Shown here: positions 1 through 64,000 of the stretch, one piece after another
Numbering within the stretch: the stretch's first letter is position 1
How the letters are laid out: each line of letters begins with the position of its first letter
Source of the DNA: Clostridia bacterium
GTDB taxonomy: Bacteria > Bacillota > Clostridia > Oscillospirales > Acutalibacteraceae
DNA length: 64,000 bases
Direction: 5' to 3'
NCBI GenBank assembly: GCA_017625435.1
Contig: JAGAKX010000044.1
Span: 1-64,000, forward strand
Position numbers and translations under genes: made by a program
The notes under the pieces: generated by a model
What the model saw: the letters and a program-made list of their open reading frames with translations, nothing else
What the model was told of the DNA's origin: nothing
Database searches by the model: none

Positions 1-3000
1 CTCGTCTTGAAGAGCTGGTTAAGGAATGAGTAGTCACCGTTGAACTCTGCAAGCCAGTCTTCTGTGCTGTGTGCTGCAACATTTGCTGCGTAGAAGATCT
101 GGTATACGGTGTACATAATTTCATCCATACCGGTCTTGTTGTCGTCCTTGTCTGTCTTTGCTGCCATCTGTGAGAAGTTATCAAGAAGTGAGCAAAGGAA
201 CTTGTAACCGTCTTCATTGAGCTCGCCTTCAAGCATACCTTCAAGTGCATCTACGTTTTCGGGAATTGATACGAAGGTAAGAACTGTTCTGAGAACAACT
301 GTTACCATATCAACTCTGTCAGCGCCTGTTGCGTACTCAACTGTGTATGCCTGCTCGCCGTTCTTTGATGTGAAGCCGACAACCTTACCTACAGTAAGCT
401 CGGTGATAGCATCAATAGCAACGTCTGTAAGCTGGAAGCCTGTATCCTCCTCAAGGCCCTTGATGAGCTCGGAGATGAGAGTTTCGATGTTGATGTTTGC
501 CATATCGAAGCCGATAAGCTCATAAAGATCAACCTCACCTACAAGAGGCTCAATGTTTTCAAGAACTGTGAATACAGCGTTTGCTGTGTTCTTGATAACT
601 GTATCAAGACCGTTGGAGTTCACGAAGTAGAGAACGCCGGGAAGAACGTTGAAGATTTCGTTTACGGGATCTGCAAGAACTGTATCAACAACGTCAAGAA
701 CAGGATTAAGGATTGCCTTGAGCATTGAGGGAGCATCGGTAAGTGCTGCAAACTCATCGGGTGTAAGGATATCACCCTGATAATCGAATGCCTCAAGAAG
801 AGGAATGATACCCTGAGCATAACCTTCTGCGCCTTCAATTACAACAGCATCTCTGCCTTCTGCTGTGTAGAAGAGAGCAACAAGATCTTCATCTGTAAGG
901 AGCCAGCTGAGAACAGGATAGAGAGGAGCAAGCATTCTTGTAAGCTCGTCAACAAATGCTTCTCTGTCGCCTGTTGCAACATCAGCAACTGCATAATCAT
1001 TCCAGTAAGTAAGATCAACACCGAGAGCCTTATTGAGAACCTCAACTATTACGTCAAAGAGTCCTTCGGGAAGAGCTTCTTCTGCCATAGGAATAAGACT
1101 CTGAACAAGCTCAAGAATCTTATCGAGATTTGCCTTAGTGTAAAGTGTTGTACCGATAAGCTCATTAAGAATATCGCTGAGACCTTCATAGTTCTCACCT
1201 GTTTCACTACTCTGTACACCGAGGAGAACGATCATAGAGTCTACGAATGAGGGAAGCCACTTTTCAATGTATTCGCCCATTTCTCTTGTGTAGAGCTCAC
1301 CGTAGAATTCACTGTTGATCTTTGCGCCGAGAGTGATGGGAGATACGATAACGTCTGTATCTGCATACTCTGTGAGCTTCCAATCTACATCCTGCATAGG
1401 AACCTTAACGATTTCGTTTGCAAGGTACTTGTAGATTACATTATAAATATCTGCGCCGAGCCAGCCGGAAAGTCTGGGAGCGTTTCTGGTGTCAAGAACA
1501 CCGTCGATTACGAAGGAGATAAGAGTTGTGATCATATCCTCACGGCCGTATACGAGGAAGTCACCTTCATCATCAGCATTATATGTCATATAATATGCTG
1601 TCTTGCCGTTTGCGGATGTAAATTCAACTGCTTCACCAACATAATATGTTGCAAGGAAGTCCTGAATATTGTCGGGCCAGTAAAGACCGAGTGCGGAGCC
1701 GAGAATATCAAATACTGCGTACCAGTCAAGGTTCTTGATATCAAGAGGAGCACCGCCGATTTCAATAAGGCTTGAGAAGTCAACTGTGAGACCGAATGCC
1801 TCAAGGTGACCGAGAATTTCTTCTACGGGAAGAAGGAGATTCTGAACAACCGCCTTAAGAGTGCCTGCGTTAATATTATAAACAACATTGGGAAGAAGGT
1901 CGAGCATTGCGCCGATAACACCGTATTCGCCCTGATTTGCCATATTGCCGCAAAGCATATAGAGCCAATCTGTAACTGCTGAGAAGATGTCTCTTACAAC
2001 AGCTTCCATATCGTAGCCTGTGAATTCGCCGGTTGCTTCGTCACGAAGCTCGTAGTGAGAAGCAGCCCAGATAGCTGTTTCGCCGTTTTCGTACTTCTTA
2101 TCTTCAAGACCGGGCATCTTTGCACCTACTGCTTCAAGAAGAGGTACAAATCCTTCTTCATAACCTCTGCCGCCGGTAAGGGTGATAAGAGGATCATTTG
2201 TTGTGCCGTTGAAGAATGTGAAGTCCTGATCAAAGAGGAGCCATGCGAGAAGTCTGTATGCAGGTTCAAGAACGTCTACAAATGCTTCTACGAAGAGTTC
2301 TCTCTTTTCGTCAATTGTTGCTGCTTCGTCAATGCCGAAGTCCTTTGTAACTGTTACTGTGCCGTCCTCTGCAACTGTGCAGTAGTCGAACCACTTGGAG
2401 ATGCTTTCTGCTCCGAGAAGCACGCCTGCACCTTCAATGATTTCAGCATAGTCAACAACAAGACCTACAACCATTGAAAGAAGTGAATTAAGGATGTCAT
2501 CCTTGTAAAGTCCGTTAGCGATTGCTTCGTCAAGAATCTGACCGAGAGAGGTCTCACCCATAATGCCTGCTACAACTGATTCAACAACGTCATTTACATA
2601 CTTAGCAGTGTTCTTGTTCCAGTTGTTCTTGTAAAGAAGATAGTTTGCTGCTGTGGAGTTTTCGGGGTACTTGGGCATCTTGCCGTTGTTTTCAACAAGC
2701 TCTGCCATTCCGCCCTCATACATATAAGCCCAGTTGGGTTCTGCATATACGAACTGCTCGCTTGCACCGCGGATGAGGTTATAAACTGCATCGTACATAT
2801 CTTCACCCATAAGGCCTGCAAAGAGCTCTCTGTTAAGATTGAAGAGATCAAGTGCGATTGAAAGAACGATTGTAAGAACATCACCCTTAGCTTCAAGGGA
2901 TGTCACATCAAGCTTGTAAGCTGAAAGTCCGTTTGCAGAAGTGAATTCAGTAAACTGACCTACATAGAGTTCCTTGATAATTGTGAGCATTTCGGGAGAA

Positions 3001-6000
3001 ATGTTTACACCGTATGCGCCTGCGATACCAAGAAGAGTTTCCATTGAAAGGTCTGCAATATTAAGAGTTGCATCACCGAGCTTGATTTCGCCGATAATAT
3101 CCTGAACGGAATTTCCTTCAAGACCTGCAACGGGAGCTACAGCTGCAACAATCTGATTTACAGCACCGAGAAGGTTGTTTACGGAATTCTTGAGACCGTC
3201 TGCATTAATAAAGTAGATAAGGTTGGGAAGAAGCTCAAATACAACTTCAACTGTTGACTCAGCTGTTGCAAGTCTGTCAATAAGATTGAAGAGCTGGTCA
3301 AGAATTGCACTTACTGCTGCGGAAGTCTTGTTGTTAAGCTCTTCAGCTGTGGGAAGTGTAAGACCGAGAGCTTCAAGAATGGGAACGATTGCGTAGTTGT
3401 AGCCTTCAATACCGTCAATATTGATAATGTCATTGAAGACATATTCGCCGTTTTCATCCTTTTCTGAGCCGGTGAAAAAATTAAAGCCGTCACCGAAGAA
3501 TACGAATGCAAGAATCTGATCTACGGGAGCGAGAACTTCTTCAAGAGCTGCTTTGAAGGATGCTCTGTCTGTTACGTTCCATTCCTTTGTGCAAACGTAT
3601 TTGCCTGTTTCTGCATCGATTTCACAGAATGAGAACCATGCGGAAATATCTGTATCAAGAACTGTGTCGATATGCTCAAAGAGACTTGCATTGATGCCGG
3701 AGAAGAGATTAACGATTGTTTCAACAATCATATTGAAGATATCATCATTATAAACGTTATCTGCAAGAATACCCTCAACAAGCATTGCAAGGTTTTCTGC
3801 ACCCTGCTCTTTAAGGAGCATGGGAAGAACCATTTCAACAACCTCGTCAAGTACACCGTAAACCTTCTGAGCTACATCAGGTGTCCAGTCAGTTGAATAA
3901 GCGAGGTATGTGATTGAAGGTCTGGGAAGAAGAGCTGTGAGATCTGCACCTTCTTCTATAAGATAATCCCAATCGGGCTCCTTATACTCAAATTCGAAGC
4001 CGAGAATGATTTCAAGAACAGCACCTACGATGTTTGCAATCTTTTCATCGCCTATCATAGCGAAGATAGCATCAGCATTTGTAATATCTGTTCCGGGAAC
4101 CTTCACATAAAGTGCTTCGATAAGTGCACTTATGAGAATTGTAAGAGCGTTATGGAATTTTGTTGTTACTCTGTAAGCTGCGTCACCGTTAGCAGCTGTG
4201 TAGGACTCGGTGTATGCGAACATAGCGTCAAGACCGGGAGTCTTAATCTGGCTGCCTGTAAGATTTGTACCGAGAATTGCATCAACAATTTCAAGAACCT
4301 TTGTAAGAGTGATTTCTCTGACGTCAATGTTAATCTGCTTGTAATTTTCGGGATCCGCGGGTGCGGGATATACACCTGAAAGAATCATTTCAAGAAGCAC
4401 ATCAACATCAAGAGAAAGCTTCTTGCCGTTTACAAGTTCAGACACAAAGTAAGAAAGAATACCGTTAATATCAACATCGATAACGGGTCTTAAGATATCA
4501 ACAAGTACAATTACGGGATGGAGGAGATTTCTAACTACAACTGAAAGTCCGTTGCTTTCAATGAAGTAAAGAAGGTTGGGAAGAAGCTCTGCAAGAAGCA
4601 TTACTGTGTTTGCATCCTCTGCAAATACTGCATCGAACCATGTGAATACATCGCCTACAACACGAAGAAGTGCTGCTTCTGTTCCGAGAGTTGAAACGAT
4701 GCCTTCAAACTCTTCCTGTGAGGGAACTGAAATTCCGAGTGCCTCAAAGAGGAGAGCAAGAGATTCTGAGTAAGCATCAACAGTCTGAAGCTCAATAAGA
4801 CCGAGAGCGGAGAACTCTTCACCTGTAAGAAGCTTTCCGAGAACGGGCATAAATGCGCCGAGAGATCTGAGGGCAATTCTGATGAACATATCTCTGTCGC
4901 CGTCTGTAAATGCGGCACCTTCAAATGTCCAGCCTGTTACATTGCCTTCTGCATCAACAACAGCCGCAATGCCTGTGTTGTTTACATATTCAGCATCACC
5001 GGGCTTGAGAGCATCCTCAGAAAGAAGGTAACCGAAAGCCTTATACATTTCTGAAAGGTCTGCACCGAGAACCCCTGCGAGAACATCTGCAAGCATAGCA
5101 TCAAGATTGCCGGTACCTGCAATGCCGAGAATAAGCTTTGTTAAGGTTTCTGTTGTAAATGCACCGCTGAGACCGTCGTTTACCATAGTCTTGAGCATTG
5201 CATTTACGTCTGTAATTTCAGAGCCTGTCATTGCGAGAACTTCATTGATTATACCAACGAGGTTATCCGCAAGATACTTTGCCTTGTCCTGTGTCCAGTC
5301 ATTGCCGTACTTAAGGTAAACAGCATTAACGGGAGTGGGAGCAGAATCAAGAGTAGCCTTGAATATTGACTTATACCAGGATACGTCTGCGATATCGTAT
5401 TCGTCGGGAGCAAGAAGCTCAAGAAGAGCTGCGATTGTATAGCCTTCACTTATACCGAAGATGTTAAGCTCCTTGATTGTGGTAAAGATTTCTGCAATCT
5501 TTTCATCGTCGGGAACCATAATGGGCTCGCCGAATTCATCAAATTCACCGGATTCCTTGGTCATAAGCATACCGAAGAGACCTGAGAATGCTTCTTCGTT
5601 TGTGATAATACCGAATACGTACTGAAGAATACGCTCAAGTATTGCACTTTCGTCAGCTATAATTGTAATAGCTTCGTTTGCACCAAGGTTAAGGTTTGTT
5701 GCTGCATTAACAACAGCCTTATCATAGTGAGTTGCATATCTTGCGGATGTAAACTTTGTCATTGTACCCATCTGAGCAATTTCACCCTGAGGAAGCTCGG
5801 GAATGGGAAGACCTACAAGCTCAAGAAGAGAGTTCACACCGGCTGAAAGGTCGATAAGCTCAGTATTGAAGTCGCCGAGCATATCAGCAACGTTGAAATC
5901 CATTGAAGGAAGCATATCGGCAAGAAGACCGCCAACGCAACCTTGAAGAGTAGAGTTGCTGAGCTGAACGCCGATAGCAAGCTTTGTTTTAAGAGTACCG

Positions 6001-9000
6001 AGAAGCGCGGGAACCATCTGCATTGAAAGAGCATAGCAGAGGTTGGGAAGAATGCTTACAAGTGTTGAAACAGGAGCAGCACCTAAAGCATCAATGAAGC
6101 TGAAGAGCGGGTTTGCAATTGCTCTGAGCAAATCAGCTGCACTGTTTTCGTTATCCGCATATCCTTCAACTGTTGCGGGGGAATCAAAGGTAAAGAGAGC
6201 GTCCTCAGTGCCTGCAACACGTCCGCCGAGAGCCTCAAAAATGGGCACGATAAGGTTTGCATAACCGGGACAGGCATCAGCACCGATTGTAAGGTGAGCG
6301 TTATCTGAAATCGGGATGAAGCCAAATGCTGTTGCATCAATTGATGCAACGTTCTTAACCTGATTTGAATCCCATCTGGTGTTTGCTACAAGAACATTAA
6401 GAAGGGGCTTTAAGGAGTGAAGAGCATCGTCAAATGCCTGATAGAAGACTTCTGCAAGCTCTTCTGTTGTAGCACCTGCAGCCTTCGCAGCGTCAACACC
6501 CCATGTAAGCTTAAGTGTTCCGTCCTCATTAAAGAGGTTGGGGTTTGCCTCTGTCCAGGGAGTCACGTCAACAACAACGTCTCCGTCATCATCACGGTGA
6601 GTTATACTGTTCTTGCTTGCAGTCTTAAGCATTGCAATGTTATCTGCATACTTGGTTGCATCAAGAGTATCAGCAACATCACTGGGATAAAGCGGAAGCC
6701 CCGCTTCTACGGCAATAGCATCAATAGATTTATTATACTTAATATCAGCAGTAGCAATAGATTCATCAATATGGGTGGGAAGGTCCTTTTCCCATACCTT
6801 GAGAAGCTCAGCAAGAATAAGAGGATAGAGCTCCTGCATAATCATATTGATTGTTGAATCGCTGAAGAGCATATCGGAGATAAGTCCCTTTACAAGTTCA
6901 GCAATATCAAATGCTTCGCCCTCTTCACCGAGAAGACCGCCGAGAAGAGCACCGAGCTCAGGAGATGTGATACCTGCATCAAGGTTTGCGATAACCTCTT
7001 TTACCTTGTCGTTATCCACTACGAACTTCTCATCCTTAATAAGGTCATTAGGAAGAATATCACGGTCAACAAGGGTGTCAAAAATCTGATCGAAGGAGCT
7101 GAAGCCGCCTGTTGCAAGGAAGTTTTCAAGAACTACAAAGTCTTCCTTAAGAGCATTGAACTTGTCAATTGTTTCCTGAGGCATTGTGAAGTTCTTTGCT
7201 TCATCCTTAAGGTAGTTGTATGTATCTCTGTCAAGAGTCTTGAATGCCTGCTTGTATCTTGAATAGGTGCTTACGTTTATAATATCAATGCTGCCGTTCA
7301 GAGCCTTGATTGTAGTGTAAAGCTCTGTAGCATTGTCAATCTCAGCCTCTACTCTTGTATGGAGTGTTGTGTAAACATCATCCATGTGAGCCTTCATGGC
7401 ATCGTCATTTGCCTTAAAAATCTTGTCTGCTCTTTCAGTACCGAGAGCATTTTCAATTGAAGCAAGAAGGTTCTTAAGACCTGTGTACCAAGCGTCGTAG
7501 CCCTGGATGCCGTTTGCTGCATCGCCTCTGAGGGCTGCAACGATATCTGCAGAAGCAGCATCAAGCTTTGTTGCGCTGTAAATTACAGAAACATACTTGG
7601 AGTACTCTGCAGAGAACTGGTCATTATAGCCTGAGAAAGTAATGAGAGAATTAAGTTTTGTAACAAGAGCATTAAGTGTATCTGTATATCCGCTCATACC
7701 TACTTCAGCAACATGAGCTGAAGGATATGTTGCAATTGCCTTAACATAGCCGTTAACATTACCCTTTGCAAGAGAAAGGTCAGCACCGGTAACGGAACCT
7801 GCAGCAATCATATCCTCTGTGTAAACTTCGTAAGCGGGAATTGTGCTGTCAATAGTTTCTTTAAGTGCACGAAGCTCAATAAGCTGAATCTCTTTCTTAA
7901 CCGCGTCAGCAAAGATCTGAACAGCATCACGGTCAAAGCCATTGGTGCCGATATATGCACGTGCTTTGGCACTCGCACCGTCGAAGGTCTTAAGACCGGT
8001 GGTAAGAGTTGAATAAAGCTCTCTGAGCTGAGCTTCTGTCTTTCCTGCATAACCTGCAGCTACAAGCGCTGTAAGATTATCTGTAACCTTTTTAACGGAA
8101 ACAATTTCACCGGCAAGGTCAATATTACCAACGAGCTCAGTAACATTGTATGCACTGAAGAAGTGCTCCCATGTAGAAATACCGAATGTAGAAACAACGC
8201 TGTCCTTTGCACCGTTAACTGCTGTTTTAACAGCACCGAGTGTTGCAGCATCTGTAGCCATCAGATCCTCAAGAGACTTTGAGAAATAAGCCTCGTTGGC
8301 TGCAAGCGTATCTCTTGCTGCAAGAATAGCAGATGTATCTGTTGCCGCACCGTTTGCAGCAGACGTGCCGTTAATGTAGTAGAAATACTTATAGGTACGT
8401 GTGTAGGTTGTCTTTGTTACTGTTTCACAGTTTTCTTCAACCTGTCTGCTACTTGTTGAATATGTATAGTCATATCTGTCATTAGCGTGTGTTATTGTAT
8501 AGGTTTTTGATGTAATAACACTGGCAGGAAGATTGTCAAGTGTATACTTGGTAAGACCCATTGTAACGGTAATCGTCACAGGAGAAACAGCAGTGATGTT
8601 TGAGCCGGGAACAGTTTTATCGTTGTTCTCTTCTCCGCCCTTTGACTGCGCGCTGCCCGTTCCTGAAGATACGTTAGCGCCTGCAACAAGGTTTGTAAGG
8701 AACGCATCAATCTCAGTGGAATAGCCTGCACCGAGAACAGCCTTAACGCCTGCCTTAATGGTATCATTTACCTGATTGATGGTTCTGTTTCCTTCTGATG
8801 AACCTGTTGAGTTCGAGGTGTTGTTGGGGTTACCTGTAACGGGTGTTTTGTTAGCAAGAGTGGTAAATGCACTCCAGTATGCGTCAACCGCTGCAAGCAC
8901 CGAGCCGTCGGGGTCATCGACGATATATGCATTAGGATTCTTCGTCCATGATGCATATTTGATTGTGTCCTTGTCAAGTGCATTGGCAAGAGAGCTGTAG

Positions 9001-9131
9001 TCACTTACCGTACCGCCTGCAGCAAATGCAATTGTGCCGAAGCACACACTCATGCTTGTCATAAGCATCATAACTGCAAGGAAAACACTCAAAGACTTTT
9101 TAGAAAGTTGTTTGATTGTGCTTACTTTCAT
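1..9131 (-). CDS. Giant secreted repeat protein (partial, C-terminus outside window)
   Basis: The minus-strand frame starting with ATG at 9131 stays open to the window edge, giving at least 3,043 residues; its end lies upstream of base 1. A strong GGAGGAA ribosome site sits 7 bases before the ATG. The first ~38 residues form a signal peptide: basic n-region (MKVSTIKQLSKKS), hydrophobic core and an AFA-AG cleavage site. Residues ~40-250 contain N/S/T/G-rich stretches; ~250-900 look helical. From ~residue 950 onward there are five degenerate repeats of ~420-490 residues, each with a VP(I/L)LEALG-type block, an LLPNLIYFI-type block followed by N-G-L, and an FTSANG-A-Y-type block. Very few cysteines. 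I do not recognise a catalytic domain. By analogy with the dockerin proteins at 23598 and 34034 it may end in a surface-attachment module, but that part is not visible. Probably extracellular; function unknown. Confidence 0.85.
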   Translation of the reverse strand, partial: MKVSTIKQLSKKSLSVFLAVMMLMTSMSVCFGTIAFAAGGTVSDYSSLANALDKDTIKYASWTKNPNAYIVDDPDGSVLAAVDAYWSAFTTLANKTPVTGNPNNTSNSTGSSEGNRTINQVNDTIKAGVKAVLGAGYSTEIDAFLTNLVAGANVSSGTGSAQSKGGEENNDKTVPGSNITAVSPVTITVTMGLTKYTLDNLPASVITSKTYTITHANDRYDYTYSTSSRQVEENCETVTKTTYTRTYKYFYYINGTSAANGAATDTSAILAARDTLAANEAYFSKSLEDLMATDAATLGAVKTAVNGAKDSVVSTFGISTWEHFFSAYNVTELVGNIDLAGEIVSVKKVTDNLTALVAAGYAGKTEAQLRELYSTLTTGLKTFDGASAKARAYIGTNGFDRDAVQIFADAVKKEIQLIELRALKETIDSTIPAYEVYTEDMIAAGSVTGADLSLAKGNVNGYVKAIATYPSAHVAEVGMSGYTDTLNALVTKLNSLITFSGYNDQFSAEYSKYVSVIYSATKLDAASADIVAALRGDAANGIQGYDAWYTGLKNLLASIENALGTERADKIFKANDDAMKAHMDDVYTTLHTRVEAEIDNATELYTTIKALNGSIDIINVSTYSRYKQAFKTLDRDTYNYLKDEAKNFTMPQETIDKFNALKEDFVVLENFLATGGFSSFDQIFDTLVDRDILPNDLIKDEKFVVDNDKVKEVIANLDAGITSPELGALLGGLLGEEGEAFDIAELVKGLISDMLFSDSTINMIMQELYPLILAELLKVWEKDLPTHIDESIATADIKYNKSIDAIAVEAGLPLYPSDVADTLDATKYADNIAMLKTASKNSITHRDDDGDVVVDVTPWTEANPNLFNEDGTLKLTWGVDAAKAAGATTEELAEVFYQAFDDALHSLKPLLNVLVANTRWDSNQVKNVASIDATAFGFIPISDNAHLTIGADACPGYANLIVPIFEALGGRVAGTEDALFTFDSPATVEGYADNENSAADLLRAIANPLFSFIDALGAAPVSTLVSILPNLCYALSMQMVPALLGTLKTKLAIGVQLSNSTLQGCVGGLLADMLPSMDFNVADMLGDFNTELIDLSAGVNSLLELVGLPIPELPQGEIAQMGTMTKFTSARYATHYDKAVVNAATNLNLGANEAITIIADESAILERILQYVFGIITNEEAFSGLFGMLMTKESGEFDEFGEPIMVPDDEKIAEIFTTIKELNIFGISEGYTIAALLELLAPDEYDIADVSWYKSIFKATLDSAPTPVNAVYLKYGNDWTQDKAKYLADNLVGIINEVLAMTGSEITDVNAMLKTMVNDGLSGAFTTETLTKLILGIAGTGNLDAMLADVLAGVLGADLSEMYKAFGYLLSEDALKPGDAEYVNNTGIAAVVDAEGNVTGWTFEGAAFTDGDRDMFIRIALRSLGAFMPVLGKLLTGEEFSALGLIELQTVDAYSESLALLFEALGISVPSQEEFEGIVSTLGTEAALLRVVGDVFTWFDAVFAEDANTVMLLAELLPNLLYFIESNGLSVVVRNLLHPVIVLVDILRPVIDVDINGILSYFVSELVNGKKLSLDVDVLLEMILSGVYPAPADPENYKQINIDVREITLTKVLEIVDAILGTNLTGSQIKTPGLDAMFAYTESYTAANGDAAYRVTTKFHNALTILISALIEALYVKVPGTDITNADAIFAMIGDEKIANIVGAVLEIILGFEFEYKEPDWDYLIEEGADLTALLPRPSITYLAYSTDWTPDVAQKVYGVLDEVVEMVLPMLLKEQGAENLAMLVEGILADNVYNDDIFNMIVETIVNLFSGINASLFEHIDTVLDTDISAWFSFCEIDAETGKYVCTKEWNVTDRASFKAALEEVLAPVDQILAFVFFGDGFNFFTGSEKDENGEYVFNDIINIDGIEGYNYAIVPILEALGLTLPTAEELNNKTSAAVSAILDQLFNLIDRLATAESTVEVVFELLPNLIYFINADGLKNSVNNLLGAVNQIVAAVAPVAGLEGNSVQDIIGEIKLGDATLNIADLSMETLLGIAGAYGVNISPEMLTIIKELYVGQFTEFTSANGLSAYKLDVTSLEAKGDVLTIVLSIALDLFNLNRELFAGLMGEDMYDAVYNLIRGASEQFVYAEPNWAYMYEGGMAELVENNGKMPKYPENSTAANYLLYKNNWNKNTAKYVNDVVESVVAGIMGETSLGQILDEAIANGLYKDDILNSLLSMVVGLVVDYAEIIEGAGVLLGAESISKWFDYCTVAEDGTVTVTKDFGIDEAATIDEKRELFVEAFVDVLEPAYRLLAWLLFDQDFTFFNGTTNDPLITLTGGRGYEEGFVPLLEAVGAKMPGLEDKKYENGETAIWAASHYELRDEATGEFTGYDMEAVVRDIFSAVTDWLYMLCGNMANQGEYGVIGAMLDLLPNVVYNINAGTLKAVVQNLLLPVEEILGHLEAFGLTVDFSSLIEIGGAPLDIKNLDWYAVFDILGSALGLYWPDNIQDFLATYYVGEAVEFTSANGKTAYYMTYNADDEGDFLVYGREDMITTLISFVIDGVLDTRNAPRLSGWLGADIYNVIYKYLANEIVKVPMQDVDWKLTEYADTDVIVSPITLGAKINSEFYGELYTREMGEYIEKWLPSFVDSMIVLLGVQSSETGENYEGLSDILNELIGTTLYTKANLDKILELVQSLIPMAEEALPEGLFDVIVEVLNKALGVDLTYWNDYAVADVATGDREAFVDELTRMLAPLYPVLSWLLTDEDLVALFYTAEGRDAVVIEGAEGYAQGIIPLLEAFDYQGDILTPDEFAALTDAPSMLKAILNPVLDVVDTVLADPVNEIFNVLPGVLYFVNSNGLDTVIKNTANAVFTVLENIEPLVGEVDLYELIGFDMANINIETLISELIKGLEEDTGFQLTDVAIDAITELTVGKVVGFTSKNGEQAYTVEYATGADRVDMVTVVLRTVLTFVSIPENVDALEGMLEGELNEDGYKFLCSLLDNFSQMAAKTDKDDNKTGMDEIMYTVYQIFYAANVAAHSTEDWLAEFNGDYSFLNQLFKT
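600..6290 (-). repeat. Five ~1.25-1.5 kb protein-level repeats inside the giant gene
   Basis: The LPN-type block recurs near plus-strand positions 6045, 4575, 3225, 1890 and 640, i.e. about residues 1029, 1519, 1969, 2414 and 2830. Each copy is preceded by a V-P-x-L-E-A-type block (near 6250, 4755, 3390, 2150 and 810). FTSANG-type blocks recur as well (for example FTSANGLSAY, FTSANGKTAY, FTSKNGEQAY). The repeats are diverged at DNA level, so they look like old duplications under protein-level constraint rather than recent tandem copies. Confidence 0.75.
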
Positions 9132-9165
9132 AAATTACTTCCTCCATCGAAAATTTATGTATAAA

Positions 9166-9195
9166 ATTATACACAGAAGTTTTTTGCTCAGCTCC
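9166..9195 (-). promoter_or_regulatory. Possible promoter of the giant secreted protein gene
   Basis: On the minus strand a perfect TATAAT (plus 9166-9171) lies 34 bases upstream of the ATG. No convincing -35 hexamer occurs 16-18 bases further upstream (GAGCTG is the best-placed sequence), so an activator or an unusual -35 may be needed. Confidence rests on the -10 and the position only. Confidence 0.35.
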
Positions 9196-9283
9196 CTGAG
9201 CCCGGACTGAATGGGAATTTTTTTAAGATATCAACTCCTCAAAATTTTCTCTTATATGTTAAGTTAAAAATAACCTTTAACAT

Positions 9284-10114
9284 CTATCTTCTCTTTTTTC
9301 CTTTTTTTCTGTTACCTTGTTTTGCCGCGGTTGCACGCCTTTCAGCCTCTGCTTTCTCAAACTGTCTGCCTTCAACGTACGCCTTACCTTTATCCAGCCA
9401 GTTATTCTTTATGCCGAAGAGCCATATTACCGATAACGCTACAACTATGAGACTGCACACCTGCCACATACTCATACCGAGGAAAAAGTGCTTCTCCTGC
9501 TCATAGGTATAGAAGCGTGCGAACTCCCAAAAAAATCTGGTACCGGCATACATCAGCGCCATTATGGGGTATAAAATACCGGGCTTATAATTTTTATATC
9601 CGTACAGAATTACGAAGCCGATTATCATAATGACGACCATTGTAAAAAATTCACATAACTGAACAGGAAACATATTCGCGTCAAAAGCGGAATTATAAAC
9701 TCCGTGCTCCCACTTAAATCCTGCACAGCAGAAACCGAAGTGGCAGCTTAATTTTCCGAAGGCCCTTGCCGTCATTTCACTAAGGGCTACCATATCTATA
9801 ATGTTGCGCCAGGGCTGCTTTATTATTGCCGCCGAGCCTATAATCAACACGGGGGTGAGAAAAACCGCACCGTATATTGAATAGTTTGCCACCTGTGTGC
9901 TTCCCAGTGTTGCAACAAAGGCGGTGTAAACCTTTCCCATAAGAAAGGCTCCGAGACCGTCGCTGAGAAATGCCACTACCGTAAACAACAATGCCTGCCA
10001 GATTTTAAGTTTAAGTCTTCTGTAAATGATAAGTGATACTGCAAGCATGCCCGCCATACCTAAATAGTAAGCATATTTGACGAGTATCATACTTAACAGA
10101 GCTGTACCTAACAA
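9284..10114 (-). CDS. Prolipoprotein diacylglyceryl transferase-like membrane protein
   Basis: 276 residues with about seven hydrophobic segments. The layout follows the Lgt family, which transfers diacylglycerol from phosphatidylglycerol to the lipobox cysteine of prolipoproteins: a SIYGAVF segment where Lgt has the S-x-HGG loop, then FGKLSCHFGFCCAGF aligning with the G-R-I-G-C-F-x-x-GCCxG signature, then RFFWEFARF and GMSMWQ near the C-terminus as in Lgt. Two residues thought important in Lgt differ: the HGG histidine is Tyr and the signature Arg is Lys. It may therefore be a paralogue with another role. The C-terminal ~35 residues are strongly basic (RKKGKKRR). The start is TTG with GGGGAGG about 7 bases upstream; an internal ATG at residue 9 is the alternative. 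Stands alone, divergent from the two-component genes. Confidence 0.7.
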   Translation of the reverse strand: MLGTALLSMILVKYAYYLGMAGMLAVSLIIYRRLKLKIWQALLFTVVAFLSDGLGAFLMGKVYTAFVATLGSTQVANYSIYGAVFLTPVLIIGSAAIIKQPWRNIIDMVALSEMTARAFGKLSCHFGFCCAGFKWEHGVYNSAFDANMFPVQLCEFFTMVVIMIIGFVILYGYKNYKPGILYPIMALMYAGTRFFWEFARFYTYEQEKHFFLGMSMWQVCSLIVVALSVIWLFGIKNNWLDKGKAYVEGRQFEKAEAERRATAAKQGNRKKGKKRR

Positions 10115-10266
10115 AGGGATACCTCCCCGGTTTTTAATCCCTGCTTGTTCCCGATTTTTCGGTAAAAAAATTTAACTTTTCGTTAACTTTTCCGCGTGTC
10201 GAGCAAAACTGACATAAATAACAGGGACAATAGTCCAATTATTCTATTGAATTTTACCAAGATACA

Positions 10267-10332
10267 GTAAACTCAAGATAAACTTTTTAGAGGCAAATAT
10301 GAACAGACTGTAAACAAGCACAAAGAGTTTAC
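10267..10332. promoter_or_regulatory. Cluster of GTAAAC/GTTTAC sites before the response regulator
   Basis: The 285-base intergenic region between the Lgt-like gene and the two-component operon is A/T rich. GTAAAC occurs at 10267-10272 and 10310-10315, and GTTTAC at 10327-10332; the last two form an inverted repeat with an 11-base spacer. They lie 70-130 bases before the response regulator start, a sensible place for binding sites of the regulator itself. No promoter with good hexamers was found here, although TATTAT/TATAAA at 10372-10380 could be a -10. Inference only. Confidence 0.3.
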
Positions 10333-10399
10333 TTTTTGTTAATTTTCCTGTGATAATATTACTGTACACTATTATAAAATGCGGAAGAGAAGGTGTATT

Positions 10400-11086
10400 A
10401 TGTTTCAGATACTCGTAGCCGAAGACAATCTTAACTCGGCAAAGCTTATGAAAATCATCCTCAATCAGGCAGGCTTCAAGGTTATTACCGTAACAAACGG
10501 AGCAGAAGCCCTTGACATTATGGATACCCGTCATATTGACCTTATCATACTGGACATTATGATGCCTGAAATGGACGGCTATGAACTGACAAAGAGCCTG
10601 AGGCAGGCAGGGAACAACATACCGATTCTTATGGTAACGGGAAAAACCCAGAACGAGGACAAATGGGAAGGCTTTATAGCAGGTGCGGACGACTACCTCA
10701 CAAAGCCCGTCAATGAGACAGAGCTCATTCTGAGAATAAAAGCGTTGCTGCGCCGTTCGCAGATTGCAAGCGAGAAAAAGCTGCAGATAGGAGATGTTAC
10801 GCTCGATTACGATGCCCTGAGCGTTTCAAAAAACGGCAAGCTTATGGTTCTTCCGCAGAAGGAATTTTATCTCCTCTATACTCTTTTATCCTCCCCTGAA
10901 AAGGTATTTACCCGCATTCAGCTTATGGACAGCATCTGGGGAATGAATTCCGAATCTGTTGACACTACGGTAAATGTACACATAAACCGCCTGAGAAAAC
11001 GCTTTGAGGATTGGGAAGAATTCTCCATTATTGCCGTGAGAGGTGTGGGATATATGGGAGTGATCAATGTTGAAAAAGTCTCCTGA
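10400..11086 (+). CDS. OmpR/PhoB-family response regulator
   Basis: 228 residues. The N-terminal receiver domain (~1-115) shows the acidic pocket at VAEDN, the phospho-acceptor Asp52 in LIILDIMMPEMDG and the switch Lys in the LTKPV motif. The C-terminal winged-helix DNA-binding domain (~130-228) ends in VDTTVNVHINRLRKRFE and the VRGVGYM hairpin, typical of OmpR members. The ATG at 10400 was chosen because AGAAGGTG lies just before it; an in-frame ATG at 10379 would add seven residues without a ribosome site. The stop overlaps the start of the downstream kinase by 20 bases, so the two are translationally coupled and form one two-component system. The signal and targets are unknown. Confidence 0.9.
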   Translation: MFQILVAEDNLNSAKLMKIILNQAGFKVITVTNGAEALDIMDTRHIDLIILDIMMPEMDGYELTKSLRQAGNNIPILMVTGKTQNEDKWEGFIAGADDYLTKPVNETELILRIKALLRRSQIASEKKLQIGDVTLDYDALSVSKNGKLMVLPQKEFYLLYTLLSSPEKVFTRIQLMDSIWGMNSESVDTTVNVHINRLRKRFEDWEEFSIIAVRGVGYMGVINVEKVS

Positions 11087-12212
11087 AAAAGCTAAAAAAA
11101 GCAGATTCGGACTTATGTTCGTTACGGGAATTATTCTGCTGGTAATTTCAAACACCGTATCAATTATAGGCGGATACGCTTTTCATTACATATATAAGCT
11201 CGGCTTCGTAAACGACAAAAACGGCTTTATTTTCTGGCTTGCGATTATTATAATTCTGTTCATAGGCGCAGGCGGTCTGATTAACCTGGCCTTGGCTGTA
11301 ATTTTTACCAGCAAAACAGACACACTTTCCAAAGCAATGCAAAAAATAATCGATGGGGAGTTTTCCGCAAGAATTGATTACACAGGTAAGCTCACCGATC
11401 CCGGAAAAAAAGCTGTTGATTCCTTTAACGAAATGGCTGTTCAGCTGAAAAACACAAAAATGCTGAACAACGACTTTATAAACAATTTTTCACACGATAT
11501 AAGAACTCCTCTGGGCAATATTACGGGATTTGCAAATCTGATTAAATCAAACACCCTTGCCGAAGAGGAAAGAAACGAATATATTGACATAATAATTGAA
11601 GAAGCAAGGAGACTTTCCCGGCTTTCGGAAAACATACTTATGCTTCTGCGCTTTGAAAATGATGAAAAAATAATAAACATACAGAACATTAATCTTACGG
11701 AGCAGCTGAGACAGATTTCCGCTTCCTTATATCACAAATGGAACGAAAAAAATATTGAAATCATACTTGACGGTAGCGACATCTCTGTCGCCGCAAGCCG
11801 TGACCTGCTGGCTCAGGTATGGACAAATCTCCTTGATAATGCAATAAAATTCTCACCCGCCGGAAAAAGCGTACATATCAGCATAACAAAAAATGCCGAC
11901 CTTGTTTCGGTCAGCATAAAAAACTACGGTTGCACTCTGTCAGAAGCAGAGCTGCCGCTTATTTTTGAGAGATTCTATCAGGAAGAAACAACACAAAAGG
12001 CTTCAGGAAACGGGCTGGGCCTCGCTTTAGTAAAAAGCATCACAGAGCTTCATGGCGGTACCGTTTTTGCGGAGCTTTGCGGTGACGGTGCAATAATATT
12101 TACAGTAAGCTTGCCCCTCTCTCAGCAAGTACCGTGCTGTCTTCCTGTGTTATCAATCCACGTTTCGCCCTCTATCAGCATTTCCCCTACGGTACAGAAG
12201 CTATACTCCTGA
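11067..12212 (+). CDS. Membrane sensor histidine kinase, partner of the response regulator
   Basis: 381 residues. Two membrane helices (~15-43 and ~54-80) flank only a very short external loop, so it probably senses membrane or cytoplasmic signals. A HAMP-like segment follows (~80-135), then the dimerisation helix with phospho-acceptor His143 in FSHDIRTPL, the N box WTNLLDNAIKFS and the G2 box GNGLGLAL. The G1 box, usually D-x-G-x-G, reads KNYGCTL: the ADP-binding Asp is Asn and the second Gly is Thr. The F box FERFYQ is intact. The usual C-terminus would be near ...FTVSLPL; the extra ~30 residues are encoded antisense to the end of the convergent deacetylase gene, with a 91-base overlap. Start has GGGAGTG about 6 bases upstream. 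Confidence 0.88.
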   Translation: MLKKSPEKAKKSRFGLMFVTGIILLVISNTVSIIGGYAFHYIYKLGFVNDKNGFIFWLAIIIILFIGAGGLINLALAVIFTSKTDTLSKAMQKIIDGEFSARIDYTGKLTDPGKKAVDSFNEMAVQLKNTKMLNNDFINNFSHDIRTPLGNITGFANLIKSNTLAEEERNEYIDIIIEEARRLSRLSENILMLLRFENDEKIINIQNINLTEQLRQISASLYHKWNEKNIEIILDGSDISVAASRDLLAQVWTNLLDNAIKFSPAGKSVHISITKNADLVSVSIKNYGCTLSEAELPLIFERFYQEETTQKASGNGLGLALVKSITELHGGTVFAELCGDGAIIFTVSLPLSQQVPCCLPVLSIHVSPSISISPTVQKLYS

Positions 12213-12883
12213 TTTTTAAGATTCTTTATTATTGTCGGGAGAGCTTCAATGGTGTTTTCTTTACCAATATGAAATAATACTATCGAGCCGTTTGCCGCTT
12301 TTCCGGTAACACGGCTCACTATTTTTTCGGGGGCAGGGTCTTTCCAGTCAATGCTGTCAACATCCCATTGCACCGCAGTCATTCCGAGACTTTCCGCTGC
12401 TTCTACGGTTTTGTTATCATAAGACCCGGCAGGGGCTCGGTAGAGCGCAGGGCTTACACCCGTCAGCGAAAAAAGCAGCTCGTTGCAGGCATTTATGTCA
12501 CTTACAATCTCCGAAAAACTCTGTGTCACGGGATCGGTATGCTTCATAGAATGATTTCCCGTCTCATGTCCTTCATTATATATTTTTCTTACAGCTTCGG
12601 GGTTCTTTTCCGCAAACTCACCTACAAAAAAGAAGGTACATTTAATATTCTCCTTTGTCAACAATTCGAGAATTTCGTCAAGTCCTTCTGTTCCCCAGGC
12701 ACAGTTGAATGTAAGGGCAATTTCCTTTACATCCGTCTCAACACAGTACACAGGAAGTCTCCTTTCTTCGGCGGATGCGGTGGTGGCAAGGGTATAGCTT
12801 ACGGCAAATACTATGACCAGAACCCATAAAAGCATCAGAACAATAAGAGCTATATCTCTTTTTAAAGGATTCTCTGTTTTCAT
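12122..12883 (-). CDS. Polysaccharide deacetylase, PdaB-like, possibly inactive
   Basis: 253 residues. An N-terminal membrane anchor (~10-37) is followed by a NodB-type carbohydrate esterase 4 domain. Motif 1 reads ALTFNCAWG. PdaB-like sporulation deacetylases carry T-F-D at this place, so the catalytic base Asp is Asn60 here. Motif 2 (H111-S-M-K-H115, metal ligands), motif 3 (YRAPAGSYD), motif 4 (QWDVDSIDW) and motif 5 (VLFHIG) are intact. The family deacetylates peptidoglycan or similar glycans outside the membrane; in spore formers PdaB acts on spore cortex. With the Asp lost, activity is uncertain. The 3' end overlaps the kinase gene convergently, and the last ~17 residues extend beyond the usual domain end. 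A ribosome site AAAGGA precedes the ATG. Confidence 0.85.
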   Translation of the reverse strand: MKTENPLKRDIALIVLMLLWVLVIVFAVSYTLATTASAEERRLPVYCVETDVKEIALTFNCAWGTEGLDEILELLTKENIKCTFFFVGEFAEKNPEAVRKIYNEGHETGNHSMKHTDPVTQSFSEIVSDINACNELLFSLTGVSPALYRAPAGSYDNKTVEAAESLGMTAVQWDVDSIDWKDPAPEKIVSRVTGKAANGSIVLFHIGKENTIEALPTIIKNLKNQEYSFCTVGEMLIEGETWIDNTGRQHGTC

Positions 12884-13005
12884 AATCTTATCCTTTCAGA
12901 AAGCTTTTCTTATTCCAATATATTCCTTTATTTTCTGTTATATGCTTTTGGCAAATTACATAATTTTCCCTCTTTTAATTTGTAAGAGCCGATATCAATT
13001 GAAAG

Positions 13006-13034
13006 TTGTGTTAAAAAAATTTATATGATAAAAT
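13006..13034 (+). promoter_or_regulatory. Probable promoter of the GH106-like gene
   Basis: TTGTGT at 13006-13011, 17-base spacer, TAAAAT at 13029-13034, placing transcription start near 13041 and leaving a ~58-base leader before the ATG at 13099. An alternative -35 TTGAAA lies a few bases upstream. The remainder of the 12884-13098 gap is A/T rich with nothing else recognisable. Confidence 0.45.
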
Positions 13035-13098
13035 AAATTTGGTTGCGATAGCATTACATCAACGCTCGTCAGCCCGAATACATCAGGAGGTGTATATT

Positions 13099-16000
13099 AT
13101 GCTTTATAAGAAAAACTGTGAAAAAACTCTTAAAAAAGAGCTGTTCGAAAACCCCACATCCGAATTCAGAGGAACTCCGTTCTGGGCACTGAACTCCTAT
13201 CTTACAAAAGAGGAGCTTTGCCGTCAGATTGACGTTTTCAAGGAAATGGGGCTTGGCGGATTTCATCTGCACGTAAGAACAGGTCTTGAAAATGAATATT
13301 TAAGCGAAGAATATATGGAGCTTATCAAGGACACCGTAGTCAAGGCAAAGAACGAAGAAATGCTTGCCTGGCTTTACGATGAGGACCGCTGGCCCTCGGG
13401 TGCCGCAGGCGGTCTTGTCACAAAGGACGAAAAATACAGAGGCAGATGCCTTCTTTTCACTCCCTTTAAGGAAGCCGAAGCATTCTCATCAAACGATTCA
13501 CGCTCCGAGGGCGGAAGAAGCGGCAAGGGCAAGCTTCTTGCCTGCTATGATATTGTTCTTGACGGTGACGGATATCTTAAGGATTACCGCTTAATCGGTG
13601 AGAACGATGAAGCCGAAGGCACAAAGTGGTACGCTTTCCTCGAAGTGCATACTCCTTCAAGCTGGTATAACGATCAGGCTTATGCAGACACATTAAGCCG
13701 TGAAGCTATTGAAAAATTCATTGAGGTTACCCACGAGAAGTACAAGGCAAAGGTCGGCGATGAGTTTGATAAAACCGTTCCCGCAATCTTCACAGATGAG
13801 CCTCAGTTCACAAGAAAGAGAGTTCTTAATAACTCCTTCGATAAAATGGATATCACAATGCCCTGGACAGATAAGGTTCCCGAGCTTTATAAGGAATATT
13901 ACGGAGAGGATATTTTTGAAACTCTTCCCGAGGTATTCTGGGATAAGCCCGGCTCCGCACCCTCTCTTCCCCGCTACAGATATCACGATTTCATAGCTGA
14001 GCTGTTTGCTTCATCCTTTGCAGATACGGTGGGCGAATGGTGTAAGAAGAACGGTATTGCCCTTACGGGTCATATGATGGAGGAGCCCAGCCTTGAATCC
14101 CAGACGGCAGCTCTCGGTGAGGCTATGCGTTCTTACAGAAATTTCCAGCTTCCCGGTATTGATATGCTTTGCAATTCCCACGAATTCACCACGGCAAAGC
14201 AGGCACAGTCGGCAGTTCATCAGTTCGGCTACGAGGGTATGCTTTCCGAGCTTTACGGCGTTACGGGATGGGACTGTGATTTCAGAACATATAAGCATCA
14301 GGGCGACTGGCAGGCATGTCTCGGTGTTACAATCCGTGTTCCCCACCTTTCGTGGTATGCTATGAAGGGTGAAGCAAAGCGTGACTATCCTGCTTCAATT
14401 CACTATCAGTCCCCCTGGTATAAAAAGTATAACCTTATTGAAGATCACTTTGCACGTGTTAACACAGCACTCACAAGAGGCAAGCCCGTTGTTAAGGTCG
14501 GTGTGATTCATCCCGTTGAAAGCTTCTGGCTCCATTGGGGTCCCAACGATAAATCCGCAGTTTTCAGAGAAAGCCTTGATGACCGCTTCTATAGTGTTAC
14601 GGATTGGCTTCTTGAAGGCAGTATTGATTTCAACTTCATTTCAGAATCCCTACTTCCCACACTTTGCGAAAAGGGCAGAGCACCTCTTAAGGTAGGTCAG
14701 ATGGAATACGATGCAATTGTTGTTCCCGGCTGCGAAACTCTCAGAAGTACAACAGTTGAAAGACTCAAGGACTTCCGCGCAAAGGGCGGTAAGCTCATAT
14801 TTATGGGAGATGCGCCCACACTTATTGATGCTGTTCCCTCAGAAGACGGCAAAAAGCTTTTCTCAGAAAGCGTTTGCATAGACTTCTCCCGTGCTTCTCT
14901 TCTTACTGCCCTTGAAGATTCAAGAACACTTACAATCCGTTATGCTGACGGCAGACTTACAGACAGATATATGTATCAGCTCCGTGAGGACGGTGACTGC
15001 CGCTGGCTCTTTATATGTAATTCCAAGGAGCCCGGCAACAAGTACGTTGACTACGGTAAGAATATACAGATTATATTAAACGGAATATACACACCCGAAA
15101 TCTATAATACCGAAAACGGCAGTATCACTCCCGTAAGGGCTGAATACAGAGAGGGAAAAACAATAATAAGATGTACCCTTTTCGGCTACGATTCATTACT
15201 TCTGAGACTTACGGAGGGTGAATCCTGCTGTGATATGCCTCAGCACGTGCCTGAAACAGTTCAGGAGGCTATGGGAGGTCTTTATGACTTTGAGCTTTCC
15301 GAGGACAATGTTCTGCTTCTGGATATGGCACAATGGAAAATAAACGATGACAGCGAATTCTCAGAAAAAGAAGAAATCCTCCGTCTTGATAATATGATAA
15401 GAGACAGACTGGGACTTAAGGAAAGAGGCGGTCACGTTGTTCAGCCCTGGGTTCTTGGCAACAGACCCAAGCCCCACACCGTTACCCTCCGCTATGCAAT
15501 CAACAGTGAAATTGACTACAGCGGTGCAATTCTTGCCCTTGAGGATGCCGACGTCGCAAAGGTAAGCTTCAACGGAAATGAAGTAACCGAGAGACTTCCC
15601 GGCTACTACGTTGATATTTCAATCGGCAAAATGCTTTTAGGCGATATCAGAAAGGGAGAAAATATACTTGAAATCACTCTTCCCTTCGGTGAAACGGCAA
15701 ACCTTGAAAGTGTATTCGTCTTAGGTAAATTCGGAGTAAGGGTAACAGGCTGCGAGGCAGTAATTACCGCACTTCCCGAAAAGATAACCTTCGGCTCACT
15801 CCTTTCCCAGGGACTTCCCTTCTACGGCGGTGCTGTAACCTACAAGATGAAGGCCTCAACAGAAAACGGTAAGCTTTCTGTTACCGCAAGTGACTATATG
15901 GGAGCCTTAATTGAGGTAAATATTGACGGCAAGGAAGCAGGAAACATCATTTATCCGCCCTATACACTCGAGCTTGATGGCCTGAATAAGGGTGAGCATC

Positions 16001-16173
16001 AGATTGATATAAAGCTTTATATCCACCGCTACAACACCTTCGGCCCCGTTCATCTTGTTAATGTCAAGGAATCCTGGCACGGCCCGGGAGCCTGGAGAAG
16101 CGAGGACATCAACTGGAGCTACGAATACGTATTCAGAACAACAGGCATTCTTAAAACTCCCGGCATAAAATAA
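13099..16173 (+). CDS. GH106-like glycoside hydrolase (alpha-L-rhamnosidase-type family)
   Basis: 1,024 residues from the ATG at 13099, which has a perfect AGGAGGTG 6 bases upstream; the frame extends 20 codons further upstream but without a ribosome site. The N-terminal block FRGTPFWALN, then ELCRQIDVFKEMGLGGFHLH, RTGL, YLSEE and WLYDEDRWPSGAAGG is characteristic of GH106/alpha-L-rhamnosidase-like glycosidases. A (beta/alpha)8 catalytic region (to ~residue 480) is followed by a Rossmann-like segment (DAIVVPGCETLRS) and C-terminal beta-sandwich, sugar-binding-type domains (~750-1020). No signal peptide, so it acts in the cytoplasm on imported oligosaccharide or on an unknown substrate. Monocistronic: own promoter and a strong terminator directly downstream. 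Exact specificity cannot be read from sequence. Confidence 0.7.
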   Translation: MLYKKNCEKTLKKELFENPTSEFRGTPFWALNSYLTKEELCRQIDVFKEMGLGGFHLHVRTGLENEYLSEEYMELIKDTVVKAKNEEMLAWLYDEDRWPSGAAGGLVTKDEKYRGRCLLFTPFKEAEAFSSNDSRSEGGRSGKGKLLACYDIVLDGDGYLKDYRLIGENDEAEGTKWYAFLEVHTPSSWYNDQAYADTLSREAIEKFIEVTHEKYKAKVGDEFDKTVPAIFTDEPQFTRKRVLNNSFDKMDITMPWTDKVPELYKEYYGEDIFETLPEVFWDKPGSAPSLPRYRYHDFIAELFASSFADTVGEWCKKNGIALTGHMMEEPSLESQTAALGEAMRSYRNFQLPGIDMLCNSHEFTTAKQAQSAVHQFGYEGMLSELYGVTGWDCDFRTYKHQGDWQACLGVTIRVPHLSWYAMKGEAKRDYPASIHYQSPWYKKYNLIEDHFARVNTALTRGKPVVKVGVIHPVESFWLHWGPNDKSAVFRESLDDRFYSVTDWLLEGSIDFNFISESLLPTLCEKGRAPLKVGQMEYDAIVVPGCETLRSTTVERLKDFRAKGGKLIFMGDAPTLIDAVPSEDGKKLFSESVCIDFSRASLLTALEDSRTLTIRYADGRLTDRYMYQLREDGDCRWLFICNSKEPGNKYVDYGKNIQIILNGIYTPEIYNTENGSITPVRAEYREGKTIIRCTLFGYDSLLLRLTEGESCCDMPQHVPETVQEAMGGLYDFELSEDNVLLLDMAQWKINDDSEFSEKEEILRLDNMIRDRLGLKERGGHVVQPWVLGNRPKPHTVTLRYAINSEIDYSGAILALEDADVAKVSFNGNEVTERLPGYYVDISIGKMLLGDIRKGENILEITLPFGETANLESVFVLGKFGVRVTGCEAVITALPEKITFGSLLSQGLPFYGGAVTYKMKASTENGKLSVTASDYMGALIEVNIDGKEAGNIIYPPYTLELDGLNKGEHQIDIKLYIHRYNTFGPVHLVNVKESWHGPGAWRSEDINWSYEYVFRTTGILKTPGIK

Positions 16174-16209
16174 ATTTTTACACAACATAATAAGACAGCT
16201 TTTGCAAAG

Positions 16210-16244
16210 GAACTCCGCTATTATTTAAGCGGAGTTCTTTTTTT
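16210..16244 (+). terminator. Intrinsic terminator directly before spoIIAA
   Basis: Perfect 10-bp stem GAACTCCGCT (16210-16219) / AGCGGAGTTC (16228-16237), 8-base A/T loop, then seven T (16238-16244). The T tract is followed immediately by the GGGAGG ribosome site of spoIIAA. It ends the GH106-like transcript, and if the spoIIA promoter lies upstream it would also sit in the spoIIA leader. Confidence 0.85.
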
Positions 16245-16257
16245 GGGAGGAAAACTT

Positions 16258-16557
16258 ATGCAGACTGCAATTTCGGACAAGACCCTTACGGTTTATCTGC
16301 AGGGTGAAATAGACCACCACACGGCGGCAGCTATACGCAATCAGACGGATTCACGGATACTCCGCCACTCCCCCGAGGAGCTGATTCTTGATTTTTCGGG
16401 TGTCAGCTTTATGGATTCATCAGGAGTGGGCCTGGTCATAGGAAGATATAAATTAGCTCTTTCAAGAAACTGCCGTACCGTTGTTACGGGTCTCAGAGAA
16501 AGAGATAAAAGGATACTGATGCTCTCGGGGCTTCAGAATAAAATAGAATTCAGGTGA
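16258..16557 (+). CDS. spoIIAA: Anti-sigma F factor antagonist SpoIIAA
   Basis: 99 residues, a single STAS domain. The phosphorylation site is in FMDSSGVGL (Ser54), the residue that SpoIIAB phosphorylates and SpoIIE dephosphorylates. Unphosphorylated SpoIIAA binds SpoIIAB and frees sigma F in the forespore. The ATG at 16258 follows GGGAGG by 7 bases; an earlier in-frame TTG lies inside the terminator T tract and is unlikely. First gene of the three-gene spoIIA operon; four bases separate it from spoIIAB. Only ~100 bases, mostly a terminator, separate it from the GH106-like gene, so its promoter, expected to be sigma-H type, must overlap the hairpin or lie before it; I could not find convincing elements. 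Confidence 0.93.
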   Translation: MQTAISDKTLTVYLQGEIDHHTAAAIRNQTDSRILRHSPEELILDFSGVSFMDSSGVGLVIGRYKLALSRNCRTVVTGLRERDKRILMLSGLQNKIEFR

Positions 16558-16561
16558 TATT

Positions 16562-16999
16562 ATGGCAAAGGCAATTAACGATTTTAAGATGAATATTCCC
16601 TCAAAATCCGTAAACGAGGGCTTTTTAAGGGCAGTAGTCTCCGCATTTTCTGCTCTCTCAGACCCTACTATTGAAGAAATAAATGACATAAAAACCGCTG
16701 TCAGCGAAGCGGTAACAAACGCAATCGTTCACGGCTACAGAGAAAAACAAGGGAGAATTTACATAGATGCTGCGATACTCCCCGATAATGTATTGAGAAT
16801 AAAAATAAAAGACAAGGGCGAGGGCATCGAGGATGTAAAAAAGGCAATGGAGCCCCTTTTTACCACGGCAGGTGATGACCGCTCGGGACTTGGCTTTACG
16901 GTTATGGAAAGCTTCTGCGACAAGGTAAGGGTAAAATCCGTAAAAGGGAAAGGTACCGTTGTCACACTCACCAAAAAAATAACGGGAAAGTGTGAATAA
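16562..16999 (+). CDS. spoIIAB: Anti-sigma F factor / serine kinase SpoIIAB
   Basis: 145 residues, a GHKL-type ATPase. N box EAVTNAIVHGY, G1 box DKGEGIED and G2-type RSGLGFTVM are all present. The protein binds sigma F to keep it inactive and uses ATP to phosphorylate SpoIIAA. Length agrees with the family (~145). GGTGA lies 5 bases before the ATG. Its TAA shares one base with the ATG of sigF, so the inhibitor and the sigma factor are translationally coupled as in other endospore formers. Confidence 0.95.
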   Translation: MAKAINDFKMNIPSKSVNEGFLRAVVSAFSALSDPTIEEINDIKTAVSEAVTNAIVHGYREKQGRIYIDAAILPDNVLRIKIKDKGEGIEDVKKAMEPLFTTAGDDRSGLGFTVMESFCDKVRVKSVKGKGTVVTLTKKITGKCE

Positions 17000-17652
17000 T
17001 GGCGGAGCATACCAACAATACGCTTGTTACCGAGAATCTCGGGCTTGTGCATTCCTGTGCCAACCGTTTCAGGGGCTCGGGAGTGGAATATGACGACCTT
17101 TTTCAGGCAGGCTGTGTAGGGCTTATTAAAGCGGCTGCAGGCTTTGACCCGTCGTTGGGCTTTCGATTTTCAACCTATGCAGTCCCTGCTATTTTAGGTG
17201 AAATAAAAAGAATTTTCCGTGACGGCGGTGCGGTAAAGATAGGCCGCTCGGCAAAGGAAAAGGCAAGAAATCTTTTCGCGCTGAAGGAAGAGCTGTCCCT
17301 GAGTCTCGGAAGGGAGCCTACCGTAACGGAAATCGCAGATAAGGCTCAGCTGGATGTAAGTGAAACAGCATCGCTTTTGTGTGCGTGTATGCCCGTAATA
17401 TCGCTTACATCAGACGAGGACGAGGGACAGACGGATATTCCCGTAGACTCTGAGGAGGAAAGGCTGTCCGATCACATAGATTTAATGAACTCTCTTGATG
17501 CCCTTGACGAAACGGAGCGTCTTCTTATTGAATACCGCTATTTCAAAGGTCTTACCCAGACCGTCACGGCAAAAAAAATGGGCCTTTCTCAGGTGCAGGT
17601 ATCCCGTAAGGAAAAGGCAATTCTTCTGAAGCTGAGAAAAATGCTTTCTTGA
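16999..17652 (+). CDS. sigF: RNA polymerase sigma-F factor (forespore-specific)
   Basis: 217 residues, somewhat shorter than B. subtilis sigma F (~255), mainly at the N-terminus. Region 2 is clear: DDLFQAGCVGLIKAAAGFDP, then FSTYAVPAILGEIKR. Region 3 (TVTEIADKAQLDVSETASL) and region 4 (ETERLLIEYRYFKGLTQ ... LSQVQVSRKEK) follow. It directs early forespore transcription after asymmetric division. Third gene of the spoIIA operon. The TTGACA of the next promoter overlaps its stop codon. Confidence 0.93.
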   Translation: MAEHTNNTLVTENLGLVHSCANRFRGSGVEYDDLFQAGCVGLIKAAAGFDPSLGFRFSTYAVPAILGEIKRIFRDGGAVKIGRSAKEKARNLFALKEELSLSLGREPTVTEIADKAQLDVSETASLLCACMPVISLTSDEDEGQTDIPVDSEEERLSDHIDLMNSLDALDETERLLIEYRYFKGLTQTVTAKKMGLSQVQVSRKEKAILLKLRKMLS

Positions 17653-17710
17653 CAATATACCTTAATTATGATAATCTTTCTTTTTGGAAATCAAGAAGAA
17701 TTAAGGTATA
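17649..17710 (+). promoter_or_regulatory. Promoter with a 12-bp inverted-repeat operator before the EamA gene
   Basis: TTGACA at 17649-17654 overlaps the sigF stop, and GATAAT at 17670-17675 lies 15 bases downstream. Perfect 12-base inverted repeats TATACCTTAATT (17656-17667) and AATTAAGGTATA (17699-17710) are present: the left arm fills the -35/-10 spacer and the right arm ends 5 bases before the ATG, covering the AAGG ribosome site. This is the geometry of a repressor operator pair, or, if transcription starts further upstream, of a hairpin hiding the ribosome site. Confidence 0.55.
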
Positions 17711-17715
17711 GTTTT

Positions 17716-18666
17716 ATGAAAAAATCACAGCTTAAGGGCATAATTATGCTCTTTCTGACCGCATTTATATGGGGGTCATCCTTTGTTTCGCAGTCCCTGG
17801 GGATGCAGTCCGTGGAAGCATTTACCTTCAACGGAATAAGAACACTTTTCGGCGCGGCTACACTGCTTCCCTTTATTATGATTTCGGACATTATAAAAAT
17901 AAAAAAATCCGGACGCCCCGAAAAACAAAAGATAAAGGCAGAGACAAAAAAAGTTCTTATAGGCGGTACCGCTATGGGTATTGCTCTTTGTGTTGCCAGT
18001 AATCTTCAGCAGTTTGCTTTCTCTTACCCCGACCATTCCCCCGGTAAAATTGCTTTCATAACCGCATTTTATATGTTCTTTGTGCCTCTTTTCGGCTTAT
18101 TCTTTAAAAAAAGAGTATCTCCCGTCACCTGGCTTTGTGTTATTATAGGTACTGTGGGACTTTATTTTCTCTGTGCAAAGGGCACGGGCTTCTCGGGGAT
18201 ATCGGCAAGCGACCTATTCTCCCTTGCCTGTGCTGTCTTCTACGCGGTACAGATTCTTATTATTGAAAAAGTAGCGGCAGACACAGACCCTGTAAAGCTT
18301 TCATGCACCCAGTTTATTGTATCGGGTACAATCACCTGTATTCTTATGTTTATTTTTGAAACACCTACTGTTTCAGGTATAAATCAGAGTATTCTCCCCT
18401 TACTTTACTCAGGTATTATGAGCTGCGGACTTGCATACACCTTCCAGGTAATCGGTCAGAAATACACAGAATCCACAGTAGCTTCAATTATAATGTGTCT
18501 TGAATCGGTGTTCGGTGTGCTTTGCAGCGCGGTAATGCTCAGACAAATGCTCACCGCAAATGAAATCCTCGGCTGTGCGATAATGCTTGTTGCAATTGTT
18601 GTTTCTCAGTTCGCAGACACAATAGAATCAAATTTCAGACAAAAAATTTCCCGTGAGAAGAAATAA
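17716..18666 (+). CDS. EamA/DMT-superfamily transporter
   Basis: 316 residues with ten predicted membrane helices in two EamA halves; the first repeat begins MLFLTAFIWGSSFVSQ, typical of the drug/metabolite transporter superfamily. Probably exports a small metabolite or amino acid across the cytoplasmic membrane; the substrate cannot be inferred. The start was placed at ATG 17716 (MKKSQLKG); an upstream in-frame ATG at 17668 lies inside the promoter/operator and would add 16 residues of unlikely sequence. Monocistronic, with its own promoter/operator and a strong terminator, so it is not functionally part of spoIIA. Confidence 0.88.
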   Translation: MKKSQLKGIIMLFLTAFIWGSSFVSQSLGMQSVEAFTFNGIRTLFGAATLLPFIMISDIIKIKKSGRPEKQKIKAETKKVLIGGTAMGIALCVASNLQQFAFSYPDHSPGKIAFITAFYMFFVPLFGLFFKKRVSPVTWLCVIIGTVGLYFLCAKGTGFSGISASDLFSLACAVFYAVQILIIEKVAADTDPVKLSCTQFIVSGTITCILMFIFETPTVSGINQSILPLLYSGIMSCGLAYTFQVIGQKYTESTVASIIMCLESVFGVLCSAVMLRQMLTANEILGCAIMLVAIVVSQFADTIESNFRQKISREKK

Positions 18667-18685
18667 CCTTCTCACGGGCTTTTTT
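18650..18685. terminator. Bidirectional intrinsic terminator between EamA gene and lexA
   Basis: Perfect 11-bp stem CCCGTGAGAAG (18650-18660) / CTTCTCACGGG (18668-18678), loop of 7 bases containing the EamA stop, then C and six T (18680-18685). On the minus strand the same stem is followed by AAATTTTTT, so it can also end the lexA transcript arriving from the other side. Confidence 0.85.
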
Positions 18686-18692
18686 AATACTG

Positions 18693-19283
18693 TCAAAAAT
18701 ATCTTATAAGCGAAACTACCTTGCCGAGCACTATAACCTCATCGGAAATTATGGGTGCATACTCATCGTTTTCAGGCTGAAGACGGAAATGCCCGTTTTC
18801 CTTATAAAAACGCTTAACCGTTGCCTCGTCCTCTAAAAGAGCAACCACAATATCGCCGTTATCGGCTACGGGAGTTTTTTCGGCAATAATAATATCACCG
18901 CTTAAAATTCCGCACTTTATCATACTGTCGCCTTTTACACGGAGTGCAAACAAAGGCTTATCTGATGTATCACCGCCCGAAAAAGGCACATAGCCCTCAA
19001 TAGCTTCAACGGCAAGAATGGGCATACCTGCGGTAACGGTACCGATAAGGGGTACCTGAGTTACGTTGTTTTCCTGCCCTCTTACACGGATTGAGCGCTT
19101 GAGCATAGGGTCTCTTTCAATGTAGCCTGCAGCTTCAAGTGCATCAAGGTTGCTTTGCACGGAAGAGGTGGATTTAAGACCTACTGCGGCACAGATTTCT
19201 CTGACCGTAGGGGGCACGCCGTTCTGTGAGCGTTCCGCAAGAAATTCATATATTTTTTTCTGTGTATTATTGAGTTCTTTCAT
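18693..19283 (-). CDS. lexA: SOS response repressor LexA
   Basis: 196 residues. The N-terminal winged helix (~1-68) is followed by the autocleavage site A85-G86 in TAGMPIL and the S24 peptidase-like dyad Ser120 (GDSM) and Lys157 (TVKRFY). It represses DNA-damage genes until RecA filaments trigger self-cleavage. GGAGGT lies 5 bases before the ATG. Two near-palindromic LexA-type boxes sit in its own promoter, indicating autoregulation, and a perfect box is found before the dinB-type gene at 63281. Confidence 0.96.
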   Translation of the reverse strand: MKELNNTQKKIYEFLAERSQNGVPPTVREICAAVGLKSTSSVQSNLDALEAAGYIERDPMLKRSIRVRGQENNVTQVPLIGTVTAGMPILAVEAIEGYVPFSGGDTSDKPLFALRVKGDSMIKCGILSGDIIIAEKTPVADNGDIVVALLEDEATVKRFYKENGHFRLQPENDEYAPIISDEVIVLGKVVSLIRYF

Positions 19284-19315
19284 ATTTTACCTCCGGAAAA
19301 TATTACTTCAGCAGA

Positions 19316-19355
19316 ATTATAGCACAAATGTTCAGAAAAAGCAAACATTTGTTTT
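19316..19355 (-). promoter_or_regulatory. lexA promoter with two LexA boxes
   Basis: Minus-strand TTGCTT (plus 19339-19344), 17-base spacer and TATAAT (plus 19316-19321). Two copies of a LexA-type box overlap it. Box 1 at 19321-19334 fills the spacer and box 2 at 19342-19355 covers the -35. Each agrees with 11 of 14 positions of the palindrome CGAACAAATGTTCG or its complement. Occupancy would block RNA polymerase, which is classical autoregulation. Confidence 0.8.
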
Positions 19356-19377
19356 GATTTTTTTAAATTTTTTTTCG

Positions 19378-19407
19378 GAATAAATTTCTGTTTTCCCGGA
19401 CAAAATT
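19378..19407 (+). promoter_or_regulatory. Probable sigma-F promoter of the SpoIIQ-like gene
   Basis: GAATA at 19378-19382, 15-base spacer, GGACAAAATT at 19398-19407. The B. subtilis sigma-F consensus is GYATA, ~16 bases, GGNNANAHTR; the -10 fits at nine of ten positions and the -35 at four of five. No good sigma-A promoter is visible for this gene. Supported by the gene identity (SpoIIQ is under sigma F), but experimentally unproven. Confidence 0.5.
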
Positions 19408-19426
19408 ATTTCAGGAGGTAATTTAT

Positions 19427-20167
19427 ATGATAAATGACGATATTAAAGCAAGTTTCAAAAAGATGTTAAAGAGTAACGGACTTTATTTTGCATTAGGTCT
19501 GGGACTTCTTGCAGCAGGTCTTGTGGGTATTTCCGCCACCGGCACAAAAACTCCTTCATCTGCCGAAGGCTCCACAAGCAGATTCGAAAATATTATTATA
19601 CCCGAGGTTACAACAATAAAACCCAACACAGGAAATTCCGTAGAAATCAATATTGCTGAATTTACAACTCTTCCCTCGGACGAGCCGTCAACTGCTGCGG
19701 TTTTTGACAATAATTCCCCGGCAGTCGAAGAATCAACCGAGGCAAAAACGGTTATTTTCTACTCTCCCCTTTCCCTTGCAATCACGAAGGATTACAGTAT
19801 GGGAGTGCCTGTTTTTTCACAGACAATGAAAGACTACAGAACACATAACGGTGTGGATTTTACGGGCATTAAGGGCGAAAATGTAAAAACCACGGGCGAG
19901 GGCACCGTGGTATCTGTAACAAAGGATGCTATCTGGGGAAATACCGTTACAATTGACCACCATAACGGTATCACATCTTCAATTTCGGGACTTGCCGACG
20001 AAGCTCTTATCAGCACAGGCACCGAGGTTTACACGGGTACAATTATCGGCACCGTGGGAGATATTCCCATTGAAAGTGCTGACAATCCCCACGTCCACCT
20101 TGAAATGCGGGTAAACGGACAGCTTGTAGACCCTCTGGAAATCCTCGGACTTGCAGGAGAAGAATAA
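19427..20167 (+). CDS. SpoIIQ-like membrane-anchored M23 peptidase-domain protein
   Basis: 246 residues. A short cytoplasmic N-terminus and one membrane helix (~18-38) precede a T/S/E-rich linker (~40-110) and a LytM/M23 domain (~115-240). Zinc-site residues are intact: H140-x3-D144 (THNGVDF) and H222-x-H224 (PHVHLEM). SpoIIQ spans the inner forespore membrane and joins SpoIIIAH to form the channel linking mother cell and forespore; clostridial SpoIIQ proteins often keep the zinc site that B. subtilis lost. The domain order, length and the sigma-F-like promoter favour SpoIIQ; a general cell wall hydrolase is the alternative. CAGGAGGT precedes the ATG. Confidence 0.7.
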   Translation: MINDDIKASFKKMLKSNGLYFALGLGLLAAGLVGISATGTKTPSSAEGSTSRFENIIIPEVTTIKPNTGNSVEINIAEFTTLPSDEPSTAAVFDNNSPAVEESTEAKTVIFYSPLSLAITKDYSMGVPVFSQTMKDYRTHNGVDFTGIKGENVKTTGEGTVVSVTKDAIWGNTVTIDHHNGITSSISGLADEALISTGTEVYTGTIIGTVGDIPIESADNPHVHLEMRVNGQLVDPLEILGLAGEE

Positions 20168-20172
20168 AAAAA

Positions 20173-20271
20173 CGTAGGGGAGGGGTTCCCCTCTCGTCTT
20201 TCGTCTTCTGTAACTTTATTTCTGTAAAAATTACAAAACTTATAAACGGGCGGGGCAACCCCGCCCCTACG
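20173..20271. repeat. REP-like palindromic intergenic element
   Basis: About 99 bases bounded by inverted CGTAGGGG (20173-20180) and CCCCTACG (20264-20271). Next to the ends sit two GC-rich hairpins: AGGGGTTCCCCT (20181-20192) and CGGGGCAACCCCG (20251-20263). The centre is A/T rich. GC content is far above the surroundings. It lies between two convergent genes, where it could also act as a bidirectional terminator. The layout resembles dispersed REP/MITE-type repeats; only one copy is present in this window. Confidence 0.55.
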
Positions 20272-20289
20272 AACGATTATACATAAAAT

Positions 20290-21651
20290 TTACTGCATAG
20301 CTAAGCCCTTTCTCTTAAGATAGGTCTTTGCAGAATACTGCTTTCTCTTGCTTGTGAAAATGTACTGAATAAAGGACCTTGGAGCCTTTGTAACAGAAAG
20401 CTCGGAAAGGATTCTCGGGTCAAGGGGTGTGGGGTCCTTTACGTTAATTGTAATGCCTGCAGCCTCGGCTCTTGCCTTCTGATAGAAGCCTGAATCCGGA
20501 AGAACAATAATATTCTCCGTACCCTTCCACTTTTCGGGGAAAGAAGGGTCATTTGCGGCACTTTCCTTTATGAAAAGCTGGAAGAAGGGGAATTTCTGAA
20601 TATACAGAGAATCAATAAATTCATCCAGCTGTGTATTGTCGGAAAGGTCTGCAAGGATGCTGAAAAGAGGAATTGTTGCGGCATCGTTTCTTGTAATATA
20701 CATCTGAGGGAAACGAAGGTCCTTAAAGGTATCATTTATCTTATCACGTCTTTCCTCAGTAAGAAGAGCGGAAATACTTTCATATTTTCCGCGGAGCTTT
20801 TCAAGGCTTTCATCCGTAAGATACCAGAAATATCTGTAGAATTTGTTTGTAAGCTCCTCAAAATAGACAGTAAGAATCTCCTGAATAGTGTATTCATCAC
20901 CGTCAACGGAGCCTGTTTCCTCTTCGATAATACTTTTTATATCAAAATAAGCCTGCTCATAAACACCGATAAGTGTATCAAGGTTTCCTTCGGTAGGCTC
21001 ACCTTTTTCGGGGAAGCCGTCGGCGTATATGCCGTTTCTCTTAGCATATATAGCTCCTGCCGTACCCGTCATTTTTGCATCGCAGCCGAAAAGAAGCTTT
21101 GTAACAAGAGCAGCATTGTAGAACACGGGAGTTGCGGGGAAACGGATGGAGTAGAGATCAAAAAACTTCTTTCTGTAAACTCTGCCGTCAACGTCAAGGG
21201 TATTAAGAAGTGCTCTGTCAAAGCGGTCAACTCTGGGAACAGTTGCCAGCATATCCATCCACGTATCATAATAAGGCTCGTTTTCGCCCGACACATAATA
21301 TCTTGGTGTGATTATATCAGCCTTTGTCTCATCTGCGGCTTTAAGCACGCTTTCAATGGTTTCGGGAGATATGTAGTCACCGCTGTCAATAAAATAAACA
21401 AGCTCACCCTTTGCCTGCTCCACACCGAAATTACGGCCTTCGGGAATAAGACAATGGGGAATTTCAAAGGATACGAAGCCTACATATTCGTCGCAGTATT
21501 CCTTTATAACAGCCTTTGCCTTTTCATCACAGCCCGTATCAACGATAATAACATCAAAATCCTCCGTTGACTGCTCTACAAGTCCTTCAAGTGTATATTT
21601 AAGCTTCTCGTCATCATTAAAAGCCGTAACGATAACAGTTAATGTAGCCAT
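20290..21651 (-). CDS. Family 2 glycosyltransferase
   Basis: 453 residues. The N-terminal GT-A domain begins with LTVIVTAFNDDEKL, has the nucleotide-binding VDTGCDE region and the metal-binding DSG motif (FIDSGDYIS) where family 2 enzymes usually have DxD. The C-terminal ~230 residues are helical and not recognised. No membrane segments; a cytosolic or membrane-associated sugar transferase for a wall polymer or surface glycan. It follows the cytidylyltransferase gene by 12 bases on the same strand. Such pairs occur in wall teichoic or other polyol-phosphate polymer loci, which is one reason to consider TarI for the neighbour. Confidence 0.82.
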   Translation of the reverse strand: MATLTVIVTAFNDDEKLKYTLEGLVEQSTEDFDVIIVDTGCDEKAKAVIKEYCDEYVGFVSFEIPHCLIPEGRNFGVEQAKGELVYFIDSGDYISPETIESVLKAADETKADIITPRYYVSGENEPYYDTWMDMLATVPRVDRFDRALLNTLDVDGRVYRKKFFDLYSIRFPATPVFYNAALVTKLLFGCDAKMTGTAGAIYAKRNGIYADGFPEKGEPTEGNLDTLIGVYEQAYFDIKSIIEEETGSVDGDEYTIQEILTVYFEELTNKFYRYFWYLTDESLEKLRGKYESISALLTEERRDKINDTFKDLRFPQMYITRNDAATIPLFSILADLSDNTQLDEFIDSLYIQKFPFFQLFIKESAANDPSFPEKWKGTENIIVLPDSGFYQKARAEAAGITINVKDPTPLDPRILSELSVTKAPRSFIQYIFTSKRKQYSAKTYLKRKGLAMQ

Positions 21652-21663
21652 AGTTTTCTCCGT

Positions 21664-22368
21664 TCAGTTAAAATATTCTCTGATGATGCCCTTTGCTCTT
21701 ATAAGGTCATCGGGGTATGTGATTTTAATATTATAGGTTTCACCCTTTACAAGAAAAACCTTCTCACCGTGATATGTAAAAACAGAACAGCCGTCCGTCA
21801 TCATCCCGAATACATCACGGGGTGTATTTTCAATAAGCTTATAAAGCTTTTCCGCATCAAAGCTCTGAGGGGTCTGTGCATGAAATAGCTTGTTTCTGTC
21901 GGGTACGGAATCAATAAACTCTCCGTCTGAGCTCAAAAGCATCGTGTCAACTGCAGGAATTGCCGTATTACAGGCACCGTATTTTTTCGCGGCAGCAATG
22001 TTTTCCTCAATAATTCTGTCATTGATAAAGGGGCGCACCGCATCGTGGGTCAACACCACACTTTCCTCAAGAAACCCCTGTTCCTTCATAAAGGAAAGAA
22101 CTCCGAAAAGGGTATCTCCTCTTGTTTTTCCGCCTTTTATGACGAAAATCTCCGTGTCGGTGCGGATAAATTCAGCTATCTGTTCTTTTGTATAAGAGAT
22201 AAAGTCTTCAGACACGCTGACAATACACTTATCTATTTTTCCCGAACCGAGAAAAGCATTGATGCTTCTTATAATTACGGGAACACCTTCAATTTCAAGA
22301 AACTGCTTAGGTACTGCGGTACCCATTCTCAGTCCGCTGCCTCCTGCAAGAATTGCGGCAATATTCAC
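21664..22368 (-). CDS. IspD/TarI-family cytidylyltransferase
   Basis: 234 residues, one nucleotidyltransferase domain. The CTP-binding loop AILAGGSGLRMG and K21 in PKQFL are followed by VLTHDAVRPFI and a C-terminal VKGETYNIKITYPDDL. The family contains IspD (CDP-methylerythritol, isoprenoid pathway) and TarI (CDP-ribitol, teichoic acid). The stretch DRIIEENIAAAKKYGA and DTM in place of the IspD-typical sequence, plus the adjacent glycosyltransferase, lean towards TarI; no second ispD or tarJ-type reductase is in the window to decide. The start is GTG with GGAAG 7 bases upstream. Transcribed first, with its own promoter at 22400-22428. Confidence 0.85.
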   Translation of the reverse strand: MNIAAILAGGSGLRMGTAVPKQFLEIEGVPVIIRSINAFLGSGKIDKCIVSVSEDFISYTKEQIAEFIRTDTEIFVIKGGKTRGDTLFGVLSFMKEQGFLEESVVLTHDAVRPFINDRIIEENIAAAKKYGACNTAIPAVDTMLLSSDGEFIDSVPDRNKLFHAQTPQSFDAEKLYKLIENTPRDVFGMMTDGCSVFTYHGEKVFLVKGETYNIKITYPDDLIRAKGIIREYFN

Positions 22369-22399
22369 ACTCTCACTTCCCTTTTGAAGCTTTCTTAAT

Positions 22400-22428
22400 A
22401 TTTTAACACATTATAAATATCTGTACAA
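22400..22428 (-). promoter_or_regulatory. Promoter of the cytidylyltransferase-glycosyltransferase pair
   Basis: Minus-strand TTGTAC (plus 22423-22428), 17-base spacer, TAAAAT (plus 22400-22405), about 30 bases before the GTG start. The start point would fall between the HD gene and this pair, making them separate transcription units. Confidence 0.55.
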
Positions 22429-22431
22429 GCA

Positions 22432-22995
22432 TTATTTACCGCTTTCAATCTTTTCTTTTGTCCACGTATCAATACAAGCCTTAAGGTTTTTAAGATAAGG
22501 GGAAAATTCTACATTTTCACGGCCGTAAGTCAGCTGTAAATCATATTCAAGGGGAAGCCAGGACGAGATATCGCTTTCATTATGCTGAATTACTGCTTCC
22601 AGCTTATCCAAAGCCTTATAAAGCTTTGCCTCCTTGGTCTCAAGCTCTTCCATTTCGGAAAGCAAAGAGGAAAACTGTTTTTTCTGAAACTCGGGAAAAG
22701 CTTCAATCCACTTATTGAAGCGTGACTTTTCCTCTTCTCTGTCGGCAGCCGTCTTCTCAAAGGTCGCAATATCCCCCGTAAAGGCTTCGCCAAGGTCGTG
22801 AATAATACACATTTTAAGCACCTTGAGAATATCCGTATCGGGAAAATTCTCCTCTAAGAGCATAGCGGCAAGGGACAGCCTCCAGCAATGCTCTGCAACA
22901 CTTTCCCGTCTTCCGCTTGATGTGTCGCTGTGACGGGTAACACACTTGAGCTTTTCCGCAACACTTAGTATTTCAAGTAATTCACGAGGCTCCAT
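22432..22995 (-). CDS. HD-domain nucleotidase, YfbR-like
   Basis: 187 residues. Metal-binding pattern of the HD superfamily: His in VAEHCWRL, the HD pair in IIHDLGEAFTGDI and a distal Asp in YKALDKLEAVI. The layout agrees with 5'-deoxynucleotidase YfbR and related HD hydrolases, which dephosphorylate deoxynucleoside 5'-monophosphates in the cytoplasm. GGGGGA lies before the ATG. Its promoter is not obvious; a hairpin separates it from greA upstream. Confidence 0.8.
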   Translation of the reverse strand: MEPRELLEILSVAEKLKCVTRHSDTSSGRRESVAEHCWRLSLAAMLLEENFPDTDILKVLKMCIIHDLGEAFTGDIATFEKTAADREEEKSRFNKWIEAFPEFQKKQFSSLLSEMEELETKEAKLYKALDKLEAVIQHNESDISSWLPLEYDLQLTYGRENVEFSPYLKNLKACIDTWTKEKIESGK

Positions 22996-23021
22996 ATTAC
23001 AATCCCCCTATATAGCAAATT

Positions 23022-23052
23022 CCCCGATGCAAACTGTGGGTCTGTATCGGGG
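23022..23052 (-). terminator. Hairpin between greA and the HD gene
   Basis: Seven-base stem CCCCGAT (23022-23028) / ATCGGGG (23046-23052) with a 17-base loop. On the minus strand, coming from greA, it is followed only by AATTTG, so it is a weak terminator at best and may allow read-through into the HD gene. Confidence 0.4.
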
Positions 23053-23059
23053 ATAAAAA

Positions 23060-23536
23060 TTACTCTGTCTTATTCTTTGAAATTGCGAGAATTTCAATTT
23101 CAGACTTCTGCTTTGCGCCTTCGAAGGTTACGACATCGCCGACCTTCTTACCGAGAAGTGCCTTGCCGATGGGTGATGTATCCGAAAGCTTCTTAAGAAG
23201 AACGTCGTCAACAAGAGAAGATACAATCTGGTAGGTTTCTGTTTCGTTGTAGGTCTTGTCAAGGATTGTAACATAAAGACCTAACTGAACTGTTTCGGTT
23301 GTAAGAACGGTTTCGTCAATAATTACTGCATTCTTGAGCTGATTTTCAAGCTCTGCAATACGCTGATTGATTTTTACCTCTTCAGCCTTGGCGGCGTCAT
23401 ATTCACTGTTTTCGGAAAGGTCACCCTGATCCTTTGCATCTTTAATAGCAATTATGTTAAGTTTGTCAAGCTCATAGAGATTTTTAAGCTCGGCTTTAAG
23501 CTTGTCGTAGTCTTTCTGAGTAAGCTGGAAGCTCAT
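23060..23536 (-). CDS. greA: Transcript cleavage factor GreA
   Basis: 158 residues, the usual length. The N-terminal coiled coil includes the conserved tip KDQGDLSENSEYDAAK, whose acidic pair stimulates transcript cleavage in backtracked RNA polymerase; the C-terminal FKBP-like domain includes SPIGKALLGKKVGD. The ATG at 23536 is preferred because AAGGAA stands 9 bases before it; a GTG two codons upstream would sit too close to that site. Its promoter overlaps the end of the upstream dockerin gene. Confidence 0.95.
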   Translation of the reverse strand: MSFQLTQKDYDKLKAELKNLYELDKLNIIAIKDAKDQGDLSENSEYDAAKAEEVKINQRIAELENQLKNAVIIDETVLTTETVQLGLYVTILDKTYNETETYQIVSSLVDDVLLKKLSDTSPIGKALLGKKVGDVVTFEGAKQKSEIEILAISKNKTE

Positions 23537-23572
23537 TTTCACTCATTTCCTTTCAATATCATATACTGTTTG

Positions 23573-23601
23573 ATTTTATTCAACTTTTTGTGTTTTGTCA
23601 A
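23573..23601 (-). promoter_or_regulatory. greA promoter
   Basis: Minus-strand TTGACA (plus 23596-23601), 17-base spacer, TAAAAT (plus 23573-23578), ~37 bases before the greA ATG. The -35 lies over the last codons and stop of the upstream dockerin protein gene. Confidence 0.7.
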
Positions 23602-25148
23602 GCATTTTCTGTCGGATCGGGAACGATAATGATACCGCCGTCAGGAGTTTCGTCAGGAATTTCACCCTTACCTGCCGCAATAATATCCTTGATGCTCTGA
23701 ACGATATTTGCAATACCCTCGTTTGAAACACCTTCTCCTCTGAAGCCGTTTACAATATCAAATATTGCAGTAATGAAATCGGAAACACCGCTCGTTACAT
23801 CATCAAGGGAGGGCAGCTCAACATCGTTTTCATCGTCGGGATTCTCAGGGTCCTCGGGATTTTCGGGGTCCTCGGGAAGCTCAGGAATATCGGGAACTTC
23901 TCCCTCTCCGGGGACTTCAGGCACTTCCTCTTCGGGAGGTGTAATAACTACAATCTTAATGCTTTCACCCTCGGGAACCTCAGAGAAAGGCTCGTCAAGA
24001 CCTACTGTCATACGCAGAATCTCTCTGGCGTCCGACGCACTTACAATACCGTCAAAATCAACATCGGCATATATAAGGTCACCGTCATTTTTTATTTTTT
24101 CAAGACCGACGCTGTATCTGAGTGCAGTTCTTGCATCGTTGGAATCAAGCTTGCCGTTATTGTCTATATCGCCGAAATATCTGGGGGTCCAGTCAAAATC
24201 GGAAAGTCTTATAAGAACATCGTACTGGATAAAAATAACTGTATCCTTGAGAACATCTCGTGCGGTAACCTCAGGATTTCCCGTACCCTGTAAGATGGGG
24301 TTTGCTATTGCAAGACCGATTTCCATAAGGTCAATCTTCGAGTATACGGAGAAAATTCTCATCAGATCATAAAAGGAGATTGAGAAGGTATAAGAAATTC
24401 TCTGCTCATACTTTGCAAGCTGCTTATTACCGTCAAAATCTGCCTGAACGTATGCATCGTGGTATACAAAATTATCGAATTTGATATCATCAAGGGGATC
24501 GTTTTCATCGTCAAATTCATCTGAACCGATAAGAACGGGATTAATAGCACCTGAAGGCAGGTCAAAAACCTTATTAAGGGAAGAGTCCTTTACATTTTCA
24601 AGGTCACAGTCCTCGAATGTAAAACGGATTTTTGTTGAATTTTCCTCGGGCTTGAGAATATCCGTGTTTTCTTCTGCAAACAGCGTAAATTCATCATCAA
24701 CCGTAAGAGCGGAAACATAGTCCTCGCCGTTCACGGGAAGAAGCGTTCCCGTATCAAGACCCTTGTATATTTCCTTGACTGTATCGGTTGAGCCGGTTTC
24801 TGTAAGAACAGCGATAAAGTTATTTACAAGACCCTTTTCGGGGTTAAAGAAGGCATCTACAAGAATTCCCAGATATTTTCTTGCATCATCGGAAATATCC
24901 GCAGCCGTCTTGGAGCCGATAACGATATTATTCTTATCCTTGCTCATTTCAGCCTTTTTGTAGTATGTAAAGGAAGGCTTTTCCTTTTTTATTGCATTGA
25001 CTGCATCATTGAAGGTATAAAGATACTGAAGTGTCTGTTCTTCATCAATAATCTGTGCGGCAAATGCTGTGCCGAACGTTGAAAAAACCATCAAGGAAGA
25101 AAGAATAACTGCAAGTATGCTCTTTAATAAGGTGCCGGATTTTTTCAT
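23598..25148 (-). CDS. Secreted protein with internal dockerin-type repeats
   Basis: 516 residues. Signal peptide at 1-31 (MKKSGTLLKS then hydrophobic core, ending AFA-A). Residues ~32-320 are an unrecognised domain. A dockerin type I-like pair follows at ~325-385: GDIDNNGKLDSNDARTALRY and ADVDFDGIVSASDAREILRM, with the D-x-D/N-x-D-G calcium-loop pattern twice. Dockerins bind cohesins on a scaffold. After it comes an acidic P/E/D-rich linker (~400-450) and a ~70-residue C-terminal segment; most dockerins sit at a terminus, so the internal position is unusual. Start at ATG 25148 with AAAGGCGG upstream; an in-frame start 12 codons earlier lacks a ribosome site. Own promoter. Function unknown; extracellular. 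Confidence 0.8.
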   Translation of the reverse strand: MKKSGTLLKSILAVILSSLMVFSTFGTAFAAQIIDEEQTLQYLYTFNDAVNAIKKEKPSFTYYKKAEMSKDKNNIVIGSKTAADISDDARKYLGILVDAFFNPEKGLVNNFIAVLTETGSTDTVKEIYKGLDTGTLLPVNGEDYVSALTVDDEFTLFAEENTDILKPEENSTKIRFTFEDCDLENVKDSSLNKVFDLPSGAINPVLIGSDEFDDENDPLDDIKFDNFVYHDAYVQADFDGNKQLAKYEQRISYTFSISFYDLMRIFSVYSKIDLMEIGLAIANPILQGTGNPEVTARDVLKDTVIFIQYDVLIRLSDFDWTPRYFGDIDNNGKLDSNDARTALRYSVGLEKIKNDGDLIYADVDFDGIVSASDAREILRMTVGLDEPFSEVPEGESIKIVVITPPEEEVPEVPGEGEVPDIPELPEDPENPEDPENPDDENDVELPSLDDVTSGVSDFITAIFDIVNGFRGEGVSNEGIANIVQSIKDIIAAGKGEIPDETPDGGIIIVPDPTENA

Positions 25149-25172
25149 TATTATACCGCCTTTCAGGTAAAG

Positions 25173-25201
25173 AGTATAGCACATTTATTTTTCGGGAACA
25201 A
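25173..25201 (-). promoter_or_regulatory. Promoter of the dockerin-containing protein gene
   Basis: Minus-strand TTGTTC (plus 25196-25201), 17-base spacer, TATACT (plus 25173-25178), about 25 bases before the ATG at 25148. Confidence 0.6.
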
Positions 25202-25226
25202 TTTTAATTTATTGGAAAAATGACAA

Positions 25227-25898
25227 TTATTTTACTATCTTAAGCTTGCTCAGAACAAGAGCGCCGACAACAGCAGCAACGATTGTCACGAAGAGAAGCG
25301 TGCTTACACCGAAGGTAGGCATAATAAGAAGAATGATAATACCTACAAGAACGGGGAATATTGATATCTTCCAATGCTTCTTGAGGTATGATGCACCGAG
25401 CGCACCGAAGAGAGCAGCGGAAACGTATGCAAAAGCAGGCTTTAAGGTTTCGCTGTTTCTGAGGTCATCAAGCACGGGGGAGAAAAGGATAACGCCGACA
25501 GCAATAATAAGTGTTGTTGTGATAGCGGAGGCACCTACTGCAATTGTGGAGATGATTTCTCCCTCTTCGCTGTTTGCCTTTACCTTTGCCTGCTCCATAG
25601 CATTGAGAGCACAGGGAAGCTTGAGGTTTGTGATGTTACCCGTAACAAAGCTCAGATATGCACCGCCGGCACCGAGCATGGGAGTGAAGGTAATAACTTC
25701 AATAATTGAGGTTACCCAGTAAAGGGGTACAAGCTTGAGAAGTGCCTCAAAAACAAACTTTGCTTCAGGCCAGGCATTATAATGTAAGCTTATCGCAACA
25801 GGGAGAGAGAAAAGAACAAGAAGTGCGCCTATTGACCATACTCTGCCCCAGATATGTACGGAATCAAAATAATCTTTCTGTTTTTTTAATTTAGCCAT
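25227..25898 (-). CDS. Integral membrane protein, partner of the DUF5058 protein
   Basis: 223 residues, about five or six membrane helices, no catalytic motif recognised. It follows the DUF5058 gene by six bases; its ribosome site GGGGGT is made from the last codons and stop of that gene, so the two are coupled and likely form one membrane complex, possibly a two-subunit transporter. A hydrophilic segment EQAKVKANSEEGE between helices is probably cytoplasmic. Family name uncertain; I call it by context. Confidence 0.65.
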   Translation of the reverse strand: MAKLKKQKDYFDSVHIWGRVWSIGALLVLFSLPVAISLHYNAWPEAKFVFEALLKLVPLYWVTSIIEVITFTPMLGAGGAYLSFVTGNITNLKLPCALNAMEQAKVKANSEEGEIISTIAVGASAITTTLIIAVGVILFSPVLDDLRNSETLKPAFAYVSAALFGALGASYLKKHWKISIFPVLVGIIILLIMPTFGVSTLLFVTIVAAVVGALVLSKLKIVK

Positions 25899-25904
25899 TT
25901 TTAT

Positions 25905-26684
25905 TTACCCCCACCATGTAAACGAAGTAATTGTTTCGGGCAGCCACATATTAAGAAGAACTGCCACCGCCATAGCACCGAAAATACTTAAAGGAGTCGC
26001 AAAGAGCTCGAGCTTTTTAAGCTTCAGCTTCTGACAGATTGTTTCGAACACGAGATAAATGATAATGGCGCTTACAAGTGTCATTATTGACATAAATCCG
26101 GCATCGGAGGAACCGTCCGAGGACTTACCGTTAATGGACTGTGCAACGAATGCGGAAATGATACCGATGAAAGCGGATGCGGAAATAATATCAGCAATAT
26201 TTGAGCTTTTTTCGCTCTTTGCCGTGGCTTTGCTTATCTTCTTGATAATAAACTTACCGATAAAGGTAACAAGAAGAAGACCAAAGCAGATACCGGTTGT
26301 CATAACCCATGCAATAGCGGCAAAATCTGATGCCTCAGTTACCTCGGTATTGATGTTGCTGCCGAGAACGTCAAGCATTGTTTCCGCTGCTGTTGTTTCA
26401 TAAAGAAGGTTACCTACAACGCTGAGTCTTATCCAGGGAAGAACGATACCCAGGGAAGAAGCAAGAACAACAACGGTTGCAAGGATTGAAATTGCGGGAG
26501 CTACGGAGAAAAGAGCACTTGAAACAACGGTATTTTTAAGCTGTTCGGTGGTCATACCGATTTCCTTACCGCGCTTCCATGCCTTCGTCATAAAGAAAAT
26601 TGATTCAACAACGACAAATCCGATGATTACCGCTGCCATAGTCAGCATTAACGGACTCTCTTTAAAGTCCTGAAAATCAAACAT
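25905..26684 (-). CDS. DUF5058-family membrane protein
   Basis: 259 residues with about seven membrane helices. The order of an N-terminal helix, the basic FFMTKAWKRGKEIGMT segment, then KNTVVSSALFSVAPAISIL and WIRLSVVGNLLYE matches DUF5058 proteins, a widespread Firmicutes family of unknown, probably transport-related, function. GGAGGT lies 6 bases before the ATG. Own promoter at 26720-26747, so the pair is expressed separately from the ceramidase-like gene, though read-through is possible. Confidence 0.75.
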   Translation of the reverse strand: MFDFQDFKESPLMLTMAAVIIGFVVVESIFFMTKAWKRGKEIGMTTEQLKNTVVSSALFSVAPAISILATVVVLASSLGIVLPWIRLSVVGNLLYETTAAETMLDVLGSNINTEVTEASDFAAIAWVMTTGICFGLLLVTFIGKFIIKKISKATAKSEKSSNIADIISASAFIGIISAFVAQSINGKSSDGSSDAGFMSIMTLVSAIIIYLVFETICQKLKLKKLELFATPLSIFGAMAVAVLLNMWLPETITSFTWWG

Positions 26685-26719
26685 AACAATACCTCCGAGG
26701 TAATATTTATTATAAAATC

Positions 26720-26747
26720 ATTATATATTATAAAAGCTATAAGTCAA
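26720..26747 (-). promoter_or_regulatory. Promoter of the DUF5058 gene pair
   Basis: Minus-strand TTGACT (plus 26742-26747), 16-base spacer, TATAAT (plus 26720-26725), 36 bases before the ATG at 26684. Located in the 75-base gap behind the ceramidase-like gene. Confidence 0.65.
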
Positions 26748-26759
26748 GGCTTATATAAT

Positions 26760-28199
26760 TCAGGCATTAAAATTCTTTACCACAGTTTTAAGAGTATCTG
26801 CAATAAACTTATGGGTAAGAGGGCCCATTGAGTTTGTTTCGTGGTAGTGATTCTCATCGAAACGGTCGCGTGTGGAATTAAGATAGGGCTGTGTGGGATG
26901 AAGAACGAAGTCATTTTTCGGAACACAGTAGCCTGCCATATCGTTTGTAACACCGAAGGCAATCATTTCGTGGTCTCCCGCAATATCTGCAAGAGGCTCT
27001 GCATTAACTTCGGGAGAAAGACCCGTTGTGGAATTCTCCTTGTCCATAAATCCGCCGTAAACCGTTGAAACAAAGTTTTCACCGGGAAGAAGAAGAATCT
27101 TCTGATCGCCTATTGTCATATAAGTAATCTCGGTTTTCATAGCAACGCCCAGTGCGCTTGCATTTGAGGGGAATGCCTTAAAGCTCATAGTTCCTCTCAT
27201 TGCAAGAAGCAGAAGCACATTGTTGTCAACGGGAAGATAGAACTGCTGACAGATAAACTTAATTTCGGGAGATAGCTCCTTTTCGTTTTCAATTTCAAAG
27301 GACTTTTCAGCATAATACTTTGCCTGATTCTTTATCTCCTCAACTCTGTCCTCAAGGTGGAAATCCTTCGCATCCATACCGCCTATGGCACCGATACCGA
27401 AAATAACGTCTGCTCCCTTTTCCTCCTTTATCTGCTCACGCATAAAGTAGGGATATTCACCTGAGAGCATACGGTTGCCGCCGCCGAGGGAGTTGGGGTG
27501 TGCACCTATGTTCATCAACCAGATTTCATTTGAGCCGTCATCGGGAGTAAATCTCAGCCTTGTAAGATACTCGTGCTTTTCGGGGAGACGTCTGCCGGTT
27601 GAAAGACCGCCTTCAATTGATACTCTGCCGGTAAAAAGTCTGCCGGGCTTTCTGTTCTTATAAGCTTCAACGCTGACCTCAACCGCCTTATTGAAAAGCA
27701 TCTCCATATATTCGGGCACCTTGCCGTCTGAGGGAATGCTGACAAGATTGGCCTTTCCCCAGTAGCCTAGAGTATCAACACCGGAATGTGAGTGTGTGCA
27801 GCTGAAATTTACTGCCTTGCAGTTTTTCATTTCGGGACGGGAAAGAATCATTTTTCTGATTTTGTTTACTTCGATATTGGTAAGACCGACAATATCGGCA
27901 CTTATCCAGATTATGCCTTCCTCATTTCCGCAGTCAAGCCACATTGCGTGGATATAAACGGGAGAAAGAATACCCTCCATTTTATGTCCCGAGCCGTGAC
28001 CTGCTATCCAGTAGGTTCTGTCAAGTGAAAGGTCAGGCATAATTTCTGTTCTTGAAAAACCTGCACGGTACTTTTCCCCCGTAATTAAAACGGGCTTTTC
28101 CTCGGGAATGGGGTAAGCGGTTTCGGTCTTCTGAATCTTCTTGCCGAAATTACTTGTGATTTTCACAATGCCCTTTGAGGCTAAATCCATAATATCCAT
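26760..28199 (-). CDS. Neutral/alkaline ceramidase-like hydrolase
   Basis: 479 residues with the layout of the neutral ceramidase N-terminal domain: FSRTEIMP at the start, WISADIVGL, the zinc-ligand loop NFSCTHSHSGVDT, then GAHPNSLGGGNRMLSGEY and GIGAIGGMDA in the place of the ATHS and N-A-G segments of Pseudomonas ceramidase. Those enzymes hydrolyse the amide of ceramide. Bacterial family members without a signal peptide, as here, may act on other N-acyl compounds in the cytoplasm. The protein lacks the C-terminal immunoglobulin-like domain of true ceramidases. It follows the AGE-family epimerase gene by 11 bases, so an N-acyl amino sugar substrate is conceivable (inference). Ribosome site GGAGA. 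Confidence 0.7.
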   Translation of the reverse strand: MDIMDLASKGIVKITSNFGKKIQKTETAYPIPEEKPVLITGEKYRAGFSRTEIMPDLSLDRTYWIAGHGSGHKMEGILSPVYIHAMWLDCGNEEGIIWISADIVGLTNIEVNKIRKMILSRPEMKNCKAVNFSCTHSHSGVDTLGYWGKANLVSIPSDGKVPEYMEMLFNKAVEVSVEAYKNRKPGRLFTGRVSIEGGLSTGRRLPEKHEYLTRLRFTPDDGSNEIWLMNIGAHPNSLGGGNRMLSGEYPYFMREQIKEEKGADVIFGIGAIGGMDAKDFHLEDRVEEIKNQAKYYAEKSFEIENEKELSPEIKFICQQFYLPVDNNVLLLLAMRGTMSFKAFPSNASALGVAMKTEITYMTIGDQKILLLPGENFVSTVYGGFMDKENSTTGLSPEVNAEPLADIAGDHEMIAFGVTNDMAGYCVPKNDFVLHPTQPYLNSTRDRFDENHYHETNSMGPLTHKFIADTLKTVVKNFNA

Positions 28200-28210
28200 A
28201 TCTCTTCTCC

Positions 28211-29371
28211 TTAATGAGCGTAGCGATCTATTTTTCCGTCCTCGTCAAGAACAGCCATTATCATATAAAGTCTCGGAATGTGGAAGGGGCCCTTGAAGAT
28301 ATTTCCCTTGAGCGTTGTTGAAACGGTATTGTCGTAATGAAGATAGCCGTACCATTCACCGTTTTCGCTGTCAAGGAAATATTTTTCGCAATACTCTTTG
28401 AATTCCTCATAAAGCTTCAGATATTTCTCATCACCGAAAAGCATATATGCCATTCTGAAAGCAATCATAGCTTCGCACTGAGGCCACCAGAGCTTCATAT
28501 CCCACTCAAGCTGTACGGGAGGCTTACCCGAAAGGTCTGTAAAGGCAATTATACCTCCGTATTTCTTATCAATGCCCAGAGGAAGTGTAATGTCAATAAT
28601 TCTCTTTCCTGCTTCAAGAGCTTCATTGTTGTCCGTAAGCAGACCTTCAAGCATTATAAACCACGCAGCTTCAAGTGAGTGACCGGGATTTACGATTCTG
28701 CCCGAGGGTGAATCAACGAACTTTCCGTCCTTTGTAACGCTTTCAAGAAGTGCCTTTTCCTGAAGGTATCCGCCGTGAAGAATTTCATCAAGACATTCCC
28801 TTGCAATTTTATCGTATTCATCCTTTTTATCGGAATTCATACTTCTCATAACCTGAGCGGTTGAAAGCATAATCATTGCAGGTGAAAGTGCCTTTGTGCC
28901 GAGATTCTCGGGATTGAGCTTGGGAGGATTCTTTCTTACTCCCGTAAAGCACTCATAAGCCACGGTAAAATACTGCTCTGCACTTCTGAGCACCTCTTCC
29001 CTTCCCGTTGCCTTATAAAGCTCTGCACAGCCGATAGCGGCAAAGGTTTCGGAGAAGTAATATCTTCTCTTCTGCAATTCTCTGCCGTCTGCAGTTACGG
29101 TAAAGAACATTCTGCCGTCGGTGTCCGTACACTTGGGCAGGAAGCCGTAAATACACTCTGCAGCCTTAATATAGGCAGGATTCTTTTCAATTGCGTTGTA
29201 TGCCTTGGAGAATACCCATAAGGCTCTTCCCTGGAACCATACACTCTTATCCGTGCCGTAGATTTCACCTTTTTCGTCGAGCTGGGTAAAAATACCGCCG
29301 TTTTCATAGTCTATGGCATTTTGAAGCCAGAATGGTAAAATGTTTTCCGTAAGAACTTTTCTGTAACTCAT
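28211..29371 (-). CDS. N-acylglucosamine 2-epimerase (AGE) family protein
   Basis: 386 residues forming the (alpha/alpha)6 barrel of the AGE/renin-binding family. Recognisable blocks: GGIFTQLDEKG near the N-terminus, FQGRALWVFSKAY, RYYFSETFAAIG, VNPGHSLEAAWF with a conserved His and LWWPQCEAMIAF. Family members interconvert N-acetylglucosamine and N-acetylmannosamine, or epimerise cellobiose or mannose, in the cytoplasm. Whether this is a sialic acid pathway enzyme cannot be decided, because no sialic acid lyase or kinase is nearby. It lies between the DUF4015-type gene (17 bases) and the ceramidase-like gene (11 bases) as an operon. AAAGGA precedes the ATG. Confidence 0.82.
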   Translation of the reverse strand: MSYRKVLTENILPFWLQNAIDYENGGIFTQLDEKGEIYGTDKSVWFQGRALWVFSKAYNAIEKNPAYIKAAECIYGFLPKCTDTDGRMFFTVTADGRELQKRRYYFSETFAAIGCAELYKATGREEVLRSAEQYFTVAYECFTGVRKNPPKLNPENLGTKALSPAMIMLSTAQVMRSMNSDKKDEYDKIARECLDEILHGGYLQEKALLESVTKDGKFVDSPSGRIVNPGHSLEAAWFIMLEGLLTDNNEALEAGKRIIDITLPLGIDKKYGGIIAFTDLSGKPPVQLEWDMKLWWPQCEAMIAFRMAYMLFGDEKYLKLYEEFKEYCEKYFLDSENGEWYGYLHYDNTVSTTLKGNIFKGPFHIPRLYMIMAVLDEDGKIDRYAH

Positions 29372-29388
29372 AATAAAATCCTTTCAAG

Positions 29389-30702
29389 TTAAAATAAATC
29401 AGAAATTATATTTTTTATCCCCGCAAATTCAGCATATTCCGGGGAATCTTTTACATCAGAATCAACAAAAGCATAAAGTACATATGCTTCCTTTTTTTCT
29501 TCGAGAGCCTTTACTGCAAGAGCACCCGCATCGAGAATAAATGCAAGAGGCATTTCCTCCACATAGCGGAATATTTCTGAATTTTCAAGCTGTATCGTGT
29601 ACCTGCCGTTTCGTCTCAGATCAAGACAAAATGATATACAGTCGGTATCCAGCAGAGTACCGCCGTGTCTGTCATCGGGTAAAGTGCTGATTTCCGTAAA
29701 TGCCGTAATGTCACAGCAAAGAATAAGCTTTTCCGTGCCGACAGCATCTGCGGCTTTATTTATAAACTCCGTAAGTGCGCCGTTTTTTGTATCCTCTTCC
29801 GTAAAAGAAAGATAAACAGGGGAAGAGAGATAAAACTCCGAGGGGAAGCATACATTGTCAAGCATCACGGCTGAAAAACCCGTTTTTACGGCACTTTTCA
29901 TAATATTTATCAGATAATCGTGAGCCGTATCCGAATACGGGTCAAGCCACATATCTCCCGGGCTGTCAGCAAAAAGAGAGCCTGAAGAGGTGAGCACCTC
30001 CATACCGGACAAAGAGGAAGAAGCAACGCTGTCCTTGAAGCAGCTGATATATGCAATACATTTTACACCGAGAGAAATAAGCTCTTTAATTTTTTCCTCT
30101 GCTCCGTCAATCCTTTTATCGGCAGAGCCGCCGATAAAGGAGCCTGTGTCAAAATATACATAACCGTATTCGCTTTTATATTCTACGAGAATAGCTTCCG
30201 AGTTGATTTCTTTTAAGCCTTCAGCTATTTCATCTGCTGTTTTTCTGCGAAAATCCTCTGCGGTTATAAATGAGATTTTCATCTTCTGTTCTTCTGCGAT
30301 AACGGGAGCTCCGACCTCTGATTCAGGCTCACGAAGAGAAAGCTTTATACCCGTTTTAAGGGCTATAAGAGTAAAAACAAAAACAAAAACGGATAAAAGT
30401 GCAACAATGACCTTTGTTTTAGATGTCATTTTTTCCTTCACGGGAATATTTTCTCTGAAGCCGTCGGGGCTTACCACGGAGGGATATTCTGAAGAAAAAC
30501 GGTAATAAGCCTTTGTTCTGAGAGTTTCGGGAGCTTTCTTCTCTGAAGCGGAGCGTACTCTCTTTCTGAAAAGAGCATTACGCTTCTTCTCACGGTCGAG
30601 GTTCTCCCTTTCAAGCTTTTCACGGTAACGTATAAGTCTGCCGTTTTTCTTGTCGGGACGGGAAATATTCGGATTTTCTGTTATCATTTTTTTCTTTTTC
30701 AT
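29389..30702 (-). CDS. Membrane-anchored putative glycoside hydrolase (DUF4015-like)
   Basis: 437 residues. The N-terminal ~95 residues are very basic (KKKK, REKKRN, FRKRVRSASEKK) and cytoplasmic, followed by one membrane helix (~97-118) and an extracytoplasmic TIM-barrel-like domain. Blocks resembling DUF4015 are AILVEYKSEYGYVYF, MWLDPYSDTAHDYL and GFSAVMLDNVCFPSEF. The family is predicted to be glycosidase-like, but no substrate is known. AAAGGTG precedes the ATG. First gene of a likely operon with the AGE epimerase and ceramidase-like protein, suggesting a common amino-sugar or glycan theme (inference). Confidence 0.65.
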   Translation of the reverse strand: MKKKKMITENPNISRPDKKNGRLIRYREKLERENLDREKKRNALFRKRVRSASEKKAPETLRTKAYYRFSSEYPSVVSPDGFRENIPVKEKMTSKTKVIVALLSVFVFVFTLIALKTGIKLSLREPESEVGAPVIAEEQKMKISFITAEDFRRKTADEIAEGLKEINSEAILVEYKSEYGYVYFDTGSFIGGSADKRIDGAEEKIKELISLGVKCIAYISCFKDSVASSSLSGMEVLTSSGSLFADSPGDMWLDPYSDTAHDYLINIMKSAVKTGFSAVMLDNVCFPSEFYLSSPVYLSFTEEDTKNGALTEFINKAADAVGTEKLILCCDITAFTEISTLPDDRHGGTLLDTDCISFCLDLRRNGRYTIQLENSEIFRYVEEMPLAFILDAGALAVKALEEKKEAYVLYAFVDSDVKDSPEYAEFAGIKNIISDLF

Positions 30703-30758
30703 TGAAATTCACCTTTATAATCACAGAAAAATCAGTATGTCTTTCCAATAATTTTGCA

Positions 30759-30787
30759 TTGCAGACAACCTCAGAGCTGAATAGAAT
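30759..30787 (+). promoter_or_regulatory. Promoter of the MecA-like gene
   Basis: TTGCAG at 30759-30764, 17-base spacer, TAGAAT at 30782-30787, 30 bases before the ATG, which has GGCGGAGG as its ribosome site. Confidence 0.55.
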
Positions 30788-30817
30788 ATACTTAGAAGCA
30801 TCCGGCGGAGGTTATTT

Positions 30818-31387
30818 ATGAATTTTCTTATAAAAAATGAATACCGTACAGAAATAGTTTTGTCATCACTGGAGCTCAGCGGCTACGGTATTACATACGA
30901 AGAAATCGATTACGGGAATATAGGCACAAGAAGACTGCTGTGGGCACTGCAGGGAGAGATACAGAAAAAATACGGCTATACAATCCCCCTGTCGGGAAAA
31001 GTCCTCATTGAAGTGATAAAGGAACGGGAAGACAGCATACGTATATGCTTTTCGTCCCTTCCCGAAAAATCCGGTGACGGAAACTCCGTAAAGCAGCTTG
31101 TAAAAAGCAGTACCTGTCCCGTTATTGCGGAATTTTCAAACCTTGAAGAAATGCTTTTTGCAGTATCGCTTCTTGAGCCGAATATAAAAAGCAGTCTTTT
31201 TGAAAAAAACGGAAAATACAGAATTCTTTTCTCCCCTTCCTCGGAAGAAAAGGAGGAGCTTATATTCTGTCTTTGCGAGTTTTCGGATATTCTTGAAAAC
31301 TCACCGAAGGAAGCTGCAAAATGCAGCGAAATATGGAATATGATAGCTGAAAATAATGCGGTAAGCTGCTTACACAGGCTTTTTTAA
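30818..31387 (+). CDS. MecA-like adaptor protein
   Basis: 189 residues. The two-part layout resembles MecA/YpbH adaptors of ClpC: an N-terminal domain with LELSGYGITYEEIDYG and a LLWALQGEIQKKYGY helix, a variable middle, and a C-terminal domain beginning FSNLEEMLFAVSLL and SSLFEKNGKYRILF, which matches the MecA pattern of an F-x-x-(L/F)-E-D-like helix followed by S-x-L-Y-x-x-x-x-x-Y-x-L. MecA proteins deliver substrates such as ComK to ClpCP. The similarity is weak and was judged by eye. The gene's last 18 bases overlap the end of the convergent rpe gene. Confidence 0.5.
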   Translation: MNFLIKNEYRTEIVLSSLELSGYGITYEEIDYGNIGTRRLLWALQGEIQKKYGYTIPLSGKVLIEVIKEREDSIRICFSSLPEKSGDGNSVKQLVKSSTCPVIAEFSNLEEMLFAVSLLEPNIKSSLFEKNGKYRILFSPSSEEKEELIFCLCEFSDILENSPKEAAKCSEIWNMIAENNAVSCLHRLF

Positions 31388-32017
31388 GAGCTCCACAGCT
31401 TCCTTTTTATCGCCCTTAAAAACGAAGCTTCCGGCAACAAGCACATTTGCACCTGCCTTTTTTACGAGGGGAGCCGTTTCTGCGGCAATACCGCCGTCAA
31501 CCTGAATGTCCATAGGAATTCCTAGCTTTTCGCATTCACGGCGTACAGCTTCAATTTTCGGAAGCTGATTTTCCATAAAGCTCTGCCCGCCGAAGCCCGG
31601 TTCAACAGTCATAACAAGCACCATATCAAGCTCTTTAAGATAAGGAAACACAGTCTCTGCAGGAGTTGCAGGCTTGAGTGCAATACCTGCCCTCATTCCG
31701 AGACTTTTTATAAGAGCTATTGTTTCGGAAGGATTGCTGTCAGATTCAAGATGAAATGTAATCATATCCGCCCCTGCGCCGTGAAAATCACGGATATACT
31801 TATAAGGGTCGCTTATCATAAGATGAACATCAAATACTGCAGGCGTACATTTTCTGAGAGAGTTTATAACAGGTGCGCCGAGAGTGATGTTTGGCACAAA
31901 ATGCCCGTCCATAACGTCAATATGAATCATTTCGGCACCTGCGTCATAACAGGCGGCAGCTTCCTCACCGAGTCTTGAAAAATCACTTGCCAGCAATGAG
32001 GGAGATATTTTTATCAT
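31370..32017 (-). CDS. rpe: Ribulose-phosphate 3-epimerase
   Basis: 215 residues, the usual length. TIM-barrel motifs: SLLASDFSRLGEE, the metal- and substrate-binding HIDVMDGHFVPNITLG, HLMISDP and the phosphate loop MTVEPGFGGQSFM. It interconverts ribulose 5-phosphate and xylulose 5-phosphate in the pentose phosphate pathway. AAGGTG stands before the ATG; own promoter. The 3' end overlaps the MecA-like gene by 18 bases in convergent orientation. Confidence 0.96.
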   Translation of the reverse strand: MIKISPSLLASDFSRLGEEAAACYDAGAEMIHIDVMDGHFVPNITLGAPVINSLRKCTPAVFDVHLMISDPYKYIRDFHGAGADMITFHLESDSNPSETIALIKSLGMRAGIALKPATPAETVFPYLKELDMVLVMTVEPGFGGQSFMENQLPKIEAVRRECEKLGIPMDIQVDGGIAAETAPLVKKAGANVLVAGSFVFKGDKKEAVELLKKPV

Positions 32018-32047
32018 ACTTTCACCTTATTTCTTTTTTATCAATTA

Positions 32048-32076
32048 AGTATACCATAAAAAGCTATGATATGCAA
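32048..32076 (-). promoter_or_regulatory. rpe promoter
   Basis: Minus-strand TTGCAT (plus 32071-32076), 17-base spacer, TATACT (plus 32048-32053), about 31 bases before the ATG. Confidence 0.65.
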
Positions 32077-32172
32077 TATTATTTATTTTTTTAATTATTA
32101 GAAAAAATTTCGTTTAATTAAGACAGTTTTAAGAATAGACGGATACCATTACAAGGGCTGAAAAACAAAGCC

Positions 32173-32201
32173 TTGATTTTCTTAATGTGCTGTGATATAA
32201 T
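32173..32201 (+). promoter_or_regulatory. Promoter of the lipoprotein gene
   Basis: TTGATT at 32173-32178, 17-base spacer, TATAAT at 32196-32201, 52 bases before the ATG at 32254. Confidence 0.7.
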
Positions 32202-32253
32202 AAACCGAAAATACGTTTTTACGTACCGGTACATTTCAGAAGGGAAATTTACA

Positions 32254-33114
32254 ATGAAAAAAATGCCTCTTGCTATCTTTTTAATTATTCTCGTTGTTTT
32301 CGTTTTTGCAGGCTGTTTAAGCTTTTCGGGAACACTTTCAACATCCACAACTGACCCCGAGGAAGAAATAACCTTTGACTCTCAGGAAAACACAACCTCA
32401 GTTGCTGTTATTCCCGGCAATCAGGAAAACACAACTGCTTCTGTTCCCGGCGGAGAGGATGCTACAAATCCCGCTCCCGAAGTTTCCACAGAGCCCACAA
32501 ACGAAAAGCCCATACAGAATACAGCTCCCGTATCAAGTGAATATGAGTTTCTCAAGAGCGGTTCCTTCCATATGGCAGGCACAATGGTAGACAAAACAGG
32601 TGTCACGGCACCTATGGAAGTTGCAGTCACACCCGACAGCATTTATATGCTTTCAGATTTCAGCGGTGTTCCTATGGGTATGCTTATAAAGGACAACAAG
32701 GTTTATATGATTTATCCCGACAAAAAGTCTTACCTTGAGCTTTCCGATTCTCTTATGAGTATGGCAGGGCTTGATGTTTCCGAGCTTACGAATTCAGAAA
32801 CCATCAACTTCGGCTCCTACGGAAATCTTTCCGAAGCAGACTCCGTAACAGAGGTTACTCATAACGGCAGAGTCTGTCAGGTTTACCACTTCAAGGTTGA
32901 CTCGGGTGAATCAAGAGTTTATCTGGACGGAACAAAGCTTGTACGCCTTTCTTCCTATGACAAAAACGGCAAGTTCCTTACTGCTACCGACATTTCAACA
33001 ATTTCGGGCAGCGTTCCTGCAGATAAGTCTGCTCCGCCCTCAAGCTACAAGGCATACAAGGGTATGACAGGTCTGTTCTCCTTTATGACCCTTCTTGAAG
33101 GCGTAATCGAATAA
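32254..33114 (+). CDS. Lipoprotein, paralogue of the dockerin protein at 34034
   Basis: 286 residues. Lipoprotein signal with lipobox VFAGC (Cys20), then a T/E/P-rich linker (~25-95) typical of a stalk through the wall, then a ~190-residue domain that is nearly the same as residues ~100-292 of the protein at 34034-34912. Shared blocks include YMLSDFSGVPMGMLIKDN, YMIYPDKK, YHFKVDSGE and RVYLDGTKLVRL. The domain resembles the outer-layer lipoprotein beta-sheet folds that bind lipids or peptides, but I cannot name a family. ATG at 32254 chosen because AAGGGAAA lies before it and because it gives the lipoprotein signal; a longer in-frame start at 32173 lies on the promoter. Outer face of the membrane. 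Confidence 0.85.
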   Translation: MKKMPLAIFLIILVVFVFAGCLSFSGTLSTSTTDPEEEITFDSQENTTSVAVIPGNQENTTASVPGGEDATNPAPEVSTEPTNEKPIQNTAPVSSEYEFLKSGSFHMAGTMVDKTGVTAPMEVAVTPDSIYMLSDFSGVPMGMLIKDNKVYMIYPDKKSYLELSDSLMSMAGLDVSELTNSETINFGSYGNLSEADSVTEVTHNGRVCQVYHFKVDSGESRVYLDGTKLVRLSSYDKNGKFLTATDISTISGSVPADKSAPPSSYKAYKGMTGLFSFMTLLEGVIE

Positions 33115-33115
33115 T

Positions 33116-33847
33116 ATGAAAAAGGTTGCATTGGTAACGGGCGGTGCAAAAGGAATCGGTGCCGCAACAGTAAAAAAACTGTGTGAAGACGGTTACGCAG
33201 TTGCAATCAACTACAACACTTCTGAGCAAAGGGCTTTATCTCTTTGCTCTTTTTGTGCTTCTGAGGGATTCACGGCGATATCCGTAAAGTGCGATGTTTC
33301 AGTCTCCTCCGATGTGGAAAAAATGTTTTCGCAAATTGAAGAAAAGCTCGGCACCGTTGAATTGCTTGTAAATAATGCAGGTGTTTCCCTCTGGGGGCTG
33401 TTTGATACCGTGACGGACGAAGAATGGAACAATGTCATCGGCACAAATCTTACAGGCACCTTCAACTGCATAAGAAGGGCAATTCCCTCTATGCTTAAAA
33501 ACAAATACGGCAGAATAATAAACATTTCCTCTGTATGGGGTCAGGAGGGTGCCTCCTGTGAGGCTGTTTATTCCGCCTCAAAAGCAGGAATAATCGGTCT
33601 TACAAAGGCTCTTGCAAAAGAATACGCCCCCTCGGGAATCACGGTAAACTGCCTTTGTCCCGGTGTTATTGACACGGAAATGATGAGTCGTTTTTCCGAT
33701 GAAGAAAAAGCAGCAATCTGTGAAGAAATCCCTGTGGGAAGAATGGGCACCCCTGAGGAAATTGCCCACGCAGTATCCTTTCTTGCAGATAAAAATTCCG
33801 CATATATCACCGGACAGATTCTCGGAATCAACGGCGGTATGATTTAA
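33116..33847 (+). CDS. SDR oxidoreductase, FabG-like
   Basis: 243 residues, classical short-chain dehydrogenase. NAD(P)-binding TGGAKGIGAA, structural NNAGVS, catalytic Ser in INISSVWG and the YSASK pair; the C-terminus ITGQILGINGG is typical of FabG (3-oxoacyl-ACP reductase). A single fatty acid role cannot be assumed, because no other fab genes are here. The ATG starts one base after the lipoprotein stop, so it is translated from the same mRNA. A hairpin follows. Its place between two surface-protein paralogues is odd and may reflect insertion or duplication around it. Confidence 0.85.
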   Translation: MKKVALVTGGAKGIGAATVKKLCEDGYAVAINYNTSEQRALSLCSFCASEGFTAISVKCDVSVSSDVEKMFSQIEEKLGTVELLVNNAGVSLWGLFDTVTDEEWNNVIGTNLTGTFNCIRRAIPSMLKNKYGRIINISSVWGQEGASCEAVYSASKAGIIGLTKALAKEYAPSGITVNCLCPGVIDTEMMSRFSDEEKAAICEEIPVGRMGTPEEIAHAVSFLADKNSAYITGQILGINGGMI

Positions 33848-33880
33848 CAAACCGAAAAATTTACTTTTCTCTCAGATTAC

Positions 33881-33911
33881 GGGGGCTGACAGGCTTTAAC
33901 CTGCAGCTCCC
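33881..33911 (+). terminator. Hairpin after the SDR gene
   Basis: Imperfect 12-bp GC-rich stem GGGGGCTGACAGG (33881-33893, one bulged A) / CCTGCAGCTCCC (33900-33911) with a 6-base loop, followed by TTATCTTAT. The T content after it is modest, so termination may be partial. Confidence 0.5.
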
Positions 33912-33958
33912 TTATCTTATATAATTTTAACACGGCCGATTTTACCATCTTTTTTGCA

Positions 33959-33986
33959 TTGACATATATTTTTTTAATAGTATAAT
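33959..33986 (+). promoter_or_regulatory. Strong promoter of the dockerin protein gene
   Basis: Perfect TTGACA at 33959-33964, 16-base T-rich spacer, perfect TATAAT at 33981-33986, 47 bases before the ATG at 34034. Among the best-scoring promoters in the window. Confidence 0.75.
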
Positions 33987-34033
33987 TTTTATATACAGAA
34001 TTATTTGTAATCTCTTTTGAACGGAGGAACATT

Positions 34034-34912
34034 ATGAAAAAGAAAATTATCGCGCTTGCTCTTTCTGCCTTTGTGCTTTTCAGCGTTGCGCACGTAACAG
34101 CAATGGCCCGCATCCCGGGAGATGTAGACGCAAACGGTAAAACGGAGGCTGCTGATGCAAGACTGGCATTGCGTGCGGCTGTAGGTCTTGATACACTATC
34201 CGAAGCTGAAAAAAATGCAGCTGACGTTGATATGAACAAAACGGTGAATGCCACCGATGCCCGTCTTATTCTGAGAGCGGCAGTAGGCCTTGAAAAGCTT
34301 CCCGACAACCCCTCACAGAATGAGGTACCCTCCTCAAGCGAATATGATATCATCCGAAGCGGCTCCTTCTGGATGACAGGCACAATAATTGACGGTAAAG
34401 GTATCAATTCCCCCATGGAAATTGCAATAACCCCTGAAAGCGTGTATATGCTTTCAGATTTCAGCGGTGTCCCTATGGGTATGCTTATAAAGGACAACAA
34501 GCTTTATATGATTTACCCTGACAAGAAGGCTTACCTTGAGCTTTCCGAGTCTCTTATGGCTATGGCAGGTCTTGACATTTCTGAGCTTACATCTTCATCT
34601 GACATAGACTTCAGCTCCTACGGTCCCCTTTCTGAGGCTGATTCGGTAACAGAGGCTACACATAAGGGCAGACTTTGCCGGGTTTACCACTTCAAGGTTG
34701 ATTCGGGCGAAACAAGAGTTTATCTTGACGGCACAAAGCTTGTCCGTCTTGCTTCTTACGACAGAAACGGAAAGTTCCTTTCCGCTACCGACATTACAGC
34801 AGTTTCAGAAAAAATTCCCGCAGACAAGTCTGCTCCCCCCTCAGGCTTCAAGGCATATAAGGGTATGTCAGGTATGCTCTCCTTTATGAATCTTCTTGAA
34901 GACTTAGCCTGA
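34034..34912 (+). CDS. Secreted protein with N-terminal dockerin repeats
   Basis: 292 residues. Signal peptide ~1-26 (MKKKIIALALSAFVLF, ending AMA-R). Immediately after it comes a dockerin pair: GDVDANGKTEAADARLAL and ADVDMNKTVNATDARLIL (residues ~28-90). The second calcium loop has K in place of the usual G. A short linker precedes the same ~190-residue domain as in the lipoprotein at 32254. Dockerins anchor proteins to cohesin-bearing scaffolds, so this twin is probably delivered to the cell surface by another route than the lipid-anchored one. GGAGGAAC stands before the ATG; own promoter and a strong bidirectional terminator. Confidence 0.85.
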   Translation: MKKKIIALALSAFVLFSVAHVTAMARIPGDVDANGKTEAADARLALRAAVGLDTLSEAEKNAADVDMNKTVNATDARLILRAAVGLEKLPDNPSQNEVPSSSEYDIIRSGSFWMTGTIIDGKGINSPMEIAITPESVYMLSDFSGVPMGMLIKDNKLYMIYPDKKAYLELSESLMAMAGLDISELTSSSDIDFSSYGPLSEADSVTEATHKGRLCRVYHFKVDSGETRVYLDGTKLVRLASYDRNGKFLSATDITAVSEKIPADKSAPPSGFKAYKGMSGMLSFMNLLEDLA

Positions 34913-34936
34913 TAATACAAAACAGATAAAAAGATA

Positions 34937-34982
34937 ACAGACAGAACCTCAGGATTATACGGAGATTCTGTCTGTGTTTTTA
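34937..34982. terminator. Bidirectional terminator between the dockerin gene and the radical SAM gene
   Basis: Perfect 10-bp stem ACAGACAGAA (34937-34946) / TTCTGTCTGT (34966-34975), 19-base loop, then GTTTTTAT. Read on the minus strand, the stem is followed by TATCTTTTTATC, so it also serves the convergent minus-strand operon. Confidence 0.75.
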
Positions 34983-34985
34983 TAT

Positions 34986-36371
34986 TCATTTTATTTCTTT
35001 TTCTCTCAATATTCCCTTATAAAGTCCGTCGATACAGAAGCCCTTAGGAATATAACCGCGGCTTTCATAGTAAGCCTCAAGCACCGCATTGTCCTCTGCG
35101 CTGTCAAGTCTGAAAACGTCTTTTTCACATATACGGGCATACTCCTCCGCAAAATCAAGGAATATTTTTCCCGTTCCTTTTTTGTCAATACGGGAACAGA
35201 AATTGTGCAGATAAAAAGCGGATTTCGTACTGTAGTCCGCTATATGCTCCCAGCGGTCGTCTTCGCTTTTAAGAACGGCTGCGGAAACAATTTCCCCCGT
35301 TGAAATTTCCCGGAGCACAAACACCTCACCGGCTCTGCGGTGCTCCTCGTAATAAGAAACGGGATAAACCTCATCATAAAAAGTGTTGTTCCATTGGTCA
35401 ATTCCAACTTCATCCATCCACTTCATACGGCTGAGAATTATGGAAAACATAAGGGGGATTTCTTCTTTTTTTATCTTTTCAAAAACATAGCCTTTGTGCT
35501 TTTCCGTAAGCCCTACAATACGGTTTACGGAGTTCAGCACCGCCTTTTTATCGGCACTCCAAAGGGGTGAAACCAGCGTATTTTTATTTCCGTCACCCGT
35601 CAGCCTGTGTACTGCAACCTCATCCGGAAGAAGGGGAATAAGCGACATCAGAATTTCAAGATACTCCGCTTTTGTAAGAGTTTCAAAGCTTCCCTTTTGG
35701 TAATCGGAATATAAGCGGCTGTCAGAAAGCACGTGAAGAAGCTGCAGCTTCACACCGTCGGTTTTACTGTCAACTGCAAAAAGCAGAGTATTTTTCATAT
35801 CCTCTGCAGTCTCCCCCGGAAGGCCGAGAATAATATGGGTTATAACATATATACCCTCTTTGTGAAGCCTTTTTACGGCATCAGAATATACTTCATTATC
35901 ATAGCATCTTCCGATATAGGAGATGCTTTCTTTTTTTGAGGTCTGAAGCCCCAATTCCACCCATACGGGCTTTATTTTATTCAGTTCTCCCAGAAGCCTT
36001 ACCGTATCATCAGAAAGACAGTCCGGACGGGTTGCAACGGATAATACGTCAATATCGGGGTGATTTACGGCATCCGTAAAAAGCTTCCGAAGCTTCTCAA
36101 TGGGGGCATAGGTAGAGGTAAAGCTCTGAAAATATGCAATATATCCCCCGTCTTTATTCTTGGCGGAAACTCTCTTTTTTGCCTTTTCAATCTGTATATT
36201 TATATCATTTCCCGACTCGGCAAAATCACCCGAGCCCGAAGAAGAGCAGAAAATACAGCCCCCCGTACCCTTTGTACCGTCACGGTTAGGACAGGTAAAG
36301 CCCCCGTCAAGGGATAGCTTATACAGCTTTTTGCCGAATTTTTCACGGCAGTAATCGTTCATTGTTTTCAT
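34986..36371 (-). CDS. Radical SAM protein (TIGR01212/YhcC type) fused to a GNAT domain
   Basis: 461 residues. Residues ~1-300 agree with the TIGR01212 radical SAM family (YhcC): KLSLDGGFTCPNRDGTKG then GGCIFC supplies the cluster cysteines, followed by IAYFQSFTSTYAP, VATRPDC, ELGLQTS and HIILGLPGE. YhcC-type proteins are usually about 300-320 residues. The extra ~150 C-terminal residues form a GNAT-like acetyltransferase domain (GEVFVLREISTGEIVSAAVL, then GTGKIFLDFAEEYA, and VLEAYYESRGY). The reaction is unknown. The start ATG overlaps the rlmH stop (ATGA), so the gene is coupled to rlmH. Last gene of the long minus-strand run. Confidence 0.82.
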   Translation of the reverse strand: MKTMNDYCREKFGKKLYKLSLDGGFTCPNRDGTKGTGGCIFCSSSGSGDFAESGNDINIQIEKAKKRVSAKNKDGGYIAYFQSFTSTYAPIEKLRKLFTDAVNHPDIDVLSVATRPDCLSDDTVRLLGELNKIKPVWVELGLQTSKKESISYIGRCYDNEVYSDAVKRLHKEGIYVITHIILGLPGETAEDMKNTLLFAVDSKTDGVKLQLLHVLSDSRLYSDYQKGSFETLTKAEYLEILMSLIPLLPDEVAVHRLTGDGNKNTLVSPLWSADKKAVLNSVNRIVGLTEKHKGYVFEKIKKEEIPLMFSIILSRMKWMDEVGIDQWNNTFYDEVYPVSYYEEHRRAGEVFVLREISTGEIVSAAVLKSEDDRWEHIADYSTKSAFYLHNFCSRIDKKGTGKIFLDFAEEYARICEKDVFRLDSAEDNAVLEAYYESRGYIPKGFCIDGLYKGILREKEIK

Positions 36372-36850
36372 TTGTGATAGCTTTCCCCTGCGTTTATCTT
36401 ATAGCCTCTGTAAATCTGTTCAAGAAGCATAATTCTTGCAAGACGGTGAGGAAATGTCATTTTTGACATTGAAAGACGGACGCTTGTCCTTGCCTTTACC
36501 TTTTCGGAAAGCCCGTAGGAGCCACCGATAATAAAAACAATATGGGATGTTCCCGAAAGAGCGGTATCGGAAAGCAGCTTTGCCATATCCTCGGAGGAAT
36601 AAAGCTTTCCTTCAATACAAAGGGAAACAACCTTTGCCGACTGAGGAATTTTTTTAAGAATCTCCTCCCCCTCTTTTTCAAGAACGGAGTTTATTTCATT
36701 TTCGGACGGATTTTCGGGAAGAACTCCTGCTTTTATCTCAATTACGTTTACCTTTGCAAAGGCCTTGAGTCTCTTGAGATATTCGTCCGACGCCATTTCA
36801 AAAAAGGCATCCTTGAGCTTTCCCACCGATATAATAGTTACAGTCTGCAT
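36368..36850 (-). CDS. rlmH: 23S rRNA pseudouridine(1915)-N3-methyltransferase RlmH
   Basis: 160 residues, a minimal SPOUT methyltransferase. SAM-binding knot motifs FIIGGSYGLSEKVKA and the highly conserved C-terminus TFPHRLARIMLLEQIYRGYK. It methylates pseudouridine 1915 in helix 69 of 23S rRNA on assembled ribosomes. Length matches the family (~155-160). GAGGT lies before the ATG; eight bases separate it from the upstream MBL gene. Confidence 0.95.
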   Translation of the reverse strand: MQTVTIISVGKLKDAFFEMASDEYLKRLKAFAKVNVIEIKAGVLPENPSENEINSVLEKEGEEILKKIPQSAKVVSLCIEGKLYSSEDMAKLLSDTALSGTSHIVFIIGGSYGLSEKVKARTSVRLSMSKMTFPHRLARIMLLEQIYRGYKINAGESYHK

Positions 36851-36858
36851 ATTACCTC

Positions 36859-37647
36859 TTAAAAAACTATGTATTTTCCCATACTTCCCACGGGAGCAAC
36901 CTCCAGAATATAATCTCTGTTAAGCTCTGCACCCATACGCTTAAGGTATGAATTTGTACAGGAGAAGGCTCTGTCGGGCGTGTTGTTCTCACGGCTCAAA
37001 TGCCCCAGGACAAAACGGCGAACCCCTGCGTCAAAAAGCTCCCCTACAGTCTCGGCGCAGACATTGTTTGAAAGATGCCCGTGCTCCGAGCGTATACGCG
37101 CCTTGAGGTAAGGGGGATAGGGACCGAAATCAAGAAGATTTTCGTCATAATTCGATTCAATAAGCACCAGGTCGCAGCCGCTGAGATTTCTTACAATCTC
37201 ACGCGTCATTTTTCCCGTATCGGTGCATATTCCCACGGTTTTATCGGGAAGGCATATCTTGTATCCGCAACTTTCCTTTGCATCGTGGGACGTGGAAAAA
37301 TGGGAAATATGCATATCCCCTATAGTGACACCCTCGGGCATAATTTTTTCATACTGAAATTTTCCGTCAATAATTCCTTTTCCGAGAAGTCCCGACAGAG
37401 TTCCTCCCGTTGCATACACGGGAATATTTCTTTTCGTGGCAAAAACACGAAGACCGCTTACATGGTCATCGTGCTCGTGAGTTACAAAAACTGCTTTCAC
37501 GGAATCGGGGGAAATACCCGACTGCTCCATTGAAAGAAGAAGCTGCTTATTATTGGTTCCGGCATCTATTAATATCCCCGAGGAGGCTGTACCTACATAG
37601 CAGGAATTTCCCCCGGACGAGGAACAAAGTGTTGCAAATCTTGCCAT
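36859..37647 (-). CDS. MBL-fold metallohydrolase, YycJ/WalJ-like
   Basis: 262 residues. Metallo-beta-lactamase fold with the metal motif THEHDDH, then HISHFSTSHDA, the D in GICTDTG and VLGHLSRENN near the C-terminus. The N-terminus ARFATLCSSSGGNSCYV is characteristic of the YycJ/WalJ group, a proposed 5'-3' exonuclease implicated in DNA repair and wall homeostasis. It is usually found with walRK; here it lies between GH36 and rlmH, a neighbour often seen with yycJ in Firmicutes. Cytoplasmic. Confidence 0.85.
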   Translation of the reverse strand: MARFATLCSSSGGNSCYVGTASSGILIDAGTNNKQLLLSMEQSGISPDSVKAVFVTHEHDDHVSGLRVFATKRNIPVYATGGTLSGLLGKGIIDGKFQYEKIMPEGVTIGDMHISHFSTSHDAKESCGYKICLPDKTVGICTDTGKMTREIVRNLSGCDLVLIESNYDENLLDFGPYPPYLKARIRSEHGHLSNNVCAETVGELFDAGVRRFVLGHLSRENNTPDRAFSCTNSYLKRMGAELNRDYILEVAPVGSMGKYIVF

Positions 37648-37669
37648 AAATTAACTTACTTTCTTATGA

Positions 37670-39616
37670 TTAAAATGTCTTTTTCTCTGTAGTGTAAAAC
37701 CACAGCTCACCTTTTCTCTTAGGGTTATAGAAGTTAAATCCGCCCTCAAGCCCCGTTGAATCTCCCCTCTTTTTATCCCCCGTTACGGGATTTTCAAAAA
37801 GATATTTTGTATCGGGAATAATGTGGGGATACACAACAATACTGCTTTTCTCTGCATTTTCCGTGCGGATAACCTCAATAAAGCCGCTGCCCGTTTCCTC
37901 GTTGTGAAACTGCACGGCATACCAACCGCTGTCGGGGTCAGACAGCTGATAATAGTCGCTGTTCAGCTCATATTCCGCTGCTTTTCTCCAGACAGGAATC
38001 ATTTTTCTTGCACAGTCAAAAATTTTATTGCTGTCATCATAATCAAGACAGGCGGTAAGAGCCGGTGCCATAGCACAGAGATAGGAAAATTCGTCAAGAT
38101 TTCTGTTTCTGTACATTCTGTCATCACGGCTTTTTGCGTGTGCTCTGAAATAGGGAAGCCAGGAGAACATTTCGTAATAATGAAAAACCCTCTGAGACGG
38201 ATAGTCTATGTGCATATCGGTATACTGCAAAGGCACACTTCTTCTCATCATATCCATTTCGTTACGTGTACCGCCTGCGGCACAGTTATCAATTACAAGA
38301 CCGGGATTGCGAAGACGCAGCTCATCATACAGCCTTAAAAGTGCCTGCATATGCAGGTTTTCTCTTGCGCCGATTCTGTTTTCCTCTTCATTTTCGGAAA
38401 AATATCTGTCAGGGGTAAAATTGAAATCCTGTCTGTATATATCAATTCCCCCTGCTTTTATGTGCTTATCAAGAAGCTCCAGAACAAAGCTGAAGCACTC
38501 GGGATTGGAATAGTCAAGAAGACGGCATTCATCCTCTTCACCCTCATCATTATGCGCCCTGAGACACCACTCGGGATGAAGAAAATCAAGCCTTGAGCCC
38601 TCCATAACTCTTTCAGGCTCGAACCATACAAGAAGGTCAATGCCCTTTTCGTGAAGGCTGTCGGATATAGGTCTGAAGCCGTCGGGAAGCTGCTCGGGAT
38701 TGGGCACCCAGTCCCCTACGTTCCACCATCTGTGCTCACATGGATACCAGCCTGCATCTATCCACCAGGCATCAGGCTTTAAGTCCTTTTTTATGTAGGT
38801 CTCAATGGCTTCAAGCTGATTTTCCGTAGTAATACCCTCAAATTCGCTGTAGCCGCCGATTCCGTGGGTGTGTAAAAACATTACGGGCTTGATTTTCTCT
38901 CCGTTTTTGCCTACGGGAAGAATGTGCTTTAAGAAAAACCTTCTCCAGAGATTTGTAGCCTTTGTTTCGTCGTTATCGGAAAACAGGACGGTGATATTGG
39001 GGGTACGCATAGTTTCTCCGGGATACAAAACCGTATTGAAGCGTGCCTGAGTAAGGGTAAAACGAACTCCGTCTTCCGAAGGTGTAAACACCATTTTCCA
39101 CTTACCCGGAAAGCCCACACCCATTTTTACGGTATATTCATCGAATTTTACCGTCATAAAAGGAGAGGCTCCGTCCGCACCGCGGCAGAAATCGGGAGAT
39201 ACGGTTATTTCTTCCGTGATTTCTCTTTCGGGGAAACGCTTGAAAACTCCGTCATTTCTTGTGTCGCCGCTTCCCGAAACAAGACGGGGGCAGGTACCTT
39301 TAAGAACTGCAGAAATACCGAAATCCGAAAGACGCTCGGATTCGGTTTTTGCAAAGCTCGTCATTTCGGCTCCCCATTCAACAACGGGAAAATCCGAATA
39401 GAGAGTCTCACGGACATTAAGAATCATTCCCTTTGAAGCAACAGCCGTAATTTCCGTTACCCTCACAGCAGAATCCGCCACAAAGCTTCTGACAGACGGC
39501 TTCTTGTCTGAATCTATTCCCTTTTCCTTTATACCGTCAAATGAAAATGTAACGGGAAGCTTCCCGGGCGAGGTAAAGCCAAGTATTTTATCTCTTAATA
39601 ACATTAAATTTTTCAT
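37670..39616 (-). CDS. GH36 alpha-galactosidase-like glycoside hydrolase
   Basis: 648 residues, clan GH-D layout: an N-terminal beta-sandwich (~1-250), a TIM barrel with WWIDAGWYPC, WNVGDWVPN and LLVWFEPERV, the nucleophile Asp in IYRQDFNF and the acid/base region DNCAAGGTRNEMDM with LQYTDMH, and a C-terminal beta domain. GH36 includes alpha-galactosidases and alpha-N-acetylgalactosaminidases; the WWIDAGWY and CAAGG signatures favour GH36, although the substrate is not certain. No signal peptide, so the enzyme is cytoplasmic and acts on imported oligosaccharides. It lies between ddl and an MBL gene without sugar transport genes, so its physiological link to its neighbours is unclear. Confidence 0.85.
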   Translation of the reverse strand: MKNLMLLRDKILGFTSPGKLPVTFSFDGIKEKGIDSDKKPSVRSFVADSAVRVTEITAVASKGMILNVRETLYSDFPVVEWGAEMTSFAKTESERLSDFGISAVLKGTCPRLVSGSGDTRNDGVFKRFPEREITEEITVSPDFCRGADGASPFMTVKFDEYTVKMGVGFPGKWKMVFTPSEDGVRFTLTQARFNTVLYPGETMRTPNITVLFSDNDETKATNLWRRFFLKHILPVGKNGEKIKPVMFLHTHGIGGYSEFEGITTENQLEAIETYIKKDLKPDAWWIDAGWYPCEHRWWNVGDWVPNPEQLPDGFRPISDSLHEKGIDLLVWFEPERVMEGSRLDFLHPEWCLRAHNDEGEEDECRLLDYSNPECFSFVLELLDKHIKAGGIDIYRQDFNFTPDRYFSENEEENRIGARENLHMQALLRLYDELRLRNPGLVIDNCAAGGTRNEMDMMRRSVPLQYTDMHIDYPSQRVFHYYEMFSWLPYFRAHAKSRDDRMYRNRNLDEFSYLCAMAPALTACLDYDDSNKIFDCARKMIPVWRKAAEYELNSDYYQLSDPDSGWYAVQFHNEETGSGFIEVIRTENAEKSSIVVYPHIIPDTKYLFENPVTGDKKRGDSTGLEGGFNFYNPKRKGELWFYTTEKKTF

Positions 39617-39671
39617 AAAAACATCACCATATTCCTGATGAAATACCGTTTAATCTCCGAATTCCGAATTA

Positions 39672-41105
39672 TTACAGCTTGCTTCCGCTTTTTGCTCCGC
39701 CGGTTTTGCTGCCCTTTGCTCCCTTTGCGCCCTTTGCCGCAAAGTTTCTTAAAATATCGGACTCAAAGGAGAATTCAATAGCCTCTTCCTCTCTGCTTCT
39801 TCTGAGAGCCAGCTGAATCATAGCATCAAGCACAACGGAATACTTAACTCCGAGAGGTGCCCACAGATAGAATGAGAGAGATCCGGGGATTGTATTTATT
39901 TCATTAAGATAAACCTTATTCGTTGATTTATCAATCATAAAGTCGATACGTGAAAGACCGTTACAGCCAAGCACTGTATAGGCTTTGACCGCAAGAGAGC
40001 GGATATATGCTCTCGTTTCCTCTGTCATATTGGGAGGAATAAGACGTGAAAGGCTCGCCATTCCTGCGGCTGCCTTGGCAGGTCTTGAGAGATTTATACG
40101 GGACAGCTTTGCGCCGTCAAACCGTGTGAGCTCGGTTGAGTAATCGTATTTTACAATTCCCTCACCCTTTTTAACGTATCTTCCGTCGGGGCTTACAATA
40201 ATTGAGCTGTCGTTTTTAAGTGTATTTTCAATGGAAAGGGGATTGTTTACGATTTCGTCAATACCCTCCTTGAATGCCTTTGCTTCCTCCTCGGTCACCT
40301 TGCCCTTCTGATATTTTGCGGTATAGTCAAGGATTTTTCCGAAGCTTATGGGCTGTTCAAGCTCAGAAGCTTCTGCCGTATCGGTGTTGCCGATAACGGA
40401 GCAGTTGATTTCCACAAGATTTGTAATAGCCTTTTCGACAAGAACTACCGTAGCATATCTGAAGGCATCCTCAAGGGAGTTATATAATTCCTCTCTGTTT
40501 TCGGCAAGACTTATGCCGACGGAGGAACCCAGGTTTACGGGCTTTACCACAACGGGATAGCCTATTTTCTCCTCACAGCGGTCAAGCACATTTTCGGGCT
40601 CGGAGAAATCGGAGGAAATAAACCTTACACAGTCAAGCACGGGAATACCGTTGTCCTTGAGAACTGTTTTCATAACATATTTATCCATACCGACAGCGGA
40701 AGCCGTAACGTCACAGCCGACATAAGGCACACCCGTAAGCTTAAGATATCCCTGCAAGGTGCCGTCTTCAACATTTGTTCCGTGAACAATTGGGAAGGCT
40801 ACGTCAATATCGGAAATTACGTTACTGCCCGTCTTTCTGAAGGGGTAACGCATAAGCTGAACTCTGCCCTCATTATTCATAAGGGTACAGCGTGTGCTTT
40901 TCTTTATAAGTGCGGGAATATTTGAATATTCCTCAATGCAGGAGCACTCAAATCCCGTGTAGAATTCATTTTCCTTTGTGATATAAACGGGGATAACCTC
41001 GTATTTGTCAGCAGGAATTGATGCTATTGCCTGCAATGCGGAAATAACGGAAACCTCGTGTTCAACGCTTTTTCCGCCGAAAAAAACACCGACTCTGATT
41101 TTCAT
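39672..41105 (-). CDS. ddl: D-alanine--D-alanine ligase (long form)
   Basis: 477 residues, about 110 more than a typical Ddl. ATP-grasp enzyme: VGVFFGGKSVEHEVSVISA (N-terminal signature), FPIVHGTNVEDGTLQGYLKL, VKPVNLGSSVGI, and the metal-binding YLNEINTIPGS. It makes D-Ala-D-Ala for peptidoglycan. Extra length comes from an insertion in the middle of the ATP-grasp region (~residues 245-345) and a low-complexity basic tail rich in A, G, K and S. GAGGGGGG stands before the ATG. It follows murF by 15 bases: Ddl supplies the dipeptide that MurF adds. Product specificity (D-Ala against D-Ser or D-Lac) was not resolved. Confidence 0.93.
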   Translation of the reverse strand: MKIRVGVFFGGKSVEHEVSVISALQAIASIPADKYEVIPVYITKENEFYTGFECSCIEEYSNIPALIKKSTRCTLMNNEGRVQLMRYPFRKTGSNVISDIDVAFPIVHGTNVEDGTLQGYLKLTGVPYVGCDVTASAVGMDKYVMKTVLKDNGIPVLDCVRFISSDFSEPENVLDRCEEKIGYPVVVKPVNLGSSVGISLAENREELYNSLEDAFRYATVVLVEKAITNLVEINCSVIGNTDTAEASELEQPISFGKILDYTAKYQKGKVTEEEAKAFKEGIDEIVNNPLSIENTLKNDSSIIVSPDGRYVKKGEGIVKYDYSTELTRFDGAKLSRINLSRPAKAAAGMASLSRLIPPNMTEETRAYIRSLAVKAYTVLGCNGLSRIDFMIDKSTNKVYLNEINTIPGSLSFYLWAPLGVKYSVVLDAMIQLALRRSREEEAIEFSFESDILRNFAAKGAKGAKGSKTGGAKSGSKL

Positions 41106-41120
41106 AGCTATTCCCCCCTC

Positions 41121-42698
41121 TTAATAGTTATCGGGAAGGTCATTCTCAAGGAGAATAATCTTCTTTTTGTCTGTTTTCATGCTATAAAGATGCTTCATAG
41201 CCTCTGTGAATTCTTCAAAGCAGAGAAGCTTCTCAGAAGGATAATCCTTGCTTTCAATACCCTCTCTTATAGCCTCGGTCTGCTTTTTGCCGATAAGAAC
41301 AATCATATCACAGCAGGATGCGGCAAATTCACCGAATTCGCGGTTCAGCTGATATTCCTCTTTGCCGAGCTCGACCATACCGGGAGTTACGAGAATTCTC
41401 TCTCCGTCCATCTGCGAAAGAGTGGACAAAGCAGCTCTGCAGCCTGCAGGGTTGGAGTTGAAGGCATCGTCAATAATGGTAACCTCGCCGCGGTTTACAA
41501 TCTGCATACGGTGAGGCACCGCATCAATACGTCTTACGTATCTCTTCATTTCGGCTAAAGGCATACCGAAGCCGTTTGCAGCGGCAATTGCACCCGTTAT
41601 ATTTATAACATTGTGGTGTCCTAAAAGCTTTGTTTCAAAGGCATAAACCTCACCGTCGGGAGCTTTTATCTTAAAGGAGGTTCCCTTTGCGGTTACCTTT
41701 TCATCAAAGGCATAATAATCGCAGTCGGGAGTTGTGCCGTAGGTGATAAAGGGTCTTTTGGGGAGATTTTTTCTTATTGTCTCGTTATCAAAGTTTATAT
41801 AAAGTCTTCCGTCATCGGGAAGAGAATCTGCCAGTTCATATTTGGTTTTGATGATATTTTCCTTTGAGCCGAAGGATTCAAGGTGCTGTTCGCCGAGAGC
41901 GGTGATAATACCGTGCTTGGGATGAACTATATCACAAAGCTCCTTGATATCGCCTACCCACTTTGCACCCATTTCGCAAAGGAAAATCTTGTGAACGGCT
42001 TTAAGGGACTTTCTTATGGTTATAACTATTCCCATAGGAGTGTTGAAGCTTGAGGGTGTAACAAGAGTATCGGTCCAGGCTCTGAGAATTGTATAAAGAT
42101 AGAATTTCACACTGGTCTTACCGTAGGAGCCGGTAATTCCTATGGTTTCAAGCTCGGGGCTCAGCTTCAGCATTCTCTTTGCATCGTTAAGATAATATCT
42201 GTTTACTGCCTTTTCTATGGGCTTATTGATTGCATTTGCAAGTACGATGCTTAAGGGAGCTAAAGCCACAATGAGACCGAGAACCATAAACGCAATATTC
42301 TTTCTTTCGGTTGTAAGGGCAAACACAGCCCCGCCGAAGGCCGCGAAAATAAGAATACAGGTTGTTACGAACATTCTTTTTACGCGGGGAGTATAAACAA
42401 GAGGCTTTTTCTGAGGACGGTTTCTGTTTTCAACGGCTACAGCCCCTACCGCAACCAGAAGCGCTGCAGCAGAAAAGCCCATAAGTGCATTATGGGATAT
42501 AAGTCCCGTGAAGGAAAGGGCGAAAACTATGTATTCCACCGCATATCTTCCGAGGTTCTTGAAAATCCAGCCTATGTGCGTTGAAAAACGGTAGCCGTTA
42601 AGCTGAAACATATGCATATTGAACAGTAAGCTCTTGAAAACCGAATAGATTCCCATAAGAGTTACCGCACCGAATAAAATCTGTAAATAGGGTACCAT
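41121..42698 (-). CDS. murF: MurF-type Mur ligase with an N-terminal membrane domain
   Basis: 525 residues. The first ~185 residues hold four or so membrane helices (for example MVPYLQILFGAVTLMGIYSV, YIVFALSFTGLI and TTCILIFAAFGGAVFAL). After it comes a Mur ligase: P-loop GITGSYGKTSVK, LCEMGAKWVGDI, LLGHHNVINITGAIA, the D-N-P-like DDAFNSNPAGCRAAL and VTPGMVELG. This agrees with MurF, which joins D-Ala-D-Ala to the UDP-MurNAc tripeptide; the usual N-terminal UDP-substrate domain of MurF is missing and is replaced by the membrane part. It follows the alpha/beta hydrolase gene by 15 bases and precedes ddl. GGCGC precedes the ATG. Confidence 0.8.
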   Translation of the reverse strand: MVPYLQILFGAVTLMGIYSVFKSLLFNMHMFQLNGYRFSTHIGWIFKNLGRYAVEYIVFALSFTGLISHNALMGFSAAALLVAVGAVAVENRNRPQKKPLVYTPRVKRMFVTTCILIFAAFGGAVFALTTERKNIAFMVLGLIVALAPLSIVLANAINKPIEKAVNRYYLNDAKRMLKLSPELETIGITGSYGKTSVKFYLYTILRAWTDTLVTPSSFNTPMGIVITIRKSLKAVHKIFLCEMGAKWVGDIKELCDIVHPKHGIITALGEQHLESFGSKENIIKTKYELADSLPDDGRLYINFDNETIRKNLPKRPFITYGTTPDCDYYAFDEKVTAKGTSFKIKAPDGEVYAFETKLLGHHNVINITGAIAAANGFGMPLAEMKRYVRRIDAVPHRMQIVNRGEVTIIDDAFNSNPAGCRAALSTLSQMDGERILVTPGMVELGKEEYQLNREFGEFAASCCDMIVLIGKKQTEAIREGIESKDYPSEKLLCFEEFTEAMKHLYSMKTDKKKIILLENDLPDNY

Positions 42699-42713
42699 AT
42701 TGCGCCTCCGAAA

Positions 42714-43481
42714 TTAAAGCTCAAGATAAGATTCAAGAATCGCCTCAAAAACTATGGGGTTTTCAAGGAAAGAATAGTGTCCCGCACCTTCAATTCTTGC
42801 AAGACCTGCTTCCGGAATAAGCTGTTCCATTTTTTCGGCATCCGTTATGGGTGTTGCAGTATCAAGAGTACCCCAGATAAGAAGGGTTTCCTGAGTAATT
42901 GAGGGCAGAAGATGTGTAAGGTCTTCGTTTACTACGTTTACGAGAACCTCTCTCATAAGAGGCGTTGCCGCCTTATAGTCGGCAGAGCCCACCATTGACT
43001 GGAAGAAATTAAGAAGCTTCGGAGAAAAAGAGAGAAGCTTTTTGCCCGTTTTCATTATTTTTTCTTTTTTAAGCTGTTCGTCGTTCTTTTCGGGGCGGAT
43101 ACCTGCAGAATCCACGAGAATAAGCCTTGTAACCGTAAAGGGCAGATTTTTTCTGTTTACAAGCTTTATTATTACTCTGCCGCCGAAGGAGTGGCCTAAA
43201 AGAATAACTCTTTTAAGTCCGAGTTTTTTTATAAATTCTATGATAAAATCCGTATAATCATCTACAGTCCACGCCGTCGGAGGCTCGGGTGTCTCACCGA
43301 AGCCGGGCATATCGGGGGCTACAGTATAAAACTTTTCGGAAACAAGCTTTGCTGAATTTTCGAAAAGCGTTATATTTGCTCCCCAACCGTGAAGCATAAC
43401 CACAGCTTCATCGGAAGAAGGTTCGCCCATTGTGAAATAATTTACGTTGATATCTCCGATTAAAATATTCATATCTCCCAA
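42714..43481 (-). CDS. Alpha/beta hydrolase
   Basis: 255 residues, alpha/beta hydrolase fold. Oxyanion region VMLHGWGAN, nucleophile in LLGHSFGGRV, acidic residue in WGTLDTATPI and the catalytic His in GAGHYSFLE. Cytoplasmic esterase- or C-C hydrolase-like enzyme; no substrate can be inferred. It lies between rsfS (57 bases) and the membrane-fused murF (15 bases) in the long operon. The gap to rsfS contains only a short hairpin (43519-43537) with no T tract. Confidence 0.85.
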   Translation of the reverse strand: MGDMNILIGDINVNYFTMGEPSSDEAVVMLHGWGANITLFENSAKLVSEKFYTVAPDMPGFGETPEPPTAWTVDDYTDFIIEFIKKLGLKRVILLGHSFGGRVIIKLVNRKNLPFTVTRLILVDSAGIRPEKNDEQLKKEKIMKTGKKLLSFSPKLLNFFQSMVGSADYKAATPLMREVLVNVVNEDLTHLLPSITQETLLIWGTLDTATPITDAEKMEQLIPEAGLARIEGAGHYSFLENPIVFEAILESYLEL

Positions 43482-43538
43482 AGTCCTCTCAAAAAAACAT
43501 TTCTCTTAGCAGTATATTCACGGTCTGTCTTTCCGTGC

Positions 43539-43889
43539 TTATTCTTCGGTTATAAGAGAAGAAATATCAAGAGGTGTGGAATCAGCCCAGAGCTTTTCGA
43601 GATTATAGTACTCTCTCTGGTCCTGTAAAAATACGTGAATCACAACGTCATAGTAGTCAAGAAGAATCCAACCGGTAGCCTTTCCTTCAATCTGTCGGGG
43701 CTCAATACCCTCGAGACCTAACTGATATTCAACCTCGTCCGCAAGAGCTCTTACCTGAGTATTGGAAGTACCTGCGGCAATTACAAAATAGTCGGCAACT
43801 ATTGTAAGTGAGCCCACCTCGAGAGCCGAAATTTCAACAGCCTTTTTGCTGTCCAATGCCTTTACTGCAATTTCAAGTGTCTTATTCAT
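43539..43889 (-). CDS. rsfS: Ribosomal silencing factor RsfS
   Basis: 116 residues, the usual length. Conserved stretches DYFVIAAGTSNTQVRALAD, EGKATGWILLDYYDVVIHVF and REYYNLEKLWAD. RsfS binds L14 on the 50S subunit and blocks subunit joining during nutrient downshift. The ATG at 43889 has AAGGAAA 7 bases upstream; a longer in-frame start (43928) would overlap the stop of yqeK. Follows yqeK by 16 bases, the standard nadD-yqeK-rsfS arrangement of Firmicutes. Confidence 0.94.
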   Translation of the reverse strand: MNKTLEIAVKALDSKKAVEISALEVGSLTIVADYFVIAAGTSNTQVRALADEVEYQLGLEGIEPRQIEGKATGWILLDYYDVVIHVFLQDQREYYNLEKLWADSTPLDISSLITEE

Positions 43890-43905
43890 ATTAAATTTCC
43901 TTTCA

Positions 43906-44478
43906 TCATTTCTGTGATAAGTGAACAATTATTTCGTTGTAACATGCTATTGTATCGGGATGTATGGGTCTGCATTCGCGGGCCAGATCCTCTATAGTGA
44001 AGCGAAGCCCCTCCTCCATTGCGTATTCGAGGGAAACTTCCGCCCTTTTTCGCATATCCTCAACACCGTTATAATTACGGTCAGAGGAGATAAAATCCGC
44101 AATAAAGAGGATTTTTTCGAGAAGCCCCATATTCGCCCTTCCCGTGGTATGGTATCTTACCGCGGTGATTATTTCATCCGAAAAGCCGTATTCCTTTTTG
44201 AGATAATATGCTCCCGCTATAGCGTGCCAGAGCTTGGGAGCGGTCTTTTCAACATCCGTAAGGACAATATTTTCGTTTTCAAAAAACGAAGAATATTCTT
44301 CCCTTGAAAGCTCCTTAAGGACATCGTGAGCGAGTCCCGCAGTTATTGCCGTTTCTTTATCGCAGCCGTATTTATCTGCAAGATATCCTGCACTTTCCGC
44401 CACAGCCAAGGAGTGTATATATCTGAAATCGGAAAGCCTTTCTCTGATATCTTTTAACAGAGCGTCGTTTTTATTCAT
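43906..44478 (-). CDS. yqeK: YqeK-type HD hydrolase (symmetrical Ap4A hydrolase)
   Basis: 190 residues. HD-domain motif: His in RYIHSLAVAE, the HD pair in AGLAHDVLKELS, H in KLWHAIAGAYY, H in VRYHTTGR and Asp in ILFIADFISSDR. YqeK hydrolyses diadenosine tetraphosphate symmetrically to two ADP. The ATG at 44478 overlaps the end of nadD by eight bases and has AAGGAC upstream; an earlier start at 44547 would extend 23 codons into nadD. Middle gene of nadD-yqeK-rsfS. Confidence 0.92.
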   Translation of the reverse strand: MNKNDALLKDIRERLSDFRYIHSLAVAESAGYLADKYGCDKETAITAGLAHDVLKELSREEYSSFFENENIVLTDVEKTAPKLWHAIAGAYYLKKEYGFSDEIITAVRYHTTGRANMGLLEKILFIADFISSDRNYNGVEDMRKRAEVSLEYAMEEGLRFTIEDLARECRPIHPDTIACYNEIIVHLSQK

Positions 44479-45079
44479 TCTTATAAAGTCCTTCTTTTTG
44501 TATATAGGCAGAAACATTTCCGTCAATGAATTCCGATACATCTTCACCCAAGGACAGCTTTTCTCTTAAAAAGGTAGAGCTGACTTCAAAGGCATCGAAA
44601 TCAAGAATTATGCATTCCCCGTAAGGACGAAGCCTTTCGTCGGCAAAGTCATTGAGACTTCCGGTTTCAATACCGCTTTCCCTTGATACGGAAACAAGTG
44701 TCACCATTGACAGAATATCGCGATATCTGTACCATCTGTCAAAGGATAAAAGCTGATCCGAGCCGATAAGAAGATAAATTTTTTCATCGGGGTAAAGCTC
44801 CTTTACCGCAGTCACGGTGTCAACCGTGTAGCTTTTTCCCCCTCTTTTTATTTCAATATCAGAAACCTCGAATATATCCTCAGGAAAAGCCAGACGGCAC
44901 ATCGCAAGCCTTTGTTCTTCATCGGCACCCGTGCTTTTTTTGAAGGGAGAAAGCCCTGCAGGAATAATAAGCATTTTTTTAAGGCTCAGCTTCCCTGCAA
45001 TAAAAAGTGCCAGCTTTTTATGTCCCTTATGGACAGGGTCGAAGCTTCCGCCGAATATACATATTCCCTTTGACATCAT
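44471..45079 (-). CDS. nadD: Nicotinate-nucleotide adenylyltransferase NadD
   Basis: 202 residues. Nucleotidyltransferase signature GGSFDPVHKGH and the C-terminal VSSTFLREKL, matching the ISSTxIR motif. It makes deamido-NAD from nicotinate mononucleotide in the NAD pathway. The start overlaps the yhbY stop as ATGATGA, so the genes are coupled. Either of two adjacent ATGs (45079 or 45076) could be used. Confidence 0.95.
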   Translation of the reverse strand: MMSKGICIFGGSFDPVHKGHKKLALFIAGKLSLKKMLIIPAGLSPFKKSTGADEEQRLAMCRLAFPEDIFEVSDIEIKRGGKSYTVDTVTAVKELYPDEKIYLLIGSDQLLSFDRWYRYRDILSMVTLVSVSRESGIETGSLNDFADERLRPYGECIILDFDAFEVSSTFLREKLSLGEDVSEFIDGNVSAYIQKEGLYKNE

Positions 45080-45501
45080 TTTGCTTTCTTGGAGGGAAGA
45101 CGCTTATCTCTGCCTTTTTTATCCTCAAAGGGAGACTTTTTCTTCTTTTTACCCTCAAGCTTTGCAAGTCTCTTTCTTGCCTTTACGGGGTTTTCCTTTT
45201 TATTGGGAGTGTGCTTGGGCTTATCCTCGTGAAGCTCCTTGCTGTAGCGGTATAATACGATAACACCGCCGATTACCTGTACAACCTCACTGCCTGTCTT
45301 CGCGGCAATTTCTTCCGCTGCCTCTCGGGGAGTAAGGGGGGAGGTTTCCGTAAGCACACGGAGCTTTATGAGCTCTCTTGTACGGAGAGCTCCGTCGGTC
45401 TGCTCAATAAGTGTGTCTGAGATGCCGCCTTTTCCTACCTGAAAAAGCACATCGAGTGTATTTGCCTGACCCCTGAGGGCGGCTCTTTCTTTGCTTGTCA
45501 T
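45076..45501 (-). CDS. yhbY: CRS1/YhbY-domain RNA-binding protein
   Basis: 141 residues. The CRS1-YhbY (CRM) domain occupies ~1-97 (ERAALRGQANTLDVLFQVGK, IKLRVLTETSPLTPREAA, VVQVIGGVIVLYRYS), with the GxxG-type RNA-binding loop. YhbY is associated with pre-50S ribosomal particles. An extra C-terminal tail of ~45 residues is very rich in Lys and Arg and likely adds nucleic-acid affinity; the usual protein is about 97 residues. Located before nadD as in many Firmicutes. Confidence 0.93.
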   Translation of the reverse strand: MTSKERAALRGQANTLDVLFQVGKGGISDTLIEQTDGALRTRELIKLRVLTETSPLTPREAAEEIAAKTGSEVVQVIGGVIVLYRYSKELHEDKPKHTPNKKENPVKARKRLAKLEGKKKKKSPFEDKKGRDKRLPSKKAK

Positions 45502-45513
45502 AAGTTTACCTCT

Positions 45514-46101
45514 TTATATAATTTCGGAAAGTTTTTCTTTAAGTGCACGAAGGGAGTTTCCTCTGTGGCTTATTGCGTCCTTTTCCTCTGCGCTGAGCTC
45601 GGCAAAGGACTTGTCCCCTACATAAAAAATGGGATCGAAGCCGAAGCCGTTATTTCCTGCAGGAGTGTATCCGATTTTTCCCTCGCATTTTCCCGTTACG
45701 GTATACTCTCTGCCGTCGGGGAATACCACAGCGGCACAGCTTACAAAGCGTGCGGTTCTTTTTTCCTCCGCAACCCCTTCGAGCTCCTTTACAAGGTGTG
45801 CCATTTTCTCGGGATAAGGTGTGTCCTCACCCATATATCTTGCTGAATACACACCGGGTCTGCCGTCAAGAGCATCCACCATAAGTCCCGAATCATCCGC
45901 AATACAGGGCATACCCGATTCCTTACAGCCCGAGCGTGCCTTGAGAAGTGCGTTCTCGGCGAAGGTTTCACCGGTTTCCTCTACGTCGGAAAGCTCAATT
46001 CCCTTTTCGTAATCAAGAAATACATTTATACCGAGAGGAGAGAGAATTCTGTGCAATTCCTCTCTTTTTTTCATATTATGAGTGGCGATTAAAAAATCCA
46101 A
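45514..46101 (-). CDS. rdgB: XTP/dITP diphosphatase (RdgB/HAM1)
   Basis: 195 residues from a TTG start. [13 protein letters not shown] (substrate loop), [13 protein letters not shown], the metal-binding [21 protein letters not shown] and the C-terminal HRGNSLRAL identify the Ham1 family, which removes deaminated purine nucleotides such as dITP and XTP. The start is inferred: TTG at 46101 lies 6 bases after GGGGTGG and gives a normal N-terminus; GTG at 46110 is an alternative and an ATG at 46173 would add a long basic extension encoded by another frame of ftsY. The gene overlaps the 3' end of ftsY by 26 bases. Confidence 0.92.
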
Positions 46102-47590
46102 ACAGTCCACCCCTCTTCTTTTTCTTGTTTTCTTCTTCCTCACGGGCTTTGCGTTCAGCCTCAGCTTTTTCACGTGCTATTCTTTCGGCTTCTGCTTTTT
46201 CTGCAGCAATGCGCTCTGCTTCTGCCTTTTCTGCGGCTATTCTTTCAGCCTCAGCCTTTTCTGCAGCAATGCGCTCTGCTTCTGCCTTTTCTGCAGCAAG
46301 TCGCTCCTCTTCAAGTCTTAAAGCTTCAAGTCTCTTCTGTTCCTCAAGGTCTTCGCTTTCAGCGCTGCTGTCTTCTTCTGAGCAGGATGCTTCTTCAGAT
46401 GCTCCTTCACAATTGCCGTCTGCTGTGACGATATCTTCTTCAGCACCTTCTTCTCCGACTTCTTCAGGACTGATGATTTCCTGTCCCTGAGAAGCTCCTT
46501 CTTCGCTGTCTCCAGAAGCTTCTCCTTCGGTGTCGGCAATTTCCCCGAAGACTTCTGTAAGTAAAGCTTTAAAAGCTTCGGCGCCGTCTTCGTCGTCTTC
46601 TTTCGGAGTGTAGTTAATGTAGTCTTCAGAGTTAACAAGTTCACTTAATGAGTCCCCTTCCGTTTCAAGATCTTTTTCACTTGCCGTTTCAAATAAGCTC
46701 TTTGCGAATGCCGAGGGTGAGAAGGGCTGAAGGTCATCAATGCCCTCGCCTACACCGATGAATTTAACGGGAAGCTTAAGGTCGTTCTTTATAGACATAA
46801 CAACACCGCCTCGTGCAGTACCGTCAAGCTTAGTAAGAACAATACCCGTAAGCTCTGCCACATTCATAAACTCCTTTGCCTGATTGACGGCATTCTGTCC
46901 TGTTGTGGCATCAAGCACGAGAAGGACCTCACGGTCAGCATAAGGAAGCTCCTTATCGCATACACGGTATATCTTTGCAAGCTCGTCCATAAGGTTTTTC
47001 TTGTTGTGAAGACGTCCTGCGGTGTCGCAGATAATAATGTCACAGTCTCTTGCAATACCTGCCTGAATCGTATCGAATACTACTGCGGCAGGGTCTGCAC
47101 CCTCCTTGTGCTTTATAATATCTACGCCTGCCCTCTGTGCCCACACGTCAAGCTGGTCAATAGCGGCTGCACGGAAGGTATCGGCAGCACCTAAAATAAC
47201 CTTTTTTCCCTGAGCCTTATACATAGCCGCCATCTTACCTATGGATGTGGTTTTGCCTGCTCCGTTGACACCGATTACAAGAATAACTGAGGGAATTGTA
47301 ACAAGTCCCATATCCTCGCCGCCGTCAAGAAGCTCGGCAATAATATTCTGCAGTTCTTTTTTTACCTCTGCGGTGCTCTTGATTTTTTCGCTCTTTACAC
47401 GTGAGCGAAGCTCCTCAACCACCTGTACAGCGGTATTTACACCGACATCGGACATAACAAGTATTTCTTCAAGCTCAATGAAAAGATCATCCTCAAAGGA
47501 ATCGAATGCATCGAGCATTTCGTCAATGGCTCCTGCCATTTTATTTCTGGTTTTGCCCAGACCAAAATTTATTTTACTGAAAATTCCCAT
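46076..47590 (-). CDS. ftsY: Signal recognition particle receptor FtsY with a C-terminal acidic/coiled tail
   Basis: 504 residues. The N domain starts almost at once ([23 protein letters not shown]), then the G domain: P-loop [52 protein letters not shown] and the closing [12 protein letters not shown] at ~300. It docks ribosome-SRP complexes to the membrane and hydrolyses GTP. Typical FtsY proteins carry the acidic A domain at the N-terminus. Here it is absent there, and a ~200-residue C-terminal extension contains an acidic stretch (~340-410) and a coiled-coil array of 10-residue units ([10 protein letters not shown]), ending with [21 protein letters not shown] before the ATG. Fifteen bases separate it from smc. 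Confidence 0.95.
46151..46300 (-). repeat. 30-bp tandem repeat array encoding the FtsY coiled tail
   Basis: About five copies of a 30-bp unit encode [10 protein letters not shown]. The bases at 46201-46234 are exactly repeated 60 bases later (46261-46294), so a 60-bp higher-order unit is also present. Such arrays can change copy number by slippage or recombination, in multiples of ten codons without breaking the frame. Confidence 0.8.
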
Positions 47591-47605
47591 TTTTTATCTC
47601 CTGAT

Positions 47606-50600
47606 TTATTCTTCAAGCTTTAACTTTTCAACCATTTCGGCGGTTTTGAGCTCAAGAAGCTTTGATACGCCGTGCTCCTGCATTGTAACACCGTAAAGCA
47701 TATCTGCTTCCTCCATGGTGCCTCGTCTGTGAGTAATAAGAATGAACTGAGTTTCCTCTGTCATCATTCTTACGTACTGTGCGTATCTCAGCACGTTTAC
47801 ATCGTCAAGAGCAGCCTCAACCTCATCAAAGATACAGAAGGGCGAGGGTCTGACCTTAAGTATTGCAAACAAGAGGGCTATTGCCGTAAGACCCTTTTCA
47901 CCGCCCGAAAGAAGCGACAGCGATTTTACGTTCTTTCCGGGAGGCTGTGCCTTAATTTCGATGTTACATTCAAGTATGTCGTTTTCGTCTTCAAGAACAA
48001 GCTCTGCCGAACCGCCTCCGAAGAGTGTTGTGAAGGTTTCCTTGAAGCCGTTATTGATTGCTTCAAAACGGTCTTTGAACTGCTCTGCCATTTTTGAGGT
48101 AAGCTCTTCAATCATTTTAAGCAGCTCTTTTTTAGATTTTTCAACATCATTTACCTGTCCTGAGAGGAATTCATAACGGGTTGAAACCTCTTTATATTCC
48201 TCAATAGCTGCAACATTTACGGAACCGAGAGCCTTTATCTGTCCTTTAAGCTCGGAAAGTCTCTTCTGAGCCTTGGGTACGGACTCTATTTCGGGACAGA
48301 CCTCTTCTGCCTCACGGCGGGTCAGCTGATATTCTTCATAAAGCTTTCTTTCAATATCCTGCTGTTCCTTTTCAAGGTATGCCTTCTTTTCCTCAAGGCG
48401 GATAAGCTCACCGCTTATTTTTTCTCTTTCCTCGGACTTGGTCTTTTCAAGGGCTCGGTTGTCGCTGACACTCTTTTCCAGGTCGTCACGCTTTCTTATA
48501 AGTGCTCTTATTTCATCCTCATTTTCACGGATACCGTTTCTTATTTCAGCGGCAGCTTCTCTTATTTTAAGGGCTTCGGCTGTCAGCTCATCATTCTTTT
48601 CTACGAGAGCCTTTATTTCGTTTTTAAGGCTTTCTTTTCTTTCCTCGGCATCCTCTATGCGCTTTTTAAGTGAAGAAACAGTCTCCTTCTTTGCTTCCGC
48701 TTCCTTAACAAAGGAAACTATGCGCATATTGACATCGGAAATTTCGGCATTGAGCTTTTCTCTTTCAATAAGAAGGGAGTCACGTCCGCCCGTAAGACGG
48801 GTAAGCTCCTCCTCTTTTTCCTTCTTATCGGAAAGAAGCTTTTCCTTCTGTTCTTCGCACTTCTGTGCGGTTTCCGCAAGTGAAAGCTCTCTTGCAACAA
48901 GACCTGCTTTTTCATTTTCTGCAGATTCTATATCTTTTCTTATATCGGAAATTCTTCTGTCAAGTCCCGAGATAAAGCTTTCAAGCTGTAATTTATTTTC
49001 CTGAGCTCTTAAAAGCTCACCTCTGCTTCCTTCAAGGTCTGCCTTGACCTTTGCGGAGCTTTCTGCGGCTTCCTTAAGAAGCGAATAGCTTGTATTGACC
49101 TTTTCTGCAAGAGTATCGCATTCGGATTTAAGCTTTTCGATTTCGGTTCTTCTTGCCAAGAAGCCTGCATTGGAAATCTTTGAACCGCCCGTTATTGAAC
49201 CGCCGGCATTGATAACCTGACCGTCAAGAGTAACGATTTTGAACTTGTAATTATATTTCTTTGCAAGGGCTATTGCACAGTCAAGGTCCTCACAGACTGC
49301 AATTCTGCCGAGAAGGGATTTTATGATTTCGGCATATTTCTCATCAGCATCCACAAGCCTGTAGGCAAGGTCAATGAAGCCGAAGTGGTCGTCAAGACCG
49401 TTCTCTTCAAGAATTCTGCCCTTGATAGCATTAAGGGGAAGGAAGGTTGCACGTCCGCCGTGTGAGCTTTTCAGCATATTGATAGCTTTCTTCGCATCGT
49501 TTTCAGTATCTGTTACAATATCCTGAATTGCGTTGCCCAGCGCCGTTTCAACTGCGGTCTGATATTTTTCCTTAACCTCAATAAGGCTTGAAAGAGTGCC
49601 GTGAATACCCGTAAGAGTACCTCTCGAATACTCCTTAAGAACCGCCTTTACGCTTCCCTGATAGCCTTCCATATTCTTTTCCGTATCCTGCAGGAATTTA
49701 AGACGGGATTCGGCAGAAAGAAGCTGAAGCTTTGTTTCATCATTGTCCTTTTTGCGGTTTTCCAGCTTTTCCTCTGCCTTTTTAAGACGGAGTTCATAGC
49801 CCGCAAGAGCATTCACAAGTCCCTCGCATTCCTCTGAAGCGGCATTCAGGCTGCCCTTTGCATTGTCTCTTTCTTTTTCGAGAAGAGCAATATTTTCATT
49901 TTTTGTGCAGATGTCGGCATCAAGTGTACCGAGTCTGATTTTTATTTCATTTGTTGAAGAAAGTGCCGAAGCAATTGCCGTTTCGGTCTTTGAAATTTCA
50001 AGAGCAAGAACTGATAAGCTGTCATTTATACGGTTATATTCGTCCGCATAAGTTTCGTCATTCTTTTTAAGACCCGAAAGCTTTTCGGAAAGCTCTGTCA
50101 AAGTGATGTTTTCCTTCTTTACGGCTTCTTCCGTTTCTTTTATAAGAATTTCGGCATTTTCAATTTCTTTAAGAATGTCCGTATCGGCTGTTTTTTCAGC
50201 TTCAAGGTCACGTCCGATTCTTTCTATGGTATCAAGATTATGCTGAACGGAGTTTTCAAGCACAACTGCCTGATTATCAAGAGCCGAAGCCTGCTCCTCA
50301 AGGCGGGAACGGGAGTTTCTTATATTCTCCATACGGATATTGATATCCCTTGTACCCTCAGTTGCGGAATCTATTTCCCGGGAAATCTTCTGTAAGGTTT
50401 CACCTGCATCCTCATACTGTGCACGGGCAATCTCAATTCTGTGGCTCTGTTCTCTTATAAGCCCCTGTGATTTTCCGAGAATGTTCACCCAGAGCCCTAT
50501 TTCAAGCTCCTTCTTTTCCCTTGCGTACAAAAGGAACTGCTGTGCCTTTATGCTCTGCTTTTCAAGGGGTCCTATACGGGACTGCAGCTCGCTTACTATA

Positions 50601-51178
50601 TCACGGAGTCTCACAAGATTCTCCTCTGCCTGATCAAGACGCTTTATTGCATCGCCTCTGCGGTAACGGTAAGCGGAAATTCCGGCTGCCTCTTCAAGCA
50701 TATCACGGCGGTTTTCACTTTTTGCGGATACCATTTCCTCAATTCTGCCCTGCCCGACCATTGAATATCCGTCGCGTCCGAGACCCGTATCCATAAACAG
50801 CTCGTGCACATCTTTAAGTCTTACGGTTGAACCGTTTATAAGGTATGCGCTGTCACCCGAGCGGTAATATCTTCTTGTGACGGAAACCTCTTTTTCGGGA
50901 TTAGCCAAGGCACCGTCTGAGTTATCAAGCTTCAATGTAACCTCTGCAAAGCCCTGAGGACGGCGGTCCTTTGTACCGCTGAAAATAACATCCTCCATCT
51001 TCGAGCCTCGGAGAGACTTTGTTGACTGTTCACCGAGAACCCAGCGGACCGCATCGGCAATATTACTCTTACCCGAGCCGTTAGGACCGACAACGGCGGT
51101 AACACCCTTACCGAAGTCAAGCACTATCTTATCGGGGAAGGATTTGAAGCCCTGCATTTCCAATGCTTTAAGATACAT
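47606..51178 (-). CDS. smc: Chromosome segregation protein SMC
   Basis: 1,190 residues, full-length SMC. ATP-binding head: MQGFKSFPDK and Walker A GPNGSGKSN at the N-terminus; C-terminal signature LSLLSGGEKGLTAIAL, Walker B FCIFDEVEAALDD and the D loop. Two long coiled coils flank a hinge (~500-660, with GIHGTLSSLIEV and the GG-rich VINAGGSITGGSK). SMC forms the condensin complex with ScpA and ScpB, which are not in this window. GGAAAAAA precedes the ATG. Adjacent to ftsY and close to rnc, the classical rnc-smc-ftsY order with one radical SAM gene inserted. Confidence 0.97.
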   Translation of the reverse strand: MYLKALEMQGFKSFPDKIVLDFGKGVTAVVGPNGSGKSNIADAVRWVLGEQSTKSLRGSKMEDVIFSGTKDRRPQGFAEVTLKLDNSDGALANPEKEVSVTRRYYRSGDSAYLINGSTVRLKDVHELFMDTGLGRDGYSMVGQGRIEEMVSAKSENRRDMLEEAAGISAYRYRRGDAIKRLDQAEENLVRLRDIVSELQSRIGPLEKQSIKAQQFLLYAREKKELEIGLWVNILGKSQGLIREQSHRIEIARAQYEDAGETLQKISREIDSATEGTRDINIRMENIRNSRSRLEEQASALDNQAVVLENSVQHNLDTIERIGRDLEAEKTADTDILKEIENAEILIKETEEAVKKENITLTELSEKLSGLKKNDETYADEYNRINDSLSVLALEISKTETAIASALSSTNEIKIRLGTLDADICTKNENIALLEKERDNAKGSLNAASEECEGLVNALAGYELRLKKAEEKLENRKKDNDETKLQLLSAESRLKFLQDTEKNMEGYQGSVKAVLKEYSRGTLTGIHGTLSSLIEVKEKYQTAVETALGNAIQDIVTDTENDAKKAINMLKSSHGGRATFLPLNAIKGRILEENGLDDHFGFIDLAYRLVDADEKYAEIIKSLLGRIAVCEDLDCAIALAKKYNYKFKIVTLDGQVINAGGSITGGSKISNAGFLARRTEIEKLKSECDTLAEKVNTSYSLLKEAAESSAKVKADLEGSRGELLRAQENKLQLESFISGLDRRISDIRKDIESAENEKAGLVARELSLAETAQKCEEQKEKLLSDKKEKEEELTRLTGGRDSLLIEREKLNAEISDVNMRIVSFVKEAEAKKETVSSLKKRIEDAEERKESLKNEIKALVEKNDELTAEALKIREAAAEIRNGIRENEDEIRALIRKRDDLEKSVSDNRALEKTKSEEREKISGELIRLEEKKAYLEKEQQDIERKLYEEYQLTRREAEEVCPEIESVPKAQKRLSELKGQIKALGSVNVAAIEEYKEVSTRYEFLSGQVNDVEKSKKELLKMIEELTSKMAEQFKDRFEAINNGFKETFTTLFGGGSAELVLEDENDILECNIEIKAQPPGKNVKSLSLLSGGEKGLTAIALLFAILKVRPSPFCIFDEVEAALDDVNVLRYAQYVRMMTEETQFILITHRRGTMEEADMLYGVTMQEHGVSKLLELKTAEMVEKLKLEE

Positions 51179-51207
51179 CTTTTTTTCCTCTCATATATAT
51201 AATAAAA

Positions 51208-52197
51208 TCATTTAATTATTATAACATCATATCGGGAGAGCGTTTCATCTCCCGTTATCTTTACATTCTTACCTTTATTTCTGAAAAACTCCGCATTGCA
51301 GCGCTTCTGCCCCAGAGCCTTTGAAATCTCCTTGGGATGCACGCCGAGGGTGTAATCCCCTTCGGGCAACAAAGATAATTTTTCATCAATAAGGTCCTTA
51401 TATATTTCACCCTCAACCAGCTCTCTGAAAGCAGGATGGTATGCACCTGCAACAAAGCCGTCTTCAACATTTCCTCCCGAATGAAGTCCTAGACGGATAA
51501 CCTTTATGTTATTTTCCCTGAACATAAGAAGAAGCCTTGAACACAGTTTTATTGAGTCTTCAAGCGTCGGGGGAATATATTTTCCTTCTCTGTATAATGC
51601 TTCAAGCTTAGTATTTTCAAGCACCGTTGTGGGATAAATCCTTACGGTATCGGGCTTTAACTCAATGAATTTACGGGCAGTATAAATATCCGTTTCATCA
51701 TCTGAGCCGTAAAGCCCCGTCATCATCTGAAGTCCCAAGGAAAAGCCGTAATCACGTATAAGCTTACAGGCTTTTTCCGTATCCTCAGGGGTATGTCCTC
51801 TTTCGTTTTTTATAAGCACATTCTCCGACATACTCTGAGCACCGAGCTCTATTGCCGTGACGCCGTATTCTTTAAGAATTCCGAGAACCTCTTCGTCTAT
51901 ACAGTCGGGACGGGTAGAAATTCTGATCCCTGAGAAATATGTACCCACGTAAGGCTTTGCCGTTTCAAGAAAGGAAATCATCTTTTCCCGTTCAATTGCA
52001 GTAAAGGAGCCTCCGAAGAATGCAATTTCGCTGTCGGCGATATCATAATTTCCGTTTTTTGCAATGTCGCAGGCTTTTACGATGTCCTCATTTTTCAGCG
52101 GCTCGCACTTTCCCGATATGGTTTTCTGATTACAGAAAATACAGGAATTGGGACAGCCCAGATGCGGAACAAAAAGCGAAACGTTTACGTGTTTCAT
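51208..52197 (-). CDS. Elp3-like radical SAM protein
   Basis: 329 residues. Radical SAM cluster motif C-x3-C-x2-C in CPNSCIFCNQ, then AFFGGSFTAIE, RISTRPDCI, ELGAQSMSE and LQMMTGLYGS, matching the Elp3/oxygen-independent coproporphyrinogen oxidase-like superfamily. It lacks the acetyltransferase domain of Elp3. These genes are common in Firmicutes next to rnc, but the reaction is unknown. The start overlaps the rnc stop by 4 bases (ATGA), giving translational coupling. Confidence 0.8.
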   Translation of the reverse strand: MKHVNVSLFVPHLGCPNSCIFCNQKTISGKCEPLKNEDIVKACDIAKNGNYDIADSEIAFFGGSFTAIEREKMISFLETAKPYVGTYFSGIRISTRPDCIDEEVLGILKEYGVTAIELGAQSMSENVLIKNERGHTPEDTEKACKLIRDYGFSLGLQMMTGLYGSDDETDIYTARKFIELKPDTVRIYPTTVLENTKLEALYREGKYIPPTLEDSIKLCSRLLLMFRENNIKVIRLGLHSGGNVEDGFVAGAYHPAFRELVEGEIYKDLIDEKLSLLPEGDYTLGVHPKEISKALGQKRCNAEFFRNKGKNVKITGDETLSRYDVIIIK

Positions 52198-52865
52198 CCC
52201 TTAATACCCATAAGCTCCAGGGCTTCCTTTGCAGCAGCCTGCTCCGCTTTCTTTTTCGAGTGCCCCTTGCCCGTACCTATACAGTTGGAGTTGAGATACA
52301 CCTCAACCGTAAACTCTTTATTGTGATCGGGACCGCTTTCGGCAACAAGGCGGTAGGTCAGGTGCTCATCAGGATTTTTCTGAATTACTTCCTGAAGCAT
52401 AGTTTTGTAGTCCGTAGCCTTTGCCGTATCCGTTGTGCTGGTAGAAACAAAGCGAAGCACGAATTTCTTTGCCTCTTCCATTCCGCCGTCAAGATAAATT
52501 GCGGCAATAACAGACTCAAAGGCATCGGAAAGAATAGAGGGACGCTCTCTTCCGCCTGTCATAATTTCGCCCTTACCGAGAAGTATGTAATCGCCGAGAT
52601 TTATCTCGTTTGCAAAAACTGCCAGAGATTTTTCACATACGGCATTGGCACGGAGCTTTGTAAGCTCCCCCTCGGGACGGTTTTTAAGTGTGGAAAAAAG
52701 GTATTCCGCAGTTATAAAGCCCAGCACCGAGTCGCCTAAAAATTCAAGCCTTTCGTTATCATGTCTTCCCTGCTTTTCGTTTGCATAGGAGGAATGGGAA
52801 AGGGCAAGCTGTAAAAGCTCTTTATTTCTGAAGCTGTAGCCTATCTTTTTTTCAAGCTCTTTCAT
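52194..52865 (-). CDS. rnc: Ribonuclease III
   Basis: 223 residues. RNase III signature NERLEFLGDSVLGF with the catalytic acidic residues, a second acidic cluster in SDAFESVIAAIYLD, and a C-terminal double-strand RNA-binding domain (~155-220) ending with GKGHSKKKAEQAAAKEAL. It processes rRNA precursors and double-stranded RNA. The ATG at 52865 was chosen because AGAGG lies before it and the domain starts there (MKELEKKIGYSF); an in-frame start at 52949 would overlap the trmFO end by more than 70 bases. Confidence 0.96.
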   Translation of the reverse strand: MKELEKKIGYSFRNKELLQLALSHSSYANEKQGRHDNERLEFLGDSVLGFITAEYLFSTLKNRPEGELTKLRANAVCEKSLAVFANEINLGDYILLGKGEIMTGGRERPSILSDAFESVIAAIYLDGGMEEAKKFVLRFVSTSTTDTAKATDYKTMLQEVIQKNPDEHLTYRLVAESGPDHNKEFTVEVYLNSNCIGTGKGHSKKKAEQAAAKEALELMGIKG

Positions 52866-52875
52866 TATGAACCTC

Positions 52876-54195
52876 TTACATTTCGTGGGACTGCATATAT
52901 TCCTTAAGGGATTCCGTAGCAATTGCACAGATTTTGGAATATCTTTCATGCTTATCCCTTATTCTTTCGCCCAGAGGCGGCAGCAGTCCTATTGCCGCAC
53001 CCATAGGCTGATAATTCTTTGTTTCGGTGTTTTCTACGTATCTTGAAAGTGCACCGAGCATTGTATTTTCGGGAAGAAGAAGCATTTCCTCTCCCTTAAA
53101 GCGTCTTACGGCATTTATACCGGCAATAATACCTGCCGCGGCAGATTCCATATACCCTTCCACACCCGTAATCTGTCCTGCAAAGAAAATATCGGGATGC
53201 TCCTTCATATTGAAATAAGAGGTAAGCACCCTGGGAGAATTCAGGAAGGAATTTCTGTGCATAACGCCGTAACGCACAAACTGAGCATCGTGAAGAGCAG
53301 GTATCATTGAAAACACTCTTTTCTGCTCGCCGAATTTCAGATTCGTCTGAAAGCCCACAAGATTATAAAGAGTTCCTGCCTTGTTTTCTTTTCTGAGCTG
53401 TAATACTGCCCAGGGCCGGTGCCCCGTTCTCGGATCTGTAAGTCCCACAGGCTTCATAGGACCGAAACGGATGGTGTTTTCCCCTCTTTTAGCCATTATC
53501 TCAATAGGCATACAGCCCTCATATATTTCTTTATTTTTTTCGAACTCGTGAAGAATAACGCTTTCGGCACCTATAAGCTCACGGTGGAAGGCTTCATATT
53601 CCGCCTTGTTCATAGGGCAGTTTATGTAGTCATCCTCTCCGCCCTTATCGTAACGGGACTGAGTAAATGCCTTTTCCATATCAATGCTGTCTGCCGACAC
53701 TATGGGAGCCGCCGCATCATAGAAGCTTAAATTCTCTCCGCAGAGCTTTTTTATATCCTCACTTATGCTGTCAGAGGCTAAAGGTCCTGCCGCTACTATA
53801 ACAATTCCCTCACGGGGGATTGACCTCATTTCCTCTCTTATGATTTCTATAAGGGGCTCATCCTCAACCGCCTTTGTAACCATAGCAGAGAAATCGTCAC
53901 GGTTTACGGCAAGAGCACCGCCTGCAGGTACTGCAGTTGCCTTCGCACATTTCACGGTGATGCTGCCGAGCATCTCCATCTCATTCTTGAGAAGACCTGC
54001 GGCTGAATCGGGACGTGCCGCCTTGAAGGAATTTGAGCACACAAGCTCGCAGAAATTTTCACTTTTGTGGGCAGGGGAAAACCTTACGGGCTTCATTTCG
54101 TAAAGACGGCACTTTATGCCTGCTCTTGCTATTTGCATTGCCGCCTCACAGCCTGCAAAGCCTGCCCCTATAACGGTAATATAATCAGTCTTCAT
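52876..54195 (-). CDS. trmFO: tRNA (uracil-54-C5)-methyltransferase TrmFO, folate/FAD dependent
   Basis: 439 residues. FAD-binding GAGFAGCEAAMQIA at the N-terminus, CELVCSNSFKAARP, PAGGALAVNRDDF, FGPMKPVGLTDPRTG and GQITGVEGYMESAAAG are TrmFO hallmarks. It makes 5-methyluridine at position 54 in tRNA with methylenetetrahydrofolate. ATG at 54195 with AGGATAAAG upstream; a longer in-frame start (54246) would lie within topA. The 5' end overlaps the topA stop by 11 bases, the usual topA-trmFO pairing. Confidence 0.95.
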   Translation of the reverse strand: MKTDYITVIGAGFAGCEAAMQIARAGIKCRLYEMKPVRFSPAHKSENFCELVCSNSFKAARPDSAAGLLKNEMEMLGSITVKCAKATAVPAGGALAVNRDDFSAMVTKAVEDEPLIEIIREEMRSIPREGIVIVAAGPLASDSISEDIKKLCGENLSFYDAAAPIVSADSIDMEKAFTQSRYDKGGEDDYINCPMNKAEYEAFHRELIGAESVILHEFEKNKEIYEGCMPIEIMAKRGENTIRFGPMKPVGLTDPRTGHRPWAVLQLRKENKAGTLYNLVGFQTNLKFGEQKRVFSMIPALHDAQFVRYGVMHRNSFLNSPRVLTSYFNMKEHPDIFFAGQITGVEGYMESAAAGIIAGINAVRRFKGEEMLLLPENTMLGALSRYVENTETKNYQPMGAAIGLLPPLGERIRDKHERYSKICAIATESLKEYMQSHEM

Positions 54196-56302
54196 CTTTA
54201 TCCTGTTTCTTTCCGCCTTTTCTTTCAAAACCGCATTTTTCGTCAAGACATTTCACAACATTTCCTCTTGAACGGAAAAGTGTTTTTCCGCAGTCGGGAC
54301 AGTTTTCCTTTGTGGGGGTATCCCAGGTCATAAAGGTACACTTCGGGAAGCCCGAGCAGCCGAAGAAGGTGTGCCCCTTCTTTGATTTCTTGCTGATAAC
54401 GGTGTTTCCGCATATAGGACAGCTGCCCTGTGTTTCCTGTACGAAGGGCTTTGTAAATTTACACTCGGGATAACCGGGGCAGGCAAAGAATTTGCCGAAT
54501 CTGCCCACCTTGACAATAAGATTTCTTCCGCACTTTTCGCAGGGAATATCCGTCTTGTCCTCTTCAAGGCTTATCTTCACACCCTCCATTGAGCTCTTTG
54601 CCTTTTTGAGAGTATCCTCAAATTCATCATAGAAGCCGTGAAGCATCTTTATATAGTCGTAACCGCCCTCTTCAATTTTATCAAGGTCGGCTTCCATACC
54701 TGCCGTGAATTTTGTATTAACAATCTTGGGGAATTTCTCTTTGAGAAGATTTACGATTGCAGTACCGAGCTCCGTGGGTGCAAGAAGCTTCTTTGATTCT
54801 CTTACAACATAGTCACGGTCAAGAATTATTGAGAGAATTGAAGCATAGGTACTGGGTCTGCCCACACCCGTCTCCTCAAGCATTTTGATAAGAGATGCTT
54901 CCGAGAAACGAAGGGGAGGCTGAGTGAAGTGCTGTTCGTCCTTGATTTCCTTTGTTCTGAGAACTGCATCCTCTGTAAGCTCGGGAAGAACAGAAGAGCT
55001 TTCTTCCTCTTCGGAATTGTTATCGTAAAGAACGCTGTAGCCGTCAAAACGGACAGTATAGCCCGATGCATTGAATACGCAGTATTCCTCTGCATTTCCC
55101 TCTTTTGCGGCAATAATTTCAGCCTTCGTGGTATCCTGAACACAGTTTGCCATAAGAGAAGCCATAAAACGGCACCAGATGAGGTTGTATATCTTATACT
55201 GCTCTGAGGTAAGTGATGACTTTGCCTTTTCGGGAGTGAGCTCCACAAGTGAGGGCCTTATAGCCTCGTGGCCGTCCTGAGCACCCTCTCTCGTCTTGAA
55301 ATAACGGGGCTTTTCGGGAAGATACTTATCACCGTAATTCTCTTTTATGAACTGATTGCCGAGAGCTCTTGACTCCTCGGAAATACGAAGAGAGTCTGTT
55401 CTCATATAGGTAATAAGACCCACAGAGCCGATTCCCTCAATCTCAACGCCTTCATAAAGCTCCTGAGCTACCTTCATTGTACGCTTTGCCGTAAAGCCCA
55501 GTCTCTTTGAAGCCTCCTGCTGAAGAGTTGATGTAATAAAGGGAGGCGAGGGCTGTTTCTTTCTGATGCCCTTCTTGACCTTTCCCACGGTAAACACGGC
55601 GCCGTCAAGCTTCCTGAGAATCTTATCCGTATCCTCTTTGCAGGAAAGCTTTATTTTACCCGTTTCGTCACCCCAGAAGCCTGCCTTGAAGCTCTTTTTT
55701 GAAGGGGGTGCCTGAAGAAGTGCGTCAATTGTCCAGTATTCCTCGGGAACAAACTTTTTGATTTCCTCTTCCCTGTCAACAATAAGACGGAGTGCAACAC
55801 TCTGCACACGGCCTGCCGACAGACCTCTTCTTATCTTCTGTGAAATGAAGGGAGAAAGTCTGTAGCCTACAAGGCGGTCAAGAATTCTTCTTGCCTGCTG
55901 TGCGTTTACAAGGTCAAGGTCGATTTTTGAAGGATTGTTTATTCCGTTTTCGACGCTCTTTTTGTTGATTTCGTTGAATTTTACACGGTTAAGCTTATTT
56001 GTATCAAGCCCTAAAAGTGTTGCAAGATGCCAGGAAATGGCTTCACCCTCACGGTCAGGGTCAGTTGCGAGGTAAACCTCCTCGCTTTTCTTTGCAAGGG
56101 CACTGAGCTCCTCTATAAGCTTCTCCTTTCCCTTGATGATGGTGTAATCGGGTTCAAAATCACGGCTGACATCAACACTCAGCTTATTTGCGTGCAAATC
56201 TCTGATGTGACCCATTGATGCCTTTACCTCAAAGCCGGGTCCGAGATATTTTTTAATGGTTTTTGCCTTTGCAGGCGACTCAACAATAACAAGTTTTGAC
56301 AT
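54185..56302 (-). CDS. topA: DNA topoisomerase I
   Basis: 705 residues, type IA topoisomerase. TOPRIM domain with LVIVESPAKAKTIKKYLG and TDPDREGEAISWHLA, the active-site Tyr in GLITYMRTDSLRIS, and RPSTYASILSIILDR. Three C-terminal zinc-ribbon segments with CxxC pairs (CEKCGRN, CPICGNT, CPDCGKT) precede a lysine-rich end. It relaxes negative supercoils in the wake of transcription. AGGAAG stands before the ATG. It lies between dprA and trmFO, the common Firmicutes order. Confidence 0.97.
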   Translation of the reverse strand: MSKLVIVESPAKAKTIKKYLGPGFEVKASMGHIRDLHANKLSVDVSRDFEPDYTIIKGKEKLIEELSALAKKSEEVYLATDPDREGEAISWHLATLLGLDTNKLNRVKFNEINKKSVENGINNPSKIDLDLVNAQQARRILDRLVGYRLSPFISQKIRRGLSAGRVQSVALRLIVDREEEIKKFVPEEYWTIDALLQAPPSKKSFKAGFWGDETGKIKLSCKEDTDKILRKLDGAVFTVGKVKKGIRKKQPSPPFITSTLQQEASKRLGFTAKRTMKVAQELYEGVEIEGIGSVGLITYMRTDSLRISEESRALGNQFIKENYGDKYLPEKPRYFKTREGAQDGHEAIRPSLVELTPEKAKSSLTSEQYKIYNLIWCRFMASLMANCVQDTTKAEIIAAKEGNAEEYCVFNASGYTVRFDGYSVLYDNNSEEEESSSVLPELTEDAVLRTKEIKDEQHFTQPPLRFSEASLIKMLEETGVGRPSTYASILSIILDRDYVVRESKKLLAPTELGTAIVNLLKEKFPKIVNTKFTAGMEADLDKIEEGGYDYIKMLHGFYDEFEDTLKKAKSSMEGVKISLEEDKTDIPCEKCGRNLIVKVGRFGKFFACPGYPECKFTKPFVQETQGSCPICGNTVISKKSKKGHTFFGCSGFPKCTFMTWDTPTKENCPDCGKTLFRSRGNVVKCLDEKCGFERKGGKKQDKDED

Positions 56303-56335
56303 ATATATTAATCTTCCTTTGGAAAAAATTAGTTA

Positions 56336-57580
56336 TCAGATTGCTTCAACAACAGCACCGGGCAGATTTCTTATAAGCCCGAAAATTTCGAGCTCTGTTA
56401 CAGCTGTCAGTACTGCTCTTACGGGAAGTCCCGTAATGTCAACGAGCTTATTTACATCTCTTTTGTCCTCAAGGAGCACGGAGTAAATTTTCTTTGCATC
56501 CTCACTTGCAAAGTCGGGAACTTCCTTTAAGGTTTTCTCTTCCTTCACGGGAGGAGCCTTTTTCTTTTGTTCCGTATTATTCACGTTAGGCTCTGCCTTT
56601 ACGGAAATTTCTTCTTCCCTTGCCTTCTCCGTTTTTCTGAGAGTGTAAGCCTCCTTCGGCACGCTGTCCCCGTCAACAGACCTGTTACAGTAGCCCTCAT
56701 TGAAATTCCTGCCGAAAGCTTCTCTCAGGGGATAAGCAATATCTCCCGCATTATTGAAGATATAAGCGCCCTCCGCAAGAAGCTTCTTACAGCCCTCTGA
56801 GGGAAAAAGCTTTTCGGACACCGCATAAACACGGCGCTTCTGCTTTTTAGCTGTTCCGGCGGTTATAAGAGATCCGCTTTTTTCACCTGCATAGGTTACA
56901 AGCACAGCATCGCTCATTCCCGATATAATACGGTTTCTTTCGGGGAAGGTAAATCTTGAAGGAGCTTCACCCGGTAACATTTCGGTTATATAAACACCGT
57001 TTCTGCAGACTTCCTTGTAAAAATCTCCCAGACGGTTCATATATTCATTTCCGAGACCGCAGCCCAGCACACCGACTGTAGCACCGCCTGCGGCAATTGC
57101 ACCCTTATGTGCTGCAGTATCAACACCAAGAGCCGCACCGCTGACAATAACGGCACCCGTTTTCGCAAGATTATACGCGGCAGACCAGGAAAGAGCAAGA
57201 GCCTCATCGGGAGCCTTTCTTGAACCGACCATTGCCACCTTCGCACCGTCTCTCAGCACCTCTTTATCTCCCTGATAAAAAAGCACATAAGGATAATCAC
57301 CTATCTCGAGAAGCCGCTGAGGATACAAAGGAGATTCAAAGGTTATTGCATCTCCGCCCAAGTCCTTCGCGGTCTCAATTGCATCATACGCATCAAAGAG
57401 GCTGAAGGCTGAAAGTCTTTCTCTTGTAAAGTCGCGGAGAAGTCCTTCCGTATCCCCGTCCTTTGTCACGACCTCGTAAAGCTTTTCAAAGCCGCCGTAG
57501 TGCTCAAGTGCCTTTTTCGCTTTCTTACTGCCTCCGAAAAGTCCCTGATACCACATAATGTAGTGTATTCTTTTATACAT
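56336..57580 (-). CDS. dprA: DNA-processing protein DprA
   Basis: 414 residues. Rossmann-fold DprA domain: VAMVGSRKAPDEAL, VSGAALGVDTAAHKGA, the GLGNEYMN turn, FPERNRIISGMSDAVLV and GSLITAGTAKKQKR. A charged K/E-rich linker (~315-350) leads to a C-terminal winged helix (DVNKLVDITGLPVRAV) resembling the DML1-like domain. DprA loads RecA on incoming single-stranded DNA in transformation. The other competence genes are not in this window, but a weak MecA-like gene is. Alternative starts near residue 9 (MWYQGLFGG) are possible. Confidence 0.94.
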   Translation of the reverse strand: MYKRIHYIMWYQGLFGGSKKAKKALEHYGGFEKLYEVVTKDGDTEGLLRDFTRERLSAFSLFDAYDAIETAKDLGGDAITFESPLYPQRLLEIGDYPYVLFYQGDKEVLRDGAKVAMVGSRKAPDEALALSWSAAYNLAKTGAVIVSGAALGVDTAAHKGAIAAGGATVGVLGCGLGNEYMNRLGDFYKEVCRNGVYITEMLPGEAPSRFTFPERNRIISGMSDAVLVTYAGEKSGSLITAGTAKKQKRRVYAVSEKLFPSEGCKKLLAEGAYIFNNAGDIAYPLREAFGRNFNEGYCNRSVDGDSVPKEAYTLRKTEKAREEEISVKAEPNVNNTEQKKKAPPVKEEKTLKEVPDFASEDAKKIYSVLLEDKRDVNKLVDITGLPVRAVLTAVTELEIFGLIRNLPGAVVEAI

Positions 57581-57584
57581 TCCC

Positions 57585-58364
57585 TCACCTGTCCTTCATA
57601 AACTCCCATATAAGCACGGTAGCCGCCGCCGAAGCGTTGAGGGATTCTGCCTTGCCCTTCATAGGGATGGTTATTCTGTGAGTTGAAAGTGAAAGCGTTT
57701 CTTCGCTGATGCCGTTGCCCTCGTTACCGATTATCAGCACACAGCCGCCGTCCTTGGAAGTCTTTGTAACATCCGCAGCGGAAGGGTCAACAACACTTGC
57801 AAATATTTTCATATTATTGTTTTTGCATTCCGTAAGAATATCTCCGGGAGTGTCCGTTTTTATTACGGGGAAGCGCAGAAGCGCACCCATTGATGCACGA
57901 AGTGCCTTGGGGGAATAAATGTCACAGCCCGAATTTACTATAATTCCGTCTGCACCCATAGCCTCTGCAGTACGTACTATTGCACCCATATTGTCGGGAT
58001 TCTGCACGTTATCCGTAAAGACGTACATTCCGCCGCTTTTTATTTCACGGAAAACACCCGGCTGACGGCATACGGCAAAAAAGCCCTGAGAATTTTTTGT
58101 ATCGGAAAGCTTTTCAGCCACACTTTCGGGAATAAGAAATGAATTTTCCGCTTTTTCCGAAAGAAGCTCATATTCGGAAAAATATTTTTCCTTTGCCTTT
58201 TCCGTTGCGAAAAACTGTTTTATTGTAACACCGTTCAATGCGGCATCCTTACAAAGACGTGCGCCTTCAAGCAGGAAAAGTCCCGTGCTTTTGCGTTCCT
58301 TGAGTTCCTTAAGGGCAGCAGCCGCTTTTACGGCAGGATTGTTTCTTGAGGTTATTTCTTCCAT
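57585..58364 (-). CDS. TrmH/SpoU-family RNA 2'-O-methyltransferase
   Basis: 259 residues. An N-terminal L30e-like substrate-binding domain (~1-95) and a C-terminal SPOUT domain with TDNVQNPDNMGAIVRTAEA, LIIGNEGNGIS and HRITIPMKGKAESLNASAAA, the three SpoU motifs. Such enzymes methylate 2'-OH groups in rRNA or tRNA; the specific position cannot be told. The gene overlaps nothing but follows the CPBP gene by two bases. Confidence 0.92.
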   Translation of the reverse strand: MEEITSRNNPAVKAAAALKELKERKSTGLFLLEGARLCKDAALNGVTIKQFFATEKAKEKYFSEYELLSEKAENSFLIPESVAEKLSDTKNSQGFFAVCRQPGVFREIKSGGMYVFTDNVQNPDNMGAIVRTAEAMGADGIIVNSGCDIYSPKALRASMGALLRFPVIKTDTPGDILTECKNNNMKIFASVVDPSAADVTKTSKDGGCVLIIGNEGNGISEETLSLSTHRITIPMKGKAESLNASAAATVLIWEFMKDR

Positions 58365-58366
58365 AG

Positions 58367-59638
58367 TTACCCCACGGTTATATCCGTTAAAATATTTTTA
58401 AGCATAAGAAGAAGGGCTACAAGCATAGCAGGCATAAGGAAATATACCGCCGCAGCCTTGCCTTTCTTTATGTCCACCTTTGAGGGATAAAGCTTCATCA
58501 TACGGGGATTTTTCCAGGAGTATCCTGTAAGTGCCACCACACCGATGATAATTATTCCGTAGGTGAACAATGCCGAGAAAACAAGATTTGTTCCGTCCGA
58601 AAGCCCCGTTCTTGCCCAGGAGAATATGACGGACAGGAAATTATTGAGAAAGTGTATTATGATACCGGTCCACAGAGAATCCGTTACAATTGCGGCATAG
58701 CCAAGAGCCACACCTGCAATAATTGCAAAGGGCATCTGCATAAGATTTCCGTGAACAAGACCGAACATAACACCCGAAACTATAATTGCAAACCAGTCGC
58801 CGTATTTGCGAAGAGGCTGCATTATAACTCCTCTGAAAGCGAACTCTTCAAAAAATGCAGGGAAAACAGCCATATACATAACTGTGCATATAAGCTGAAA
58901 AGCATTTTCGGGAAGAGGGTCCTGCTGAGTCAGTGCCATATCGTAGGAATATGAGCTTATTCCGAATGAAGAGAAAAAGGTCATCATATAAGACACCGCA
59001 ATATTTCCTATATAGCATACACCAAGCCCTGCGGGAACAAGAAAAGCAACTCCCGAATTCTTACGGGGAGCCCCCAGAGGAAGTGTGATACCGGCTGTTT
59101 TTTTCAGAAAAATGTAAGCCAGGAAAAACGGCAGAGCTACACCGAGCAGGGTATATATCATACCGAAAACCGCTTCCGCTGTGGGATTCCGGGTGTAAAG
59201 AGTATACAGCGTTTCATTTAAGCCGAGAATTGTACCGAAAACGGTGCCGAAAATTTCAAAAAGAATAACAGCACCTGCTGCCGCAATAGAAGAAAGAGAC
59301 AGCGTCAATACCTTTCTATCGGAGAAAAATGCGGTAAGCTTTTTTATAAAAGCGGAAATTTTATCCCCGGCGGAGGGCTTTTTTCTGTAAGGGTAACCGC
59401 CGTAAGGAGGCTGATTTCCGTACGGATACTGTCCGTAGGGCGGCTGATTTCCGTAAGGGGGCTGACCGCCGTAGGGATACTGATTGCCGAAGGGATACCC
59501 GTTTCCGAAAGGTGCCTCTTCACGGGCATTCCCCTCCCCGTTTTCACGGGAAGGGGGTATATCAGTTTTATTTTCCCGGGGCTCTTCCCTTTCGGGGAAA
59601 TTGCCGTAAGGAGAAAAATTATCTGTCAAAAAAATCAC
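58367..59638 (-). CDS. CPBP-family intramembrane metalloprotease with a tyrosine/proline-rich N-terminus
   Basis: 423 residues. The first ~90 residues are hydrophilic and repetitive, with PYGNQ and PYG units rich in Y, P, G, N and Q. A membrane region with about eight helices follows, carrying the CPBP (Abi) motifs FFEEFAFRGV (EExxxR), MFGLVHGN and IIIHFLNN. The family includes prenyl-endopeptidase-like membrane proteases and bacteriocin immunity proteins; the substrate is unknown. The start is GTG at 59638, or TTG at 59629, which has the better-spaced GGAAG site. The gene follows secA by 13 bases. Confidence 0.85.
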   Translation of the reverse strand: MIFLTDNFSPYGNFPEREEPRENKTDIPPSRENGEGNAREEAPFGNGYPFGNQYPYGGQPPYGNQPPYGQYPYGNQPPYGGYPYRKKPSAGDKISAFIKKLTAFFSDRKVLTLSLSSIAAAGAVILFEIFGTVFGTILGLNETLYTLYTRNPTAEAVFGMIYTLLGVALPFFLAYIFLKKTAGITLPLGAPRKNSGVAFLVPAGLGVCYIGNIAVSYMMTFFSSFGISSYSYDMALTQQDPLPENAFQLICTVMYMAVFPAFFEEFAFRGVIMQPLRKYGDWFAIIVSGVMFGLVHGNLMQMPFAIIAGVALGYAAIVTDSLWTGIIIHFLNNFLSVIFSWARTGLSDGTNLVFSALFTYGIIIIGVVALTGYSWKNPRMMKLYPSKVDIKKGKAAAVYFLMPAMLVALLLMLKNILTDITVG

Positions 59639-59651
59639 TTCCGATTAAAAT

Positions 59652-62366
59652 TTATCTTCCGCAGCAATGCTTGTATTTTTTGCCGCTTCCGCAGGGACAG
59701 GGATCGTTTCTGCCGACCTTTGCACCCTTTGTTACGGGCTTTTTCTTTTCCTCTGCATCGCCGCCGCCTGAGGATGAAGTCACCTTAATTACCTGCTGAC
59801 GCTTTACATCCTCTTCGGAGCGTACTCTTCTTGTAAAGAGCATCTGCACCGTATCCTCACGGATGGAAGCAGACATTTCGTCAAACATATCGTAGGTCAT
59901 CTGTCTGAATGCAACAACGGGATCCTGGTTTGCATAAGCACGAAGAGATATACCGCGCTTGAGCTGATCCATGGCATCAATGTGGTCAATCCACTTCATA
60001 TCAACATTTCTGAGAAGTGCATACTGCTGAAGCTGCTTCACAACGTCCTCACCGTGCTCAGCCGTCAGCTCCTCAAGACGTGCTTCACAAAGAGATACGA
60101 GATGCTCCTTGATGTCCGATGCGCTGTCGAAGTCTGAAAGACCCTTGCCCTCGAGAAGCCAGGAATACTTGGAAACAAGACCTACAGTATTCCACTTGTC
60201 GGGTGATACGGAATCCGAGCAGAAAAGGTCAACATTATCGCTGATGCTTTCCTTTATCATCTTGCGGATGGTGGCATCCATATCCTCACCGTCAAGAACA
60301 CGGTCGCGCTGCTCGTATATAAGCGCTCTCTGCTTGTTGATGACGTCGTCATAGCTTATTGTATGCTTACGGGCGGCAAAGTGGTTGGATTCAACACGCT
60401 TCTGTGCATTTTCAATTGCAGAGGAGAACATATTTGCCTCAAGAGCAAGATTTTCATCACGGAACATCTTCATAATTCTTTCAAATCTGTCACCGCCGAA
60501 AACTCTTAAAAGATCGTCATCTGCGGCAAGATAGAAACGGCTTTCACCGGGGTCACCCTGTCGTCCTGCACGTCCTCTCAACTGATTGTCAATTCGTCTT
60601 GCCTCGTGGCGCACGGTACCGATGATAAAGAGACCGCCGGCGGCTCTTACCTTTTCGGCATCAGCTTTCAGCTCCTGTGAATATTTTGCCTGAAGCTCGG
60701 AGAATACTCTTCTTGCTTCAAGGATTTCTTCATTATCGGTATCCGAGAAGCCCGTAGCCTCTGAAATGAGCTCGTCAATAAAGCCCATCTTCTTCATTTC
60801 GTTCTTTGCCATGTGCTCGGCATTACCGCCGAGGATAATATCGGTGCCTCGGCCTGCCATATTGGTAGCAATCGTAACTGCACCGGGCTTACCTGCCTGA
60901 GCAACGATTTCTGCTTCTCTTGCGTGCTGTTTTGCATTGAGCACCTCGTGCTTGATTCCGCTTCTTTTAAGCGCAGAGGAAAGAGCCTCGGACTTATCGA
61001 TGCTGACAGTACCTACAAGAACGGGCTGTCCCTTTGCGTGGCATTCCTTAATCTGCTCGATAACGGCAGCAAACTTCTTCTGCTCGTTAACGTACATAAC
61101 ATCGGGATGGTCTTTTCTTATCATAGGCTTGTTTGTGGGGATTTCAACAATATCAAGAGCATAAATCTCCTTGAATTCCTCACTTTCCGTCATAGCCGTA
61201 CCCGTCATACCCGAAAGCTTCTTATAGAGACGGAAATAGTTCTGAAGCGTTACGGTTGCAAGAGTCTTGTTTTCCTTGCCGAGCTTTACGCCTTCCTTTA
61301 CTTCTATAGCCTGATGAAGACCCTCGCTGTAGCGTCTTCCGTGCATTACACGGCCCGTAAATTCGTCAACGATAAGCACCTGACCGTCAACCACAACATA
61401 GTTTACGTCACGCTGCATAACGCCTCTTGCCTTGATAGCCTGATTGATGTGGTGGAGGAGCTGCATATTTTCGGCATCCATAAGGTTTTCGACACCGAAA
61501 TGTCCCTCTGCCTTCTTGATACCGTTCTTTGTAAGGGTAGCTGTTCTTGCCTTTTCGTCAACGATATAGTCGAATTCACCTGCAATATCGTCAAGGCTTG
61601 TTCTTGACTGAACATCGGTGATTCTGTGAACGGAAAGCTTCTTTGCGAAATCGTCCGCTCTCTGATACTCATCGGAGGAAACGCTGCCGGCACCCGAGAT
61701 AATAAGAGGAGTTCTTGCTTCGTCAATAAGAATGGAGTCAACCTCGTCCACGATTGCAAAAATATGGCCTCTCTGAGACTTATTCTCTTTGTAAAGCGCC
61801 ATATTGTCACGCAGATAGTCAAAGCCCATTTCGGTACTGGTACCGTATGTGATATCGCAGAGATATGCAGCCTTCTTTTCATCGGGAGCCTGCATATTGT
61901 AAACAAGACCTACGGAAAGTCCCATAAAACGGAAAACCTTTCCCATCCACTCGGAGTCACGGCGTGCAAGGTATTCGTTTACGGTTACAACGTGAACACC
62001 CTTGCCCGTAAGTGCATTAAGGTAAGCCGGGAGAGTTGCAACAAGGGTTTTTCCTTCACCCGTTCTCATTTCGGCAATTCTGCCCTGATGAAGGACAATA
62101 CCGCCGATAACCTGCACGGGGAAATGCTTCATCTTAAGAACACGCCAGGATGCCTCACGGCAGGCGGCAAATGCCTCGGGGAGGATATCGTCAAGGCTCT
62201 CGCCCTTCTCAAGTCTCTCTTTGAAATAAGGGGTCTTTGCCTTCAGCTGTTCATCCGTAAGAGCGGAATATTCGTCCTCAAGCTCCAGCACCTTATCTGC
62301 AACGGAGCGTACCTTCTTTACCTCTCTTGATGAATAGTCACCGAAGATTTTTTTAAGAAATGACAT
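59652..62366 (-). CDS. secA: Preprotein translocase ATPase SecA
   Basis: 904 residues. DEAD motor: EMRTGEGKTLVATLPAYL (Walker A), IVDEVDSILIDEART (Walker B), second motor domain with VTIATNMAGRGTDIILG and LRGRAGRQGDPG, a substrate cross-linking domain between, and a C-terminal zinc finger PCPCGSGKKYKHCC that binds SecB or the membrane surface. It powers protein export through SecYEG. Length is slightly above that of B. subtilis SecA. AAGGAAG stands before the ATG; a short hairpin lies upstream. Confidence 0.98.
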   Translation of the reverse strand: MSFLKKIFGDYSSREVKKVRSVADKVLELEDEYSALTDEQLKAKTPYFKERLEKGESLDDILPEAFAACREASWRVLKMKHFPVQVIGGIVLHQGRIAEMRTGEGKTLVATLPAYLNALTGKGVHVVTVNEYLARRDSEWMGKVFRFMGLSVGLVYNMQAPDEKKAAYLCDITYGTSTEMGFDYLRDNMALYKENKSQRGHIFAIVDEVDSILIDEARTPLIISGAGSVSSDEYQRADDFAKKLSVHRITDVQSRTSLDDIAGEFDYIVDEKARTATLTKNGIKKAEGHFGVENLMDAENMQLLHHINQAIKARGVMQRDVNYVVVDGQVLIVDEFTGRVMHGRRYSEGLHQAIEVKEGVKLGKENKTLATVTLQNYFRLYKKLSGMTGTAMTESEEFKEIYALDIVEIPTNKPMIRKDHPDVMYVNEQKKFAAVIEQIKECHAKGQPVLVGTVSIDKSEALSSALKRSGIKHEVLNAKQHAREAEIVAQAGKPGAVTIATNMAGRGTDIILGGNAEHMAKNEMKKMGFIDELISEATGFSDTDNEEILEARRVFSELQAKYSQELKADAEKVRAAGGLFIIGTVRHEARRIDNQLRGRAGRQGDPGESRFYLAADDDLLRVFGGDRFERIMKMFRDENLALEANMFSSAIENAQKRVESNHFAARKHTISYDDVINKQRALIYEQRDRVLDGEDMDATIRKMIKESISDNVDLFCSDSVSPDKWNTVGLVSKYSWLLEGKGLSDFDSASDIKEHLVSLCEARLEELTAEHGEDVVKQLQQYALLRNVDMKWIDHIDAMDQLKRGISLRAYANQDPVVAFRQMTYDMFDEMSASIREDTVQMLFTRRVRSEEDVKRQQVIKVTSSSGGGDAEEKKKPVTKGAKVGRNDPCPCGSGKKYKHCCGR

Positions 62367-62383
62367 CTGATTCTTCCTTTCGC

Positions 62384-62399
62384 GTCACCGCTTGGTGAC
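62384..62399 (-). promoter_or_regulatory. Hairpin in the secA leader
   Basis: Perfect 6-bp stem GTCACC (62384-62389) / GGTGAC (62394-62399) with a 4-base loop, in the 42-base gap between nth and secA, about 6 bases before the secA ribosome site. No T tract follows, so it is not a terminator. Possible role in secA translation or mRNA end stability. Confidence 0.4.
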
Positions 62400-62408
62400 A
62401 TATCTATG

Positions 62409-63041
62409 TTATTGTTCTTTTGAGAATTTACAGAACGTATTCAGGGGACATTCTGCACACAGGGGACGTCTTGCATCGCACAGAGCTCTTCCGTGAAGCA
62501 CGGCACGGTGGCAGAAATCGTTACTCTCTTCGGGCGGGAGCAGCTTTTTAAGTGCAAGCTCCACCTTCAGGGGGTCCTTTGTTTCAACAAGTCCCAGTCT
62601 GTTTGAAATTCTTATAAGATGTGTATCTGCCACAACCGCCGGCTTTCCGTACACGTCACCCACAATGAGATTTGCCGTTTTTCTTCCCACTCCGGGAAGT
62701 GTTGTAAGCTCCTCTATTGTGTCGGGCACTCTTCCGCCGAAGCGCTCAAGCACGTCGTTTGCCATACCCACAATATCCTTTGCCTTCTGTCGGAAAAATC
62801 CGCAGGAGTGAATAAGCTCCTCAACGTCCTTCACATCAGCCGAAGCAAAAGCCTCTGTTGTAGGATATCTGCCGAACAGAGCCGGGGTCACAAGGTTTAC
62901 CCTTGCATCCGTACACTGTGCCGAAAGTCTTGTGGCAACAAGAAGCTGAAAGGGATCTCCGGCAACAAGCGAGCATACAGCCTCAGGATAAAGCTTTTTA
63001 AGCTCTTCTGCCGCCTTCAGGGCAATTTCTTTTTTCGTCAT
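62409..63041 (-). CDS. nth: Endonuclease III
   Basis: 210 residues. Helix-hairpin-helix LPGVGRKTANLI with the catalytic Lys, catalytic Asp in VADTHLIRISNRLG and the C-terminal 4Fe-4S cluster cysteines C-x6-C-x2-C-x5-C (CDARRPLCAECPLNTFC). It removes oxidised pyrimidines and cleaves abasic sites. ATG at 63041 is favoured because AGAGAGG lies about 9 bases before it; the ATG three codons earlier (63050) directly abuts the site. First gene of the long minus-strand run, next to and divergent from dinB, another repair gene. Confidence 0.94.
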   Translation of the reverse strand: MTKKEIALKAAEELKKLYPEAVCSLVAGDPFQLLVATRLSAQCTDARVNLVTPALFGRYPTTEAFASADVKDVEELIHSCGFFRQKAKDIVGMANDVLERFGGRVPDTIEELTTLPGVGRKTANLIVGDVYGKPAVVADTHLIRISNRLGLVETKDPLKVELALKKLLPPEESNDFCHRAVLHGRALCDARRPLCAECPLNTFCKFSKEQ

Positions 63042-63071
63042 ACCTTTCATCCTCTCTCTATATTTTTTATT

Positions 63072-63100
63072 AGTATATACCTGCGGAATGTAAAAATCAA
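63072..63100 (-). promoter_or_regulatory. Promoter of nth and the downstream run
   Basis: Minus-strand TTGATT (plus 63095-63100), 17-base spacer, TATACT (plus 63072-63077), ~30 bases before the nth start. No LexA box overlaps this promoter, so nth appears not to share the dinB control. Confidence 0.6.
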
Positions 63101-63200
63101 GGAAAAATTACAAATAATAAATAATATTATATGTGTTTTTTTCATTGATTTCTGCAATGTACCATTTACGGGACAGTAAACAAAAATCATAAATTTCCTG

Positions 63201-63229
63201 TTTACAACCGCAGATTTCTTTGTTATAAT
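63201..63229 (+). promoter_or_regulatory. dinB promoter
   Basis: TTTACA at 63201-63206, 17-base spacer and a perfect TATAAT at 63224-63229, 51 bases before the ATG. The LexA box begins 13 bases after the -10, so the transcription start and initial transcribed region lie under the repressor. Confidence 0.8.
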
Positions 63230-63242
63230 ACACTTAAATTAC

Positions 63243-63256
63243 CGAACATTTGTTCG
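63243..63256. promoter_or_regulatory. Perfect LexA operator before dinB
   Basis: CGAACATTTGTTCG, a 14-base palindrome with a single central mismatch pair, of the Gram-positive CGAAC-n4-GTTCG type. It shares the CATTTG/CAAATG core with both boxes in the lexA promoter, which fixes the site variant used by this organism. Confidence 0.85.
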
Positions 63257-63280
63257 CTTTGCTTTCAGGAGATGTATTTT

Positions 63281-64000
63281 ATGCGTATAATTTTACATTC
63301 TGACCTTAATAACTGCTACGCTTCAATTGAGAGTATAGACCACCCCGAGTACAGGGAAATCCCCCTTGCGGTAGGCGGTGACCCCGAAAAAAGACACGGC
63401 ATAATTCTTGCTAAAAACGAAATTGCAAAGAAGTACGGAGTAAAAACGGGCGAGCCCTTATGGCAGGCACAGAGAAAATGTCCGTCACTTAAAATACTTC
63501 CTCCGAACTTTCCTCTTTATCAGAAATACTGCAACAAGGCAAGAGAGATTTACTGTGAATATACAGACCTTGTGGAGGCCTTCGGCCCGGATGAAGCCTG
63601 GCTTGATGTTACGGGCAGTACGGAGCTTTTCGGCTCCGGAGAGGTAATTGCAGAGGAGATAAGGCACCGCATAAAAACAGAGCTGGGGCTTACGGTTTCA
63701 ATCGGAGTATCCTATAACAAGGTGTTTGCAAAATTCGGAAGCGACTACAAAAAGCCCGATGCCGTAACACTTATAACACCTGAAAATTTCAAAGAAATCG
63801 TATGGAAGGCTCCCGTGGGCGACCTGCTTTTTGTGGGTCCGTCAACCGTAAGAGAGCTGAACAGACGCTGTATTTATACCGTTGAGGATGCAGTAAAGCT
63901 GGGCCGTGAAAGGCTTATACAGATATTCGGCAAAAACGGCGAAAGGCTGTATATTTATGCAATGGGTATGGATACAACTCCCGTTATGAACATAGATGAA
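63281..64000 (+). CDS. dinB: DNA polymerase IV-like Y-family polymerase (partial, C-terminus outside window)
   Basis: 240 residues are visible; the frame is open at the window edge. Y-family palm motifs: ILHSDLNNCYASIE with the first catalytic Asp, GIILAKNEIAKKYGVK, and FGPDEAWLDVTG with the catalytic Asp-Glu pair; then SIGVSYNKVFAKFGSDYKKP and VGPSTVREL, the thumb HhH region. The usual YSIDEAFLD is FGPDEAWLD here, a variant seen in Firmicutes DinB homologues. It performs error-prone bypass of DNA lesions. AGGAGA precedes the ATG; LexA controlled. UmuC-like classification cannot be excluded without the C-terminus. Confidence 0.9.
   Translation, partial: MRIILHSDLNNCYASIESIDHPEYREIPLAVGGDPEKRHGIILAKNEIAKKYGVKTGEPLWQAQRKCPSLKILPPNFPLYQKYCNKAREIYCEYTDLVEAFGPDEAWLDVTGSTELFGSGEVIAEEIRHRIKTELGLTVSIGVSYNKVFAKFGSDYKKPDAVTLITPENFKEIVWKAPVGDLLFVGPSTVRELNRRCIYTVEDAVKLGRERLIQIFGKNGERLYIYAMGMDTTPVMNIDE

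Follow-up and report, generated by a model that had tools for sequence, protein, structure and literature searches.

The locus raises the question of why two genes only 0.9 kb apart should carry one protein domain on two different anchors, a lipobox in the first and a dockerin in the second, and where each anchor leads. The window analysed is a 64,000-nucleotide stretch (contig JAGAKX010000044.1, assembly GCA_017625435.1) from a Clostridia bacterium of the family Acutalibacteraceae. The two genes, here called P1 and P2, flank a reductase gene, and the features are as follows.

32254..33114, +, P1, the lipoprotein form of the domain, 286 aa
32284..32316, +, P1 lipobox IILVVFVFAGC with predicted lipidated Cys21 (PROSITE PS51257 pattern)
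32317..32538, +, P1 stalk rich in T/S/E/P (by composition)
32536..33111, +, P1 predicted LolA-like domain, about 192 aa (alignments; AlphaFold pLDDT 85.6; Foldseek)
33116..33847, +, SDR reductase gene, FabG/YmfI-like, between P1 and P2 (NF047420, 271.5 bits, cut-off 238)
33959..33986, +, candidate P2 promoter, TTGACA-16-TATAAT, 12/12 (match to the sigma-70 consensus only)
34034..34912, +, P2, the dockerin form of the domain, 292 aa
34034..34108, +, P2 signal peptide, resembling that of the dockerin gene at C52:30.7 kb
34115..34270, +, P2 type I dockerin, loops DVDANGKTEAAD and DVDMNKTVNATD, calcium-ligand positions kept
34337..34909, +, P2 predicted LolA-like domain

The two genes and their shared domain

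P1 matches the PS51257 lipobox pattern up to Cys21, which is followed by a stalk of 74 residues (T 18%, S 14%, E 12%, P 11%), and the VFAGC lipobox was also present in the P1 orthologues of three other genomes (G006, G019, G013). No lipobox was found in P2. Its residues 28-79 match Dockerin_1 (PF00404, E=6.5e-7, 29.9 bits, cut-off 22.9) and resemble solved dockerins by sequence (1ohz_B, 9.8e-5), with two F-hand loops that, as read from the sequence, both hold calcium-ligand residues; the dockerin part of the AlphaFold model of P2 has low confidence, at about 55-65. These results bear out a preliminary description of the locus, in which P1 had been placed on a lipoprotein signal and T/E/P stalk and P2 on an N-terminal dockerin instead. 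The same description had called the C-terminal 190 or so residues of the two proteins nearly the same. Alignment confirmed the shared domain, with 147 of 206 residues identical (71%, E=5e-116), but the wording was slightly generous, as identity over the domain is 71-73% in protein and 80% in DNA. Recent gene conversion was considered as the source of the similarity and rejected, since fourfold sites agree at only 66% and at most one short block of 20 codons (97%) hints at it.

The reductase gene, correctly placed between P1 and P2 in the preliminary description, has its ATG one base past the P1 stop codon. The product scores above the cut-off of NF047420 (EF-P 5-aminopentanone reductase YmfI) and below that of the FabG equivalog TIGR01830. 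Among the three SDR proteins compared in this genome none reaches the FabG equivalog cut-off, and that of the window is the best.

No family was found for the domain in Pfam or NCBIfam, where whole P1 likewise gave no Pfam match; weak matches to DUF4367/DUF4412 stayed below threshold. An AlphaFold model made from 12 sequences reached pLDDT 85.6 and pTM 0.77, and the best solved structures retrieved with it by Foldseek were of the LolA, RseB and ependymin type (E down to 1e-7, probability 1.00, with moderate TM values of 0.38-0.52). Given these matches, a LolA-like half-barrel is the likeliest reading of the predicted fold. In established families this fold holds lipids or acyl chains. The domain is, as far as a model can tell, probably a binder of a hydrophobic ligand, and the binding activity supposed for it in the preliminary description would fit such a fold. 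Like LolA, RseB and ependymin (PDB 2w7q, 2v43, 6e8n), it is predicted to form a half-barrel with a C-terminal helix. It differs from them in being anchored and from a Gram-positive lineage, in having no Pfam family, and in showing no significant sequence similarity, the sole PDB match by sequence being a LolA at E=0.37.

The alignments show P2 to be a chimera. Its 5' part, comprising 35 upstream nucleotides, the signal peptide and the dockerin, aligns at 70% over 317 nucleotides with an N-terminal-dockerin gene at about 30.7 kb of C52 in the same genome, which encodes 1066 aa, while the remainder of P2 aligns with P1. We suppose that P1 was duplicated once the lineage had separated from the nearest sampled species, and that in the copy lipobox and stalk gave way to the start of an N-terminal-dockerin gene. 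The gene resembling the start of P2 lies within a cluster of five dockerin proteins (C52:23-48 kb; L168, L164, L173).

Anchor exchange across the genus

The domain was searched for in a sample of 26 genomes of the genus, which are ruminant-gut Clostridia and hold about 80 copies. It was found in all 26 genomes, and the search for further copies in the window's own genome, proposed earlier, gave none beyond P1 and P2. Several of the related MAGs that carry it were obtained from sheep or goat gut. Weaker copies were seen in a few further genera of the family, and among 394 genomes of the order weak matches occurred in just two genomes outside the genus, so that the domain is close to genus-specific. 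One further match, in G030 (L059), was discarded as probably due to chance, since it scored lowest and lacked every one of the anchors; the 24,195-residue frame that seemed to enclose the G015 copy was an artefact produced by masked N bases.

The copies that could be classified had a lipobox (36), an N-terminal dockerin (35), a membrane helix (4), or both a kinase-like part and a membrane helix (3). In the last kind (L083:737-2584, L085:919-2745, L097) the domain probably forms the extracellular end of a receptor-like protein whose other part is weakly protein-kinase-like. Lipoproteins of about 540-580 aa were also seen (L098, L112, L115, L116), in which a region of Y-N/T-x-D-G-S/T-Y/F repeats precedes the domain.

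In a tree built by maximum likelihood from 72 copies, the dockerin label has to be gained or lost 12 times, seven of these changes being forced by starred branches, and a single dockerin origin was found in 0% of bootstrap trees. P1 and P2 are sisters (support 100/95), and so are the members of a second lipoprotein/dockerin pair (100/99) in G010, the MAG Ruminococcaceae bacterium RUG12807. Lipobox/dockerin pairs have thus arisen more than once, both times at this locus, and on the evidence of sequence and tree the domain has been hung on either a lipobox or a dockerin repeatedly across the genus. That one domain has exchanged its anchoring modules, as first proposed for the window pair, is strongly supported by the chimeric structure of P2 together with the at least seven forced dockerin gains or losses.

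Directly upstream of the SDR gene, 25 of the 26 genus genomes and one genome of another genus (G033) have a domain copy without a dockerin, and in none of them was this position found to be taken by a dockerin copy. In G005 the copy directly upstream of the SDR gene is preceded by a zinc ribbon and a membrane helix (L042:1985-3196). The order lipoprotein, SDR, dockerin was found in the window and in G010, and lipoprotein, SDR, lipoprotein in G019; no dockerin copy directly after the SDR gene was found in the nearest sampled relatives of the window's genome.

This restricted distribution would favour the view that P2 is a recent, lineage-specific chimera for whose function there has been no selection, and which duplication and module shuffling left behind as a by-product. 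We regard this as highly improbable. The reading frame is intact and the calcium-ligand positions are kept, 73% protein identity to P1 has been retained, the candidate promoter agrees with the consensus at 12 of 12 positions, and the same gene order is present in G010.

Cohesins and the other dockerin proteins

The preliminary description had made its dockerin reading depend on the presence of cohesin genes in the genome, and these were found. The genome, which is 97.6% complete, has two cohesin proteins with one cohesin each, and no multi-cohesin scaffoldin was found in it. One of the two (C44:59.4-59.95 kb) is by its motif a lipoprotein of 179 residues. The other (C22:58.95-59.73 kb) has a signal peptide, the cohesin, a T/E/P linker and an LPXTG-like tail, GPATGDTG-TM-KKRK; it scored 27.3 bits in one search and was unmatched in hmmscan, and an iterated search started from it recovered cohesins of the genus.

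Cohesins occur in all 26 genus genomes. A profile search found a single-cohesin gene in 26 of 26, always directly downstream of rpoD, although in G025, where the contig ends within rpoD, that gene was identified from its C-terminal motif. In the window's genome rpoD and the cohesin gene (C44:58.1-59.95 kb; L062:8078-9954; relatives in L177-L202) overlap by a few bases. The strict PS51257 lipobox is present in 22 of the 26 and absent in four, of which G017 (LCFAGC) fails merely by a cysteine. The protein of the window's genome scores 23.3 bits on PF00963, just below the cut-off of 24.1, with homologues reaching 44.8-49.8 bits, and the profile of the rpoD-linked proteins retrieves solved cohesins, the best being the scaffoldin of 3l8q (8.6e-10). 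By these profile comparisons the rpoD-linked protein belongs to the cohesin family. In the titles and abstracts of the open-access papers searched, no cohesin lipoprotein was described.

Dockerins number 32 in the window's genome and from 9 to 63 per genome in the genus. Thirty of the 31 dockerin proteins other than P2 were scanned. Many of the dockerin proteins are cell-wall hydrolases, and the domains found were CHAP, GH25, Amidase_3, S11 (D-Ala-D-Ala carboxypeptidase), LRR_5 and M28, as well as phosphodiester glycosidase and metallophosphoesterase; no plant-polysaccharide glycosidase family was present among the 30. With this cargo, the dockerin set of the genome looks, from its sequences, like a cell-surface system and not a cellulosome. 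Another dockerin lies in the window itself.

24021..24173, -, dockerin within a 528-aa secreted protein (23598-25184)

In that protein, encoded on the minus strand, the dockerin is in the middle and is followed by a P/E-rich stretch.

Proposed attachment of P2 and its implications

We therefore favour, at a probability of roughly 60%, the reading that P1 and P2 are paralogues which present one LolA-like domain on two interchangeable anchors, both leading to the cell surface. P1 would be lipidated and seated in the membrane on its stalk, a permanent anchor made together with the SDR. P2 would be secreted free and then caught by a cohesin in a calcium-dependent manner, its anchor being reversible and in common use with some 31 further dockerin proteins, and its expression probably driven from a promoter of its own. 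The likeliest receptor would be the cohesin lipoprotein of C44, which would bring P2 back to the membrane that P1 occupies, or else the C22 cohesin with the LPXTG-like tail. Since the only cohesins detected in the genome are two single-cohesin, cell-attached proteins, the P2 dockerin most likely, as judged from sequence, attaches its protein to that same surface indirectly. The earlier contrast of membrane and scaffold is therefore half right, its scaffold side finding no support in this genome.

Two other destinations for P2 have to be weighed. If the C22 cohesin were its receptor, the domain would be displayed in two layers, P1 at the membrane and P2 at the wall. The architecture of C22, from signal peptide to tail, suits such a role, and one sortase match above cut-off exists in the genome; however, the tail reaches only 14.9 bits on Gram_pos_anchor, below the cut-off of 20, and it is the rpoD-linked lipoprotein that was found in 26 of 26 genomes. 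We consider this wall attachment unlikely, though worth keeping in view. That the dockerin helps to build a cellulosome-like multi-protein scaffold, as first described, is very doubtful. Relatives do have proteins with several cohesins, or with a cohesin and a dockerin (G015 C37, C51, C55; G007 C152; G014 C33), from which the size of the scaffold is seen to vary within the genus. Against it, a genome of 97.6% completeness yielded two single-cohesin genes only, and none of the dockerin proteins scanned carried a plant cell-wall glycosidase.

Attachment of one functional module by a dockerin in one place and by another cell-anchoring module elsewhere has a precedent in Ruminococcus, as CBM37 of R. 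albus replaces the dockerin on enzymes orthologous to those of R. flavefaciens (PMC4081043). That exchange is between species, sets a dockerin against a carbohydrate-binding module, and concerns plant-wall enzymes, whereas in the window the forms are paralogues at one locus, the alternative to the dockerin is a lipobox, and the domain is not a known enzyme. In R. albus, too, dockerins are numerous and no more than one cohesin is present; that lone cohesin is an adaptor with a dockerin and not a lipoprotein (PMC4081043). A cell-fixed cohesin that receives dockerins is known in ScaE of R. flavefaciens, which has one cohesin and a sortase signal and serves as an anchor at the surface (PMC4081043). 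ScaE, however, is fixed covalently to the wall and forms the base of a large cellulosome, while the rpoD-linked cohesin has a predicted lipid anchor and no scaffoldin was found above it in the window's genome. R. flavefaciens furthermore has many dockerin proteins of unknown function, as well as peptidases and LRR proteins among them, and its authors have suggested that some cohesin-dockerin interactions may help to structure the cell surface (PMC2930009).

A broader proposal, to which we give rather less than even odds, is that the cohesin-dockerin pair serves in this genus as a general and reversible substitute for lipidation. The rpoD-linked cohesin lipoprotein, which every species has, would then receive at the membrane dozens of secreted dockerin proteins, including many cell-wall hydrolases, and in the course of evolution domains would be switched between a lipid anchor of their own and a borrowed one. 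Dockerins are customarily taken as the mark of a cellulosome. The genus departs from that reading, with 9-63 dockerins per genome, one conserved cohesin (lipo)protein beside the gene for the primary sigma factor, and no scaffoldin detected in the window's genome. If its dockerins do plug into the rpoD-linked lipoprotein, the pattern of many dockerins and one cohesin, as seen in R. albus (PMC4081043), would gain a testable explanation, and the P1/P2 pair, with one domain on two anchors, provides a natural experiment.
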